45,943 nucleotides of DNA, taken from the NCBI GenBank assembly GCA_003599745.1, contig QZJL01000037.1, positions 1 to 45,943 on the forward strand, read 5' to 3'. Every line of letters starts with the position of its first letter. The first letter of the stretch is position 1. The translations under genes and the position numbers were made by a program. Below are positions 1 through 45,943 of this stretch, in pieces. The notes below the pieces were generated by a model that worked only from the letters and a program-made list of their open reading frames with translations, was not told where the DNA came from and ran no database searches. This DNA is from Dehalococcoidia bacterium (GTDB taxonomy: Bacteria; Chloroflexota; Dehalococcoidia; Dehalococcoidales; SURF-40).

Positions 1-363
1 CGTTCAAGCCGGAAAGAGTACCCCATCAACGACAGCCTGTTGCAGCGGCCGTCGGCGGCGAAGAAAGTGCTGAATCTTTTCCAGAATATGGCCTTAAAGA
101 ACATGGGCAGCCTGATGACGCCGCTCAGCCAGCGCGAGATAGAAATCCTGAAATACGTGGCCGAGGGTAATCCCAACAAGCGTATCGCCAGCGTCCTTAA
201 TATCAGCGAGCAAACCATCAAGAATCACATCACCTCCATCATGCGCAAGCTCAACGCCAACGACCGCACTCATGCCGTGGTGCTGGCCATCAGGAACGGC
301 TGGCTCAATATCGGTGAGGTCACCAAGCTGGATTCGCTGGAAAAAGAAGTGACCATCTCCTAG
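1..363 (+). CDS. LuxR/NarL-type response regulator, C-terminal part (5' end outside window)
   Basis: The reading frame is open from the first base of the window, so the gene starts upstream and the TTG at 40 is not the real start. The visible 120 residues hold a short linker and a LuxR-type helix-turn-helix: LSQREIEIL opens the domain and the recognition helix region reads ISEQTIKNHI, followed by MRKLNANDRTHAV. These features are typical of NarL/FixJ two-component regulators, so an N-terminal receiver domain is expected but cannot be seen. The C-terminal tail after the HTH is short. Its stop codon overlaps by 4 bp with the stop of the convergent nucleotidyltransferase gene. The regulated genes are unknown. 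Confidence 0.88.
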   Translation, partial: RSSRKEYPINDSLLQRPSAAKKVLNLFQNMALKNMGSLMTPLSQREIEILKYVAEGNPNKRIASVLNISEQTIKNHITSIMRKLNANDRTHAVVLAIRNGWLNIGEVTKLDSLEKEVTIS

Positions 364-1442
364 CTGACGGTTGTTCCGGGCGGTATGCGGCTGCCCGGCG
401 CCGGTGCCGCCTGGCGCTTTACGATAACGCTATCGCCGAGCACCGCGCTCTCAAGGCGGCAGCCATCATCAAGACGACACGAGTTAGCCACGATACTGTT
501 TTTAACGGTTGCCCCCTGCCCGATGCTGACTTTCTGCCAGATGACGGCGTTGTCAACCAGCGCCCCTTCCCCGATAGTAGTTCCCGCGCCGATGACCGCC
601 GGGCCGGTAATTTTGGCTTTCCGTGCGATGGTGCAGTTACGGTCAACCAGTACCGGACCCTTGATTTCGGCCTCGGGGTGAATCCTGCGCCCTTCGCCGG
701 AGATGACCTTCGTCTTGGCGGACGGGCACTGGCGGCTCTTGCCGAGCAACAGGTCGCCGCTCAGCTTGAGGTAGTTTTCCGGCGTGCCCATATCAATCCA
801 GTAGGCATCGGAAGGGTAAGCGTAGACCGGCTCGCCCCGCGCCAGAAGGTCGGGGAACAGTTCGCGCTCGAAGCTGAATTTTGTCCCAGAGGGAATGCGT
901 TTTAGCACTTCCGGCTCCAGGACGTAAGTCCCGGCGTTAATCATGTTGGTGGTTATCTCTTCCGGCCTAGGTTTTTCCAGAAAACGCCGTACCCGGCCAT
1001 CGGCTTCGGTCTCAATCAAGCCGTAGGCCGAGGGGTCGGCTACCGGGGTGAGGGCGATGGTCGCCGCTGCCTTCTTTGCCTGGTGAAAGGCGACCAGGGC
1101 GGCGTCGTCGAGGTCGGTGAAGACATCGCCGTTGAGCACGAGGAAGGTTTTGCCAAGCCAGGCTTCCGAGTTCTTGACCGCCCCGGCGGTGCCCATCTGC
1201 ACCGACTCAATGACGTATTTCAGCTTTGCGCCAAGACTTTTCCCGTCCCCGAAATGGTCTTTGATGGCCCGGGCGTAGTGGCTCTGCGTCAGGATGATTT
1301 CGTCGGCGCCGTGCGATTTCAGCCGCCGGATAACGTAGCCGAGGAACGGGGCGTTCAGCACCGGCATCATCGCCTTGGGGGTGTCCGGAGTGAGGGGGCG
1401 TAGGCGGGTAGCTTCGCCGCCGACCAGTATAATGGCTTTCAC
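360..1442 (-). CDS. NDP-sugar nucleotidyltransferase (mannose-1-phosphate guanylyltransferase-like)
   Basis: This 360-residue protein makes a nucleotide-activated sugar from a sugar 1-phosphate and an NTP. The N-terminus has the pyrophosphorylase signature GGEATRLRPLT (residues 8-18) and the following PKAMMPV, and LNGDVF near residue 100 gives the metal-binding Asp. Residues from about 255 to the end look like a left-handed beta-helix with hexapeptide-like spacing (IGAGTTIGEGALVDNAVI), as in GDP-mannose or glucose-1-phosphate pyrophosphorylases. The exact sugar cannot be read from sequence. The start is GTG, chosen because the catalytic motif begins directly after it. It probably feeds cell-envelope glycan synthesis. 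It converges on the regulator gene and lies downstream of hppA, separated from it by a strong hairpin. Confidence 0.88.
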   Translation of the reverse strand: MKAIILVGGEATRLRPLTPDTPKAMMPVLNAPFLGYVIRRLKSHGADEIILTQSHYARAIKDHFGDGKSLGAKLKYVIESVQMGTAGAVKNSEAWLGKTFLVLNGDVFTDLDDAALVAFHQAKKAAATIALTPVADPSAYGLIETEADGRVRRFLEKPRPEEITTNMINAGTYVLEPEVLKRIPSGTKFSFERELFPDLLARGEPVYAYPSDAYWIDMGTPENYLKLSGDLLLGKSRQCPSAKTKVISGEGRRIHPEAEIKGPVLVDRNCTIARKAKITGPAVIGAGTTIGEGALVDNAVIWQKVSIGQGATVKNSIVANSCRLDDGCRLESAVLGDSVIVKRQAAPAPGSRIPPGTTVS

Positions 1443-1465
1443 TTATGACTTGACCTTTTGACTCA

Positions 1466-1504
1466 GCCCGTACCGCGGAGAAGGTACGCCTTCGCGGTAC
1501 GGGC
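1466..1504. terminator. 12-bp perfect stem hairpin between hppA and the nucleotidyltransferase gene
   Basis: GCCCGTACCGCG (1466-1477) is exactly complementary to CGCGGTACGGGC (1493-1504), leaving a 15-nt loop. It sits in the 85-bp gap after the hppA stop and just before the next minus-strand start. No T-tract follows on either strand, so a classical intrinsic terminator is not shown; it may be a weak terminator, an mRNA-stabilising 3' hairpin or a dispersed palindrome. Confidence 0.5.
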
Positions 1505-1527
1505 GCAATTATTTGTTTAGATTGTTT

Positions 1528-3576
1528 TTATAACAGGCCTGCGGTGCCTGCCAGAACCGGAGCCAGTACCAGGGCGATAATCGACATCAGCTTGATCATG
1601 ATGTTAAGCGCCGGCCCGGCGGTATCTTTCATTGGGTCGCCAACGGTGTCACCGATGACGGCGGCTTTGTGGGAATCGGAACCCTTGCCGCCAAAGGCGC
1701 CGGTTTCAACCCATTTCTTGGCGTTATCCCAGGAGCCGCCGGCGTTGGCGAAGGCGATTGCCAGTATCAATCCTGAGGCGATGGCGCCGATGAGGAAACC
1801 TGCCAGCGCCACCGGCCCCAGCACCAGGCCAACGATGACGGGTGAGATGATGGTCATCAGTCCCGGTAGCAGCATCTGTTTTAAGGAAGCGGTGGTGCAG
1901 ATGGCGACACAGCGGCCGTATTCCGGCTTGACGCCCTCTTTGCCTTCGGTCAGGCCGGCTATCTCTTTAAATTGCCGGCGTACCTCGTTGACGATGGAGA
2001 AACTGGTTTTGCCGACCGCGTTAAGCGCCATAGCGCAGAAGATGGCAGGCAGCATGGCGCCCAGGAAGATGCCGGCGATGACGAGCGGGTCGAGGAGGCT
2101 GACATCGGCGACGTTGATGCCGACCGCCTGGGTATAAGAGAGCAGCAGTGCCAGCGAAGTGAGGCCGGCAGCACCGATGGCGAATCCTTTACCGGTAGCA
2201 GCGGTGGTATTGCCCAGCGAGTCCAGGGCATCGGTTCGCTCCCTGATTACCTCGGGTAGTCCGGCCATCTGGACGATGCCGCCAGCATTATCGGCCACCG
2301 GACCGTAAGCGTCGGTGGCATCCTGAATGCCGAGAGTGCTCAGCATGCCGATACCGGCGATAGCCACGCCGTAGATATCGGCGAACTTGTAGGCAACGAG
2401 GATTGCCACCACCACCAGGATAACCGGGGGCATGACGCTCATCAGGCCGTTGGCGAAGCCGGAGATAATCAGCGTGGCGCCGCCGGTCTGGGATGATTCA
2501 GCGACTTTCAGGGTCGGCTTGTAGACATAGGAGGTGTAAAAGTTGGTGCTTTCGCCGATGAGCACTCCGCCCACCAGGCCGGCCAGGATCGCCCAGAAAA
2601 TGCCGATGTCGGCTTTCAGCCAGAGGATGCCCAGGAAGGAGAAGATGGCCACCAGAATGGCCGCGGCAAAGGTGCCACGGCGCAGGGCGTTAAGCAGCCC
2701 TTTCATCTCCGTTTTAACGCCGACACGAACCATAAAGATGCCGGCGATTGAGGCGATGATGCCACCGGCGGCCACAATCATCGGTATCCACCATGCGGTT
2801 GCCAGGTCAGGTACCAGCCCCCGCGAGAGATGGGGGCTCATCACCGCGATGGTGGCCAGTGCCATAGTGGCGATGATCGAGTCGACGTAGGACTCGAAGA
2901 GGTCGGCGCCCATACCGGCGACGTCGCCAACGTTGTCGCCCACGAAATCAGCAATCACGGCGGCGTTCCTGGGGTCATCCTCGGGAATACCCTTTTCCAC
3001 CTTGCCGACGATGTCGGCACCGGTATCGGCGGCCTTGGTGTAGATGCCGCCGCCGACCCTGGCGAAAATGGCTACCGATGAAGCGCCGAAGCCGTAGCCG
3101 GGGATGATGAACAGGAAGTCGGGGCGAGCGTTAAACAGGAAGTACAGGACGCTCAGGCCGATGATGCCGATGCTGACCACGCACATCCCCATCACGGCCC
3201 CGCCGCGGAACGAGACTCTGAGCCCGTGATTTAAGCTTTTTTCGGCGGCGGCGGCGGTGCGGCGGTTGGCGCGGATGGCGATTTGCATGCCGACGTAGCC
3301 CGCCAGGCCCGAGGAAATGGCACCGAAGACGAAGGCGAAGGCCACCAGCCAGCCGAGGGCGGGCACCAGCCCCAGAATGATGGTGACCACCACCACGAAG
3401 ATGGCCAGTATGCGGTACTCACGTCCTAAAAAGGCCTCGGCGCCTTCCTTGATGGCTTCGGATATTTCCCTGATTTTCTTCGAGCCCTCATCCTGTTTGA
3501 GGACATAGACCGCCATAAATCCGGCCGTAACCAGACCCAGCAGGCCACTTACCAGTGCGATTAGAATGGGGTCCAC
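1528..3576 (-). CDS. hppA: Membrane-bound ion-translocating pyrophosphatase, K+-dependent type
   Basis: This 682-residue polytopic protein (about 16 membrane helices) hydrolyses pyrophosphate and uses the energy to pump H+ or Na+ across the membrane. The substrate-site motifs are present: DTGADIVGKVE (about residues 184-194), DFVGDNVGDVAGMGADLFES, and near the C-terminus GDTVGDPMKDTAGP. The motif GNTTAATGKG (455-464) carries Ala at 459, where K+-independent enzymes have Lys, so this is the K+-dependent class. Many enzymes of that class pump Na+, but ion specificity is not decided here. The start is GTG behind a good AAAGGAG site. The length is normal for the family. In an organism using the acetyl-CoA pathway the pump would salvage energy from biosynthetic pyrophosphate; that role is inference. 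Confidence 0.96.
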   Translation of the reverse strand: MDPILIALVSGLLGLVTAGFMAVYVLKQDEGSKKIREISEAIKEGAEAFLGREYRILAIFVVVVTIILGLVPALGWLVAFAFVFGAISSGLAGYVGMQIAIRANRRTAAAAEKSLNHGLRVSFRGGAVMGMCVVSIGIIGLSVLYFLFNARPDFLFIIPGYGFGASSVAIFARVGGGIYTKAADTGADIVGKVEKGIPEDDPRNAAVIADFVGDNVGDVAGMGADLFESYVDSIIATMALATIAVMSPHLSRGLVPDLATAWWIPMIVAAGGIIASIAGIFMVRVGVKTEMKGLLNALRRGTFAAAILVAIFSFLGILWLKADIGIFWAILAGLVGGVLIGESTNFYTSYVYKPTLKVAESSQTGGATLIISGFANGLMSVMPPVILVVVAILVAYKFADIYGVAIAGIGMLSTLGIQDATDAYGPVADNAGGIVQMAGLPEVIRERTDALDSLGNTTAATGKGFAIGAAGLTSLALLLSYTQAVGINVADVSLLDPLVIAGIFLGAMLPAIFCAMALNAVGKTSFSIVNEVRRQFKEIAGLTEGKEGVKPEYGRCVAICTTASLKQMLLPGLMTIISPVIVGLVLGPVALAGFLIGAIASGLILAIAFANAGGSWDNAKKWVETGAFGGKGSDSHKAAVIGDTVGDPMKDTAGPALNIMIKLMSIIALVLAPVLAGTAGLL

Positions 3577-3623
3577 GATAAACTCCTTTCCAAAAGTCTT
3601 ATTGCCCTTATTTTAAACGGATT

Positions 3624-4088
3624 TTAGCCGGTTGATTTTATCTTCAAGCTCTTTTTTGCCGGATGACCGTGGTGAGGACTCGTCAGACCGCTCAGGATTT
3701 CTTTCTCGATGGTGTAGAGGGCGAAACGGGCGCGCTTGAACTTTGTGGCATCCCACCCCGAAAGCTCGGGGAGCTTGCTCAGCTCTTCGAGCACCCGCAG
3801 TGACTGCTGTACCCGGCGGGCATTGGCCACCACCGCGCCGCTTAATTCCCGCGCGGTCTCCTCCTCGATTTCCGCGCCGACGTCGCTTCCGGCGTCCCGC
3901 GCCGCTACCAGATCGCGGTCGGAAAAGCCGCCGCCGGTAAGCAACTCATGGCGCAGGTTTTTCAGCTTGCGGGTGAGGTCGGCGTCGTCCAGCCCCAGGC
4001 GGGCAATCTCTTCGAGAAAGCGCAGCCCTTCCCCGGTGCGGTTTAAGTTGGCGTCAATGATGCGCAGTAGCTTGGCCGGGATGTCCAT
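3624..4088 (-). CDS. thiD2: Stand-alone ThiD2-type hydroxymethylpyrimidine phosphate kinase
   Basis: The 154-residue protein matches the ThiD2 domain that in other bacteria is fused to the N-terminus of thiamine-phosphate synthase ThiE. Recognisable parts are LRIIDANLNRTGEGLRFLEE at the N-terminus and ANARRVQQSLRVLEELSK in the second half. ThiD2 proteins are HMP-P kinases that convert HMP phosphate to HMP diphosphate in thiamine synthesis. Here no ThiE domain follows: the protein ends with a basic, low-complexity tail. ThiC, which makes HMP-P, is encoded at 12353-13648, which supports a thiamine role. The start codon lies 2 bp after the stop of the FmdB-like gene, suggesting one operon with yraN and rnhB. 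The alternative is an unrelated helical protein, which I think unlikely. Confidence 0.75.
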   Translation of the reverse strand: MDIPAKLLRIIDANLNRTGEGLRFLEEIARLGLDDADLTRKLKNLRHELLTGGGFSDRDLVAARDAGSDVGAEIEEETARELSGAVVANARRVQQSLRVLEELSKLPELSGWDATKFKRARFALYTIEKEILSGLTSPHHGHPAKKSLKIKSTG

Positions 4089-4090
4089 TT

Positions 4091-4438
4091 TCAGAGTGTT
4101 TCTTTCACCTCGCCGGGAAGCTCGCCTTCCCTGGCCGCTTCGATTTGCTTTTTAACCCGGTCTGGCATTTCCAGTCCCATCTCACAGAACTTCTTCTCCG
4201 TCCATCGGCCAATGTTGCGCGGGTCTTTGTAGAAGTCGGCTTTCGCTGACGTTCCCGGCTCCCCGGAGCTGTCCCACACCGACTTTGTGGAGCGGCGGTA
4301 GCTGAAGGTAGTCACCAGCCTTTTTAATTCCCGGCTGCCGCAATCGGGGCAGCGGCTTTGTGAAGACGCGCTCACACTCTTTGACAAAACGCTGACTTTG
4401 CGCCGGCACCCGGGGCAGTAAAACTCGTAGATTGGCAT
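4091..4438 (-). CDS. FmdB-family zinc-ribbon protein
   Basis: The 115-residue protein begins MPIYEFYCPGC, the usual start of FmdB-type regulators. Two CXXC pairs (C8/C11 and C30/C33) form a single zinc ribbon, followed by LKRLVTTFSYRR. The rest is charged and probably disordered, with a helical end (PDRVKKQIEAAREGE). An in-frame start 13 codons further upstream exists, but ATG 4438 has an AGGA sequence in front and gives the standard family N-terminus, so I chose it. Family members are annotated as putative regulators of formamidase or methylamide-type genes, but the function of most is unknown. It is probably co-transcribed with thiD2 downstream and yraN/rnhB upstream. Confidence 0.85.
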   Translation of the reverse strand: MPIYEFYCPGCRRKVSVLSKSVSASSQSRCPDCGSRELKRLVTTFSYRRSTKSVWDSSGEPGTSAKADFYKDPRNIGRWTEKKFCEMGLEMPDRVKKQIEAAREGELPGEVKETL

Positions 4439-4491
4439 ATTAATCCTGTCACTGAATTTTAGCACAGGCATCGCCAAGGGTAAAGCTGAAG

Positions 4492-4854
4492 TCAGTCTTC
4501 CCCAACGGCGTTTTTGATGAGGTTAATGCGTTTGGGGCGGGTGACGTCAAGCTCGATGGCGACCACGTCGATGCGCCAGTCACCGGACGAGTCGTGGTGT
4601 TTCTGAAGATAACTGAGGGCTACCTGCCTCAGCTTCGCCTGCTTTTGGGCGTTAACCGACTCTTCAGGTATACCCAGGTCGGTGCCTGTTCGGGTCTTTA
4701 CTTCGATGAACACCAGAGAGCCTTTGTTTCTGGCGATGATGTCAATTTCCCCTTGAGGACAGCGGTAGTTGCTCTCGATGATTTTGTAGCCTCTTTTGCG
4801 CAAGAAATCCCGGGCAATCTTCTCGCCCAGCGCCCCGACCTCCTTAGGTTTCAT
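4492..4854 (-). CDS. yraN: YraN/UPF0102 endonuclease-like protein
   Basis: This 120-residue protein has the family's full length and core: GALGEKIARDFL at the N-terminus, then GEIDIIARNKGSLVFIEVKTRT, which carries the Asp, Glu and Lys of a restriction-endonuclease-like (PD-(D/E)XK) fold. C-terminal RIDVVAIEL is also typical. The biochemical role is unclear; the gene is very often next to rnhB, as it is here. Its start overlaps the rnhB stop by 4 bp (ATGA-type), so the two are translationally coupled. Confidence 0.92.
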   Translation of the reverse strand: MKPKEVGALGEKIARDFLRKRGYKIIESNYRCPQGEIDIIARNKGSLVFIEVKTRTGTDLGIPEESVNAQKQAKLRQVALSYLQKHHDSSGDWRIDVVAIELDVTRPKRINLIKNAVGED

Positions 4855-5489
4855 AGCGGCAACCTAGGCACCAGCCAGTCTCGCAGCGGGTGGAAAGTCA
4901 GGCGGTGAATGCAAGAAGGGCCTAGTTGTTTAAGACAGCGGATGTGCTCTTCGGTGCCGTAGCCCTTGTGCCGGCCCAGGTTGTAGCCGGGTAAGAAGCC
5001 GTCCAGCGTAGCCATAATACGGTCACGGATGACCTTGGCCACGATGGAGGCGCAAGCGATGGTGACACACAGGGCGTCGCCGTCGGTGATGCCTTTTTGC
5101 GGCAAGTCAACGTCGGGCAGCCGCAGGTAATCAATCAGCAGGAAATCCGGGGATGGTGTAAGCTGTTTGATGGCCTGCCGCATCGCCAGGCGGTTGGCGC
5201 TGGTGATGCCCCGGTGGTCAATGTGGTCGTGGCTCACCATGCCGAAGCCGACGCTCAAGGCGGCGTCGCAGATGTGTTTGAATAAAGCAAGGCGGGCTTT
5301 GGACGTAAGCAGTTTTGAGTCCCTGACGCCGGTTATCCAGTCCGCCCGTAAGCGGCGCGGCAAGATGACGGCGGCGGCGACCACCGGCCCGGCGAGCGCC
5401 CCGCGCCCGGCCTCATCAAGACCGGCGATGTGCCGGTAGCCCGCACGGTAGAGGCGGTTTTCTTCTTTAAATGATGGCTGGATATTCAA
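4851..5489 (-). CDS. rnhB: Ribonuclease HII
   Basis: RNase HII removes ribonucleotides from DNA and cleaves the RNA of RNA-DNA hybrids. The 212-residue protein shows GLDEAGRGALAGPVVAAAV (from residue 23), which supplies the first two catalytic acids (D25, E26), followed by the family block around DSKLLTSKAR. The later block reads DGDALCVTIACASIVAKVIRD, where most members have KGDA, a small deviation. The C-terminus FHPLRDWLVPR is normal. The start is TTG. It is the first gene of the rnhB, yraN, fmdB-like, thiD2 run. Confidence 0.95.
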   Translation of the reverse strand: MNIQPSFKEENRLYRAGYRHIAGLDEAGRGALAGPVVAAAVILPRRLRADWITGVRDSKLLTSKARLALFKHICDAALSVGFGMVSHDHIDHRGITSANRLAMRQAIKQLTPSPDFLLIDYLRLPDVDLPQKGITDGDALCVTIACASIVAKVIRDRIMATLDGFLPGYNLGRHKGYGTEEHIRCLKQLGPSCIHRLTFHPLRDWLVPRLPL

Positions 5490-5613
5490 GGGTTAAGGTA
5501 ACCTATCCATTTTTTACTTAGAGTGGATTGCCCCTCTATGACACCCTGTTTTGATTGTGTTAAATACCCATCGGATGTCTGCCATTTCATACGGACGTTC
5601 GCTGTGCGAGGAC

Positions 5614-6255
5614 TTAATGAAAGATTGTTGATTCATCTATTACCAGCTTCCAATTTTGTTTTTCAAGTTCAGCTTTACTGAAGGTTGTACTGAAAATCTT
5701 CTTGGACCCTGACCACCCTCGCCCGGAAGTATTTTCAAATGCTTCAATTTTATAAATATCTATGTCAGGTGGCAATGGTCTGGTTCTTAAACTCGTGCCG
5801 GGTTCAACAACTCCGATAGCAGAAATTACGTACACCGTAATCGGATTACTCAATCTATTCTCAACCTCAAGAAATAGATACGGATTTTCTTCTTTGGGTG
5901 ATATTAATACTCTGAAAAAATGTTTGCGAGTTAAAAACCCCACCTCTTCATATATATCATTTTCATATAAATACCTTGAATAAACAATTTCTCCGTTTTC
6001 ATTTATTCCTTCAACAAAAAAGTTTAAATAATATTTTCCGGCTAGACCCTTAATTGTCGAGCGAGGTGGAACGGTAAAATATGATTTCCCATCGACACGC
6101 ATCGTAATAGTTTGGTCCGTCTGATTTTCTACTTGAAGAGAAAGAGGCGGAAAATCACTTTCGTGGGAAATTCCATAAGCAAAACTGAATAACAGACCAG
6201 CTATTACCAGGAGAAAAAATACTACTGATGAAACTATAAATAGTGTTTTAGCCAA
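5614..6255 (-). CDS. Membrane-anchored hypothetical protein with two similar beta-rich halves
   Basis: I do not recognise a family. The 213-residue product starts with one membrane helix (about residues 5-28) and the rest is predicted extracytoplasmic and beta-rich. Two segments resemble each other: LSLQVENQTDQTITMRV followed by VPPRSTIKG (about 38-70), and LFLEVENRLSNPITVYV followed by VEPGTSLRT (about 127-157). That suggests an internal duplication of an Ig- or C2-like sandwich. The start is TTG; an ATG upstream runs into a stop. The gene is much more AT-rich than its neighbours and lies alone between rnhB and mnmA, which points to horizontal acquisition. A TATAAT element lies shortly upstream on the minus strand. 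Confidence 0.7.
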   Translation of the reverse strand: MAKTLFIVSSVVFFLLVIAGLLFSFAYGISHESDFPPLSLQVENQTDQTITMRVDGKSYFTVPPRSTIKGLAGKYYLNFFVEGINENGEIVYSRYLYENDIYEEVGFLTRKHFFRVLISPKEENPYLFLEVENRLSNPITVYVISAIGVVEPGTSLRTRPLPPDIDIYKIEAFENTSGRGWSGSKKIFSTTFSKAELEKQNWKLVIDESTIFH

Positions 6256-6383
6256 TTGCTATTTGCTCATTTTTAATTAACCATATTATATACCGACTAA
6301 AAAAGTAAAAGGCAATAAAGCTTTCATCAGGATGATTGGCGGAGCGTGAATCTTGTATTGTATCCCTCTATATGCCCTGTTAG

Positions 6384-7547
6384 CTATTCTGGTTGTGCTG
6401 TTGTTTTGCTAGCGGGACCTCGCCCATTATGTTTTGAAGGGAGAGCGGAAGCCTCCGGCACTTCTTTTTCACCATCTCCGGCGCTTTCGATGATGCCGCC
6501 GCCGAGTACTTCCTCTCCCCGATACAAGACCACCGCCTGCCCCGGGGCGATGGCTTTTTGCGGCTCTTTGAAAGCCACCAGCACCCGGTCTTCGTCCAAT
6601 TTTAGTTCGGACTTGGCCTCGCTGGCACGATAGCGTATTTTAGCGGTGATGCCAGACTGGTCTTCGGGCGGTTTGCCCGATATCCAGCAAAGGTGGCTGG
6701 CTAGAAGATAGCGGCTCAGTGATTTATCGGCAGTGCCGACCACCAGCCGGTTGGTTTCGATGTCGAGCCGGATGACATAAAGCGGCTGGCCTGTGCCGAG
6801 GCCAAGCCCGTGCCGTTGCCCGACAGTGTAGGCGGCAAGCCCCTTATGCTGCCCAAGGACGTTGCCATTAGTGTCAGCAATCTCACCCGGGTCGGAAGTC
6901 TCCGAGTATTTTCCCAGGAAGGTGCGGTAGTCGCCGTCTTCGATGAAGCAGATGTCCTGGCTCTCGGGAGCGCTGGCGGTAGCCAGGCCCAATTCTACCG
7001 CTTTTGCCCTTACCTCGGTCTTGTGCCAATTGCCGAGGGGAAATTTCAGGTGTCCGAGTTCCGCCTGCCCCAGCGTGTAGAGAAAGTAGCTCTGGTCTTT
7101 GCTGCGGTCAACCGCTTTGAGGAGACGGTAGCCTTCCGGGCTTTCTTTAATCTTTGCGTAGTGACCGGTCGCCAGGTAGTCGGCATCAAGCTCCCACGCT
7201 TTTTTAAGCAGTTTATCGAACTTGAGAAACTGGTTGCACCGAATGCAGGGGTTCGGCGTGCGCCCGTGCCGGTACTCGCCGCAGAAATCAGCGATGACCG
7301 TCTTCTCGAAGGCCTCGCGGAAATCCAGGACGTAGTGGGGGATACCCAGATTGGCACAAGTCCGCCGGGCGCGCTCGATAGCGTCTATGCCGCAGCAGCC
7401 GCCGGGACGCTCGCTGGGCGGCCGGTCATCGGGCCAGAGCTGCATGGTAACGCCGATGGTCTCGTAGCCGGCTTCTTTGAGCAGCGCCGCCGCTACCGAA
7501 GAATCAACCCCACCGCTCATTGCGACCACCACGCGGTTAATTGACAT
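6384..7547 (-). CDS. mnmA: tRNA-specific 2-thiouridylase MnmA
   Basis: MnmA activates U34 of Lys, Glu and Gln tRNAs with ATP and inserts sulfur. The PP-loop SGGVDSS is at residues 11-17, the first catalytic-region cysteine lies in GRTPNPCIRCN and the second in SAPESQDICFIEDGDY, so both active-site Cys are present. The central GQRHGLGLGTGQPLYV and C-terminal AIAPGQAVVLY are family blocks. The protein is 387 residues; about 25 residues at the C-terminus (after GGGIIESAG) are a low-complexity extension beyond the usual end. It follows tmk by 5 bp, so both are in the pdxS-R3H ATPase-tmk-mnmA run. Confidence 0.97.
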   Translation of the reverse strand: MSINRVVVAMSGGVDSSVAAALLKEAGYETIGVTMQLWPDDRPPSERPGGCCGIDAIERARRTCANLGIPHYVLDFREAFEKTVIADFCGEYRHGRTPNPCIRCNQFLKFDKLLKKAWELDADYLATGHYAKIKESPEGYRLLKAVDRSKDQSYFLYTLGQAELGHLKFPLGNWHKTEVRAKAVELGLATASAPESQDICFIEDGDYRTFLGKYSETSDPGEIADTNGNVLGQHKGLAAYTVGQRHGLGLGTGQPLYVIRLDIETNRLVVGTADKSLSRYLLASHLCWISGKPPEDQSGITAKIRYRASEAKSELKLDEDRVLVAFKEPQKAIAPGQAVVLYRGEEVLGGGIIESAGDGEKEVPEASALPSKHNGRGPASKTTAQPE

Positions 7548-7552
7548 AATGG

Positions 7553-8185
7553 CTAACTTGTTTCTTTTTGTCGGGCGATTAATTCGTCTAACCGCTGCCA
7601 GATAATGTCAGCAATTTCCTCTTTAGGTTTGGAGGCATCAATAACCCAAAAGCGCTCAGGCTCGTGCCGCGCCAGTTCCAGGTAGCCCTGCCGTACTTTC
7701 TGGTGAAATGCTGTCGCTTCTTTTTCGAAGCGGTCGGGCGTCCGGGTGCTCTTGCGTGATAATCCCCCCTCGACGGTCATCTCCAGCAGAAAGGTGATGT
7801 CTGGCTCAATTCCCTGGCAGGCCAGGCGGTTGATTTGCTCGATAATTTCCAAACTTAGCCCCCGCGCGTAACCCTGGTAGGCGAGTGTCGAATCGGTAAA
7901 GCGGTCGCAGAGCACGATTGTACCCTCTTCGAGTGCCGGTTTGATGACCTGGCTTACCAGCTGGCTGCGGGCGGCGTTGAATAGCAGCAACTCGCCCAGC
8001 GGCGAAATCTCGGTGTCGTGCGCCCATTTTAAAAGGCGGCTGATTTTTTGTCCCAATGCGGTGCCGCCAGGTTCGTGTACCAGAATTACCGGGACTCCCC
8101 GCCGCCTGAGCCGTCCGTAAAGGGCTTTCGCCTGCGAGCTTTTGCCACTGCCCTCCCCGCCCTCGAAGGTGATAAATAACGACAT
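7553..8185 (-). CDS. tmk: Thymidylate kinase
   Basis: Tmk phosphorylates dTMP to dTDP. The 210-residue protein has the P-loop FEGGEGSGKSSQ (residues 7-18), HEPGGTALGQ (the dTMP-site EPGGT), and the DRFTDSTLAYQGYARGL block with the DR(Y/F) motif. The LID region is less distinctive. The ATG directly abuts the TAA of the upstream R3H ATPase gene, so translation is probably coupled. Confidence 0.96.
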   Translation of the reverse strand: MSLFITFEGGEGSGKSSQAKALYGRLRRRGVPVILVHEPGGTALGQKISRLLKWAHDTEISPLGELLLFNAARSQLVSQVIKPALEEGTIVLCDRFTDSTLAYQGYARGLSLEIIEQINRLACQGIEPDITFLLEMTVEGGLSRKSTRTPDRFEKEATAFHQKVRQGYLELARHEPERFWVIDASKPKEEIADIIWQRLDELIARQKETS

Positions 8186-9715
8186 TTAGCGGTAAACCCT
8201 GACCCGCCGCTCGGGTTCCCGTCCCAGCGAGCGCGAGAAAAGCTCGTTTTTTTCGGCAACCATGTGTTGCAGCCGCCGGATGTAGGAGCTTTGCGGGCTT
8301 AGCTCCACCATCTCCTGCCCGTTTTTGACCTCGTTTACCGCTTTCTCGGCTTCGTTAAGCGCCTGCTGGACGGGGTCTTCTCTCACCTGGGACTTCGCTT
8401 CGGCTCTGCCGCCGGGAAAAGTGTTATCTAAAAATTGCCTTAGCTGGTTGGGGGTGTTGCTTTTGAGAACGTAGAGTGGGATGCCGGCGGCTTCGGCCTC
8501 TTTGATGCGGGGTGGCCTTCTCCGGTAGAAGCTCTTGGCGGTGAGCAGCAGGTTGGCCTGGGAGAGGTCGTTGACGATGGTGAGGTTGATGCCCCGCTCG
8601 TGCGCCAGCTGTTCCAGCCTGCCCCGGTTGGTGCCGAAGATGAAAATCCGGGGTGACCTGTTTTCCCGGATACTTGCTCCGGGTGCGGTCTTGCGGCTGG
8701 TCACGGGCAGGGGCGTCGCCTTTTCTATTTTGACCTCGCCCTTTTCTTCCAGCCAGCGGATTTCGGTGGCGAGCGGCCGGCCGCGCAGGCGGGCATCCAC
8801 CGCTTCGGCCACTTCAGGGTGAATTGCCACGCGGTCGCGGTCCTGGATTTCCACCACGATGTCGAAGGTCGGCGGCGCCATTCTCTCCTGGATTGATTTC
8901 TGTGTGCCGCGGCGCCTGGCCTCTTCGTCGCCCAGGGTCACCGTCTGGATGCCGCCAATCAGGTCGGCCAGGGTCGGGTTCATCATCAGGTTTTCCAGAG
9001 TGTTGCCGTGGGCGGTGCCGACCAGCTGCACGCCGCGCTCGGCGATGGTGCGCGCCGCCTGGGCTTCCAGCTCGGTGCCGATTTCGTCAATCACGATGAC
9101 CTCGGGCATATGGTTTTCCACGGCTTCAATCATCACCGCGTGCTGGAGATTGGGGCTGCTCACCTGCATGCGGCGGGCGGTGCCGATGGCGGGATGGGGA
9201 ATGTCGCCGTCGCCGGCAATCTCGTTGGAGGTGTCTACGATGACGACTCGCTTATCAAGGTCGTCGGCCAGCACCCGTGCTATCTCGCGCAGCATGGTGG
9301 TCTTGCCGACGCCGGGGCGTCCCAAAAGTAGCAGGCTCTTACCCGAGCTTACCAGGTCTTCGATAATCTTGATGGTGCCGAAAACCGCCCGCCCGACGCG
9401 TAAAGTGAGGCCGATGACGCGCCCCTGGCGGTTGCGGATGGCGGAGATGCGGTGCAGGGTACGTTCGATGCCGGCGCGGTTATCGCCGCTGAAGACGCTT
9501 ACCCCGGCGACCACATGGTCGATGTCCGGCTGTGTCACTTCTTCGGGTCTTAAAACCACCTCGCGTTTGGGGAAGCGCGCTTCCGGGGAGCGTCCCAGGT
9601 CGAGCACGACCTCGACCAGTTCGGCTAAGTCTGGCTGGGCTTTCAACGCCTTGCGGATGTCGGTCGGCAGGATATTTACCAGAGCATCAAGGTCATCGGT
9701 AATTACTTTCTGCAA
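8186..9715 (-). CDS. R3H domain / SpoIIIAA-like AAA ATPase (Ycf45 family)
   Basis: The 509-residue protein belongs to the Ycf45-like group of predicted single-stranded nucleic-acid-binding ATPases. The N-terminal half is a RecA/secretion-ATPase-like domain with Walker A GRPGVGKTT (about residues 132-140) and Walker B EVIVIDEIG (about 204-212), plus the conserved stretch VDTSNEIAGDGDIPHPAIG. A second alpha/beta domain begins at IFIFGTNRGRLEQL (about 355). The C-terminus is an R3H domain, with YIRRLQHMVAE giving the Arg-x3-His signature and a GREPERRVRVY end. Cellular function is not established for bacteria outside cyanobacteria. The start is TTG after GAGGTC, 18 bp after the pdxS stop. Confidence 0.87.
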   Translation of the reverse strand: MQKVITDDLDALVNILPTDIRKALKAQPDLAELVEVVLDLGRSPEARFPKREVVLRPEEVTQPDIDHVVAGVSVFSGDNRAGIERTLHRISAIRNRQGRVIGLTLRVGRAVFGTIKIIEDLVSSGKSLLLLGRPGVGKTTMLREIARVLADDLDKRVVIVDTSNEIAGDGDIPHPAIGTARRMQVSSPNLQHAVMIEAVENHMPEVIVIDEIGTELEAQAARTIAERGVQLVGTAHGNTLENLMMNPTLADLIGGIQTVTLGDEEARRRGTQKSIQERMAPPTFDIVVEIQDRDRVAIHPEVAEAVDARLRGRPLATEIRWLEEKGEVKIEKATPLPVTSRKTAPGASIRENRSPRIFIFGTNRGRLEQLAHERGINLTIVNDLSQANLLLTAKSFYRRRPPRIKEAEAAGIPLYVLKSNTPNQLRQFLDNTFPGGRAEAKSQVREDPVQQALNEAEKAVNEVKNGQEMVELSPQSSYIRRLQHMVAEKNELFSRSLGREPERRVRVYR

Positions 9716-9733
9716 AGTGACCTCAAAACGGCG

Positions 9734-10615
9734 TTACCAGCCCCTGCTCGCCAGCAGCTCTTCGGGAGGAATCTGCTTGATGTCTTTTCCCTTCATCGCC
9801 TCTCCCAGGTTCTTGGAGACCTCGGCGATGATTTTGCCGTCCTGGTAATGGGTGGTCGCCCGGACGATGGCGGTCGCCCGCTTTTCCGGGTCGGTTGATT
9901 TGAAAATGCCCGAGCCGACGAAGATGCCCTCGGCGCCAAGCTGCATCATCAGGGCGGCGTCGGCCGGGGTGGCGACCCCGCCGGCGGCGAAATTGACCAC
10001 CGGCAGCTGGCCGGTGCGGTGTACTTCCATCACCAGCTCGAAGGGCGCGCCGAGTGTCTTGGCTTTCGCCATCAGCTCTTCCTCGGGGGATTGCACCAGG
10101 TCGCGGATGCCGTCCATCACGGCGCGCATGTGTCTTACCGCCTCCACGATGTTGCCGGTGCCGGCTTCACCTTTGGTGCGTATCATCGCGGCGCCCTCGC
10201 CGATGCGGCGCAGCGCTTCACCCAGGTCGCGGCAGCCGCAGACGAAGGGGACTTTGAAGTTGTGCTTCCAGATGTGATGGCTCTCGTCGGCGGGGGTGAG
10301 CACTTCGGACTCGTCAATGTAGTCCACGCCCAGAGCTTCGAGCGCCTGGGCTTCAACGAAATGGCCGATGCGGCACTTGGCCATCACCGGGATGGTCACC
10401 GCTTCCTTGATGTCGGCGATGATGGCCGGGTCGCTCATTCTGGCAACGCCGCCGGTCGCCCGGATGTCGGCGGGCACTCTTTCGAGAGCCATCACCGCGC
10501 AGGCCCCCGCCGCTTCGGCGATTTTGGCGTGCTCCGGTGTAACCACGTCCATAATGACCCCGCCCTTGAGCATCTGGGCGAGGCCAGCTTTTACCTTGAA
10601 AGTCCCGGTCTCCAT
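9734..10615 (-). CDS. pdxS: Pyridoxal 5'-phosphate synthase subunit PdxS
   Basis: PdxS forms PLP from ribose 5-phosphate, glyceraldehyde 3-phosphate and ammonia delivered by the glutaminase PdxT. The 293-residue sequence is highly typical: [14 protein letters not shown], then [25 protein letters not shown] (with the substrate Lys), [12 protein letters not shown], and [16 protein letters not shown]. The start was set at ATG 10615 because GGAGGAGGAACC lies just upstream and the family N-terminus begins there; the frame stays open for another 40 codons upstream but that part is non-coding. No pdxT gene is in the window. An extended -10 promoter lies about 50 bp upstream. Confidence 0.97.
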
Positions 10616-10661
10616 TGGTTCCTCCTCCCATCCTGGGGAATATGACTTATCTGGTATGGAT

Positions 10662-10690
10662 ATTATAACATCTAAAAATGCGGTGCGAAA
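10662..10690 (-). promoter_or_regulatory. Candidate extended -10 promoter of pdxS
   Basis: On the minus strand TGTTATAAT (10670-10662) is an extended -10 element, with a poor -35 (TTTCGC, 10690-10685) at 17-bp spacing. It lies 46 bp upstream of the pdxS start and would drive pdxS and the following three genes. Confidence 0.55.
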
Positions 10691-10730
10691 GGCGATTGCT
10701 GGAATGTCCTTGTCAATGACGTCGTTTTGT

Positions 10731-10869
10731 GTCATTGCGAGGAGCGAAGCGACGCGGCAATCTGGGAGGCGTGGTAAGTACCCTTCTCTTCGGCTTGCTT
10801 CCTTAATTGTATACGGTCTTCTATCCCCGCCCGGATTGCCTCGCCTCCTGCCGGATGGCTCGCAATGAC
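10731..10869. repeat. Dispersed-type inverted repeat with GTCATTGCGAG ends
   Basis: The element begins GTCATTGCGAG and ends CTCGCAATGAC, an 11-bp perfect terminal inverted repeat. Inside the ends, GCGGCAATCTGGGAGG on the left matches the reverse complement of the right arm (GAGGCAATCCGGGCGG) with few differences. The total is 139 bp and there is no coding potential. Such CATTGCGAG/CTCGCAATG elements are known as dispersed, probably mobile palindromes in several bacterial phyla. It sits in the intergenic space between rsmG and pdxS. A target duplication was not evident. Confidence 0.75.
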
Positions 10870-10877
10870 AGTTGCGT

Positions 10878-11597
10878 TTACTTTATCGGTTGCTTGGTGG
10901 GCAGTCCAGCCCGGCGGGGATAAATACCGGGCGAGGGCGCAACCTTATCAATTACTACTAAAAAGCGGTTGTCGGCAAGTTCAGGTATCTCGATGAGCTT
11001 TACCTCGGCGAGCTTGCCACCCAGCTTCTTGATGGCGGTTTTCGACGAGGCAACCTCATCCTCGATGTCACCCTTTTTCTGGGCGATGAGCCTGCCGCCC
11101 GCCCGCAAAAAGGGTAAGGCTATCTCAACTAGCGCGGGCAGGGCGGCCACGGCGCGCACCAGCGCCAGGTCGAATTTCTCGCGGTACGCCGGAAGGTGGG
11201 CGGCTTCCTCGGCGCGCAAAGCCACCACTTCAACATCATTTAAGCCAAGCACCGACTTGACGTGCTCCAAAAATCCGGCTTTCTTGCGGGTGGCTTCGAG
11301 CAGCGCCAGCTTTATTTGGGGGAAAGCTATTTTAAGGGGGATACCGGGCAGACCTGCCCCGGTGCCGATGTCAATCACCCGGTAGCCCTGCGGCAACGGC
11401 ACTTCGGGCAGAGCCAGCGCCACACTGAGCGAATCGAGGAAGTGTTTGGTCTGCACCTCGTCATATTCGGTGATGGCGGTGAGGTTGAACTTTTTGTTCC
11501 AGTCAATAAGCTCGCGGTAGAAGGTCTCGAACCGGCTAAGCTGCTCATCGTTTAGTTTTAGACCGAGTTTGGCCGTGCCTGTCGCAAGTATTTTCAT
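10878..11597 (-). CDS. rsmG: 16S rRNA (guanine527-N7)-methyltransferase RsmG
   Basis: RsmG (GidB) methylates G527 of 16S rRNA with S-adenosylmethionine. The 239-residue protein shows the family opening ([23 protein letters not shown]), the SAM-binding loop [13 protein letters not shown] and [15 protein letters not shown]. The ATG at 11597 is preferred; an in-frame TTG one codon upstream is also possible. A TATAAT lies only about 8 bp before the start and there is no Shine-Dalgarno sequence, so the message may be leaderless. The C-terminus carries a short tail beyond the usual FLVVIDK end. Confidence 0.95.
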
Positions 11598-11605
11598 CAA
11601 GGAGA

Positions 11606-11611
11606 ATTATA
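11606..11611 (-). promoter_or_regulatory. Candidate -10 element of rsmG
   Basis: TATAAT on the minus strand ends 8 bp before the rsmG ATG. The -35 region at 17-bp spacing (TCATCA) is poor. If used, transcription would begin at or next to the start codon. Confidence 0.45.
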
Positions 11612-11671
11612 CAACGAGGCGCATCTTTTGATGAACTAATAGGCTGCTCAGGCATATTTTGAAATGGTTTA

Positions 11672-11700
11672 TTGACATCATTAGATAGCCTTCATATAAT
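11672..11700 (+). promoter_or_regulatory. Perfect consensus sigma-70 promoter
   Basis: TTGACA (11672-11677), a 17-bp spacer and TATAAT (11695-11700) match the vegetative consensus exactly. The next start codon, ATG 11708, lies 7 bp after the -10, at the position expected for the transcription start, so the transcript should be leaderless or nearly so. This promoter also rules out the in-frame TTG at 11672 as a translation start. Confidence 0.85.
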
Positions 11701-11707
11701 CAGAACC

Positions 11708-12127
11708 ATGACCGAAACTACCCAAATAATTTTGTCTATCCTAACATTACTTGGCATCGGCGGTATCGTTGGCGGTTTTATTACATATCTTCTAGATAAA
11801 AAGAAAGAGCGTGAGTTTAAGGTTTTGGAGCAAAAGGAAAGAAGATACAAATCATGCCTTTTATATATGGATGCAGTATTTAAACCGAAAAACATAAAAT
11901 ACCTTTCAAGTCGCCAGCCTGATATAAATAATGAACAAGATATTCTTGAATATCTTAATATGGAATACCATGAAATGATACTTTATGCATCCAAGGAAGT
12001 GGTTTTGTCAGTTAAGATATTTTTAAGGAATCCAACAAATGAGAATTTTCTGAGAACAATTTTGATTATGAGACAGGATTTATCCAAAATGAATAAAGAT
12101 TTGGCATTGTCCGATATTAAATTATAA
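11708..12127 (+). CDS. Small membrane-anchored hypothetical protein
   Basis: I do not recognise a named family. The 139-residue product has one N-terminal membrane helix (about residues 5-29, rich in Ile, Leu and Gly), then a KKKEREFK stop-transfer stretch and a mostly helical cytoplasmic part with many Lys, Tyr and Asn. The layout resembles small membrane proteins found in accessory regions. The start is fixed by the promoter just upstream. Base composition is clearly AT-rich compared with rsmG and thiC on either side, a sign of recent transfer. It stands alone, between rsmG and the thiC leader. Confidence 0.7.
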   Translation: MTETTQIILSILTLLGIGGIVGGFITYLLDKKKEREFKVLEQKERRYKSCLLYMDAVFKPKNIKYLSSRQPDINNEQDILEYLNMEYHEMILYASKEVVLSVKIFLRNPTNENFLRTILIMRQDLSKMNKDLALSDIKL

Positions 12128-12159
12128 TTCCCCATTTTTTATTGTTTAAGTCTTCCCAT

Positions 12160-12189
12160 TTGTCATTCCCTAATCCCCTGTGCTATATT
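12160..12189 (+). promoter_or_regulatory. Candidate thiC promoter
   Basis: TTGTCA (12160-12165) and TATATT (12184-12189) are separated by 18 bp and lie immediately upstream of the TPP riboswitch, as expected for the thiC leader transcript. Confidence 0.6.
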
Positions 12190-12202
12190 GAGGTTGCGCG
12201 AA

Positions 12203-12286
12203 CCGCTGGGGGTGCTTATTCGCTGAGAGGCCGGTTATCGGCCAACCCCGGCACCTGAACCCGGTAATGCGGGCGTAGGGAAGCGG
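12203..12286 (+). promoter_or_regulatory. TPP (THI-box) riboswitch upstream of thiC
   Basis: The conserved THI elements appear in order: GGGGTGC, GCTGAGAGG, the variable stem, CACCTGAACCCGGTAATGC and GCGTAGGGAA. The closing P1 stem pairs CCGCT (12203-12207) with AGCGG (12282-12286). It binds thiamine diphosphate. A terminator hairpin follows 15 bp later, so control is most likely at transcription termination. Confidence 0.95.
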
Positions 12287-12301
12287 CCTATGGCTTTCTT
12301 A

Positions 12302-12343
12302 GACCAGCGGTCTTGTAAGTAAGGACGCTGGTCGTTCTTTTTA
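12302..12343 (+). terminator. Riboswitch-controlled intrinsic terminator
   Basis: GACCAGCG (12302-12309) pairs perfectly with CGCTGGTC (12326-12333) and is followed by a T-rich run (12334-12342). The AAGGAG ribosome site of thiC comes directly after, so this is the attenuator of the TPP riboswitch. Confidence 0.88.
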
Positions 12344-12352
12344 AGGAGAAAC

Positions 12353-13648
12353 ATGACACAGCTTGAGATGGCGCGGCGGGGCGAGCTTTCCCCCGAGATG
12401 GCGCAGGTCGCCAGGCAGGAGAATGTTTCGCCCGAGCTTGTGATGCAGGGCGTCGCCGAAGGCACGATTGTCATCCCGGCTAACCCGGTTCATAAAGGGC
12501 TTGCCGCCTGCGGCATCGGGCGCGGTCTTAAAACCAAAGTAAATGCAAACATAGGTACTTCCTCCGACTACGGCAGCCTGACAACCGAGCTTGAAAAGCT
12601 GAAGGTCGCCATCGGCGCCGGGGCGGACGCGGTGATGGACCTGAGCACCGGCGGCGACATCCCGGCGATGCGGCGCGCCATTATCGCCGCAAGCCCGGTG
12701 GCAATCGGCACGGTGCCGGTCTATCAGGCCGCCATTAGTGCTATTCGCAGCCAGGGCGCCATCGTCAGGATGACGGTTGACGAGCTTTTCGCCGCCATCG
12801 AGGAGCAGGCGCAGGACGGGGTTGACTTCATCACCGTGCACTGCGGTACGACCCAGGCGGCGGTGAACCGGCTTACCGAGCAGAAGCGCACCGCCGACGT
12901 CGTCTCGCGCGGCGGTGCTTTCCTCATCGCCTGGATGCTCCATAATCAGCGTGAGAACCCCCTCTACGAGCATTACGACCGCCTGCTGGAAATCGCCCGC
13001 CGCTACGATGTTACTCTGAGCCTGGGCGACGGCCTGCGCCCGGGATGTTTGGCCGACGCCACCGACCGTGCCCAGATTGAGGAGTTATTAACCATCGGTG
13101 AGCTGGTGACGCGGGCGAGAAAAGCCGGCGTTCAGGCTATGGTCGAAGGGCCGGGGCACGTGCCACTCAATCAGATTGAGGCTAACGTTCACTTACAGAA
13201 ATCGGTCTGCCAGGGCGCGCCGTTCTATGTGCTGGGGCCGCTGGTAACCGACGTCGCCGCTGGCTACGACCACATCACCGGGGCAATCGGCGGCGCGCTG
13301 GCCGCCTGGGCCGGGGCCGACTTCCTCTGCTACGTAACTCCTGCCGAGCACCTGGGCCTGCCCGACGCCTATGACGTGCGCGAGGGGGTAATCGCTTCCC
13401 GCATCGCTGCCCATGCCGGCGACATCGCCAAGGGTATCAAGGACGCCGCCGGCTGGGATTTGAAGGTGTCCCTGGCACGCAAGAAGCTGGATTGGGCGGA
13501 GCAGGCGCGCCTGTCGCTCGACCCACAACTTGCCGAGCGCGTCCACCGTAAGCACGCCTCAGCGGGAGAAGCCTGTTCGATGTGCGGCGAATACTGCGCC
13601 ATGGAGCTGATGGAAAAGACTCTGGGCAGCCGCCTGCCGAAGTGTTAG
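12353..13648 (+). CDS. thiC: Phosphomethylpyrimidine synthase ThiC
   Basis: ThiC is a radical SAM enzyme that rearranges aminoimidazole ribotide to HMP phosphate in thiamine synthesis. The 431-residue protein is the short form without the extra N-terminal domain of the enterobacterial enzyme. Recognisable blocks are [43 protein letters not shown] and [15 protein letters not shown]. The C-terminal cluster motif reads CSMCGEYC, that is C-X2-C-X3-C, one residue tighter than the C-X2-C-X4-C usually quoted for ThiC. AAGGAG precedes the ATG. Expression is under the TPP riboswitch upstream. ThiD2 at 3624-4088 would take the product onward. Confidence 0.96.
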
Positions 13649-13665
13649 GTCACTCTCATTTTAAT

Positions 13666-13687
13666 CCTCTCCCGCAAGGGGCGAGGA
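13666..13687. terminator. Imperfect hairpin after thiC
   Basis: CCTCTCCC (13666-13673) and GGGGCGAGG form an imperfect stem over a GCAA loop, 18 bp after the thiC stop. The tail is only partly T-rich (ACTTGTTTAGTT), so this may be a weak terminator or part of a dispersed palindrome. Confidence 0.4.
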
Positions 13688-13726
13688 GACTTGTTTAGTT
13701 ATATGCAATTGTTTTGCAGGTGAAAA

Positions 13727-14056
13727 TTGGGACTGCTTGACCAGCTCGGACAGCTTATGGCCGGTCCCCTGGCAATTCCCAGAGCGGTGCTGGCGGTAAT
13801 CCTGGTTTTTTTCGCCCCCGGCTTCGCTTGGACGCTGGTGCTTTTCCGCAAGCTTGATGTACCCGAGCGGCTGGCGCTATCCATCGGGCTTTCCATTGCC
13901 CTGGTGACGCTCAGTATCCTGGTCTCGAACGCGGTTTTCAAAGTGGCCCTGAGCGGCCTGAGCGGGCTTATCATCATCTTGTTTCTCACCGCTATCCCCC
14001 TTATCTGTTACGGCATCCGGCGGCTTCTGCAGAAAAAAAATGTACAGCAAGTATGA
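13727..14056 (+). CDS. Small membrane protein, DUF1616-like
   Basis: The 109-residue product has three hydrophobic segments (about 17-40, 51-70 and 76-97). The motif APGFAWTLVLF followed by ERLALSIGLSIAL resembles the start of DUF1616 membrane proteins (PGY..., ERLALS.GLS). Those are longer, so this is either a short relative or a truncated copy; no remnant of a larger protein follows. The start is TTG with AGGTG upstream. Its 3' end overlaps the next gene by 17 bp, so the two are probably expressed together; the flavoprotein partner suggests a lipid-related role, which is inference only. Confidence 0.65.
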   Translation: MGLLDQLGQLMAGPLAIPRAVLAVILVFFAPGFAWTLVLFRKLDVPERLALSIGLSIALVTLSILVSNAVFKVALSGLSGLIIILFLTAIPLICYGIRRLLQKKNVQQV

Positions 14057-15227
14057 CGTCATTGTTGTCGGCGGCGGGCCGGCGGGTAGCCGGGTGGCTT
14101 ACCGGCTGGCAAGTAACGGTCACAAAGTGCTGGTGCTGGAAAAGAAGGCGGCAGTGGGAGAGGATGTCTGCTGCACCGGCATCGTCGGGCGTGAGTGTCT
14201 TGAAACCTACGGCATTGTCAAAATCCCTGTTCTGCAGGAACTGAACTCAGCCTGCCTTTTTTCGCCTTCGGGAAAAGTTATCCGAGTGGCGCGCTCCGAG
14301 ACCCAGGCGGTGGTGTTAGACCGTGGCGCCTTCGACCGGGCGATGGCCGAGCATGCTCAGAACTCCGGCGCGGAATACCGGCTGGCAAGTCCGGTGGCTG
14401 ACATTGCGGTCCTGAAGGATAAAGTCGTGGTGAGCCTGTCACGGTTCGCCGGTGACCGTGTTTTTGAGGCGAGGGTAGCCGTGAACGCTACCGGTTTTCC
14501 CAGCCGGCTTACCGGAGAACTGGGGTTGGGCAGTTATGGTGACACCGTTTTTGGCGCCCAGGCCGAAATCCCATCAAGTGTTGAAGAAGTCGAGGTCTAT
14601 TTTGGCAGGCAGATTGCCCCCGGGTTTTTCGGCTGGCTGGTGCCCTCGGTACCGGGGATGGCAAGGGCGGGGCTGCTTTGCCGCCGCCGTCCGGCGAATT
14701 ACTTCAAGCAGTTTGCCGCTAATCTTGCCGCGCAGGGTAAAATCGCTTTCGGCAACATCAAGCCGGATTTTGGCGCTATCCCGCTCAAATCCCTCGAACA
14801 TACCAGCTCAGACCGCCTGCTGGTGGTCGGTGAGGCGGCGGGACAGATTAAGCCGACCAGCGGCGGCGGCATCTATTACGGTCTGCTCGGGGCGGACATC
14901 GCCGCAGATGTTCTGCACCACGCCCTGGATACTGACCGGCTCTCGGCGAAAGATTTGGCGGATTACGACCGGCGCTGGCGGCGGCTTCTTGGGCGCGAGA
15001 TGGCGCGGGGTTACCGGGCGCGCAAGGTTTTTGAGTGTTTGAGCGATAGGCAGATTGACCGGATATTTGCTATAATCAACGATACCGGTCTGGAAAAGGA
15101 ACTGGCGAATATGAAGGAACTCTCTTTTGACTGGCACGGGAAGGCAATTACGGCGCTCTTACGTAAGGGAATGCGGTCAGGTGTTTCCCGGCTGTTTGCG
15201 CGGTCATTGCGGGGTGACCGCCGGTGA
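14040..15227 (+). CDS. FAD-dependent geranylgeranyl-reductase family protein
   Basis: The 395-residue flavoprotein has the N-terminal FAD-binding dinucleotide motif VVGGGPAGSRVA (residues 9-20) and the acidic end of the second strand (LVLEKK), then DVCCTGIVG. The C-terminal FAD motif is LLVVGEAAGQIKPTSGGGIYYGLLGA (about 260-285; ligand contacts in the first half). Family members reduce isoprenoid chains or related polyprenyl and lipid substrates; substrate specificity is not readable here. The gene starts inside the end of the DUF1616-like gene and ends with a 4-bp overlap (GTGA) with the GreA-fusion gene, giving a three-gene coupled run. Confidence 0.85.
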   Translation: MYSKYDVIVVGGGPAGSRVAYRLASNGHKVLVLEKKAAVGEDVCCTGIVGRECLETYGIVKIPVLQELNSACLFSPSGKVIRVARSETQAVVLDRGAFDRAMAEHAQNSGAEYRLASPVADIAVLKDKVVVSLSRFAGDRVFEARVAVNATGFPSRLTGELGLGSYGDTVFGAQAEIPSSVEEVEVYFGRQIAPGFFGWLVPSVPGMARAGLLCRRRPANYFKQFAANLAAQGKIAFGNIKPDFGAIPLKSLEHTSSDRLLVVGEAAGQIKPTSGGGIYYGLLGADIAADVLHHALDTDRLSAKDLADYDRRWRRLLGREMARGYRARKVFECLSDRQIDRIFAIINDTGLEKELANMKELSFDWHGKAITALLRKGMRSGVSRLFARSLRGDRR

Positions 15228-16027
15228 GCGATGCCCGTAGCCCGGAATTTGCCCCGGCGATTTCTAAGTTTTTAAGCAGCCTGCCCGGGAATGAACGCAA
15301 GGCCGCACAGCAGGCGCTCTATCACTTTGCCCGCTGGTTCGGGCTTAACCACCGCCTCGACGCCCTTACCCCGCCGGAGATTGCCAACTACGTCGAGCGG
15401 CTCTCGCAGTCGGATGCCGATTACTCCAGTAAACTGGAGCAGGTGCGCGCTTTCCTGGTCTATGCTAAAAAAGAAGGCTGGCGCCGCGACAACCTCTCAG
15501 TCCATCTCCGCACCAAAAAAGTAAAAGCCAGAGCGGTCTCTTCCGGGGCGCATGCCCGCCGAAAAGAAATCACGGTCAGCCGGGAAGGTTACCAGGGGAT
15601 TTTGGCGGAGCTTGAGGCCCTGAAGTGCCGGCAGCTGGAGGTGATTGACGAGATACGCCGGGCGGCGGCCGATAAAGATTTCCGTGAGAACGCCCCGCTG
15701 GAAGCTGCCCGTGAGGAGCATGGCCGCATCACCGGCCGTATCCGTGAGCTGGAAGAAGCTCTTAAGTTGGCCAGGGTGGTCGAAGGAAATTCCGGGGCGG
15801 GAAAGAAAGCCGATGTCGGCAGCACCCTGCGCCTAAAATCGCTGGACTCCGGTGAGGAGATGGTCTGTACCATCGTCGGGCCGCGCGAGGTTGACCCGGC
15901 GCGCGGCCGCATCTCCTCAAGCTCACCGGTCGGTAAGGCGCTGATGGGGCACGAACGGGGCGACACCATCGAAGTGGTAACCCCCGGCGGTAGGCATCGC
16001 TATCAGGTTATCGGGCTTGAGGCGTAG
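15224..16027 (+). CDS. GreA/GreB elongation factor with an N-terminal integrase-like SAM domain
   Basis: The 267-residue protein is a fusion. Residues 1-95 (LPGNERKAAQQALYHFARWF, LTPPEIANYVERL, VRAFLVYAKKEGW) look like the N-terminal core-binding (SAM-like) domain of tyrosine recombinases, without any catalytic domain. Residues 114-267 are a GreA-type transcript cleavage factor: a coiled coil (EGYQGILAELEALK... to GRITGRIRELEEALK) and a C-terminal FKBP-like domain ending SSSPVGKALMGHERGDTIEV. The coiled-coil tip keeps D152 and E155 (DFREN), the acidic pair that stimulates RNA polymerase cleavage, so Gre activity is plausible. Normal GreA is about 158 residues. The start is GTG, overlapping the flavoprotein stop. 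It may be an additional, specialised Gre factor. Confidence 0.82.
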   Translation: MSDARSPEFAPAISKFLSSLPGNERKAAQQALYHFARWFGLNHRLDALTPPEIANYVERLSQSDADYSSKLEQVRAFLVYAKKEGWRRDNLSVHLRTKKVKARAVSSGAHARRKEITVSREGYQGILAELEALKCRQLEVIDEIRRAAADKDFRENAPLEAAREEHGRITGRIRELEEALKLARVVEGNSGAGKKADVGSTLRLKSLDSGEEMVCTIVGPREVDPARGRISSSSPVGKALMGHERGDTIEVVTPGGRHRYQVIGLEA

Positions 16028-16059
16028 CGGCGCCGTACTCCGCAGCCAGTAGTCTTTGT

Positions 16060-16075
16060 CAGGGCGTTTGCCCTG
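16060..16075 (+). terminator. Short hairpin after the GreA-fusion gene
   Basis: CAGGGC (16060-16065), a GTTT loop and GCCCTG (16070-16075) form a perfect 6-bp stem 32 bp after the stop. No T-run follows, so terminator function is uncertain. The rest of 16028-16158 shows no feature. Confidence 0.35.
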
Positions 16076-16158
16076 TAAGCCGGTAATAACAGCCCTGCTT
16101 GCCGTGGTACTTTATCCCGGTATCGCGGCGACAGAAAAATTTCGGCTCGCAGTAACCC

Positions 16159-16188
16159 TTGACTTGTAGTTTTTCGGTAGGCTATACT
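16159..16188 (+). promoter_or_regulatory. Candidate promoter of the acetyl-CoA pathway cluster
   Basis: TTGACT (16159-16164) and TATACT (16183-16188) are 18 bp apart. They lie 73 bp before the first gene of the cluster (cooC, ATG 16262), and no other good promoter was seen before fhs. Confidence 0.6.
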
Positions 16189-16261
16189 TGCATGGTTTGC
16201 TTTGGGCATGAAATGGTGGCTGCTCATTGGAGTTCCGGTTTCGCGTTATGGAAAAGTCCAG

Positions 16262-17032
16262 ATGAAAATTGCCATCAGCGGTAAAGGCGGCGTGGGCAAA
16301 ACGCTGCTGGCAGCCCTTCTATCAAAAATTTTCTCCCAGTCCGGTTATTCCGTAATTGCCATTGACGCCGACCCTGCTACCAGCCTCGCGGCGACGCTTG
16401 GTTTTCCCTCTCCCGAGAAGATAACGCCTATCTCCGAGATGAAAGAGCTGATAGCCGAGCGGACGGGTACGCGCCCCGGGGAAATCGGCGGCATTTACAA
16501 GCTGAACCCTCAGGTCAGCGATTTGCCTGAGACTTATGCCGCGAAGTATAATGATATCAGGCTCATGGTGATGGGTAAGGTCAAGCGTGGCGGCAGCGGC
16601 TGCTACTGTCCGGAAAACACCCTTCTTCAGTCACTGGTCAGCCACCTCCTTCTAGCCCGCAACGAAGTCGTCATCATGGATATGGAAGCGGGCATTGAGC
16701 ACCTCAGCCGGGCGACCGCCAAGGCGGTTGACCGGCTCATCATCGTGGTCGAGCCGGGGCGGCGTTCTTTCGAGACCGCCCTTAAAATCAAAGACCTGGC
16801 TGGGGAAATTGGCATCAAGAATATCGCGGTGGTTGGCAACAAGGTACAGAGCCAGGCGGACGAGGATTTTATCAGACGCAGTCTGCCGGGCATGGAGATA
16901 ATCGGCTTTGTCCCGTACGACCGCCGTCTGGTTGAGGCCGACATCGGCAACCGGCCGGTGCTTGACGCCAGTACCCAGATTACCGAAAAGGTGCGCCGGA
17001 TATTCGAGGTTCTGGTGGCTTCGGCGGCGTGA
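16262..17032 (+). CDS. cooC: CooC-type nickel-insertion ATPase for CO dehydrogenase (copy 1)
   Basis: CooC is a MinD/ParA-like ATPase that helps place nickel in the C-cluster of CO dehydrogenase or the A-cluster of acetyl-CoA synthase. The 256-residue protein has a deviant Walker A KGGVGKT (residues 8-14), IDADPA as switch motif, and a CYC pair at C114/C116, the CXC metal-binding motif at the dimer interface of CooC. VIMDMEAGIEHL matches the family. In-frame TTG and ATG codons further upstream would add an unlikely 20-residue tail; the ATG at 16262 puts the P-loop at the normal place. It opens the acetyl-CoA cluster and a second CooC is encoded at 20832. Confidence 0.92.
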   Translation: MKIAISGKGGVGKTLLAALLSKIFSQSGYSVIAIDADPATSLAATLGFPSPEKITPISEMKELIAERTGTRPGEIGGIYKLNPQVSDLPETYAAKYNDIRLMVMGKVKRGGSGCYCPENTLLQSLVSHLLLARNEVVIMDMEAGIEHLSRATAKAVDRLIIVVEPGRRSFETALKIKDLAGEIGIKNIAVVGNKVQSQADEDFIRRSLPGMEIIGFVPYDRRLVEADIGNRPVLDASTQITEKVRRIFEVLVASAA

Positions 17033-17051
17033 GGGTTTTTATTTTGCATTA

Positions 17052-17073
17052 TAGCTTCTGAACGAAGAAGCTA
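17052..17073. other. Hairpin between cooC and fhs
   Basis: TAGCTTCT (17052-17059) and AGAAGCTA (17066-17073) form a perfect 8-bp stem with a 6-nt loop, followed on the plus strand by a run of A. It may be an RNA-processing or mRNA-stability element in the leader of fhs; it is not a plus-strand terminator by composition. Confidence 0.4.
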
Positions 17074-17102
17074 AAAAATATTGGGCTTTTAAGGAGGTTC
17101 CC

Positions 17103-18866
17103 TTGGCTTACGATGCGGTGAAGATGGCAGATTGGCAGATTGCGGAGGCGGCTGAGGGGGGGATGCCGGCGCCCGACCAGTGGCGGGAGAAGCTCGGCTT
17201 GCAGAAGGAAGAGATTTTACCTTACGGTCGGATTTCCAAGCTCGATTTCCTCAAGATTATGAAGCGCCTCCAGAACAAGCCGGATGGCAAGTACATCGAG
17301 GTTACCGCCATCACCCCGACGCCGCTGGGCGAAGGGAAAAGCACCACGTCACTCGGCCTGATTGAAGGCCTGGGCAAGCGTGGCATGAACGTGGGCGGTT
17401 GTCTGCGCCAGCCCTCGGGCGGGCCTACCATGAATATTAAAGGGACGGCGGCCGGCGGCGGTAACGCCCTGCTCATCCCGATGACCGAGTTTTCGATGGG
17501 CCTCACCGGCGACATTAACGATATTATTAATGCCCACAACCTGGCGATGGTGGCGCTCAATGCCCGCATGCAGCACGAGCGTAACTACAATGACGAGCAG
17601 CTTGCCCGGTTAACCAGGATGCGCCGCCTCGACGTTGACCCGACCCGGGTGGAGATGGGCTGGGTGATTGACTTCTGCGCCCAGGGACTGCGGCGCATCA
17701 TCGTGGGTCTGGGTGGCCGCATGGAGGGCTTCCTGATGGAGTCCAAGTTCGGCATCGCGGTCAGTTCCGAGCTTATGGCTATACTTTCCATTGTCCGCGA
17801 CCTGGCCGACCTCCGGAAGAGGCTGAGCGAGATTACCATGGCCTACGACAAGGCTGGTAAGCCGGTGACCACCGGCGACCTTGAAGTGGCCGGGGCGATG
17901 ACCGCCTGGATGCGCAACACCATCAATCCCACCCTGTGCTCGACGGTGGAGTACCAGCCGGTGATGGTGCATGCCGGCCCCTTCGCCAATATCGCGGTGG
18001 GGCAGTCCTCCATCATCGCCGACCGTATCGGCTTAAAAATGTTCGATTATCACGTTACCGAGAGCGGCTTCGCCGCCGACATCGGTTTCGAGAAGTTCTG
18101 GAACGTCAAGTGCCGCTACAGCGGCCTCAAGCCGCACGTTTCGGTGCTGACCGCCACCGTCCGCGCCCTGAAGATGCACGGCGGCGGGCCGAAGGTGGTG
18201 GCCGGCCTGCCCCTGCCCCAGGAATACACCAAAGAGAATCTTGGCCTCCTGGAGAAGGGTACGGAGAACATGCTCCACCTTATCAAGGTTATCCGTACCG
18301 CCGGTATCAACCCGGTGGTCTGCATAAATCGCTTCCACAGCGATACCGATGCCGAAATCGCGCTGGTCAAGAAAATCGCCGAGAGTGCCGGGGCGCGCTG
18401 CGCCGAGGCCAATCACTGGGCAAAGGGCGGCGATGGCGCGCTGGAGCTGGCCGATGCCGTGATTGACGCTTGCAATGAGAAAAACGACTTCAAGTTCCTC
18501 TACCCGATGAAAATGAAGCTGCGGCAGCGGGTCGAGAAGATTGCTACGACGGTCTATGGCGCCGACGGCGTGAGCTGGTCTCCCGAAGCGGAAGCCAAGG
18601 CCAAGGCCTTTGAAGCTGACCCCAAGTACGATGAGTTTGCCACGATGATGGTCAAGACCCACCTGTCATTGACTCATGACCCGTCGGTCAAGGGCGTGCC
18701 CAAGGGCTGGACGCTGCCCATCCGCGATGTCCTGATTTACTCCGGCGCCAAGTTCCTCTGTCCCTGCGCCGGTACCATCAGCCTGATGCCGGGCACCAGC
18801 TCCGACCCGGCCTTCCGCCGTGTTGACGTTGACGTTAATACCGGCAAGGTGAGCGGCCTGTTCTAA
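17103..18866 (+). CDS. fhs: Formate-tetrahydrofolate ligase
   Basis: Fhs joins formate to tetrahydrofolate using ATP, giving 10-formyl-THF, the entry to the methyl branch of the Wood-Ljungdahl pathway. The 587-residue protein has the family P-loop [13 protein letters not shown] (about 71-83), then [20 protein letters not shown] and [37 protein letters not shown] and [17 protein letters not shown] near the end are also characteristic. The start is TTG, supported by a strong AAGGAGG 6 bp upstream. No formate dehydrogenase gene is in the window, so formate must come from elsewhere in the genome or outside the cell. Confidence 0.97.
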
Positions 18867-18888
18867 AGACTGAGTTACAGGAGTTTGC

Positions 18889-20835
18889 ATGGCGGGTGTC
18901 GCTAGAAAGAATTTGAGAAAGGTGTCCTTCGAGCCGGATAACGTTGAAGTTATCGTGCCGGAGGGCACCAATCTCCTGGAGACGGCCATCAAGGCCGGGG
19001 TGCGCATCAGCGCTTCCTGCGGGGGGGCCGGTGTCTGCGGCACCTGCAAGGTGCGCGTCCAGAAAGGTGAAGTCGAGACCAAGCGGACGCCGAAGCTCTC
19101 CGAAGAGGAGTTTAACCGGGGGACAAGGCAGGCCTGCCAGAGCCGGGTGCTCACCGATCTGGTAATATATGTGCCGGTGGAGTCCCGTCTTGAAAAAGCG
19201 GTGCTCAACCGCGAGGCTAAAGAGGCTTCCGAGGTGCTGGCTGGTGGCTGGCGCTTCACGCCGCCTCTCCGGAAATACTACGTTGAGCTGAGTCCTCCCA
19301 CGCTGGAAGATAATATCAGCGACCTTTCGCGTGTGCTGCGGGAGCTAAAGCGGCAGTATCTTCTGCGTGACATGACGGTGGACTTCGACGTGGTCAAGAA
19401 TCTGGCGAAGGTGGTGAGGGAGGGCGGCTGGAAGGTTACCGTCACCACCCTGGTCACCGCGGTCAAGCCCAGTACCCAGGAAAAGCGCCGTCCCAGGGTC
19501 ATCCGGGTGGAGCCGGGGGATACCCGTGACAAGCATTACGTGCTCGCTTTTGACATCGGCACCACCACCGTCTGGGGGCAGGTGCTCGACCTTAATCGGG
19601 GAAAAATCATCGCTACGAGCGTTGAGTTTAACGGGCAGATAAGCTACGGCCAGGATGTCATCAGCCGCATCGCCTATTCCCAGAAACACGGCCTGAAAAA
19701 GCTGCAGAAGGCGGTCATTGACACGGTCAACACCGTTATCGGCGAAGTGCTTGCCAAAAGTAAGGTTAAGGCGGCGGACATCAGTCACCTGTGCATCGCG
19801 GGCAACACTACCATGATGCAGCTACTTCTCGGCCTCGACCCCAGGTATATACGGCTGGCGCCTTACACCCCGGTCGCCAACATGGTGCCGCCGGTAAAGG
19901 CCAAATCACTGGGCATCAACTTGGCCGAACATGTCTATCTTTTCAGCTTTCCCTCACCTTCGAGCTACGTCGGCGGCGACATCGTCTCCGGCGTGGTTGG
20001 CTCCGGTATGCACCAGCGGCATGAGCTTACTCTGTTCGTTGACATCGGCACCAACGGCGAGATGGTCATCGGTAACTCGGAGTGGATGGTTACCGCTTCC
20101 TGCTCGGCGGGGCCGGCCTTCGAGGGCGGCGGCATCAAGCATGGCATGGTCGCCACCGACGGCGCAATTGATGATTTTACCGTTGACCCGAAAACCCTGG
20201 AGCCTAAAATCGGCACCATCAATAATTCGAGGCCGAAGGGTATCTGCGGCTCGGGGCTTATCAAGATTATCGCCGGACTGTTTTTGGCGGGGGTGGTCGA
20301 GCCGAACGGCAAGTTCCGTCACGGCCTTAATCCCGACCGGGTGCGCGAGGGGACTGACGGCTACGAATACGTGCTCGCCCGGGCCGGGGAAACCCAGACC
20401 GGTGGCGACATCGTCATCACCGAGGTGGACATTGATAATCTCATCCGGGCCAAGGCGGCCATCTACGCCGGCTGCCAGACGCTGGTGAAAAGCGTTGGCA
20501 GTTCGGTGGCCGACATCGAGCGGGTCATCATCGCCGGGGCGTTTGGCCGCCACCTCGACATCGAAAGCGCCATTACCATCGGCCTTTTCCCCGACATTGA
20601 CCGCCGCCGCTACGCCTACATCGGTAACGGCTCGCTACTCGGGGCGAGGCTGGTGTCTTTCTCTACCGACCTGCTCGACGACGCTCGCAAAGTGGCGCGG
20701 ATGATGACCAACTTTGAACTCAGCGAGAACACTGACTTTATGAATAACTACGTGGCGGCGATGTTTTTGCCGCACACCAACTACGCCGATTTCCCGGAGG
20801 TAGCCCGGAAGCTGGGCAGGGGGGTGAGGGTTTGA
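18889..20835 (+). CDS. acsV: Corrinoid reductive activator AcsV (RACo-type, [2Fe-2S] + ASKHA)
   Basis: This 648-residue protein reactivates the corrinoid iron-sulfur protein when its cobalt is oxidised from Co(I) to Co(II), using ATP and low-potential electrons. An N-terminal plant-type ferredoxin domain (1-95) has its four ligands: C44, C50, C53 and C83 in SCGGAGVCGTC and QACQS. A linker and middle domain follow, then a C-terminal ASKHA ATPase (DUF4445) with LAFDIGTTTVWGQVLD (about 220), LCIAGNTTMMQLLLG, TLFVDIGTNGEMVIG and VIIAGAFGRHLD. Length is normal. The stop overlaps the next cooC by 4 bp. Its place in the acs cluster supports the corrinoid role rather than methyltransferase activation. 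Confidence 0.93.
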   Translation: MAGVARKNLRKVSFEPDNVEVIVPEGTNLLETAIKAGVRISASCGGAGVCGTCKVRVQKGEVETKRTPKLSEEEFNRGTRQACQSRVLTDLVIYVPVESRLEKAVLNREAKEASEVLAGGWRFTPPLRKYYVELSPPTLEDNISDLSRVLRELKRQYLLRDMTVDFDVVKNLAKVVREGGWKVTVTTLVTAVKPSTQEKRRPRVIRVEPGDTRDKHYVLAFDIGTTTVWGQVLDLNRGKIIATSVEFNGQISYGQDVISRIAYSQKHGLKKLQKAVIDTVNTVIGEVLAKSKVKAADISHLCIAGNTTMMQLLLGLDPRYIRLAPYTPVANMVPPVKAKSLGINLAEHVYLFSFPSPSSYVGGDIVSGVVGSGMHQRHELTLFVDIGTNGEMVIGNSEWMVTASCSAGPAFEGGGIKHGMVATDGAIDDFTVDPKTLEPKIGTINNSRPKGICGSGLIKIIAGLFLAGVVEPNGKFRHGLNPDRVREGTDGYEYVLARAGETQTGGDIVITEVDIDNLIRAKAAIYAGCQTLVKSVGSSVADIERVIIAGAFGRHLDIESAITIGLFPDIDRRRYAYIGNGSLLGARLVSFSTDLLDDARKVARMMTNFELSENTDFMNNYVAAMFLPHTNYADFPEVARKLGRGVRV

Positions 20836-21608
20836 CGCACGTCATCGCCGTGGCCGGTAAAGGCGGCACCGGTAAGACTTCTCTCGCCAGTCTGGTCATC
20901 CGTTATCTGCTTAAAAACGGCGCCGGGCCGCTGCTGGCGGTTGACGCTGACTCTAACGCCAACCTGGGCGATAGCCTCGGTCTTGAGGTGACCGGCACGG
21001 TGGGACAGGTGCTTGACGATTTTCAGAAGGAGAAGATTAACATCCCCGCCGGCATGACCAAGGAAGCCTATCTCGAAATCAAGCTGAACAGCGCCATTGT
21101 CGAGACTAAAGAGCTTGACCTTTTGACGATGGGGCGTGGCGAAGGCCCGGAGTGTTACTGTTACCCCAACGTGATGTTGCGCAAGATGATGGATACCCTG
21201 GCGGGCAACTATGCCTTTATGGTGGTTGACAACGAGGCGGGCATGGAGCACTTGAGCCGCCGCACCACCCGCGACGTTGACGATTTGCTTTTGGTTTCAA
21301 ATCACTCGGTCAAAGGCGTCCGCACCGTGGCGCGTCTTAAGGAGCTTGCCAGACAGCTTGGCCTGCAAATCAGGCGGCAGTGGGTGCTGGTGAATGCTGT
21401 GCCCGATGGCGTCCTGGAGCCGGCGGTGGCGGCGGAGATTTCGCGGCTGAACCTGATTTCGGTGGTGGTGGTGCCCTATGACCGGGCGCTCTATGAAGCC
21501 GACCTTATGCTCAAACCGCTACTTCAGATGCCGGATGATTCTCCGGCGGTCAAGGCCATTAACGGACTAATGGATAAGTTACCAATCAAAATCAGGGAGG
21601 CAAAATGA
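20832..21608 (+). CDS. CooC/AcsF-type nickel-insertion ATPase (copy 2)
   Basis: The 258-residue protein is a second MinD-like ATPase of the CooC/AcsF family. Walker A is KGGTGKTS (from residue 10), VDADSNANLGDSLG is the switch block, and ECYCYPN contains the CXC pair (C108/C110). VVDNEAGMEHLSRRT matches CooC. Its similarity to the 16262 copy is clear but far from identity, so this is an old pair and not a recent duplication. One may serve AcsA and the other AcsB; that division is inference. The start is TTG (TTGA overlap with the acsV stop), and the end overlaps folD by 4 bp. Confidence 0.92.
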   Translation: MTHVIAVAGKGGTGKTSLASLVIRYLLKNGAGPLLAVDADSNANLGDSLGLEVTGTVGQVLDDFQKEKINIPAGMTKEAYLEIKLNSAIVETKELDLLTMGRGEGPECYCYPNVMLRKMMDTLAGNYAFMVVDNEAGMEHLSRRTTRDVDDLLLVSNHSVKGVRTVARLKELARQLGLQIRRQWVLVNAVPDGVLEPAVAAEISRLNLISVVVVPYDRALYEADLMLKPLLQMPDDSPAVKAINGLMDKLPIKIREAK

Positions 21609-22492
21609 CGGCACAGCTAATCAGCGGCACGGAAATTTCCAAACAAATCAGGGAAGAGCTGACGAAGGAAATCGCTGACCTCAAGGCGAAGCACGGCATC
21701 GTGCCGGGGCTGGCGACGGTGCTGGTAGGCAGCGACCCGGCCTCGCAGATTTACGTTGGCTCGAAAGAAAAGACTTCGAAAGAGATGGGCATCTATTCCC
21801 AGCGATTTGATATCCCGGAAACGACCACGCAAAAAGAACTGCTTGGTCTGGTTGATAAGCTGAATAAAGACCCGAAAATCAACGGTATCCTGGTGCAGGT
21901 GCCCCTGCCGAAGCATCTGGATGAGGCCGAAGTGCTCTATGCCATTGACCCTCGCAAGGACGTTGACGGTTTCCACCCGGTGAACGTGGGTAAGCTGATG
22001 ATTGGCGAGGCTGACTTTTTGCCCTGTACCCCGGCGGGTATCCAGCAGCTTTTGATTCGTAGCGGCGTCGAGACCAGTGGTGCCGAGGTCGTGGTTGTTG
22101 GCCGCAGCAATATCGTGGGTAAGCCTATCGCCAACATTCTTTTACAGAAGCAAAAGGGTGCTAACGCCACCGTGACCATCGTGCACACCGGCACTAAAGA
22201 TGTCGCGGCGCACACCCGCCGTGCCGAAATCCTCATCGTGGCAGCCGGCAGGGCCAGGTATATCACCGCCGACATGGTAAAGGAAGGCGTCGTGGTCATT
22301 GACGCCGGCATCAACCGCATCGGCAAGTCGGCGTCGGGCAAGGATATTATCGTGGGCGACGTTGATTTCGAAGCCGTCAAGGAGAAGGCCAGGGCCATCA
22401 CCCCGGTGCCCGGCGGCGTCGGCCCGATGACCATCACCATGCTGATGATGAACACCGTTAAAGCCGCTAAATTAGTGCACGGAATTGCTTAG
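21605..22492 (+). CDS. folD: Bifunctional methylene-THF dehydrogenase / methenyl-THF cyclohydrolase
   Basis: FolD converts 10-formyl-THF through methenyl-THF to methylene-THF, oxidising or reducing NAD(P)(H). The 295-residue protein has YVGSKEKTSKEMGI (with the catalytic Tyr-x4-Lys), GILVQVPLPKH, PRKDVDGFHPVNVG, FLPCTPAGIQQLL, VVVGRSNIVGKPIANIL and the end block PVPGGVGPMTITML. All are standard. It takes the Fhs product to the MetF-like reductase encoded downstream. ATGA overlap couples it to the second cooC. Confidence 0.97.
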   Translation: MTAQLISGTEISKQIREELTKEIADLKAKHGIVPGLATVLVGSDPASQIYVGSKEKTSKEMGIYSQRFDIPETTTQKELLGLVDKLNKDPKINGILVQVPLPKHLDEAEVLYAIDPRKDVDGFHPVNVGKLMIGEADFLPCTPAGIQQLLIRSGVETSGAEVVVVGRSNIVGKPIANILLQKQKGANATVTIVHTGTKDVAAHTRRAEILIVAAGRARYITADMVKEGVVVIDAGINRIGKSASGKDIIVGDVDFEAVKEKARAITPVPGGVGPMTITMLMMNTVKAAKLVHGIA

Positions 22493-22504
22493 GAGGAGAG
22501 GTAT

Positions 22505-22723
22505 ATGGCAGACAAAATGACAAAGAAAAAGATGGCTGACGGCACCGAGGTCCCGGTACTCGCCGAGACTTTCGACCAGGGGAAACCCGAGGCCAAAGAC
22601 CTGGGGTGGTGGCGGCAGAAACTCAGTACCCGGGAAGAGAAACTGAGATATCTCAAAACCGCCGAGCGCTACTGGTACTCTACTGACTGGTACGGCAGCG
22701 AAAAGCGGAAAAATCCCGCCTAG
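22505..22723 (+). CDS. 72-residue protein of unknown function in the acs cluster
   Basis: I do not recognise a family. The 72-residue product is charged, Lys/Glu-rich and has no Cys, so it is not a ferredoxin or the MetV subunit. The C-terminal half is aromatic (GWWRQKL, ERYWYSTDWYGSEKR), with four Trp and four Tyr in about 35 residues. A good GGAGGAG site precedes the ATG, and the gene has 12-bp and 28-bp gaps to folD and acsD, so it is clearly part of the operon. Its place suggests a small accessory or assembly factor of the AcsCD/CODH complex, or a link to the folate enzymes. Codon use looks like its neighbours. Confidence 0.8.
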   Translation: MADKMTKKKMADGTEVPVLAETFDQGKPEAKDLGWWRQKLSTREEKLRYLKTAERYWYSTDWYGSEKRKNPA

Positions 22724-22751
22724 CTAAACCTGGTAAAAGGAGTTAAGGAAG

Positions 22752-23696
22752 ATGGCTTTTGAAGTCCCGAAAAACACTTATAACGGCAAAATCCGGGAAA
22801 TCACACTGGGCAGCGGTCCGAGCGCGCTCAAGATTGGCGGTGAGACCTCGTATCCCCTCTATATTTTCGAGGGCGCGGTGCCCAATAAGGTAAAAATCGC
22901 CATGGAGGTCTGGGATACCAAGCCTGATGACTGGCCCGAGGCGGCGCTGGAGCCTTTCGCCGATGTCATTGCTGACCCGGTAGCCTGGGCGAAAAAGTGC
23001 GTTGATGCCTATGGCGCCGAGGCAATCTGCCTGCAGCTGGTAAGCACCGACCCCAATGGCGCTAACCGTGGCGCCGATGAAGCGGCGGCGCTGGTGAAAA
23101 AGGTGGCCGATGCCATCAGCGTGCCCCTCATCGTCTGGGGTACCGCCAACCACGACAAGGACACCGAGGTATTACGCAAGGTCGCCGAGGTTTGCCAGGG
23201 CAAGACGCTTGCCATCGGGCCGGTGGAAGAGGGCGACCACAAGAAAATCGGGGCGGCGGCCATCGGTTATAACCACACCGTCGTCGCCTCGACGCCGATT
23301 GATATCAACCTTGCCAAGCAGCTCAACATCCTGCTGGGCAACCTCGGCGTGTCCGATGACCGCATCGTAATGGACCCCACCGTGAGCAGCCTCGGTTACG
23401 GCATCGAGTACTGCTACTCGGTGATGGAGAGGGTGCGTCAGGCGGCGCTTACCCAGAATGATGAGCGGCTACAGTTTCCCTTCATCTGCAATATCTCCCG
23501 CGAGGTCTGGAAAACCAAAGAGGCGAAACAGCCCACCGCCGAGGCCCCGGAACTCGGCGACGCCGCCAGGCGGGGCATTCTGATGGAGGCAATCTCGGCC
23601 ACGCTGCTCCTGGTGGCCGGGGCGGATTTGATTATCATGCGGCATCCCGAGGCCATCAAGCTGGTGCGGGAAGTCGTCAACGATTTAACCGGCTAA
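22752..23696 (+). CDS. acsD: Corrinoid iron-sulfur protein small subunit (delta)
   Basis: AcsD is the TIM-barrel small subunit that, with AcsC, holds the corrinoid carrying the methyl group from methyl-THF to acetyl-CoA synthase. The 314-residue protein opens FEVPKNTYNGKIREITLG, followed by GGETSYPLYIFEG and the strand EAICLQLVSTDPN, all typical. The later stretch DRIVMDPTVSSLGYGIEYCYSVMER and the end block AGADLIIMRHPEAIKLV also match. AAGGAG lies upstream of the ATG. Length matches the family. In the best known acetogen clusters acsC and acsD are adjacent; here acsA and acsB lie between them. Confidence 0.95.
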   Translation: MAFEVPKNTYNGKIREITLGSGPSALKIGGETSYPLYIFEGAVPNKVKIAMEVWDTKPDDWPEAALEPFADVIADPVAWAKKCVDAYGAEAICLQLVSTDPNGANRGADEAAALVKKVADAISVPLIVWGTANHDKDTEVLRKVAEVCQGKTLAIGPVEEGDHKKIGAAAIGYNHTVVASTPIDINLAKQLNILLGNLGVSDDRIVMDPTVSSLGYGIEYCYSVMERVRQAALTQNDERLQFPFICNISREVWKTKEAKQPTAEAPELGDAARRGILMEAISATLLLVAGADLIIMRHPEAIKLVREVVNDLTG

Positions 23697-23724
23697 AGAC
23701 CAAGTTTTGGGGAGGAAGGAAAAG

Positions 23725-25686
23725 ATGGCAGAAGCAGCTAAAAAAAGTATTGACCAGGCGACTTTAGAGATGATTGAAAAGGCGGCCAAAGACGGCTGCA
23801 ACATCGTCTTCGACCGGGCAGAGACAATGAAACCGTGTCCCATCGGAGCGGAGGGCAGTTGCTGCCGTATTTGCTCGATGGGGCCCTGCCGCGTGCCGCT
23901 GCCGAAGGGTAGAGAGGAAACCCCGGAAGAAAAAAGGAAGCGGCGCGGCGTCTGCGGGGCGACTGCCGAGACCATCAGCGCCCGCAACTTCGTGCGCATG
24001 ATTGCGGCCGGCACCGCAGCCCACGCCGACCACGGCCGCACCATGCTGGAACTTTTTAAGGCCACCGCCGAAGGTAAGGCCGAGGGTTTTGCCATCAAGG
24101 ACGAGCAGAAGCTCCTCCAGCTGGCAATGGACCTTGGCGTCAAAATCGGCGAGCGCGCCAACAACGAGATTGCGCTTGATATCAGCAATGTCCTGATGGA
24201 GCAGTACCGCCAGCAGGAGGGCGAGCTTATTTTCCTTAAGCGCGCGCCACTCAAGAGACAGGAAATCTGGCGGCGCGAGGGCGTCGCCCCCCGGGGCATT
24301 GACCGTGAAGTGGTCGAGATGATGCACCGCACTCATATGGGGGTTGACCAGGACTACGAGAGTCTTTTGCAGCAGGGTGCCCGGACTTCCCTGGCCGACG
24401 GCTGGGGCGGCAGCATGATTGGCACCGACATCCAGGACATTCTTTTCGGCGCGCCGGCGCCGGTCGCCGGCCAGATTAACCTGGGAGTGCTCAAGGCCGA
24501 CCAGGTTAACATCATTGTTCACGGCCATGAGCCGCAGCTTGCCGAAATGCTGGCGGTGGTTTCCCAGGAGCCCGAGATGCTCAAGTACGCTGAGTCCAAG
24601 GGGGCCAAGGGCATCAATCTGGCGGGCATGTGCTGCACTGCCAACGAGGTCCTGATGCGCCACGGCCTGCCCATTGCCGGTAACTTCCTGCAGCAGGAGC
24701 TGGCTATCGTAACCGGCGCTCTGGAAGCGATGGTGGTTGACGTCCAGTGCATCATGCAGGCGATTGAAGAAGCCGCCAAATGCTACCACACCAGGATACT
24801 GACCACCAACCCGCGCGCCCACATCCGGGGGGCGGAGCACGTCGAGTTCGACGAGCATAACGCCGTCGAGGCGGCCAGGAAGATTGTCCGCATGGCGATT
24901 GACAATTTCCCAAACCGCAAGGGCAACGTGCAAATCCCCGACATCAAAACCGACCTGGTCGCCGGTTTCAGCCACGAGACCATCAATTACCTGATGGGCG
25001 GCATGTTCCGGGCTTCCTATCGCCCGCTCAACGATAACATCATCAACGGTCGCATCCGGGGCGTGGCCGGCGTCGTCGGCTGCAATAACGCCCGGACGAC
25101 CCACGACGAAGCCCACCTGCTTATGGTCAAGGAGCTGATCAAGAATGATGTGCTGGTACTCCAGACCGGCTGCGCGGCGATGGCGCTGGCCAAGGCCGGC
25201 CTGATGGTGCCGGAAGCTGCCTCGAAATATGCCGGGGCGGGGCTGGCCGAGGTTTGTGAGACGGTGGGTATCCCGCCGGTGCTCCATATGGGGGCATGCG
25301 TCGACAACAGCCGCATCCTGGTTGCCGCCACCGCGATGGTGAAAGAGGGTGGGCTGGGCGACGACATCAGCGACCTGCCGGCGGCGGGCGCCGCCCCCGA
25401 GTGGATGAGCGAAAAGGCCATTGCTATCGGCCAGTATTTCGTGGCCTCCGGCGTCTATACCGTGTTCGGCACCACCTGGCCGACCACCGGCAGCCCGGAG
25501 CTCAGCGAGTTCCTCTTCAAGGATATGGAGACGAAATACGGCGGTAAGTGGGCATTTGAACCCGACCCGGTGAAAGCGGCTCAAATGATGATTGCGCACA
25601 TTGACGCCAAACGTAAGGCACTTGGCATTGACAAATCCAGGGAGAGAGTCCTTTACGATATGGCGATGAGACGCGAGCTGGGCTAG
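23725..25686 (+). CDS. acsA: Ni-Fe carbon monoxide dehydrogenase, catalytic subunit (ACS-associated)
   Basis: This enzyme reduces CO2 to CO (or oxidises CO) and feeds CO to AcsB. With ATG 23725 (after GGAGGAAGG) the protein has 653 residues. The cluster ligands are all visible: D-cluster C38 and C46; B-cluster C47, C50, C55 and C77; and C-cluster ligands in HGHEP (His), GMCCT, VDVQC, VGCNNAR, QTGCAA and MGACVDNSR. Catalytic His/Lys region residues (for example SEKAIAIGQY) are also present. A frame extension to 23707 reads through the ribosome site and is not used. Position next to acsB marks it as the acetyl-CoA synthase partner (also called cooS). Confidence 0.96.
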   Translation: MAEAAKKSIDQATLEMIEKAAKDGCNIVFDRAETMKPCPIGAEGSCCRICSMGPCRVPLPKGREETPEEKRKRRGVCGATAETISARNFVRMIAAGTAAHADHGRTMLELFKATAEGKAEGFAIKDEQKLLQLAMDLGVKIGERANNEIALDISNVLMEQYRQQEGELIFLKRAPLKRQEIWRREGVAPRGIDREVVEMMHRTHMGVDQDYESLLQQGARTSLADGWGGSMIGTDIQDILFGAPAPVAGQINLGVLKADQVNIIVHGHEPQLAEMLAVVSQEPEMLKYAESKGAKGINLAGMCCTANEVLMRHGLPIAGNFLQQELAIVTGALEAMVVDVQCIMQAIEEAAKCYHTRILTTNPRAHIRGAEHVEFDEHNAVEAARKIVRMAIDNFPNRKGNVQIPDIKTDLVAGFSHETINYLMGGMFRASYRPLNDNIINGRIRGVAGVVGCNNARTTHDEAHLLMVKELIKNDVLVLQTGCAAMALAKAGLMVPEAASKYAGAGLAEVCETVGIPPVLHMGACVDNSRILVAATAMVKEGGLGDDISDLPAAGAAPEWMSEKAIAIGQYFVASGVYTVFGTTWPTTGSPELSEFLFKDMETKYGGKWAFEPDPVKAAQMMIAHIDAKRKALGIDKSRERVLYDMAMRRELG

Positions 25687-25717
25687 GCTTTAGCGAGAAA
25701 GGGAGGAGATTAACCAA

Positions 25718-27925
25718 ATGTCAAAAATTATTGCTTCCGCAGCAATCCGTGGCGCTCACAAGATTGTGGACCGCGCTGAGAAAAAATGGCAGGCGGCGAT
25801 GGAAAAACACGGCGCCAAGGAGCCGGTCGGGTTCCCCAACACCGCCTATTACCTGCCTATCATTTACGGCATGCTGGGCGCCAAGGTGGAAAAGCTGGGC
25901 GACATGGAGTCCATTTTCAAAAAGTGCCGCCAGCTACTGCCCCCGCCGGTGAAAGAGACCCATCACCTGCCATATCTCGGCCCTACCCTGGACGCCGGTA
26001 TGGCGACCTTCTTCGCCGAGGAGATGGAAGAGGCCATCCGCTACCTGGAGCAGCCCAATTTCTACATGCGCGGCGAGGACGTCAGCGACGAGAATATCTG
26101 GCTCGGGGCCGCCGATGACATCATCATGCGAAAGCGCGGCGTCGAGTTCGTTGACGGCACCGCCCCGGGCTTTGCCGCCATCGCCGGTGCGGCGCCCACG
26201 CCCGAGATTGCCAAAAAGATTGCCCAGGAGCTTCAGGAAAAGAACCTTTACGTCTTTATGTGCGCCGAGAATAACGGCGTGCGCTTTTCCGAGCAGCTCA
26301 AAAAGGCCGGCGTCCAGATCGGTTGGGGGGTGCGCCTGGTGCCCTTCGGCCCGGACATCTCGGCGGCGGTTTTCGCCATCGGGTTCGCTACCAGGGCCGC
26401 TATGTCCTTCGGCGGCATCGAGCCGGGCGACTTCCGCAGAATTCTGATTTATAACAAAGACCGCATCTTCGCTTTCGTGATGCCGCTGGGCTTTGTCAGC
26501 GACGAGTGGTACGCCAACGCCGCCGGCGCCATCAACTGGGGCTTCCCCACCATCGCCGATACCCCCATCCCCGAAATTTTGCCCTCCGGCGTCTGCACAT
26601 ACGAGCACGTGGTCTCCAACATTCCCCATGATAATATCGTTGCCAAGGCCATCGAGGTACGTGGTCTCAAGGTGGCGGTTTCCAAAATTCCCATACCGGT
26701 CTCCTTCGGCCCGGCCTTCGAGGGCGAGCGCATCCGTAAGGGCGAGTTTTTCGTTGAGGCGGGTGGCCAGCGCACGCCGATGGTAGAGTGGGTGACCACC
26801 AAGCGTATGGACGAGGTCGAAGACGGTAAGATTGAAGTCATCGGCCCCGAGGTAGCCGAATGTAAGCCCGAGAGCGCCATACCGCTGGCGATTTGCGTCG
26901 AGGTGGCCGGTCGCGAAATGGAAGCCGATTATGAACCAATCCTCGAGCGGCAGATTCATCACCTCATCAACTACGCCCAGGGTATTTTTCACCAGGGGCA
27001 GCGCGATATCGCCTGGATACGCGTCGGCAAGTCGGCGGTGGAAAAAGGCTTCAAGTTCCGCGACGTCGGCGTCATCCTGCACGCTAAATTACACCAGGAC
27101 TTTGGCCGTATCTTCGATAAGCTTCAGGTCAAGCTCTACACCGATGAAGCCAAGGTCAAAGAAATGGTAGAGAAGGCCCGCGCGGTCTATGCCCAAAGGG
27201 ACGCCCGCGTCGAGGGCATGAGCGATGAGACCACCGACATGTTCTACTCCTGCACCCTCTGCCAGTCGTTCGCTCCCAGCCACGTCTGCGTCATCAGCCC
27301 CGAGCGCACCGGGCTCTGCGGTTCTTACAACTGGATGGACTGTAAAGCGGCTTCGGAAATCAATCCCACCGGGCCGAACCAGCCGGTGCCCAAGGGTAAA
27401 GTCCTCGATACCAAGCTGGGGCAGTTCGAGGGTGTCAACCAGTTCGTGCAGCAGGCGTCGCGCGGCAAGATTGACCACTACAATTTTTACAGCCTGGTCA
27501 ACGACCCGATGACGACCTGCGGCTGCTGTGAGTGTATCGCCGCGGTGCTGCCGATGTGCAACGGCATTATGACGGTTAACCGCGACTTCACCGGCGAAAC
27601 CCCATGCGGCATGAAGTTCACCACCCTGGCCGGCACCATCGGCGGCGGGGTGAGCACCCCGGGCTTTGTCGGCCACGGCAAATACAACATCACCCAGAGG
27701 AAGTTTGTCGTCGGTGACGGCGGTATTCTGAGAATGGTCTGGATGCCCAAGATGCTCAAGGAAGAGATTGGCGAGCGTTTCAGTGCCCGCGCCGCCGAGA
27801 TGGGTGTGCCCGACCTGCTGGACAAGATTGCCGACGAGACGGTGGGTACAACCGAGGACGCCATACTTCCCTTCCTCACCGAGAAAGGGCACCCGGCACT
27901 CACCATGGACCCAATCCTGGGATAG
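25718..27925 (+). CDS. acsB: Acetyl-CoA synthase, alpha subunit (A-cluster)
   Basis: AcsB condenses CO, a methyl group from AcsCD and CoA to acetyl-CoA. The 735-residue protein is full length, with the N-terminal CODH-interacting domain, so it is the bacterial three-domain type. The A-cluster cysteines have the right spacing: C512, C515, C524 and C534 bind the cubane, and C601 and C603 (in TCGCCECI) hold the distal nickel. The spacing C-X2-C-X8-C-X9-C and the 89-residue step from the first Cys to C601 match the family. The ATG follows GGGAGGAG. It lies directly between acsA and acsC. Confidence 0.97.
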   Translation: MSKIIASAAIRGAHKIVDRAEKKWQAAMEKHGAKEPVGFPNTAYYLPIIYGMLGAKVEKLGDMESIFKKCRQLLPPPVKETHHLPYLGPTLDAGMATFFAEEMEEAIRYLEQPNFYMRGEDVSDENIWLGAADDIIMRKRGVEFVDGTAPGFAAIAGAAPTPEIAKKIAQELQEKNLYVFMCAENNGVRFSEQLKKAGVQIGWGVRLVPFGPDISAAVFAIGFATRAAMSFGGIEPGDFRRILIYNKDRIFAFVMPLGFVSDEWYANAAGAINWGFPTIADTPIPEILPSGVCTYEHVVSNIPHDNIVAKAIEVRGLKVAVSKIPIPVSFGPAFEGERIRKGEFFVEAGGQRTPMVEWVTTKRMDEVEDGKIEVIGPEVAECKPESAIPLAICVEVAGREMEADYEPILERQIHHLINYAQGIFHQGQRDIAWIRVGKSAVEKGFKFRDVGVILHAKLHQDFGRIFDKLQVKLYTDEAKVKEMVEKARAVYAQRDARVEGMSDETTDMFYSCTLCQSFAPSHVCVISPERTGLCGSYNWMDCKAASEINPTGPNQPVPKGKVLDTKLGQFEGVNQFVQQASRGKIDHYNFYSLVNDPMTTCGCCECIAAVLPMCNGIMTVNRDFTGETPCGMKFTTLAGTIGGGVSTPGFVGHGKYNITQRKFVVGDGGILRMVWMPKMLKEEIGERFSARAAEMGVPDLLDKIADETVGTTEDAILPFLTEKGHPALTMDPILG

Positions 27926-27942
27926 TTTAAGGAGGTTTTGTA

Positions 27943-29292
27943 ATGGCACTTACCGGAATCCAGATATTCAAGCTGTTGCCCAAGACCAACTGCGGCGAGT
28001 GCGGCGTGCCCACCTGCCTGGCCTTTGCCATGAACTTGGCCGCCGGCAAGGCGGAGCTGACCAGATGCCCGCACGTTACCGCCGAGGCCAGTGCCGAGCT
28101 TGCCGAAGCCTCGGCGCCGCCCATTCGTCCCCTCACCATCGGTACCGGTGACCGGGCGGTCAAGGTGGGCGGCGAGACGGTGCTTTTCCGCCACGAAAAG
28201 CGTTTTGAGAACCCCACCGCCCTGGCGATGCTTATCAGCGACACCATCGCTGACAGCGAGCTGGCGGCAAAGCTCGAAAGGGCGAAAAATCTCATCTACG
28301 AGCGGGTCGGTCTCACCCTTCGCCCTGAGCTGCTGGCGCTTAAGTGCCAGTCGGGCGACGCCGCCAAGTTTGCCGCCCTGGTTGATAAGGTTGCCAGGGG
28401 CAGTGACTTTAGCCTCATTTTGATGAGCGATAACCCCGACGTGCTGGCGGCGGGTCTCAAAGCCTGCGCCGACCGCAGACCCCTGCTCTATGCCGCCACG
28501 CCGGAGAACGCCGACAAAGTGGCTGCCCTGGCCAAAGAAGCCGGCTGCCCGGTGGCGGCCAAAGCCCCGGGGATTGAAGAACTTGGCAATCTAACCGAAA
28601 AGCTCACCCAGGCGGGTATAAAGGACATTGTCATTGACTCAAGTTCGAGGAAAGTAAAGGACGTTTTCGCCGACCAGGTTCACATCCGCATGTCGGCGCT
28701 GGTCAAGAAATTCCGGCCGCTGGGCTTCCCCACCATCGTCTTTGCCTGCGAGATGGCCGATAACCCGATGAAAGAAGCGCTGGTGGCGGCGCTGGCGGTT
28801 GCCAAGTACGGCGCTATCGTCGTCCTCTCCGATTTCCAGGGCGAGAGCCTCTTCCCGCTGCTGGTAGCCCGCATGAACCTCTTCACCGACCCGCAGCGGC
28901 CACTGGCGACCACCGAGGGCATCTACGAAATTGGCAACCCCAACGAGAACTCGCCGGTGCTGCTCACCTCCAATTTCTCCCTGACCTACTTCCTGGTCTC
29001 CGGCGAAATCGAAAACAGCAAAGTCCCGTCTTACCTGCTGGTCAAGGATACCGAGGGACTCTCGGTGATGACCGCCTGGGCGGCGGGCAAGTTTGTCGCC
29101 GATGCCATCGCACCTTTCGTCAAGAAGAGCGGTATCGCCGACAAGGTCAAGCACCGTAAACTCATTATCCCGGGATACATCGCTTCCGAGAGTGGTGGTC
29201 TGGAGGAGGAGCTGGCGGACTGGCAGGTGCAGGTCGGCCCCAGGGAGGGGGCGCATATCCCGGCCTATCTCAAAGCTTGGAAAGACGCGTAA
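27943..29292 (+). CDS. acsC: Corrinoid iron-sulfur protein large subunit (gamma)
   Basis: AcsC carries the [4Fe-4S] cluster and the C-terminal corrinoid-binding domain of the methyl carrier. The N-terminal ligand set is C17, C20, C25 and C42 (NCGECGVPTC, then TRCP). The central TIM-barrel part and the C-terminal domain (LIIPGYIASESGGLEEEL) follow. Length (449) is normal. AAGGAGG precedes the ATG, 17 bp after acsB. It receives the methyl group from AcsE, whose gene is next, and is kept in the Co(I) state by AcsV. Confidence 0.96.
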   Translation: MALTGIQIFKLLPKTNCGECGVPTCLAFAMNLAAGKAELTRCPHVTAEASAELAEASAPPIRPLTIGTGDRAVKVGGETVLFRHEKRFENPTALAMLISDTIADSELAAKLERAKNLIYERVGLTLRPELLALKCQSGDAAKFAALVDKVARGSDFSLILMSDNPDVLAAGLKACADRRPLLYAATPENADKVAALAKEAGCPVAAKAPGIEELGNLTEKLTQAGIKDIVIDSSSRKVKDVFADQVHIRMSALVKKFRPLGFPTIVFACEMADNPMKEALVAALAVAKYGAIVVLSDFQGESLFPLLVARMNLFTDPQRPLATTEGIYEIGNPNENSPVLLTSNFSLTYFLVSGEIENSKVPSYLLVKDTEGLSVMTAWAAGKFVADAIAPFVKKSGIADKVKHRKLIIPGYIASESGGLEEELADWQVQVGPREGAHIPAYLKAWKDA

Positions 29293-29302
29293 AGGAGAGA
29301 AC

Positions 29303-30181
29303 ATGATACTGATAGGTGAAAGCATCAACATCATGTCCCAGACCATCGGCCCGGCGATGAAGGAGCGTAATCCCGAGCCAATCCAGAACATGGCGAAGGC
29401 CGAGACTAATGCCGGGGTTGACTATCTTGACTTAAATATCGGGCCGGCGCGTAAATCCGGCCAGGAGTTTATGGACTGGATGGTGAGGACGGTGCAGGCG
29501 GCTAGTGACCTGCCGCTATCGCTGGACACCACTAACCAGGATGCCATGGAAGCCGGACTCAAGGCGGTTAAGGGGAAGGTGTTGATGAACTCGGTCTCGC
29601 TGCAGCCGGAAAGGTTGGAGCGGGGACTCCAGCTGGCCAAGACCTACAATGCCGACCTGATTGGCCTCCTCTGGGGGGCTGAGGGTATGCCGCGCGACGC
29701 TAACGAGCGTGCCGTGCATGCCGTCAACATCGTCTTCAAGGCTAACGAACTGGGCATCGGTAACGAGCACATCTGGATTGACCCCATCGTCAGCCCGGTA
29801 TCGGTGGAAATCAACCAGGTCAAGGCCTGCGTCGAGTTCATGTCCATGCTGGGGGAGATTGCCCCCGGCTGCCGGTCAACCGTTGGCCTCTCCAACATCT
29901 CCAACGGCACGCCCACCGAGCTGCGTCCCTGGCTCAACCGCACCTACATGATAATGCTGATGCGCTACGGGCTTTACTCGGCCATCGTTGACGCTTTCGA
30001 TAAGGACTTAATCGCGATTGCGCGCGGCAACCGGCCGGACATCATCAAGGTGGTGCACCAGGTGATGGATGGCGAAAGCGTGGATACGGCTTCGCTTACC
30101 GAGGAGCTTAAAAAATACTACAAGACGGCCAAGGTGCTGCGGGGCGAGTCGCTTTATTCCCACAGCTGGCTTGAGGTGTAA
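29303..30181 (+). CDS. acsE: Methyl-THF:corrinoid iron-sulfur protein methyltransferase
   Basis: AcsE moves the methyl group of 5-methyl-THF to cobalt of AcsCD. The 292-residue pterin-binding TIM barrel shows LIGESINIM at the N-terminus, DYLDLNIGPA, LSLDTTNQDAMEAGL, LMNSVSLQPE, IDPIVSPV and VGLSNISNG, the usual folate-site strands. The start is the ATG at 29303 behind AAAGGAGAG; the frame is open upstream but overlaps acsC and is not coding. It is about 30 residues longer than the Moorella type, with the extra length at the C-terminus (about 260-292). Confidence 0.95.
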   Translation: MILIGESINIMSQTIGPAMKERNPEPIQNMAKAETNAGVDYLDLNIGPARKSGQEFMDWMVRTVQAASDLPLSLDTTNQDAMEAGLKAVKGKVLMNSVSLQPERLERGLQLAKTYNADLIGLLWGAEGMPRDANERAVHAVNIVFKANELGIGNEHIWIDPIVSPVSVEINQVKACVEFMSMLGEIAPGCRSTVGLSNISNGTPTELRPWLNRTYMIMLMRYGLYSAIVDAFDKDLIAIARGNRPDIIKVVHQVMDGESVDTASLTEELKKYYKTAKVLRGESLYSHSWLEV

Positions 30182-30214
30182 CGAACCGGCTTAATTGTCT
30201 GGATAGGAGAAGTC

Positions 30215-31105
30215 ATGAGTCTCAGAGAGCATCTGGCGGCGGGCAAGTTCGCGGTAACCTGCGAGGTCGGACCGCTCAAGGGCACCGACACCGGCGAAAT
30301 CAAAGAAATCGCCCACCTGCTCAAGGGTAAGGTTACCGCGGCCAACGTCACCGACCAGCAAAGCTCGGTGCTGCGACTCGGTTCGCTGGTGGTCTGCCAT
30401 TTGCTGAAGGACGAGGGGCTGGAGCCAATCTTCCAGATGACCTGCCGCGACCGTAACCGCCTCGCCCTCCAGTCCGACCTGCTCGGCGCCTGGGTGCTCG
30501 GGCTTGAGAACGTGCTGGCGCTCACCGGAGACCTGCCGGTGCTCGGCGACCATCCCGGGGCGAAGCCGGTCTACGACCTGGACTCGGTACAGCTGCTGGG
30601 AGCTATCAAGCGCCTTAACGAGGGTTTTGACCTGTCAGGTAATGAGCTTAAAGGCAAGACTGATTTCTTCGCCGGGGCGGTGGTCAATCCCGGCGCCGAT
30701 ACCGAGGCGGCCTTCGAGATGCAGCTCATCAAGATGGAGAAAAAGATTGAGGCCGGGGCGAAGGTGTTCCAGACTCAGGGCATTTACGACCTGGACGCTT
30801 TCGCCAGGTTCATAAAAAGGGTTGAGCAATATAAAGTGCCGGTGATGGCCGGTATCATTCCTCTTAAGTCCGCCGGTATGGCGAAATTCATGAACAAGAA
30901 CGTGGCCGGGGTGTTTGTGCCCGACCCCATGATTGAAAAGATGACCGCCGCCAAGGATAAGACCCAGATGGGCATCGACATCGCCATTGAGCTTATCAAG
31001 GGGCTTAAAGACCTCTGCCAGGGGGTGCACATCATGGCCATCGGTTGGGAAAAGAAGGTGCCCCAGATAGTCGAGGCGGCGGGACTTTCCGGCGTCGCCA
31101 CCTAG
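30215..31105 (+). CDS. metF: Methylenetetrahydrofolate reductase (MetF family)
   Basis: MetF reduces methylene-THF to methyl-THF and completes the methyl branch between FolD and AcsE. The 296-residue flavoprotein barrel has FAVTCEVGPLKG, with the usual catalytic Glu after Cys, and then PIFQMTCRDRNR and NVLALTGD, the standard FAD/folate segments. GAKVFQTQGIYD and PVMAGIIPLKS also match. No metV-like zinc/Fe-S subunit gene is adjacent, so the electron donor cannot be inferred. It is 33 bp after acsE with GGAGAA upstream, and ends 3 bp before the DUF3786 gene. Confidence 0.93.
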   Translation: MSLREHLAAGKFAVTCEVGPLKGTDTGEIKEIAHLLKGKVTAANVTDQQSSVLRLGSLVVCHLLKDEGLEPIFQMTCRDRNRLALQSDLLGAWVLGLENVLALTGDLPVLGDHPGAKPVYDLDSVQLLGAIKRLNEGFDLSGNELKGKTDFFAGAVVNPGADTEAAFEMQLIKMEKKIEAGAKVFQTQGIYDLDAFARFIKRVEQYKVPVMAGIIPLKSAGMAKFMNKNVAGVFVPDPMIEKMTAAKDKTQMGIDIAIELIKGLKDLCQGVHIMAIGWEKKVPQIVEAAGLSGVAT

Positions 31106-31108
31106 CAC

Positions 31109-31738
31109 ATGTCACCTCTATTCGATAAGCAATACTGGCAGTACGGCCACGAGCAGGCGCTGGCGCTTGCCAGTAAACAGCTCGGGGAAACCGCCGACAT
31201 CGAAGGCCTTTGCCAGCGCTCCGGCGCCCGCTGCGCCGATGGCGCAATCCTCCTGGATTATCTTGGCCGCCGCTACCGCATAACCTGCCCTGAGGTTACC
31301 ATATCTCCTGAAAATAGCCAGGATGCCGTGCCCATCAAGGAGCGCATCCTGATGCTGCACTACCTGCTTAATGCCAGGGGTACGCCGCTTGCCAACCAGC
31401 TCATTACCTTCCGCGAGATTCCCGAAGGCGCAAATTACTATGACGTTTTCCACAAGCGGGCCATCAAGCCAATCGTGGACTTTTTCGGCAAAAACCCCCC
31501 GGCGATGGTGGCTAACGCCGCAAAGCTGGGGGGGCGCCAGGCCGACTTCGGCGACGCTTCCGTTACCCTCGACGCTTTCCCCAGGGTGCCCATCACCTTC
31601 GTCCTCTGGCGCGGCGACGAGGAGCTTCCCGCCGAGGGTAGCGTCCTCTTCGACGCCTCGGTCGCCGACTATCTCTCCAGCTACACCCTCACCGAACTTT
31701 GCGAGACTATTGCCTGGAAGATGGTGAAAATCAAGTAG
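31109..31738 (+). CDS. DUF3786 protein closing the acetyl-CoA cluster
   Basis: The 209-residue protein resembles DUF3786, a family of unknown function found mostly in anaerobes. Typical parts are an N-terminal helical segment with Cys (EGLCQRSGARC), ILLDYLGRRYRI, the ILMLHYLLNARGTPL block, ITFREIPEGANYYDVFHKRAI and ALPRVPI/WRGDEELPAE-like text (here FPRVPITFVLWRGDEELPAEG) followed by VLFDASVADYL. It has no signal peptide or membrane helix. It starts 3 bp after metF and is the last plus-strand gene before a strand switch, so it belongs to the same operon. A role in C1, corrinoid or folate metabolism is suggested only by position. Confidence 0.8.
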   Translation: MSPLFDKQYWQYGHEQALALASKQLGETADIEGLCQRSGARCADGAILLDYLGRRYRITCPEVTISPENSQDAVPIKERILMLHYLLNARGTPLANQLITFREIPEGANYYDVFHKRAIKPIVDFFGKNPPAMVANAAKLGGRQADFGDASVTLDAFPRVPITFVLWRGDEELPAEGSVLFDASVADYLSSYTLTELCETIAWKMVKIK

Positions 31739-31826
31739 TCCCTGGCTGACTTCCGAAAGCCCTTATTATCTTTAGTACTATTGATTGCCAGTCGTAAATA
31801 AACTATACTATCGCCCAACTTTAATC

Positions 31827-32510
31827 TTACGGCTTCGCTTCCGCCCGGTAAAAGCCCTCGGCCAGCTTGAACCCCGTGCCTTCGGCTTCGGCCACCGCCC
31901 AATCGCGCAGCCAAGCTTCGGCCTTGGTGAGATTCTGACTCTGGTGGCAGCGCAGCGCCGCAATTTTGATGTCGAAAGTATCAGTGATGTCGGTGTGGTG
32001 GTTGGTCTCGTCGCCCGCCCACAGCCAGACCTCTTTCACCTTGTGTGGCTCAAGCCCTTCGGCGAGCAGGTCGGGGTAGGCGAGGTGGTCTCGGGCGTAG
32101 GGATAGACGGCGTCGAGCACCACCTGGCCGGTGATGCGGTGGTCGCGGTGCCAGAGGTAGCGACGGTAGGGGCTGCCGGTCGCTACGATTTCCGGCCGGA
32201 ACCGTCTTATTAAACGCACTATTTCTTTGCGGAATTCGAGAGTGTCTTCCAGGCTCTGGTCGGGGTAGCGCAGGAAAACCACCTTTTTCACGCCGAGTAC
32301 CCTGGCGGCGGCCATTTGCTCACGCTCGCGGATGCGGGCCAGCTTTTCCGGTTTCAGACTGCGGTCGCTGGTGCCCTTTTCCCCGCTGGTGCAGATGGCA
32401 TAGACTACGGTTTTGCCCTGGCGCGTCCAGTTGGCGACGGTGCCGGCGATGCCGACCTCGGCATCATCGGGGTGGGGGCAGACTACCAGAATATCGGCTT
32501 GCACCGTCAT
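31827..32510 (-). CDS. PIG-L/LmbE-family deacetylase
   Basis: The 227-residue protein is a zinc-dependent N-acetylglucosaminyl deacetylase-like enzyme. The metal motif CPHPDDAE is at residues 11-18, and a later histidine pair is seen in LWHRDHR (about 119-125). RIREREQMAAARVLGV between them is typical. Family substrates include GlcNAc-inositol, bacillithiol precursors and lipid-linked GlcNAc. The MshA-like glycosyltransferase upstream fits a thiol or glycoconjugate deacetylase, but this is inference. It is transcribed away from the glycosyltransferase region in the same direction, with a 97-bp gap. Confidence 0.9.
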   Translation of the reverse strand: MTVQADILVVCPHPDDAEVGIAGTVANWTRQGKTVVYAICTSGEKGTSDRSLKPEKLARIREREQMAAARVLGVKKVVFLRYPDQSLEDTLEFRKEIVRLIRRFRPEIVATGSPYRRYLWHRDHRITGQVVLDAVYPYARDHLAYPDLLAEGLEPHKVKEVWLWAGDETNHHTDITDTFDIKIAALRCHQSQNLTKAEAWLRDWAVAEAEGTGFKLAEGFYRAEAKP

Positions 32511-32607
32511 TAGAAATCTCCTTGAAAGGAAGCCTATACCTTGATTTTAGCTGATAGTTCGAGGAGATACAATGAATGGTTTAGGTATTGGCAACCTCTA
32601 TCTTTTC

Positions 32608-33830
32608 CTAACGGCTTCCCATGGAAACCGGCTGCTCCTCGATAACCCGGTAGCATTCCCTGATAATATCCCTAGCGATATTTCCCCATGACAGGTGCGC
32701 TACCGAGACGCTTATTTTGTGCGTTCTTTGCAAATCGGGCGGTTTTGCAAGCAGGTCATCAATTGACCTGGCAATACTCTCGGGACTGCCATCAATGATA
32801 TAGCCTGTCTCGCCCTGGCGGATGACGTTTCTCATATTGCCGACGTCGGTGGCGACCACCGGCGTCCCCGAGGCCAGCGCTTCCAGTGCCACCATGCCGA
32901 AGCTCTCATAGTGCGAGGGCACCACCAGCACGCTGGCGGCGCGATAAAAATCAGGCATATTGTCGTGGGCGATGAGACCCAGGAAAGTTACCCGGTCATC
33001 AAGGCCAAGCTCCCGGGCGAGCTGCCGCAAGCGGTTTATCTCACCCTGGCTCTGCCCGTCGCCCCCGATGATGACCAGGCGGAGGCTGTTATCAAGCAAA
33101 GCCATCGCCTTAATCAGGCGGTCAATACCCTTTAGCGGCTCGATACGCCCGGCATAGAGCACGAACCGGCCATCACTCAGGCCGAGCGCTGTCCGGTTTA
33201 CCTTTCGCGGGTAGAAGTGGGCGGGGTTCACCCCGCATGGGATGACGGCAATATTTTCGGTTTCAGCCCTGTAACAGCGCACAAGGTCGAGCTTTTCCCT
33301 GTCAGTCGCGGCGATGATGCGCTGGCAACTCCGGGCAAGCTTCTTCTCGGCCTCAAGGCGCAGCGCCGGCTCGGTCTCGCCGATGCCGAAGGCGTTTTTG
33401 ACCGCGCCGAGAGTGTGGAACATCACCACGAGGGGCACTCCCCACCATTCGGCCAGCGTCTTGCCCGCCATACCCGAAAGCCAGTAGTGGCCGAAGATAA
33501 GGTCATAGTTTAATCCGTTCCGGCGGCGGAAGGTCTCAAGGTTTTCGCAAAATTCCCCGAGGTGCGGGTAGAGCGCTAGCTTGTCCAAATCATAGTCGTT
33601 GCCGGTCTTGAGGTGGACAAGGCGCGCTCCCGGGCCAAGCTTTTGGAGATGGGGTCGCGCCGGTCGTGGACGCGGGTGAATATCTCCACACCGTGTCCCT
33701 GTCTGCCCAGCTCTTTCGCCAGTTCCCGGATATAGACGCTCATGCCGCCGGTATCTTTCGTTCCCAACTGTCCTACCGGGCAGCTGTGAGCGCTCAGCAT
33801 GGCAATTTTAAGTTCAGGCTTGCTCGCCAT
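32608..33830 (-). pseudogene. GT4 glycosyltransferase (MshA/sucrose-synthase-like), split by a frameshift
   Basis: Two adjoining minus-strand frames make one GT4 enzyme. The 5' part (33830 to about 33640) begins KIAMLSAHSCPVGQLGTKDTGGMSVYIREL, a donor-site GGM...Y loop (quoted part split: AHSCPVGQLG, then TGGMSVYIREL). The 3' part contains GHYWLSGMAG, LYAGRIEPLKGIDRLI, PSHYESFGMVALEALASGTPVVATDVGNM, all classical (E-x7-E site in the last one). Reading shifts at AAGCTT (33637-33642); adding one base there restores LGPGARLVHL... and joins the two parts exactly as in MshA-like proteins. The 5' frame alone ends after 84 residues with an unnatural Ser/Arg/Thr tail. It is either a real recent frameshift or a one-base sequence error; every domain is otherwise intact. 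Confidence 0.82.
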
Positions 33831-33843
33831 AACGGCCCACCAA

Positions 33844-34827
33844 TCAGGTCTTAATTATCTGGCAGCGATAGACGGGCACTTCGTGGCCGCCGAGGTGGTA
33901 TTTATATTGTTCGCCGCCTTTAAGGAAATCCCATTTTTGTTTGCCACGGGCGACGGCTTCCTTGATGCAGAGCAGCTTGCTGGCAATCCCCACGCTTAAG
34001 TTTTCGAACCGGGGGTCGTAGCCGCTGTTATAAAGGTAGACGGTGTCATCGTAGTCGAAGGCCATAATCATTGCCGCCGCCTCGCCGTCAAATTCCAGCG
34101 TGCCGAGCCGCAATATGCCGTTTTTTGCCGTCTCATCGGCGATGCTACGGAAAAAGGTCTCTTTAGCCGGCGTCATGAAGCTGGCCTTTTCTGCCCGGCT
34201 TAAGCCAAAGAGCCGTAAAAAAGTGTCCATCGCCAAGTTTATTTCCGGAGGGTTTTCCTCGCACTTGTAGTTGACCTGTCCCGCCTCGTTCAGCCGTCGC
34301 AGCTTACGTCTGGCTTCGTGGCGCTGCTTGGGGGTAAGCGTTGTCAGGTACTCTCCCCAGGTTTCGGGCAGTGCCATCTCCAGGCTGACATTCTCCCGGG
34401 TGGTGGCGACCCGGAAACCGCGCTCGCGGGCGATGGCGGCAAGATAATGGATGGCGCTGGTCTCCGGCCGCAGGGACTCCAGCTCCAGCCGCCCGATGCC
34501 GTCCTTTTCCAGTTCGCTCAGGAGGGCATCGTAAAAAAGGGACTCCTGGCCGGGGACAGTTATGAAGTCCAGGTAATCGCAGACGTCGGCGCTGCCGACC
34601 AGATAAGCGGTTTTGTCCTTTATCCTCAGCGGCGCAAGGCCAAGAAGTCCCTTATCATCGCGGAAGCTGCGCAGGTAAAGCTCGTTACCCTCCCCGAAGA
34701 CCTGCCACCAGACGCGCAGCCAGGGAGGCAGGACGAAAACCGAGCTCCAGTCGAGGTTGAGACTGGCATCGTGCCAGTAGCCTTCGAAGCTGGCAAAAGT
34801 CTCCCTACCTGTACTGTTGTACCCCAT
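33844..34827 (-). CDS. FemAB/BioF2-like GNAT acyltransferase
   Basis: The 327-residue protein resembles the CelD/BioF2-like acetyltransferase family (Acetyltransf_6). The second GNAT half is clear: LTPKQRHEARRKLRRL, then GILRLGTLEFDGEAAAMIMAFDYDDTVYLYNSGYD (typical block around residues 236-268), then SVGIASKLLCIKEAVARG and WDFLKGGEQYKYHLGG. Members act in envelope polysaccharide or peptidoglycan modification. It lies 13 bp upstream of the glycosyltransferase on the same strand, so they probably form a unit with the PIG-L gene. No signal peptide is present. Confidence 0.85.
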   Translation of the reverse strand: MGYNSTGRETFASFEGYWHDASLNLDWSSVFVLPPWLRVWWQVFGEGNELYLRSFRDDKGLLGLAPLRIKDKTAYLVGSADVCDYLDFITVPGQESLFYDALLSELEKDGIGRLELESLRPETSAIHYLAAIARERGFRVATTRENVSLEMALPETWGEYLTTLTPKQRHEARRKLRRLNEAGQVNYKCEENPPEINLAMDTFLRLFGLSRAEKASFMTPAKETFFRSIADETAKNGILRLGTLEFDGEAAAMIMAFDYDDTVYLYNSGYDPRFENLSVGIASKLLCIKEAVARGKQKWDFLKGGEQYKYHLGGHEVPVYRCQIIKT

Positions 34828-34921
34828 ATTAAAATCTTAGCATAAGCAAGCTTTGCCTGCAGTGGTGTAAGACGGGCTTTGGTTACTTCAAGGTGCTAAC
34901 TCACTGCCGGAGGGACTGAGG

Positions 34922-37900
34922 CTAGCGACGGGATGCGACAATCAGGCTGATGAGGGCGATGACCAGGGCGGTGCCGATGCCTATCATCAACCAAAACAGC
35001 GGTTGTGGGATGAGCGGCCGGGGCGCTGGCCCGGTCGTTGAAGGCGGCGCGGTGACTGGCGGCGAGATTATCACTTCCACCAGTGGTTCCGCTACCGAAA
35101 CCGTCGGCGTTTGGCCTTCCGGTGACGGGGTCTCTTCGAGTGGCGACATGGTGGTGAAGCTGCCTGCCGCGCTCCACTCGCTTTTTGCCGGGGCGGCCGC
35201 TCTCACCCGCCAGAAGTAGGTGGTGTCATAGTCGAGCTTTCCGGGGTACTGCCAGGCCGGGTGGCTTGTGATTACCGGCGTACCCGCCACCGGCTGGCTG
35301 AACCCCGCGTCACGGGACAGCACCAGTTCGTATTCACTGGTCCCGACAGCCGGTGCCCAGGTGAAAGCCGGGTTTGTTGGCAAGCCGGCGGCGCCGAAGT
35401 TCGGGCTGGTGAGCGTCAGGCCGGCGTAAGTGGTCACCACCCGCGTGCCGGCGGTAACGGTGAACTTCACCGGCAGTGACCAGAGGCTCCTTACCTGGTC
35501 GCCGGACTGCTGGTTTCTGATTCTCAGCCGGACGTAGTAATCGCCCTGCGCCAGTTGGCCGGGGGCGATTGTCCAGGCGGGAGAAGCGGTGTTTGGCTGG
35601 AAGGCGACATCGGGGCTTTCGACCGGAGCGGCGAGAATCAGGATACCGCCGGCGGCGTCGAGGATTTCAACATCGTACTCAGTGCTTTCGCCAAGCGCCG
35701 ACCAGGTTACGCTGAACTCGCGGTTGCGCCCCGACACCGGCTCGGCGGTAACCGTCTCGGGCACATGGGGAACCGGTCTCGTACCGGCCAGGACGTCATC
35801 ATAGGCTACGAGCGCCTGGGCAAGGCTGTCAATCGCCCAGAGGGTGGTTGCGGCCGCCCCGGAAGCCTTCAGCGCCTGGGGCGCGGTATCGAAACGGGCG
35901 TTCTGAAAACCGGCGTTCATGGTGTCCCATTCGGTCACCAGGGCGGTCGGTTCGAGGCATCGCTCGACGCCGCTGGTGCCGGCTATCGGGTCGTACCAGG
36001 CGGCGTAGAGCGCTCCGCCGAAGGACGCAAGGCCGGTTATCTGGCGGTTTGTGGCGAGGGAGTGGATAAGTTCCGTGCCTGCGCCGTCAATGTCCTTGCG
36101 GAAGATGCGGTTGGCGCTCCCCTGATAGGTGATGCGGTTTGTCAAGAATGCGGTATCGGCGGCTACCCAGACATCGCCGCTGCCGAATTCGGAAAACACC
36201 GTAAAGCGGGTGCTCCCGGGTGGGGCATAGGCGACGTCGCCATTTGTGCTACCGGCCAGGATGCTCCTGTCGGGAGCGAGCGAGAGCATATTAATACTGT
36301 CAAGTGAAGTGTCAACCGGGTCCTCCCAGAACCGGGCGTCATTATTGGTTACGGAGATTTTGCCATCGGCCAGGGCTACGTAGATGTTGCTGGAATCTGC
36401 CACCGCCAGGTCAATTATGCTGCCCGGCGCCTGGCGCACTCTCCAGGCATTACCCCGGTCATGCGAAATAGCGATAAGAGTGCCGCCAAGCTCGGCGGCG
36501 ACAATAGTATAGTCCGAAGCGTAGCCGGCGCTGAGTCTCAGGATAACCCGGTTAGAGGCCGTGTCCATCGCCAGCTGTCTTGTCCAGTACACTCCCAGCC
36601 TCTCATCGCCGGTGGTGCTGCGCCATATGCCCTCGGGGCCGGAGGCGCTGTAGGTGGCGATGAAAAGGGTAGCGGAATCGGGGGTGGGCGACAGGTCGGA
36701 AATCGTTAAAGTGGTGTCCATCAGGCTGATTTGCTGCCAGTTATCGCCGCCGTCGGTGCTTGCCGAAAAGGCGCTCTCATCCAGAGCCTGTCCGGGACTC
36801 TGGCCGGTGCCGCAGTACACCGTGTCGTTCCCGGAACCGAAGTTGAGGCGGGCATTGCCCGGGCCGGAGGGAGGCGTGCTGGCCGCCTGCCATGTCGGTG
36901 GTGAGGCAAAGGGGTTCGAAGTCCGTTTCACTTCCACGGTTTTCGTGCCGGATATCGGGTTGACATAACCGGCCAGAAGTTTCCCCGAACTGGTCGTCCC
37001 CGAATAAGCGATGCTGCTCAGATTAACGTCTGTGCCTCCATTGACGTTGCGGCGTTTAACGCTGGCATCGTCAATGAGATAGACGTCGTCACCGGCGTCA
37101 GGCGTGCGGTCGTAGCTCAAGAAAACCCGGCGGGTTGCTTCGCTCTGGCCGGAGTAGTTGGCGGGCAGCGCCAGCGTCGCCGAAATTGAGACTCCGGCAC
37201 CGTCACCGGCCGCCGCCACCGCTACCGGGCTGATGGTGTCCCAGGCGGTGGCGCCCGAGACGGGGTCGCGCGCTCCTGCGCACAGCCAGAGCCGGTTCTG
37301 GTAGTCCGCCGCCACGTCGGCGCCGGTGGCCGCCGCCACCAGCAGCGTCTTGTCCTGCGGGTAGTCGGGAGAATAGGCCAGCGCCGCCACTTCGCCGCCG
37401 GTTTGGGCCGGGTCAATCACCAGCCCCTGGTTTTGCCAGAATGGTAACTGCCCCAGCTTGAGCACCCATACCTGCCCGGAGGTGCTGGCGTCGCCCCACA
37501 CCGCGGTGCCAATCGCTATTTCTCTTAAAGATTCGCCGCTTGAAGAATACTGGCGGGAAATGGCAACGGCCTGGATGACGCCGGTCTGGCCGCTGAGGCC
37601 GGTGTCGCGCCAGGTATTACCCCCGTCGGTGGTAAGGTAGACGGCCGCACCCGAGTCGGTTACCAATGCCACCACGCTGTCGCTGTCGGGGGCGATGGCG
37701 GCCCGGCTTGCCGGCAGGCCGACCCCGGCGTTTATCAGGCGGTCGGTAATGTCCTCCCAGCTTGTGCCGCTATTTTGCGACTGGTAGATTTTGGCGTTAG
37801 CCCGGTCGAGGGCGTAGACCGTCCCCTGCCGCCCCACGGCAATCTCGCTTACTTCCGAGGGGCTTACAACGATTTTACCGCGTTCCCCGGGGCCGTTTAT

Positions 37901-38011
37901 CTGGTACCACTCGAGAACCCTGGGGTAGCTGTAATAACCCTGGGCCGCGAACGGCACCAACAGCAGGGCAAAAACCGGCACCAGCAGCCCGAGAGCGCGC
38001 GTTATTTTCAT
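34922..38011 (-). CDS. Large exported surface protein with BNR/Asp-box repeats and fibronectin-like domains
   Basis: The 1029-residue protein has a signal peptide (hydrophobic 6-24, AQG cleavage region). Residues about 45-700 look like beta-propeller blades with Asp-box turns: SQNSGTSWED, TTDGGNTWRD, STDGGDNWQQ and SHDRGNAWRV, as in sortilin/photosystem-II-assembly-factor-like propellers. Residues about 745-950 hold two fibronectin-type domains (FSVTWSALGESTEYDVEI; TNPAFTWAPAVGTSEYELVL). A Pro/Thr-rich stalk leads to one C-terminal membrane helix (LFWLMIGIGTALVIALISLIV) and a short basic tail, so it is anchored outside. Function is unknown; adhesion or glycan binding is possible. It is divergent from the macAB-like operon and shares a 154-bp control region. 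Confidence 0.85.
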   Translation of the reverse strand: MKITRALGLLVPVFALLLVPFAAQGYYSYPRVLEWYQINGPGERGKIVVSPSEVSEIAVGRQGTVYALDRANAKIYQSQNSGTSWEDITDRLINAGVGLPASRAAIAPDSDSVVALVTDSGAAVYLTTDGGNTWRDTGLSGQTGVIQAVAISRQYSSSGESLREIAIGTAVWGDASTSGQVWVLKLGQLPFWQNQGLVIDPAQTGGEVAALAYSPDYPQDKTLLVAAATGADVAADYQNRLWLCAGARDPVSGATAWDTISPVAVAAAGDGAGVSISATLALPANYSGQSEATRRVFLSYDRTPDAGDDVYLIDDASVKRRNVNGGTDVNLSSIAYSGTTSSGKLLAGYVNPISGTKTVEVKRTSNPFASPPTWQAASTPPSGPGNARLNFGSGNDTVYCGTGQSPGQALDESAFSASTDGGDNWQQISLMDTTLTISDLSPTPDSATLFIATYSASGPEGIWRSTTGDERLGVYWTRQLAMDTASNRVILRLSAGYASDYTIVAAELGGTLIAISHDRGNAWRVRQAPGSIIDLAVADSSNIYVALADGKISVTNNDARFWEDPVDTSLDSINMLSLAPDRSILAGSTNGDVAYAPPGSTRFTVFSEFGSGDVWVAADTAFLTNRITYQGSANRIFRKDIDGAGTELIHSLATNRQITGLASFGGALYAAWYDPIAGTSGVERCLEPTALVTEWDTMNAGFQNARFDTAPQALKASGAAATTLWAIDSLAQALVAYDDVLAGTRPVPHVPETVTAEPVSGRNREFSVTWSALGESTEYDVEILDAAGGILILAAPVESPDVAFQPNTASPAWTIAPGQLAQGDYYVRLRIRNQQSGDQVRSLWSLPVKFTVTAGTRVVTTYAGLTLTSPNFGAAGLPTNPAFTWAPAVGTSEYELVLSRDAGFSQPVAGTPVITSHPAWQYPGKLDYDTTYFWRVRAAAPAKSEWSAAGSFTTMSPLEETPSPEGQTPTVSVAEPLVEVIISPPVTAPPSTTGPAPRPLIPQPLFWLMIGIGTALVIALISLIVASRR

Positions 38012-38098
38012 TTTATTTGCTTCATCAGCATAGCCGAAAAATGTTAATTTCCTGTTAAGTCACCCGGACTGGTTCGCGATGAGCGTCTTAATAACTTC

Positions 38099-38155
38099 TT
38101 AACAATAGCCGACTATATTATCGTTTAGGTTAACAATATTTACAATACCATAACA
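38099..38155 (+). promoter_or_regulatory. TTAACA-type repeats in the divergent control region
   Basis: TTAACAAT occurs twice (38099-38106 and 38130-38137), 31 bp apart or about three helical turns, and the second is followed by TTTACA (38139-38144) and ATAACA (38150-38155). The array resembles direct-repeat operators of OmpR/PhoB-type regulators. It lies directly upstream of the macA-like gene; GGGGAGCG before the ATG is the ribosome site. No clear -35/-10 pair could be fixed. Confidence 0.35.
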
Positions 38156-38165
38156 GGGGAGCGAG

Positions 38166-39707
38166 ATGAGAATACCGAGAATTTGGCTGGCCTTGCTGCT
38201 GGGCGTGTGGGGGCTGGCGCTGGCAGGCTGCGGCTCGGGCGGGGCCTCGGCGGTCGGCGGCCAGCTGAGAACGGTTGAGCGGGGAGACCTAAAGATTTCG
38301 GTCACCGGCGTGGGCAACCTGGCGCTTTCCGACAAGCGGGACCTGGCTTTTGAGATGGACGGCACGGTTCTGGAAGTCCTGGTGGAGGAAGCCCAGTCGG
38401 TTGAGGCGGGACAGGTGCTGGTCAGGCTGTCGGCTTCAGACTGGCAGGAACAGCTCGTGGCGCTTGAAGACAAGGTTACGGCGGCGGAGCGCAACGTCAC
38501 CGCCAAGGGACGCGCCGTGACCAGCGCCGAGCGTACTCTGGCGGCCAAGGAGCAGGCGGTAATTCAGGCCGAGCGTAACGTTGCCGCCAAAGAGCTGGCG
38601 GTACTCCAGGCACAGGCCAACTTGAATAATGCCCAGCTTTCCCTGGAGCAGACCCAGGCAGCCACTACCGACCCTCTGCAGGTAGAGATCAAGAGGTTGC
38701 AGGTGCAGGTGGCCCAGGGAAACCTGGAAGCCGCCCGGCAGGCGCTCGAAGATGCCAGAACAATAGATATTGACAATGCCCGGCAGGCGGTAGAGGATGC
38801 CAGAGCCCAGGTGGGAGACGCCGAACTGGCGGTCCAGGACGCACAAAAAGCCTTATCCGAAGCCCGGAGCAACCTCGATGAGGCCAGGAACAAGAGTCCT
38901 GAGATTACTGCCCCGTTTGCCGGATTTATCACCAGGGTCAACGTTTCCGGCGGCGACGAGGTCAAAAAGGGTACGGTGGCGGTAGTCTTGGCCGACCCCG
39001 CCAAGTTCGAGGCGGATATACCGGTTAGCGAGCTTGACATCCTCCAGATCAAGCTCGGCGGTACGGCCGAAGTCCAGGTGGATGCCGTTTCCGGAGTTAC
39101 GTTGCCTGCCCGGGTGACCCGTATCTCGCCAACCGCTACCATTTCGCAGGGCGTGGTCAACTACAAGGTTAAAGTCGAGCTGTTATCTACATCGCTGGCG
39201 CAGGCTCAGTCAGCATCAACCCCGGTGCCCGGGGCGGCCAGCGATAATGTTACCGGGGCTTCCGGAAGCTTTTTGGGGCGGGGTAATTACGGGGACGATG
39301 GTTTTACCCAGGAAGAGTTGTCGGCAATGCTCGCTCAGCGCCAGTCCGGGCAGTTGAGGCAATCGGCGGCGCAGTTACTGGCCGACCTGCAGCTCAAGGA
39401 AGGCCTGACCGTCACCGTGAGCATTGTTACGGATTCAAAGGCTAATGTGCTGCTGGTGCCGAACTCGGCCATCACCACCCGGGGCGGGCAGGCGTTCGTC
39501 CAGGTGCCCGGGGCTGACGGCGCCTTAGAGCAGCGTGCTATCCAGACCGGCATCAGCGACTACCAGTACACCGAGGTGACCGGCGGCCTCAACGAAGGCG
39601 AACAGGTGATGGTCACCACCGGGACGACCGCAACGACGACGTCAGGCCAGACCGGGCAACGACAGGGCGGCACGTTTGTGCCGGGCGGAGGAGTGATACT
39701 GCGTTGA
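38166..39707 (+). CDS. MacA/HlyD-type periplasmic adaptor lipoprotein
   Basis: This 513-residue adaptor subunit works with an ABC transporter to export substrates. The signal peptide ends in a lipobox (LALAGC, Cys22), so the protein is lipid-anchored. A biotinyl-lipoyl-like half (about 60-95) leads to a long coiled-coil hairpin (about 100-235) and returns at EITAPFAGFITRVNVSGGDEV, the second lipoyl half. Beta-barrel and membrane-proximal domains follow (ADIPVSELDIL; VLLVPNSAITTRGGQAFV). The coiled coil contains four 14-residue repeats. The C-terminus is a Gly/Thr/Gln-rich tail. The stop overlaps the start of the ATPase gene, as in macAB-type operons. The exported substrate is unknown. Confidence 0.92.
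   Translation: MRIPRIWLALLLGVWGLALAGCGSGGASAVGGQLRTVERGDLKISVTGVGNLALSDKRDLAFEMDGTVLEVLVEEAQSVEAGQVLVRLSASDWQEQLVALEDKVTAAERNVTAKGRAVTSAERTLAAKEQAVIQAERNVAAKELAVLQAQANLNNAQLSLEQTQAATTDPLQVEIKRLQVQVAQGNLEAARQALEDARTIDIDNARQAVEDARAQVGDAELAVQDAQKALSEARSNLDEARNKSPEITAPFAGFITRVNVSGGDEVKKGTVAVVLADPAKFEADIPVSELDILQIKLGGTAEVQVDAVSGVTLPARVTRISPTATISQGVVNYKVKVELLSTSLAQAQSASTPVPGAASDNVTGASGSFLGRGNYGDDGFTQEELSAMLAQRQSGQLRQSAAQLLADLQLKEGLTVTVSIVTDSKANVLLVPNSAITTRGGQAFVQVPGADGALEQRAIQTGISDYQYTEVTGGLNEGEQVMVTTGTTATTTSGQTGQRQGGTFVPGGGVILR
38484..38651 (+). repeat. Four tandem 42-bp repeats in the adaptor coiled coil
   Basis: Residues 107-162 of the adaptor consist of four 14-residue units: AERNVTAKGRAVTS, AERTLAAKEQAVIQ, AERNVAAKELAVLQ and the more diverged AQANLNNAQLSLEQ. 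Fourteen residues are two heptads, so unit number sets the hairpin length. Confidence 0.75.
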
Positions 39708-40372
39708 TACACCTTAAAGGCATTACCAAGACCTACCTCATGGGCAAGCGCGAACTGGAAGTCCTGCGCGGGGTAGACCTCGATATCGCGAAGGGTGATT
39801 TGATAGCCATAATGGGGCCTTCTGGCTCGGGTAAATCAACCATCCTCAACCTGCTGGGCTGCCTCGACCAGCCGACCTCCGGCAGTTACTTTCTCGATGG
39901 CCGTGAGGTTAGCCGCCTTAACCGGGGTGAACTGGCCGCCCTCAGAAGCCAGAAAATCGGTTTCGTTTTCCAGTCTTTCAACCTTCTGCCCCGGCTTTCG
40001 GCGCTGGCTAACGTTGAGCTGGGGATGAGATACTCCGGGGGCGTTGACAAAAGGCGCGCCCTCGATGCCCTGGCGCGGGTCGGTCTTTCCGAGCGCGCCA
40101 ACCACCGCCCGAACGAGCTTTCCGGAGGTGAGCAGCAGCGGGTGGCTATCGCCCGGGCGGTGGTGAAAAGACCGCCGCTGATTTTGGCCGATGAGCCGAC
40201 CGGCAACCTCGACAGCCGCGCCGGTGCCGAGGTAATCTCGATTTTAACCGAACTGCATGCCGAGCAGAACATCACCCTGGTGATGATTACCCATGAGGCC
40301 GACATCGCCCGTCACTGCCAGCGTATTGTGCATCTTAAGGACGGGCAGGTGGAAAGAGAAGAGAAGGTATGA
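39704..40372 (+). CDS. MacB-type ABC transporter ATPase
   Basis: The 222-residue ATP-binding subunit has Walker [10 protein letters not shown] (about 36-44), the Q-loop [12 protein letters not shown], signature LSGGEQQR, Walker [14 protein letters not shown] and the switch His in MITHEADIA. The overall length and the [16 protein letters not shown] block are typical of the MacB/LolD/YknY group. It energises export with the permease encoded next. The start is TTG overlapping the adaptor stop, and the end overlaps the permease by 4 bp. Confidence 0.95.
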
Positions 40373-41604
40373 AAAAGTGGCTCGAACCCTTCGGCACCGC
40401 CTGGGTCGGGGTATCCACCCACAAACTGCGCAGCTTTCTGACCGTCCTGGGAATCGTCATCGGCGTGAGCGCGGTCATCAGCCTGATGTCAATCGGCAAA
40501 GGGACACAGCGTGACATCCTGTCCCGCCTCAGCTCACTTGGCTCCGACTTGATTTCCATCAGCCCCGGCGCATCATTTACTTCCGGGGGTGTCAGGGGTA
40601 GCGTCGGCAGCGCCCAGACGCTGACCCAGGAAGACGCCGCGGCAATCGCGCAAGGGGTGAGTTTTATCAACCTGGTTTCCCCGACCTACTCGACGCGGCT
40701 GCAGCTGGTGGCCGGCGGCGAAAATACCAACGCCACGGTTACCGGCGTATCTACCGACTATCTTGAAGTTATGCGCCTGAAAATCGCTTCCGGCGCTTTT
40801 TTCACCGATTATGAGTACCAGCGTGGTGCTAAAGTGCTGGTGCTCGGCTCCGGAGTGAAAGAGACCCTCTTCGGCGACAGCGACGCTATCGGGCAGCAGG
40901 TACGCATCGGCAATAGTGTCGGCTTTGTCATCGGTGTCCTGGAGAGCAAAGGCACCGGCTTCGGCTCGCCGGATGAAGCCGTCCTGCTCCCGCTCACCGC
41001 GATGCAGCAGATAGTCTCCCGGACGCGGACGACCCAGGGTGAGTACGTGGTTTCCACAATCGTTCTCACGGTGAGCGACGAAAAAAAGATAGATAACGTT
41101 ATTTCGGAGATTACCAGCCTGCTGCGCACCCGCCACCGGCTTGCCGCCAGCGCCTCAAACGACTTTACCATTACCTCCGCGCTGGAGCTGACCCAGACCG
41201 TTACCGAGGCCTCCGGCACGCTGACCCTGCTGTTGGGCGCTATCGCCGCTATTTCTCTTTTGGTAGGCGGCATCGGCGTGATGAACATCATGCTGGTCTC
41301 GGTGCTGGAAAGGACCAGGGAAATCGGCATCAGGAAGGCGATGGGCGCGAGGGAACGCGACATCTGGCTCCAGTTCCTGATGGAGGCCGCTTTCCTGACT
41401 CTCGCCGGCGGTATCATCGGCGTCATCGCCGGCTGGCTCATATCTTACTTTGTCTCCAGAACGGGCATCGTGTCGGCGGCGGTGACCCCCGATATCGTGA
41501 TTTTAGCGGTCTCGGTATCGGTCGGCATTGGCCTCTTCTTCGGGTTTTACCCCGCCTGGAACGCCTCCCGTCTCAATCCCATAGAGGCACTGCGCTCCGA
41601 GTAG
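40369..41604 (+). CDS. MacB-type ABC transporter permease
   Basis: The 411-residue permease has the MacB plan: one N-terminal membrane helix (LRSFLTVLGIVIGVSAVISLMSIG split around residues 18-38), a long periplasmic domain (about 45-280), then three helices in the FtsX domain (about 285-400). GGIGVMNIMLVSVLERTREIGIRKAMGA (about 298-325) is the standard cytoplasmic loop. C-terminal PAWNASRLNPIEALRSE is the usual end. It forms an adaptor-ATPase-permease set with the two genes before it. No outer-membrane channel gene is present, as expected for a monoderm or atypical envelope. Confidence 0.95.
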   Translation: MKKWLEPFGTAWVGVSTHKLRSFLTVLGIVIGVSAVISLMSIGKGTQRDILSRLSSLGSDLISISPGASFTSGGVRGSVGSAQTLTQEDAAAIAQGVSFINLVSPTYSTRLQLVAGGENTNATVTGVSTDYLEVMRLKIASGAFFTDYEYQRGAKVLVLGSGVKETLFGDSDAIGQQVRIGNSVGFVIGVLESKGTGFGSPDEAVLLPLTAMQQIVSRTRTTQGEYVVSTIVLTVSDEKKIDNVISEITSLLRTRHRLAASASNDFTITSALELTQTVTEASGTLTLLLGAIAAISLLVGGIGVMNIMLVSVLERTREIGIRKAMGARERDIWLQFLMEAAFLTLAGGIIGVIAGWLISYFVSRTGIVSAAVTPDIVILAVSVSVGIGLFFGFYPAWNASRLNPIEALRSE

Positions 41605-41847
41605 GCTGCTGCCTCGGGGCGACTGGTTCAGCGCCTGCCCGCTTTGTCCTGGCGAAGTACACCATGGCGGCTACCGCGGCAAAAAGGCCAGAAGCCCAAT
41701 TATCTACGCTTTCTGCAGTCCCCAGAAAACATTTTGCTCGCGGCCAAAGGTGAGAACGAAGCGCCCCAGGGAATAGAGTCCGAGGTAGCCCAGAAACGTC
41801 ATGCCTTCTTTGTTTAAGTTGCAGCGCAGCCGCGGGAGAACGAGCAA
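41605..41847 (-). pseudogene. lgt: Remnant of prolipoprotein diacylglyceryl transferase (lgt), C-terminal part
   Basis: On the minus strand from 41847 the frame reads LLVLPRLRC, then KEGMTFLGYLGLYSLGRF, VLTFGREQNVFWGLQKA, and stops at TAG (41706-41704). This is the conserved C-terminal part of Lgt (GMLFLLYLALYSLGRF, with the REDP-like loop and the LTQAQ segment). In Lgt a Gln-Ile sequence follows, and here TAG replaces CAG before ATA ATT. After the stop, membrane-like sequence resumes in another frame (AVAAMVYFARTKRAG) towards 41625. The first two-thirds of the gene are missing. This accounts for most of the apparently empty 390 bp between the permease and cysH. Confidence 0.72.
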
Positions 41848-41854
41848 AGTTATG

Positions 41855-41886
41855 CCCCGGGGGCTGAACAAAATATTCCCCCGGGG
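41855..41886. terminator. GC-rich 9-bp perfect hairpin upstream of the cysH promoter
   Basis: CCCCGGGGG (41855-41863) and CCCCCGGGG (41878-41886) form a perfect 9-bp stem around an AT-rich 14-nt loop. It ends 2 bp before the -35 of the cysH promoter. It could terminate transcription from the macAB side, or be a protein-binding site; no long T-tract follows. Confidence 0.5.
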
Positions 41887-41888
41887 TA

Positions 41889-41917
41889 TTGACGTGCCGG
41901 CGGCGATAGGGTATTAT
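41889..41917 (+). promoter_or_regulatory. Promoter of cysH
   Basis: TTGACG (41889-41894), a 17-bp spacer and TATTAT (41912-41917) give a near-consensus sigma-70 promoter. Transcription is expected to start near 41924, giving a leader of about 70 nt. Confidence 0.75.
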
Positions 41918-41926
41918 GTTTCTAAA

Positions 41927-41954
41927 GTAGACTAAGTTGATAAAGATAGTCTAC
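41927..41954 (+). promoter_or_regulatory. 8-bp inverted repeat at the cysH transcription start (operator or leader hairpin)
   Basis: GTAGACTA (41927-41934) and TAGTCTAC (41947-41954) are exact inverted repeats with a 12-bp spacer. They begin 9 bp after the -10, at about +3, where a repressor would block initiation. A hairpin role in the mRNA is the alternative. Confidence 0.55.
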
Positions 41955-41994
41955 AATATACCCTGAAGAAGAATTTTTGGAGGGAGCAATCACA

Positions 41995-42756
41995 ATGACA
42001 ATCAGCAGCCCGGTAACCATAGACTCGACAATGGAAGAGAAAATCGAGCATGCCAGGGACATTATCCGCGACGCCCGGAAAAACTGCCCGAAGATTGCGG
42101 TGGCCTGCTCTTTCGGTAAGGACTCGATGGTCACGGTGCACATCGTCCGGCAGGTAGAGCCGGATATTCCGGTCTTTGCGGTGATGACGCAGTTCAAGCC
42201 GCCGGAGACCTTTGCGTATCTGGTGAAAATGGATAAGAAATGGCAGCTCGGCACGACCGTTTACCTCGTAGCCGATGAAGTGCCGGAAATTCTTAAAGAG
42301 AATAACATCAATGTAAGGCTTCTGCCGACTGATGAGTTCAATCGTAAGGCTAAAGAAGTTGAAAACCAAACCGGCCAGAAGATTTACAGTGCGCTGCCGG
42401 ACGAGTGCTGCCGCCTGCTTAAAGTTGACCCGACGCGGGTGGCGGTGGCCGACCTCGATGCCTGGATTTGTGGTCTGCGGAACACCGAAGGCCGGACCCG
42501 GGTTGATTACCAGGAGGTTGAAAACAAAGGGGGCCTGCTGAAATTCAATCCTATTCTTACTTTCACCGAGGCGGAAATCTGGCGTTACATGGCGACCCGG
42601 GGTATCGAGCCGCATCCCTGGTACGCGCTCGGCTATCGCTCTCTTGGCTGCGCGCCCTGCTCCCATCCCGGCGGCATACTGGAGAGGGACGGGCGCTGGC
42701 AGGCTACCAGCAAGTGCGGCGGCGAGTGCGGCATTCACACCCAAAGGCTTAAGTGA
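41995..42756 (+). CDS. cysH: [4Fe-4S] adenylyl-sulfate (APS) reductase, CysH family
   Basis: The 253-residue protein is an assimilatory sulfonucleotide reductase that makes sulfite from APS. The PP-loop SFGKDS is at 39-44. ECCRLLKVDP carries C138-C139 and LGCAPC carries C219 and C222, the four ligands of the [4Fe-4S] cluster that marks APS-type rather than PAPS-type enzymes. LDAWICGLRNTEGRTR matches the substrate loop. The C-terminal KCGGECGIHT holds the catalytic Cys in ECGIH. ATG 41995 is preferred because GGAGGGAG lies at 41979-41986. No thioredoxin or ATP sulfurylase gene is adjacent. A strong promoter and an inverted repeat precede it. Confidence 0.92.
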   Translation: MTISSPVTIDSTMEEKIEHARDIIRDARKNCPKIAVACSFGKDSMVTVHIVRQVEPDIPVFAVMTQFKPPETFAYLVKMDKKWQLGTTVYLVADEVPEILKENNINVRLLPTDEFNRKAKEVENQTGQKIYSALPDECCRLLKVDPTRVAVADLDAWICGLRNTEGRTRVDYQEVENKGGLLKFNPILTFTEAEIWRYMATRGIEPHPWYALGYRSLGCAPCSHPGGILERDGRWQATSKCGGECGIHTQRLK

Positions 42757-42918
42757 AAGACGGAAGCGCCGATAATTACGTCGGGGTTAGCTGATTAGCC
42801 GGGATAGCCATCAAATGATTACCCGCGATGGTAACTATTGGGGTGTCTATTCACCGGCTTACACTTTAGACTCTGCGGAGACGGGAACCCCAAAAGACAA
42901 ACCGCGAGTGGAGGCAAC
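42757..42918 (+). other. Intergenic leader with competing stems before the DUF2061 gene
   Basis: Within this 162-bp gap GGGGT (42840-42844) can pair with ACCCC (42887-42891), and GTCT (42845-42848) can pair with either of two AGAC copies (42868-42871 or 42879-42882). I recognise no known riboswitch. No open frame of note is present. Confidence 0.3.
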
Positions 42919-43185
42919 GTGAACAATAACAATAGATGCGCCTATATCGGAGAAATGAAGAGGCGGTCGTGGCTGAAGTCGCTTACCTGGCGCATTATCG
43001 GTATAGCCATCCTCGGCGCAATTTCCTGGATTATAACCCGTGATTGGGAACAGACGTCCATTATCACGGTCTCCTTTCATGCCGTTCGTCTGGTACTTTA
43101 TTATTATCACGAGAGATGGTGGGATAAGTGCGAATGGGGCCGGATTAAAGTCAGCGCACAATTAGAAAAGGGAGAGGGCATCTAA
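42919..43185 (+). CDS. DUF2061 small membrane protein
   Basis: The 88-residue product matches DUF2061: RSWLKSLTWRIIGIAILGAISWIITRD gives the first membrane helix (about 16-38; quoted start RSWLKSLTWR), and a second hydrophobic stretch SIITVSFHAVRLVLYYYHERWW follows, ending in the family's HERWWDK-like motif. Such genes often lie next to sulfate-assimilation genes, and here it follows cysH. The function is unknown. The start is GTG behind GTGGAGG; an upstream extension of the frame exists but has no ribosome site. Confidence 0.85.
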   Translation: MNNNNRCAYIGEMKRRSWLKSLTWRIIGIAILGAISWIITRDWEQTSIITVSFHAVRLVLYYYHERWWDKCEWGRIKVSAQLEKGEGI

Positions 43186-43269
43186 CACTCTGGGACAATC
43201 CCATTCACTTTCCCAACCGGTGATGCCATATTCGTTTTTACCGATTTCCAGCCGGCTGTAATTTGAGGC

Positions 43270-43278
43270 CAGTGGATA
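43270..43278. repeat. Target site duplication, left copy
   Basis: CAGTGGATA lies directly outside the left terminal repeat and is repeated exactly at 44907-44915. Confidence 0.88.
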
Positions 43279-43314
43279 GGTATTTGTAACTTAGCGCTTT
43301 TCATTAGTCACTCT
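43279..43314 (+). repeat. Left terminal inverted repeat of the insertion sequence
   Basis: Thirty-six bases starting GGTATTTGTAACTTA and ending TTAGTCACTCT match the reverse complement of 44869-44906 apart from a 2-base gap and a few changes. Confidence 0.85.
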
Positions 43315-44277
43315 CTTAAGCGGTTCTTTCTCGTACTCCACCACGTCTGCCCAACTATGCCAGTCATACAGCAGCCCTGCTGCTTGGGCGGGCGGTAGCT
43401 CGTTCAAGGCCATATGCGGCCTGAAGAAGTTGTAATAGACTAGCCAGCCGTCAGCAAACCGCTTTAGGGTATTTGTGTTTTTCAGATAGCGCATAACTTT
43501 TTCTCGGTCTTTCAGAGAGTTATGGAAGCGTTCAATAAGTGCCGTATTCTCACCACTTGACCTCATTTTGAACGGGCTACCTTGTCTGTGTAAGGTATCC
43601 GCACCAAAAGCAAGCTCTATGCCGTCTATGTAGGCTGCCAGCTTGTCAGTGACCACAACTTTAGGCGTTTTCCCCGCTCTTTTAGCCGCCAGTTCCATAA
43701 GTTCTCTGGCATCCTGCTTACCCCGTGTCGTGGTGACTCTGGAAGCAAGCAGGAAGCGGGTCTTGGCGTCTATGATGTCCCAGAAGACCACGCCCTTAGG
43801 GTCGCTAGTCTTAACATCGGTTTTCAGATAGGTCTCATCTGCTATCCAAGTGTCGCCCACTTTCGGGCGCAAATCTTGCATCTCACGGATAGCCTTGTTC
43901 GTGAACTTGTTTATCCACTTGTTCACGGCGGCATGGGATATATCGCCATCGGTCAGCGCTTCGATGTTTTCCTCTATGTCGTGAAGTGACATACCCGAAT
44001 AATATTCCTGCAAAGCATTGGCGATAAAGGAAGCGGACACTCTATGACGTGGCAAGGCACTTGTAGTAACGTTCGAACGGGATGTTTCTGTTGGCTCTGG
44101 AATTACTACCGGGGAACTACCAGTAAGGCCAGCACGTGAACCGCCTGACCTGTCTGACCTACCGATGTATCGTATGTGTCTCTGGATAACCTTATCGCCC
44201 TTGTGGATGGTCTCCACTTCGTAGTCATACCAGTGGCCTGTGCGTGGCGGTATCTGTTTAGCCCGTATGAAACTCAT
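43291..44277 (-). CDS. DDE transposase of the insertion sequence (IS6/ISNCY-like, family not resolved)
   Basis: The 328-residue transposase has an N-terminal segment with a beta-rich motif (HWYDYEVETI...), a helix-turn-helix region (DISHAAVNKWINKF, about 111-125) and a DDE catalytic core: D147 in WIADETYLK, D211 in VVVTDKLAAY and E249 in ALIERFHNS, with YYNFFRPHMAL near the end. The core resembles IS6-type and related archaeal transposases. IS6 elements usually make 8-bp duplications, whereas here it is 9 bp, so the family is left open. The ATG overlaps the stop of the membrane protein gene, so it is translated by coupling. No frameshift or stop interrupts it. Confidence 0.92.
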   Translation of the reverse strand: MSFIRAKQIPPRTGHWYDYEVETIHKGDKVIQRHIRYIGRSDRSGGSRAGLTGSSPVVIPEPTETSRSNVTTSALPRHRVSASFIANALQEYYSGMSLHDIEENIEALTDGDISHAAVNKWINKFTNKAIREMQDLRPKVGDTWIADETYLKTDVKTSDPKGVVFWDIIDAKTRFLLASRVTTTRGKQDARELMELAAKRAGKTPKVVVTDKLAAYIDGIELAFGADTLHRQGSPFKMRSSGENTALIERFHNSLKDREKVMRYLKNTNTLKRFADGWLVYYNFFRPHMALNELPPAQAAGLLYDWHSWADVVEYEKEPLKRVTNEKR

Positions 44278-44828
44278 TTCTTGCGTCTCTCCAATTTTGC
44301 GTCTTTATCTACCAATTTCCATTTTGTGGGGTCTTTCCGAAAATACGAAGGAGCGACCCACTGAACCAGAATATTGGTTTTAGATTTTCGGTACTTCGCA
44401 TATAACACTTGTGTGTCGTCAAATAACTGCTTAATTTCAACCGAATTCGGGTTCTCCTTAGTCGCATTCTCCAATACCGATAATAGGCCGATAAACGTGT
44501 CGTTCAAACGAATGCGAAACCCAGTCTCTAAAGCAGAACGAATAAACTGACCTGGAAAAGAGGCAACTAATGTTATCACCCCAAAGAGAACTAAAAACCC
44601 AGTAACAGCAATTACTAGACCAGCGAAGGCGGACAATAACGGAGAGGCAAACCATATCTTACTTAGGATAAAACTCGCGCCCTCATAAGCTGGCCTTATA
44701 GCCCAAAACACGAGCAACACAAAAAACACCCAAAAGACTAACTGTCCTCGTACTTTACCCCCCGCCATTTTTTGTACCTTCTCTATTAAGTCTGTTAGTG
44801 CCCTGATGACCTCGACTAACTCTTTCAC
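44274..44828 (-). CDS. Two-TM membrane protein carried inside the insertion sequence
   Basis: I recognise no family. The 184-residue product has a short N-terminal amphipathic helix (VIRALTDLIEKVQKMAGG), two membrane segments (about 30-50 and 64-88), and a soluble C-terminal half ending in a basic tail (AKLERRKK). It begins at GTG behind GGGGGTG. It lies fully between the terminal repeats of the element and is the first gene of the unit, coupled to the transposase by a 4-bp overlap. It may modulate transposition, anchor the transposase, or be an unrelated passenger. Its base composition matches the element and not the chromosome. Confidence 0.75.
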   Translation of the reverse strand: MKELVEVIRALTDLIEKVQKMAGGKVRGQLVFWVFFVLLVFWAIRPAYEGASFILSKIWFASPLLSAFAGLVIAVTGFLVLFGVITLVASFPGQFIRSALETGFRIRLNDTFIGLLSVLENATKENPNSVEIKQLFDDTQVLYAKYRKSKTNILVQWVAPSYFRKDPTKWKLVDKDAKLERRKK

Positions 44829-44868
44829 ACAGCACCCCCTTTTGGAGATGCAGGCATGATACTACCGC

Positions 44869-44906
44869 AGAGTGACTAAAGTCAAAAACCATAAGTTTCA
44901 AGTACC
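44869..44906 (-). repeat. Right terminal inverted repeat of the insertion sequence
   Basis: The plus-strand sequence runs from AGAGTGACTAAA to AAGTTTCAAGTACC and is the inverted counterpart of 43279-43314. Confidence 0.85.
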
Positions 44907-44915
44907 CAGTGGATA
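44907..44915. repeat. Target site duplication, right copy
   Basis: CAGTGGATA immediately follows the right terminal repeat. Joining the flanks at one copy restores the palindrome CCAGTGGATACACTGG. Confidence 0.88.
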
Positions 44916-45181
44916 CACTGGTTTCTCATAAGCCGCCCGATGATGTATAATACTCTGGGATGAATTACCAGAGAAGACCTCACCGTCACCGCTTCCGAAA
45001 GCCGTCTTCGGGTCTGGAGCAGCTTTAGCTCAGGGCCTCTTCTAATACTGCCTCTGCGACGCCGGTACCAGTCAGTCTGCCAGTATTAAACTTCCCCAAA
45101 CTTTTCGTGGTGTCAGAGCGCGCGTCAAAGGTAGTTCGGACCGGGAAATTACTCGAAGGGGAAAAGGGTTTCAGTTAAATA
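44916..45181 (+). promoter_or_regulatory. Promoter candidate and structured 5' leader of typA
   Basis: TATAAT at 44947-44952 is a likely -10 with a poor -35, leaving a leader of about 220 nt without a coding frame. It contains a perfect 8-bp inverted repeat, TAATACTG (45043-45050) with CAGTATTA (45081-45088), and a shorter one, CTGG...CCAG, at 44956-44972. I recognise no known riboswitch or small RNA. The ribosome site (AAGGGTTT) is weak. Confidence 0.4.

Positions 45182-45943
<762 letters not shown>

Follow-up and report, generated by a model that had tools for sequence, protein, structure and literature searches.

An IS6-related insertion sequence of Dehalococcoidia with a probable exchangeable cassette for small membrane proteins

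Introduction

Insertion sequences are usually regarded as carrying only what movement requires. We studied a contig of a Dehalococcoidia bacterium (GCA_003599745.1, QZJL01000037.1; its whole 45,943-nucleotide stretch is called the window here) in which an intact element begins with a gene for a two-transmembrane (TM) protein, raising the question of what such a gene does in an insertion sequence. An earlier note on this DNA had proposed an undescribed group with the membrane protein as an accessory factor.

Results

Limits and ends of the window element

The element occupies positions 43279-44906 (1628 bp) and is bounded by inverted repeats (TIRs) of 36 and 38 bp and by a perfect 9-bp target-site duplication (TSD), CAGTGGATA (Table 1). 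These limits, claimed earlier, hold up: in 300 dinucleotide-type shuffles, none yielded an 8- or 9-bp TSD with a TIR reaching even half the score of the window element. Both TIRs have the blocks GGTAyTTGwAACTTA and TTAGTCACTCT in common, with the 2-base length difference lying between these blocks, and the final transposase codons fall within the left TIR. The GC content of the element is 47%, compared to 58% for the window. The earlier note had suggested looking for further copies with the same ends in this genome; neither a second copy of the element sequence nor another occurrence of its end pattern was found elsewhere in its own MAG (78% complete, 74 contigs), which holds one degenerate transposase (G000:C12; 37%) without recognised ends.

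Table 1. Features of the window element (window coordinates).
Feature	Position	Strand	Basis or remark
Left target-site duplication, CAGTGGATA	43270-43278	.	perfect match with 44907-44915
Left TIR, 36 bp	43279-43314	+	GGTATTTGTAACTTA...TTAGTCACTCT; holds 3' end of transposase gene
DDE transposase, 328 aa, IS6/IS240-like catalytic domain	43291-44277	-	PF13610, NF033587, alignment A1
Passenger gene, 184 aa, GTG start, two predicted TM helices near N-terminus, helical C-terminal tail	44274-44828	-	ORF and hydropathy
Promoter-like TTGACT-18-TATCAT, sigma-70-like	44856-44885	-	consensus scan only
Right TIR, 38 bp	44869-44906	-	end comparison
Right target-site duplication, CAGTGGATA	44907-44915	.	perfect match with 43270-43278

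Transposase and passenger gene

The transposase has catalytic residues D147/D211/E249, and the DDE triad is invariant across alignment A1. It matched DDE_Tnp_IS240 (PF13610) above the cut-off (3.2e-15), and the best NCBIfam family was IS6 (NF033587; 5e-29), yet its 101.4 bits are below the curated 125-bit cut-off. The GG tips are as in IS6; the TIRs are longer than the ~14-20 bp of the family, and the duplication has 9 bp in the window element against 8 bp in IS6/IS26 and in most related elements (below). The window element is an IS6-related DDE element, not one outside known groups. The N-terminal domain of its transposase has no CxxC zinc finger; most relatives have this finger, and a different domain takes its place in the window transposase and in a second subclade. 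In a quick tree, this FIRAK-IPPRTG-WYDY domain in place of the finger appeared in two separate subclades (L003/L053-type and window-type).

A 555-bp passenger ORF precedes the transposase gene on the same strand and fits almost exactly into the space that separates the transposase start from the end region; the element is therefore not a classical single-ORF insertion sequence. The two genes overlap by 4 bp (ATGA) and the passenger has hydrophobic segments at about residues 26-44 and 64-86, in agreement with the earlier claim of a coupled upstream two-TM gene inside the repeats. The ORF is AT-rich and its coding score is modest (best of six frames, but equalled by 77 of 265 null frames). The predicted structure is all-helical and of low confidence (pLDDT 58), too poor for a structural comparison, and searches of plasmids, 294 class genomes, viral contigs, Pfam, NCBIfam, and PDB returned only chance matches for this protein. 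The putative promoter has its -35 box within the right TIR and faces first the passenger gene, then the transposase gene. Between this site and the passenger we read by eye a short ORF, MPASPKGGAV (44825-44857, minus strand), whose stop codon overlaps the passenger GTG and which is possibly a leader peptide.

A membrane gene accompanies most related transposases

We assembled 94 full-length relatives of the transposase, mostly from Dehalococcoidia MAGs, with some from complete genomes and some from Thermoplasmata. Transposase matches (E <= 0.001) occurred in 53 of the 294 class genomes, the weakest being remote integrase-type matches, and 79 loci in genome contigs came mostly from Dehalococcoidia, with four from Thermoplasmata, two from Patescibacteria, and one Nanoarchaeota record. 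No member of the transposase or passenger families was found in viral contigs and phages.

An abutting same-strand ORF lies upstream in 73 of the 94 relatives. Using a Kyte-Doolittle hydropathy threshold, we called a TM segment in 52 of 59 (88%) upstream ORFs of 100-330 aa, compared to 47 of 170 (28%) flanking ORFs on the same contigs (OR 19, p 3e-16 with related elements counted as independent, a p value that is optimistic because the elements are related). Since, in addition, an upstream TM ORF accompanied just one of 16 shorter, IS26-length IS6-type transposases from elsewhere in the same phylum (most 235-292 aa), the association with a membrane gene is a trait of the group. The commonest spacing between passenger and transposase genes is a 4-bp overlap (15 cases).

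Both TIRs and TSDs could be located for 55 elements (1367-3832 bp), with duplications of 8 bp in 47 and 9 bp in eight (three of these with one mismatch), and 48 of the 55 enclose a TM ORF. Of the seven without a qualifying ORF, one (L080) does have TM ORFs, but shorter ones (59 aa), and in another (L136:2398-4337) the transposase frame is 512 aa long and carries two TM segments N-terminally, fused in frame as a 2-TM domain that occupies the passenger position. Where an element has no upstream gene, its TM ORF often follows the transposase or is encoded on the opposite strand at the far end. The earlier note had asked whether the membrane gene is always upstream and within the repeats: it recurs inside the repeats, but besides the upstream position it may occupy the downstream one, both, or the reverse strand. 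The loci are mostly contigs of MAGs; the arrangement is also present in complete genomes (L009, L010, L014, L023, L059, and L080). Elements of this kind also occur in Thermoplasmata archaea (L146, L147, L149, and L150), where the duplications are 9 bp long and the TM genes lie upstream. At L062:2158-5053, two different elements of the group stand in tandem with the 8-bp duplication CTTCTTGC common to both.

Unrelated membrane genes on nearly the same element

Comparison of elements whose transposases are at least 80% identical revealed that their upstream passengers are almost always unrelated and nearly all membrane proteins; some such pairs (transposases 80-95% identical) sit within one genome. 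In the best-resolved pairs, homology ends near the passenger start codon and restarts near the transposase start codon. L110 and L144, which come from the same MAG and have transposases 94% identical, match at 95% over their left 62 bp, as far as the start codon of the passenger; homology is found again no more than a few bases from where the transposase begins, and the downstream passengers differ as well. Junctions are similarly sharp in L122/L125 (one MAG; transposase 91%). Further swap pairs are L053/L070 (same genome; transposase 90%) and L001/L083 (transposase 81%); L064/L065 (transposase 95%) have the transposase start and the right end in common, one passenger being below the TM threshold. 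The closest swap pairs lie in MAGs. The window element itself is closest to L083 (transposase 81% in protein, 74% in DNA; same TIRs; 9-bp duplication with one mismatch), whose passenger is a 265-aa one-TM gene unrelated to that of the window. Since relatives swap unrelated membrane genes on the same transposase and ends, the membrane gene looks like exchangeable cargo rather than fixed machinery. The accessory factor, as proposed earlier, finds no support here: transposases 80-95% identical carry unrelated genes, and the position of the gene varies. We also considered a single conserved passenger family of extreme divergence, and rejected it because the junctions are sharp and families recur.

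Passenger families and additional cargo

Several passenger families reappear on distantly related transposases (L058/L123/L139, L071/L104/L128, L070/L085/L092, L009/L011, and L149/L150). The passengers of L010 and L014, both from complete genomes, resemble each other only in an N-terminal TM segment that bears an LPETGW motif; the segment is found in L083 too and, by a profile match, in L146. The third codon position is clearly the most divergent in eight of ten homologous passenger pairs; in L009/L011 and L010/L014 its excess over position 1 is small. Across the 294 class genomes, clear matches to two passenger families lie only in such elements, among them an element in G145 that is flanked by perfect 8-bp duplications and whose transposase has an internal deletion; the weak matches in G019 and G059 (7e-4 and 3.4e-4) have no tie to an element. 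In 54 of 55 elements the passenger has a lower GC content than the transposase, a difference to which TM codons by themselves contribute somewhat. Most passengers match no curated domain, and matches to holin, 8xMP, CyanoTRADDas_TM, and similar entries, being weak or short of the curated cut-offs, were not taken as identifications. The model of passenger family A4 is a tail-anchored beta-sandwich (pLDDT 67), for which Foldseek returned generic beta-sandwich matches only.

Larger elements have additional genes, namely DNA methylases (L087, L092, L114, and L140) or a HEPN/AbiU2 protein (L109). The methylase genes are directly downstream of the transposase gene, with no restriction gene recognised alongside, and those of L087 and L140 fall inside the located element ends. 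A 3365-bp element at L167:3296-6660 has perfect TIRs and TSD (CAAGTGAG), a transposase internally deleted to 91 aa, and a cargo of three TM proteins and a gene pair of 235 aa and 149 aa; the 8-mer CAAGTGAG is present a third time at 8303, with a further end at 6669.

Discussion

Relation to known elements

Insertion sequences with a passenger gene are known as transporter IS (tIS), and ISDsp3 of Dehalococcoides is one, listed in a review of IS6 as its single passenger-carrying member (PMC7986276). With 1456 bp and a 319-aa transposase without an intact zinc finger (PMC6807381), ISDsp3 (IS6/IS26, solo branch, Dehalococcoides BAV1; TIR 28/36, one passenger) is probably the nearest named relative of the window element, judged by its published description; it differs in its 8-bp TSD, and the papers leave the membrane character of its passenger unstated. 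Clade h/clade VII of IS6 (ISCpe7, ISCbo1, and ISTps1 of Clostridia) resembles the group in its 340-350-aa transposases, its 8-bp TSDs (PMC7986276, PMC6807381), and an N-terminal domain ahead of the IS6-type catalytic domain, whereas its members are 1226-1349 bp long with no passenger reported; their zinc finger is present in most relatives found here and missing from the window transposase. IS26 and classical IS6 elements share the IS240-type DDE domain, GG tips, and a short duplication, but are ~800 bp long with a single ORF, 14-20-bp TIRs, and no passenger. Tn3-family transposons also embed passengers beside transposition genes and exchange them among related elements by recombination (PMC7157771); their transposase is unrelated and these passengers are type II toxin-antitoxin pairs rather than single membrane proteins (PMC7157771). 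We found no description of a membrane cassette in the open-licence literature. The earlier idea of an undescribed group needs narrowing: the group is IS6-related and within known groups, and calling it under-described is fair because ISDsp3 is the only passenger-carrying IS6 member in the literature searched.

A probable constant chassis with an exchangeable cassette

We think it probable that these elements form an IS6-related lineage of Dehalococcoidia with a constant chassis and an exchangeable cassette, nearly always a small membrane protein and putatively cargo. The chassis would comprise the TIRs, the TIR-borne promoter, and the transposase gene. The sequence shows that element and enclosed cassette have transposed together, creating 8-9-bp duplications. 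The passenger is normally the first gene and, in most cases, overlaps the transposase gene or adjoins it directly, which makes a single transcript and coupled translation likely; expression is presumably driven from the TIR promoter. Sequence comparison also shows that unrelated membrane genes have taken over the cassette position while the transposase and the ends remained 80-95% identical, possibly through homologous recombination between element copies that have the left end and the transposase gene in common. The gene is observed inside the TIRs and, because passengers are swapped, we infer that it has no role in transposition, as in a tIS; its product would be cargo helping the element or the host to persist, not a catalytic partner of the transposase.

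The persistence of a membrane bias while sequence is free argues for a class of function. Our leading guess, because methylases and a HEPN protein accompany passengers, is that they may be membrane-acting conflict effectors of the exclusion, abortive, or addiction type. A broader reading, which we put forward tentatively and hold to be possible rather than likely, is that a lineage of minimal transposons serves as a cassette system in which a fixed transposase chassis spreads and reassorts a large pool of unrelated, small and AT-rich membrane effectors across bacteria and archaea in conflict between elements, viruses, and hosts.

The main rival is a membrane tether, in which the passenger is a transposition factor that holds the coupled transposase at the membrane or controls it there (by co-translational insertion, cis-restriction, or dosage control), so that only insertion matters and not sequence. 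A gene that is constant while its sequence varies could indeed mean that the element needs merely membrane insertion as such, and the near-constancy of the TM gene from Dehalococcoidia to Thermoplasmata, the 15 4-bp overlaps, and the in-frame fusion in L136 are consistent with this. So are the clade VIII IS6 transposases, whose extra N-terminal extension has a signal peptide (PMC6807381) and may be a fused membrane segment; the signal-peptide-like N-terminus of the ISTet2 type, together with L136, is a hint of a membrane-transposase link. On the other hand, no interface is conserved despite an identity of up to 94-95% between partner transposases, the TM gene can follow the transposase or be encoded on the opposite strand, several elements lack a TM ORF at our threshold, and the soluble domains of passengers are large, diverse, and apparently under selection, and we therefore rate the tether as unlikely. 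Less likely still is an ordinary tIS with a neutral, occasional passenger captured by chance and no class of function selected: ISDsp3 offers a precedent (PMC7986276), but TM proteins greatly exceed their background frequency, and the same passenger families turn up, and are maintained, on transposases that have diverged. That the membrane ORF is a spurious frame or a trapped host-gene fragment, as the modest coding score and missing relatives of the window ORF alone might suggest, is very improbable given the long, coupled, conserved TM ORFs at the same place in related elements and the nearly exact fit of the window ORF from end region to transposase start.

With the cassette reading preferred, a whole insertion sequence lineage almost always has a membrane gene whose membrane character is kept while its sequence is swapped. 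To the IS6 family, credited by the review with a single member that carries a passenger (PMC7986276), this would add a conserved, exchangeable passenger position. The passengers amount to a large set of uncharacterised membrane proteins, and the lineage makes the role of insertion sequence passengers directly testable.
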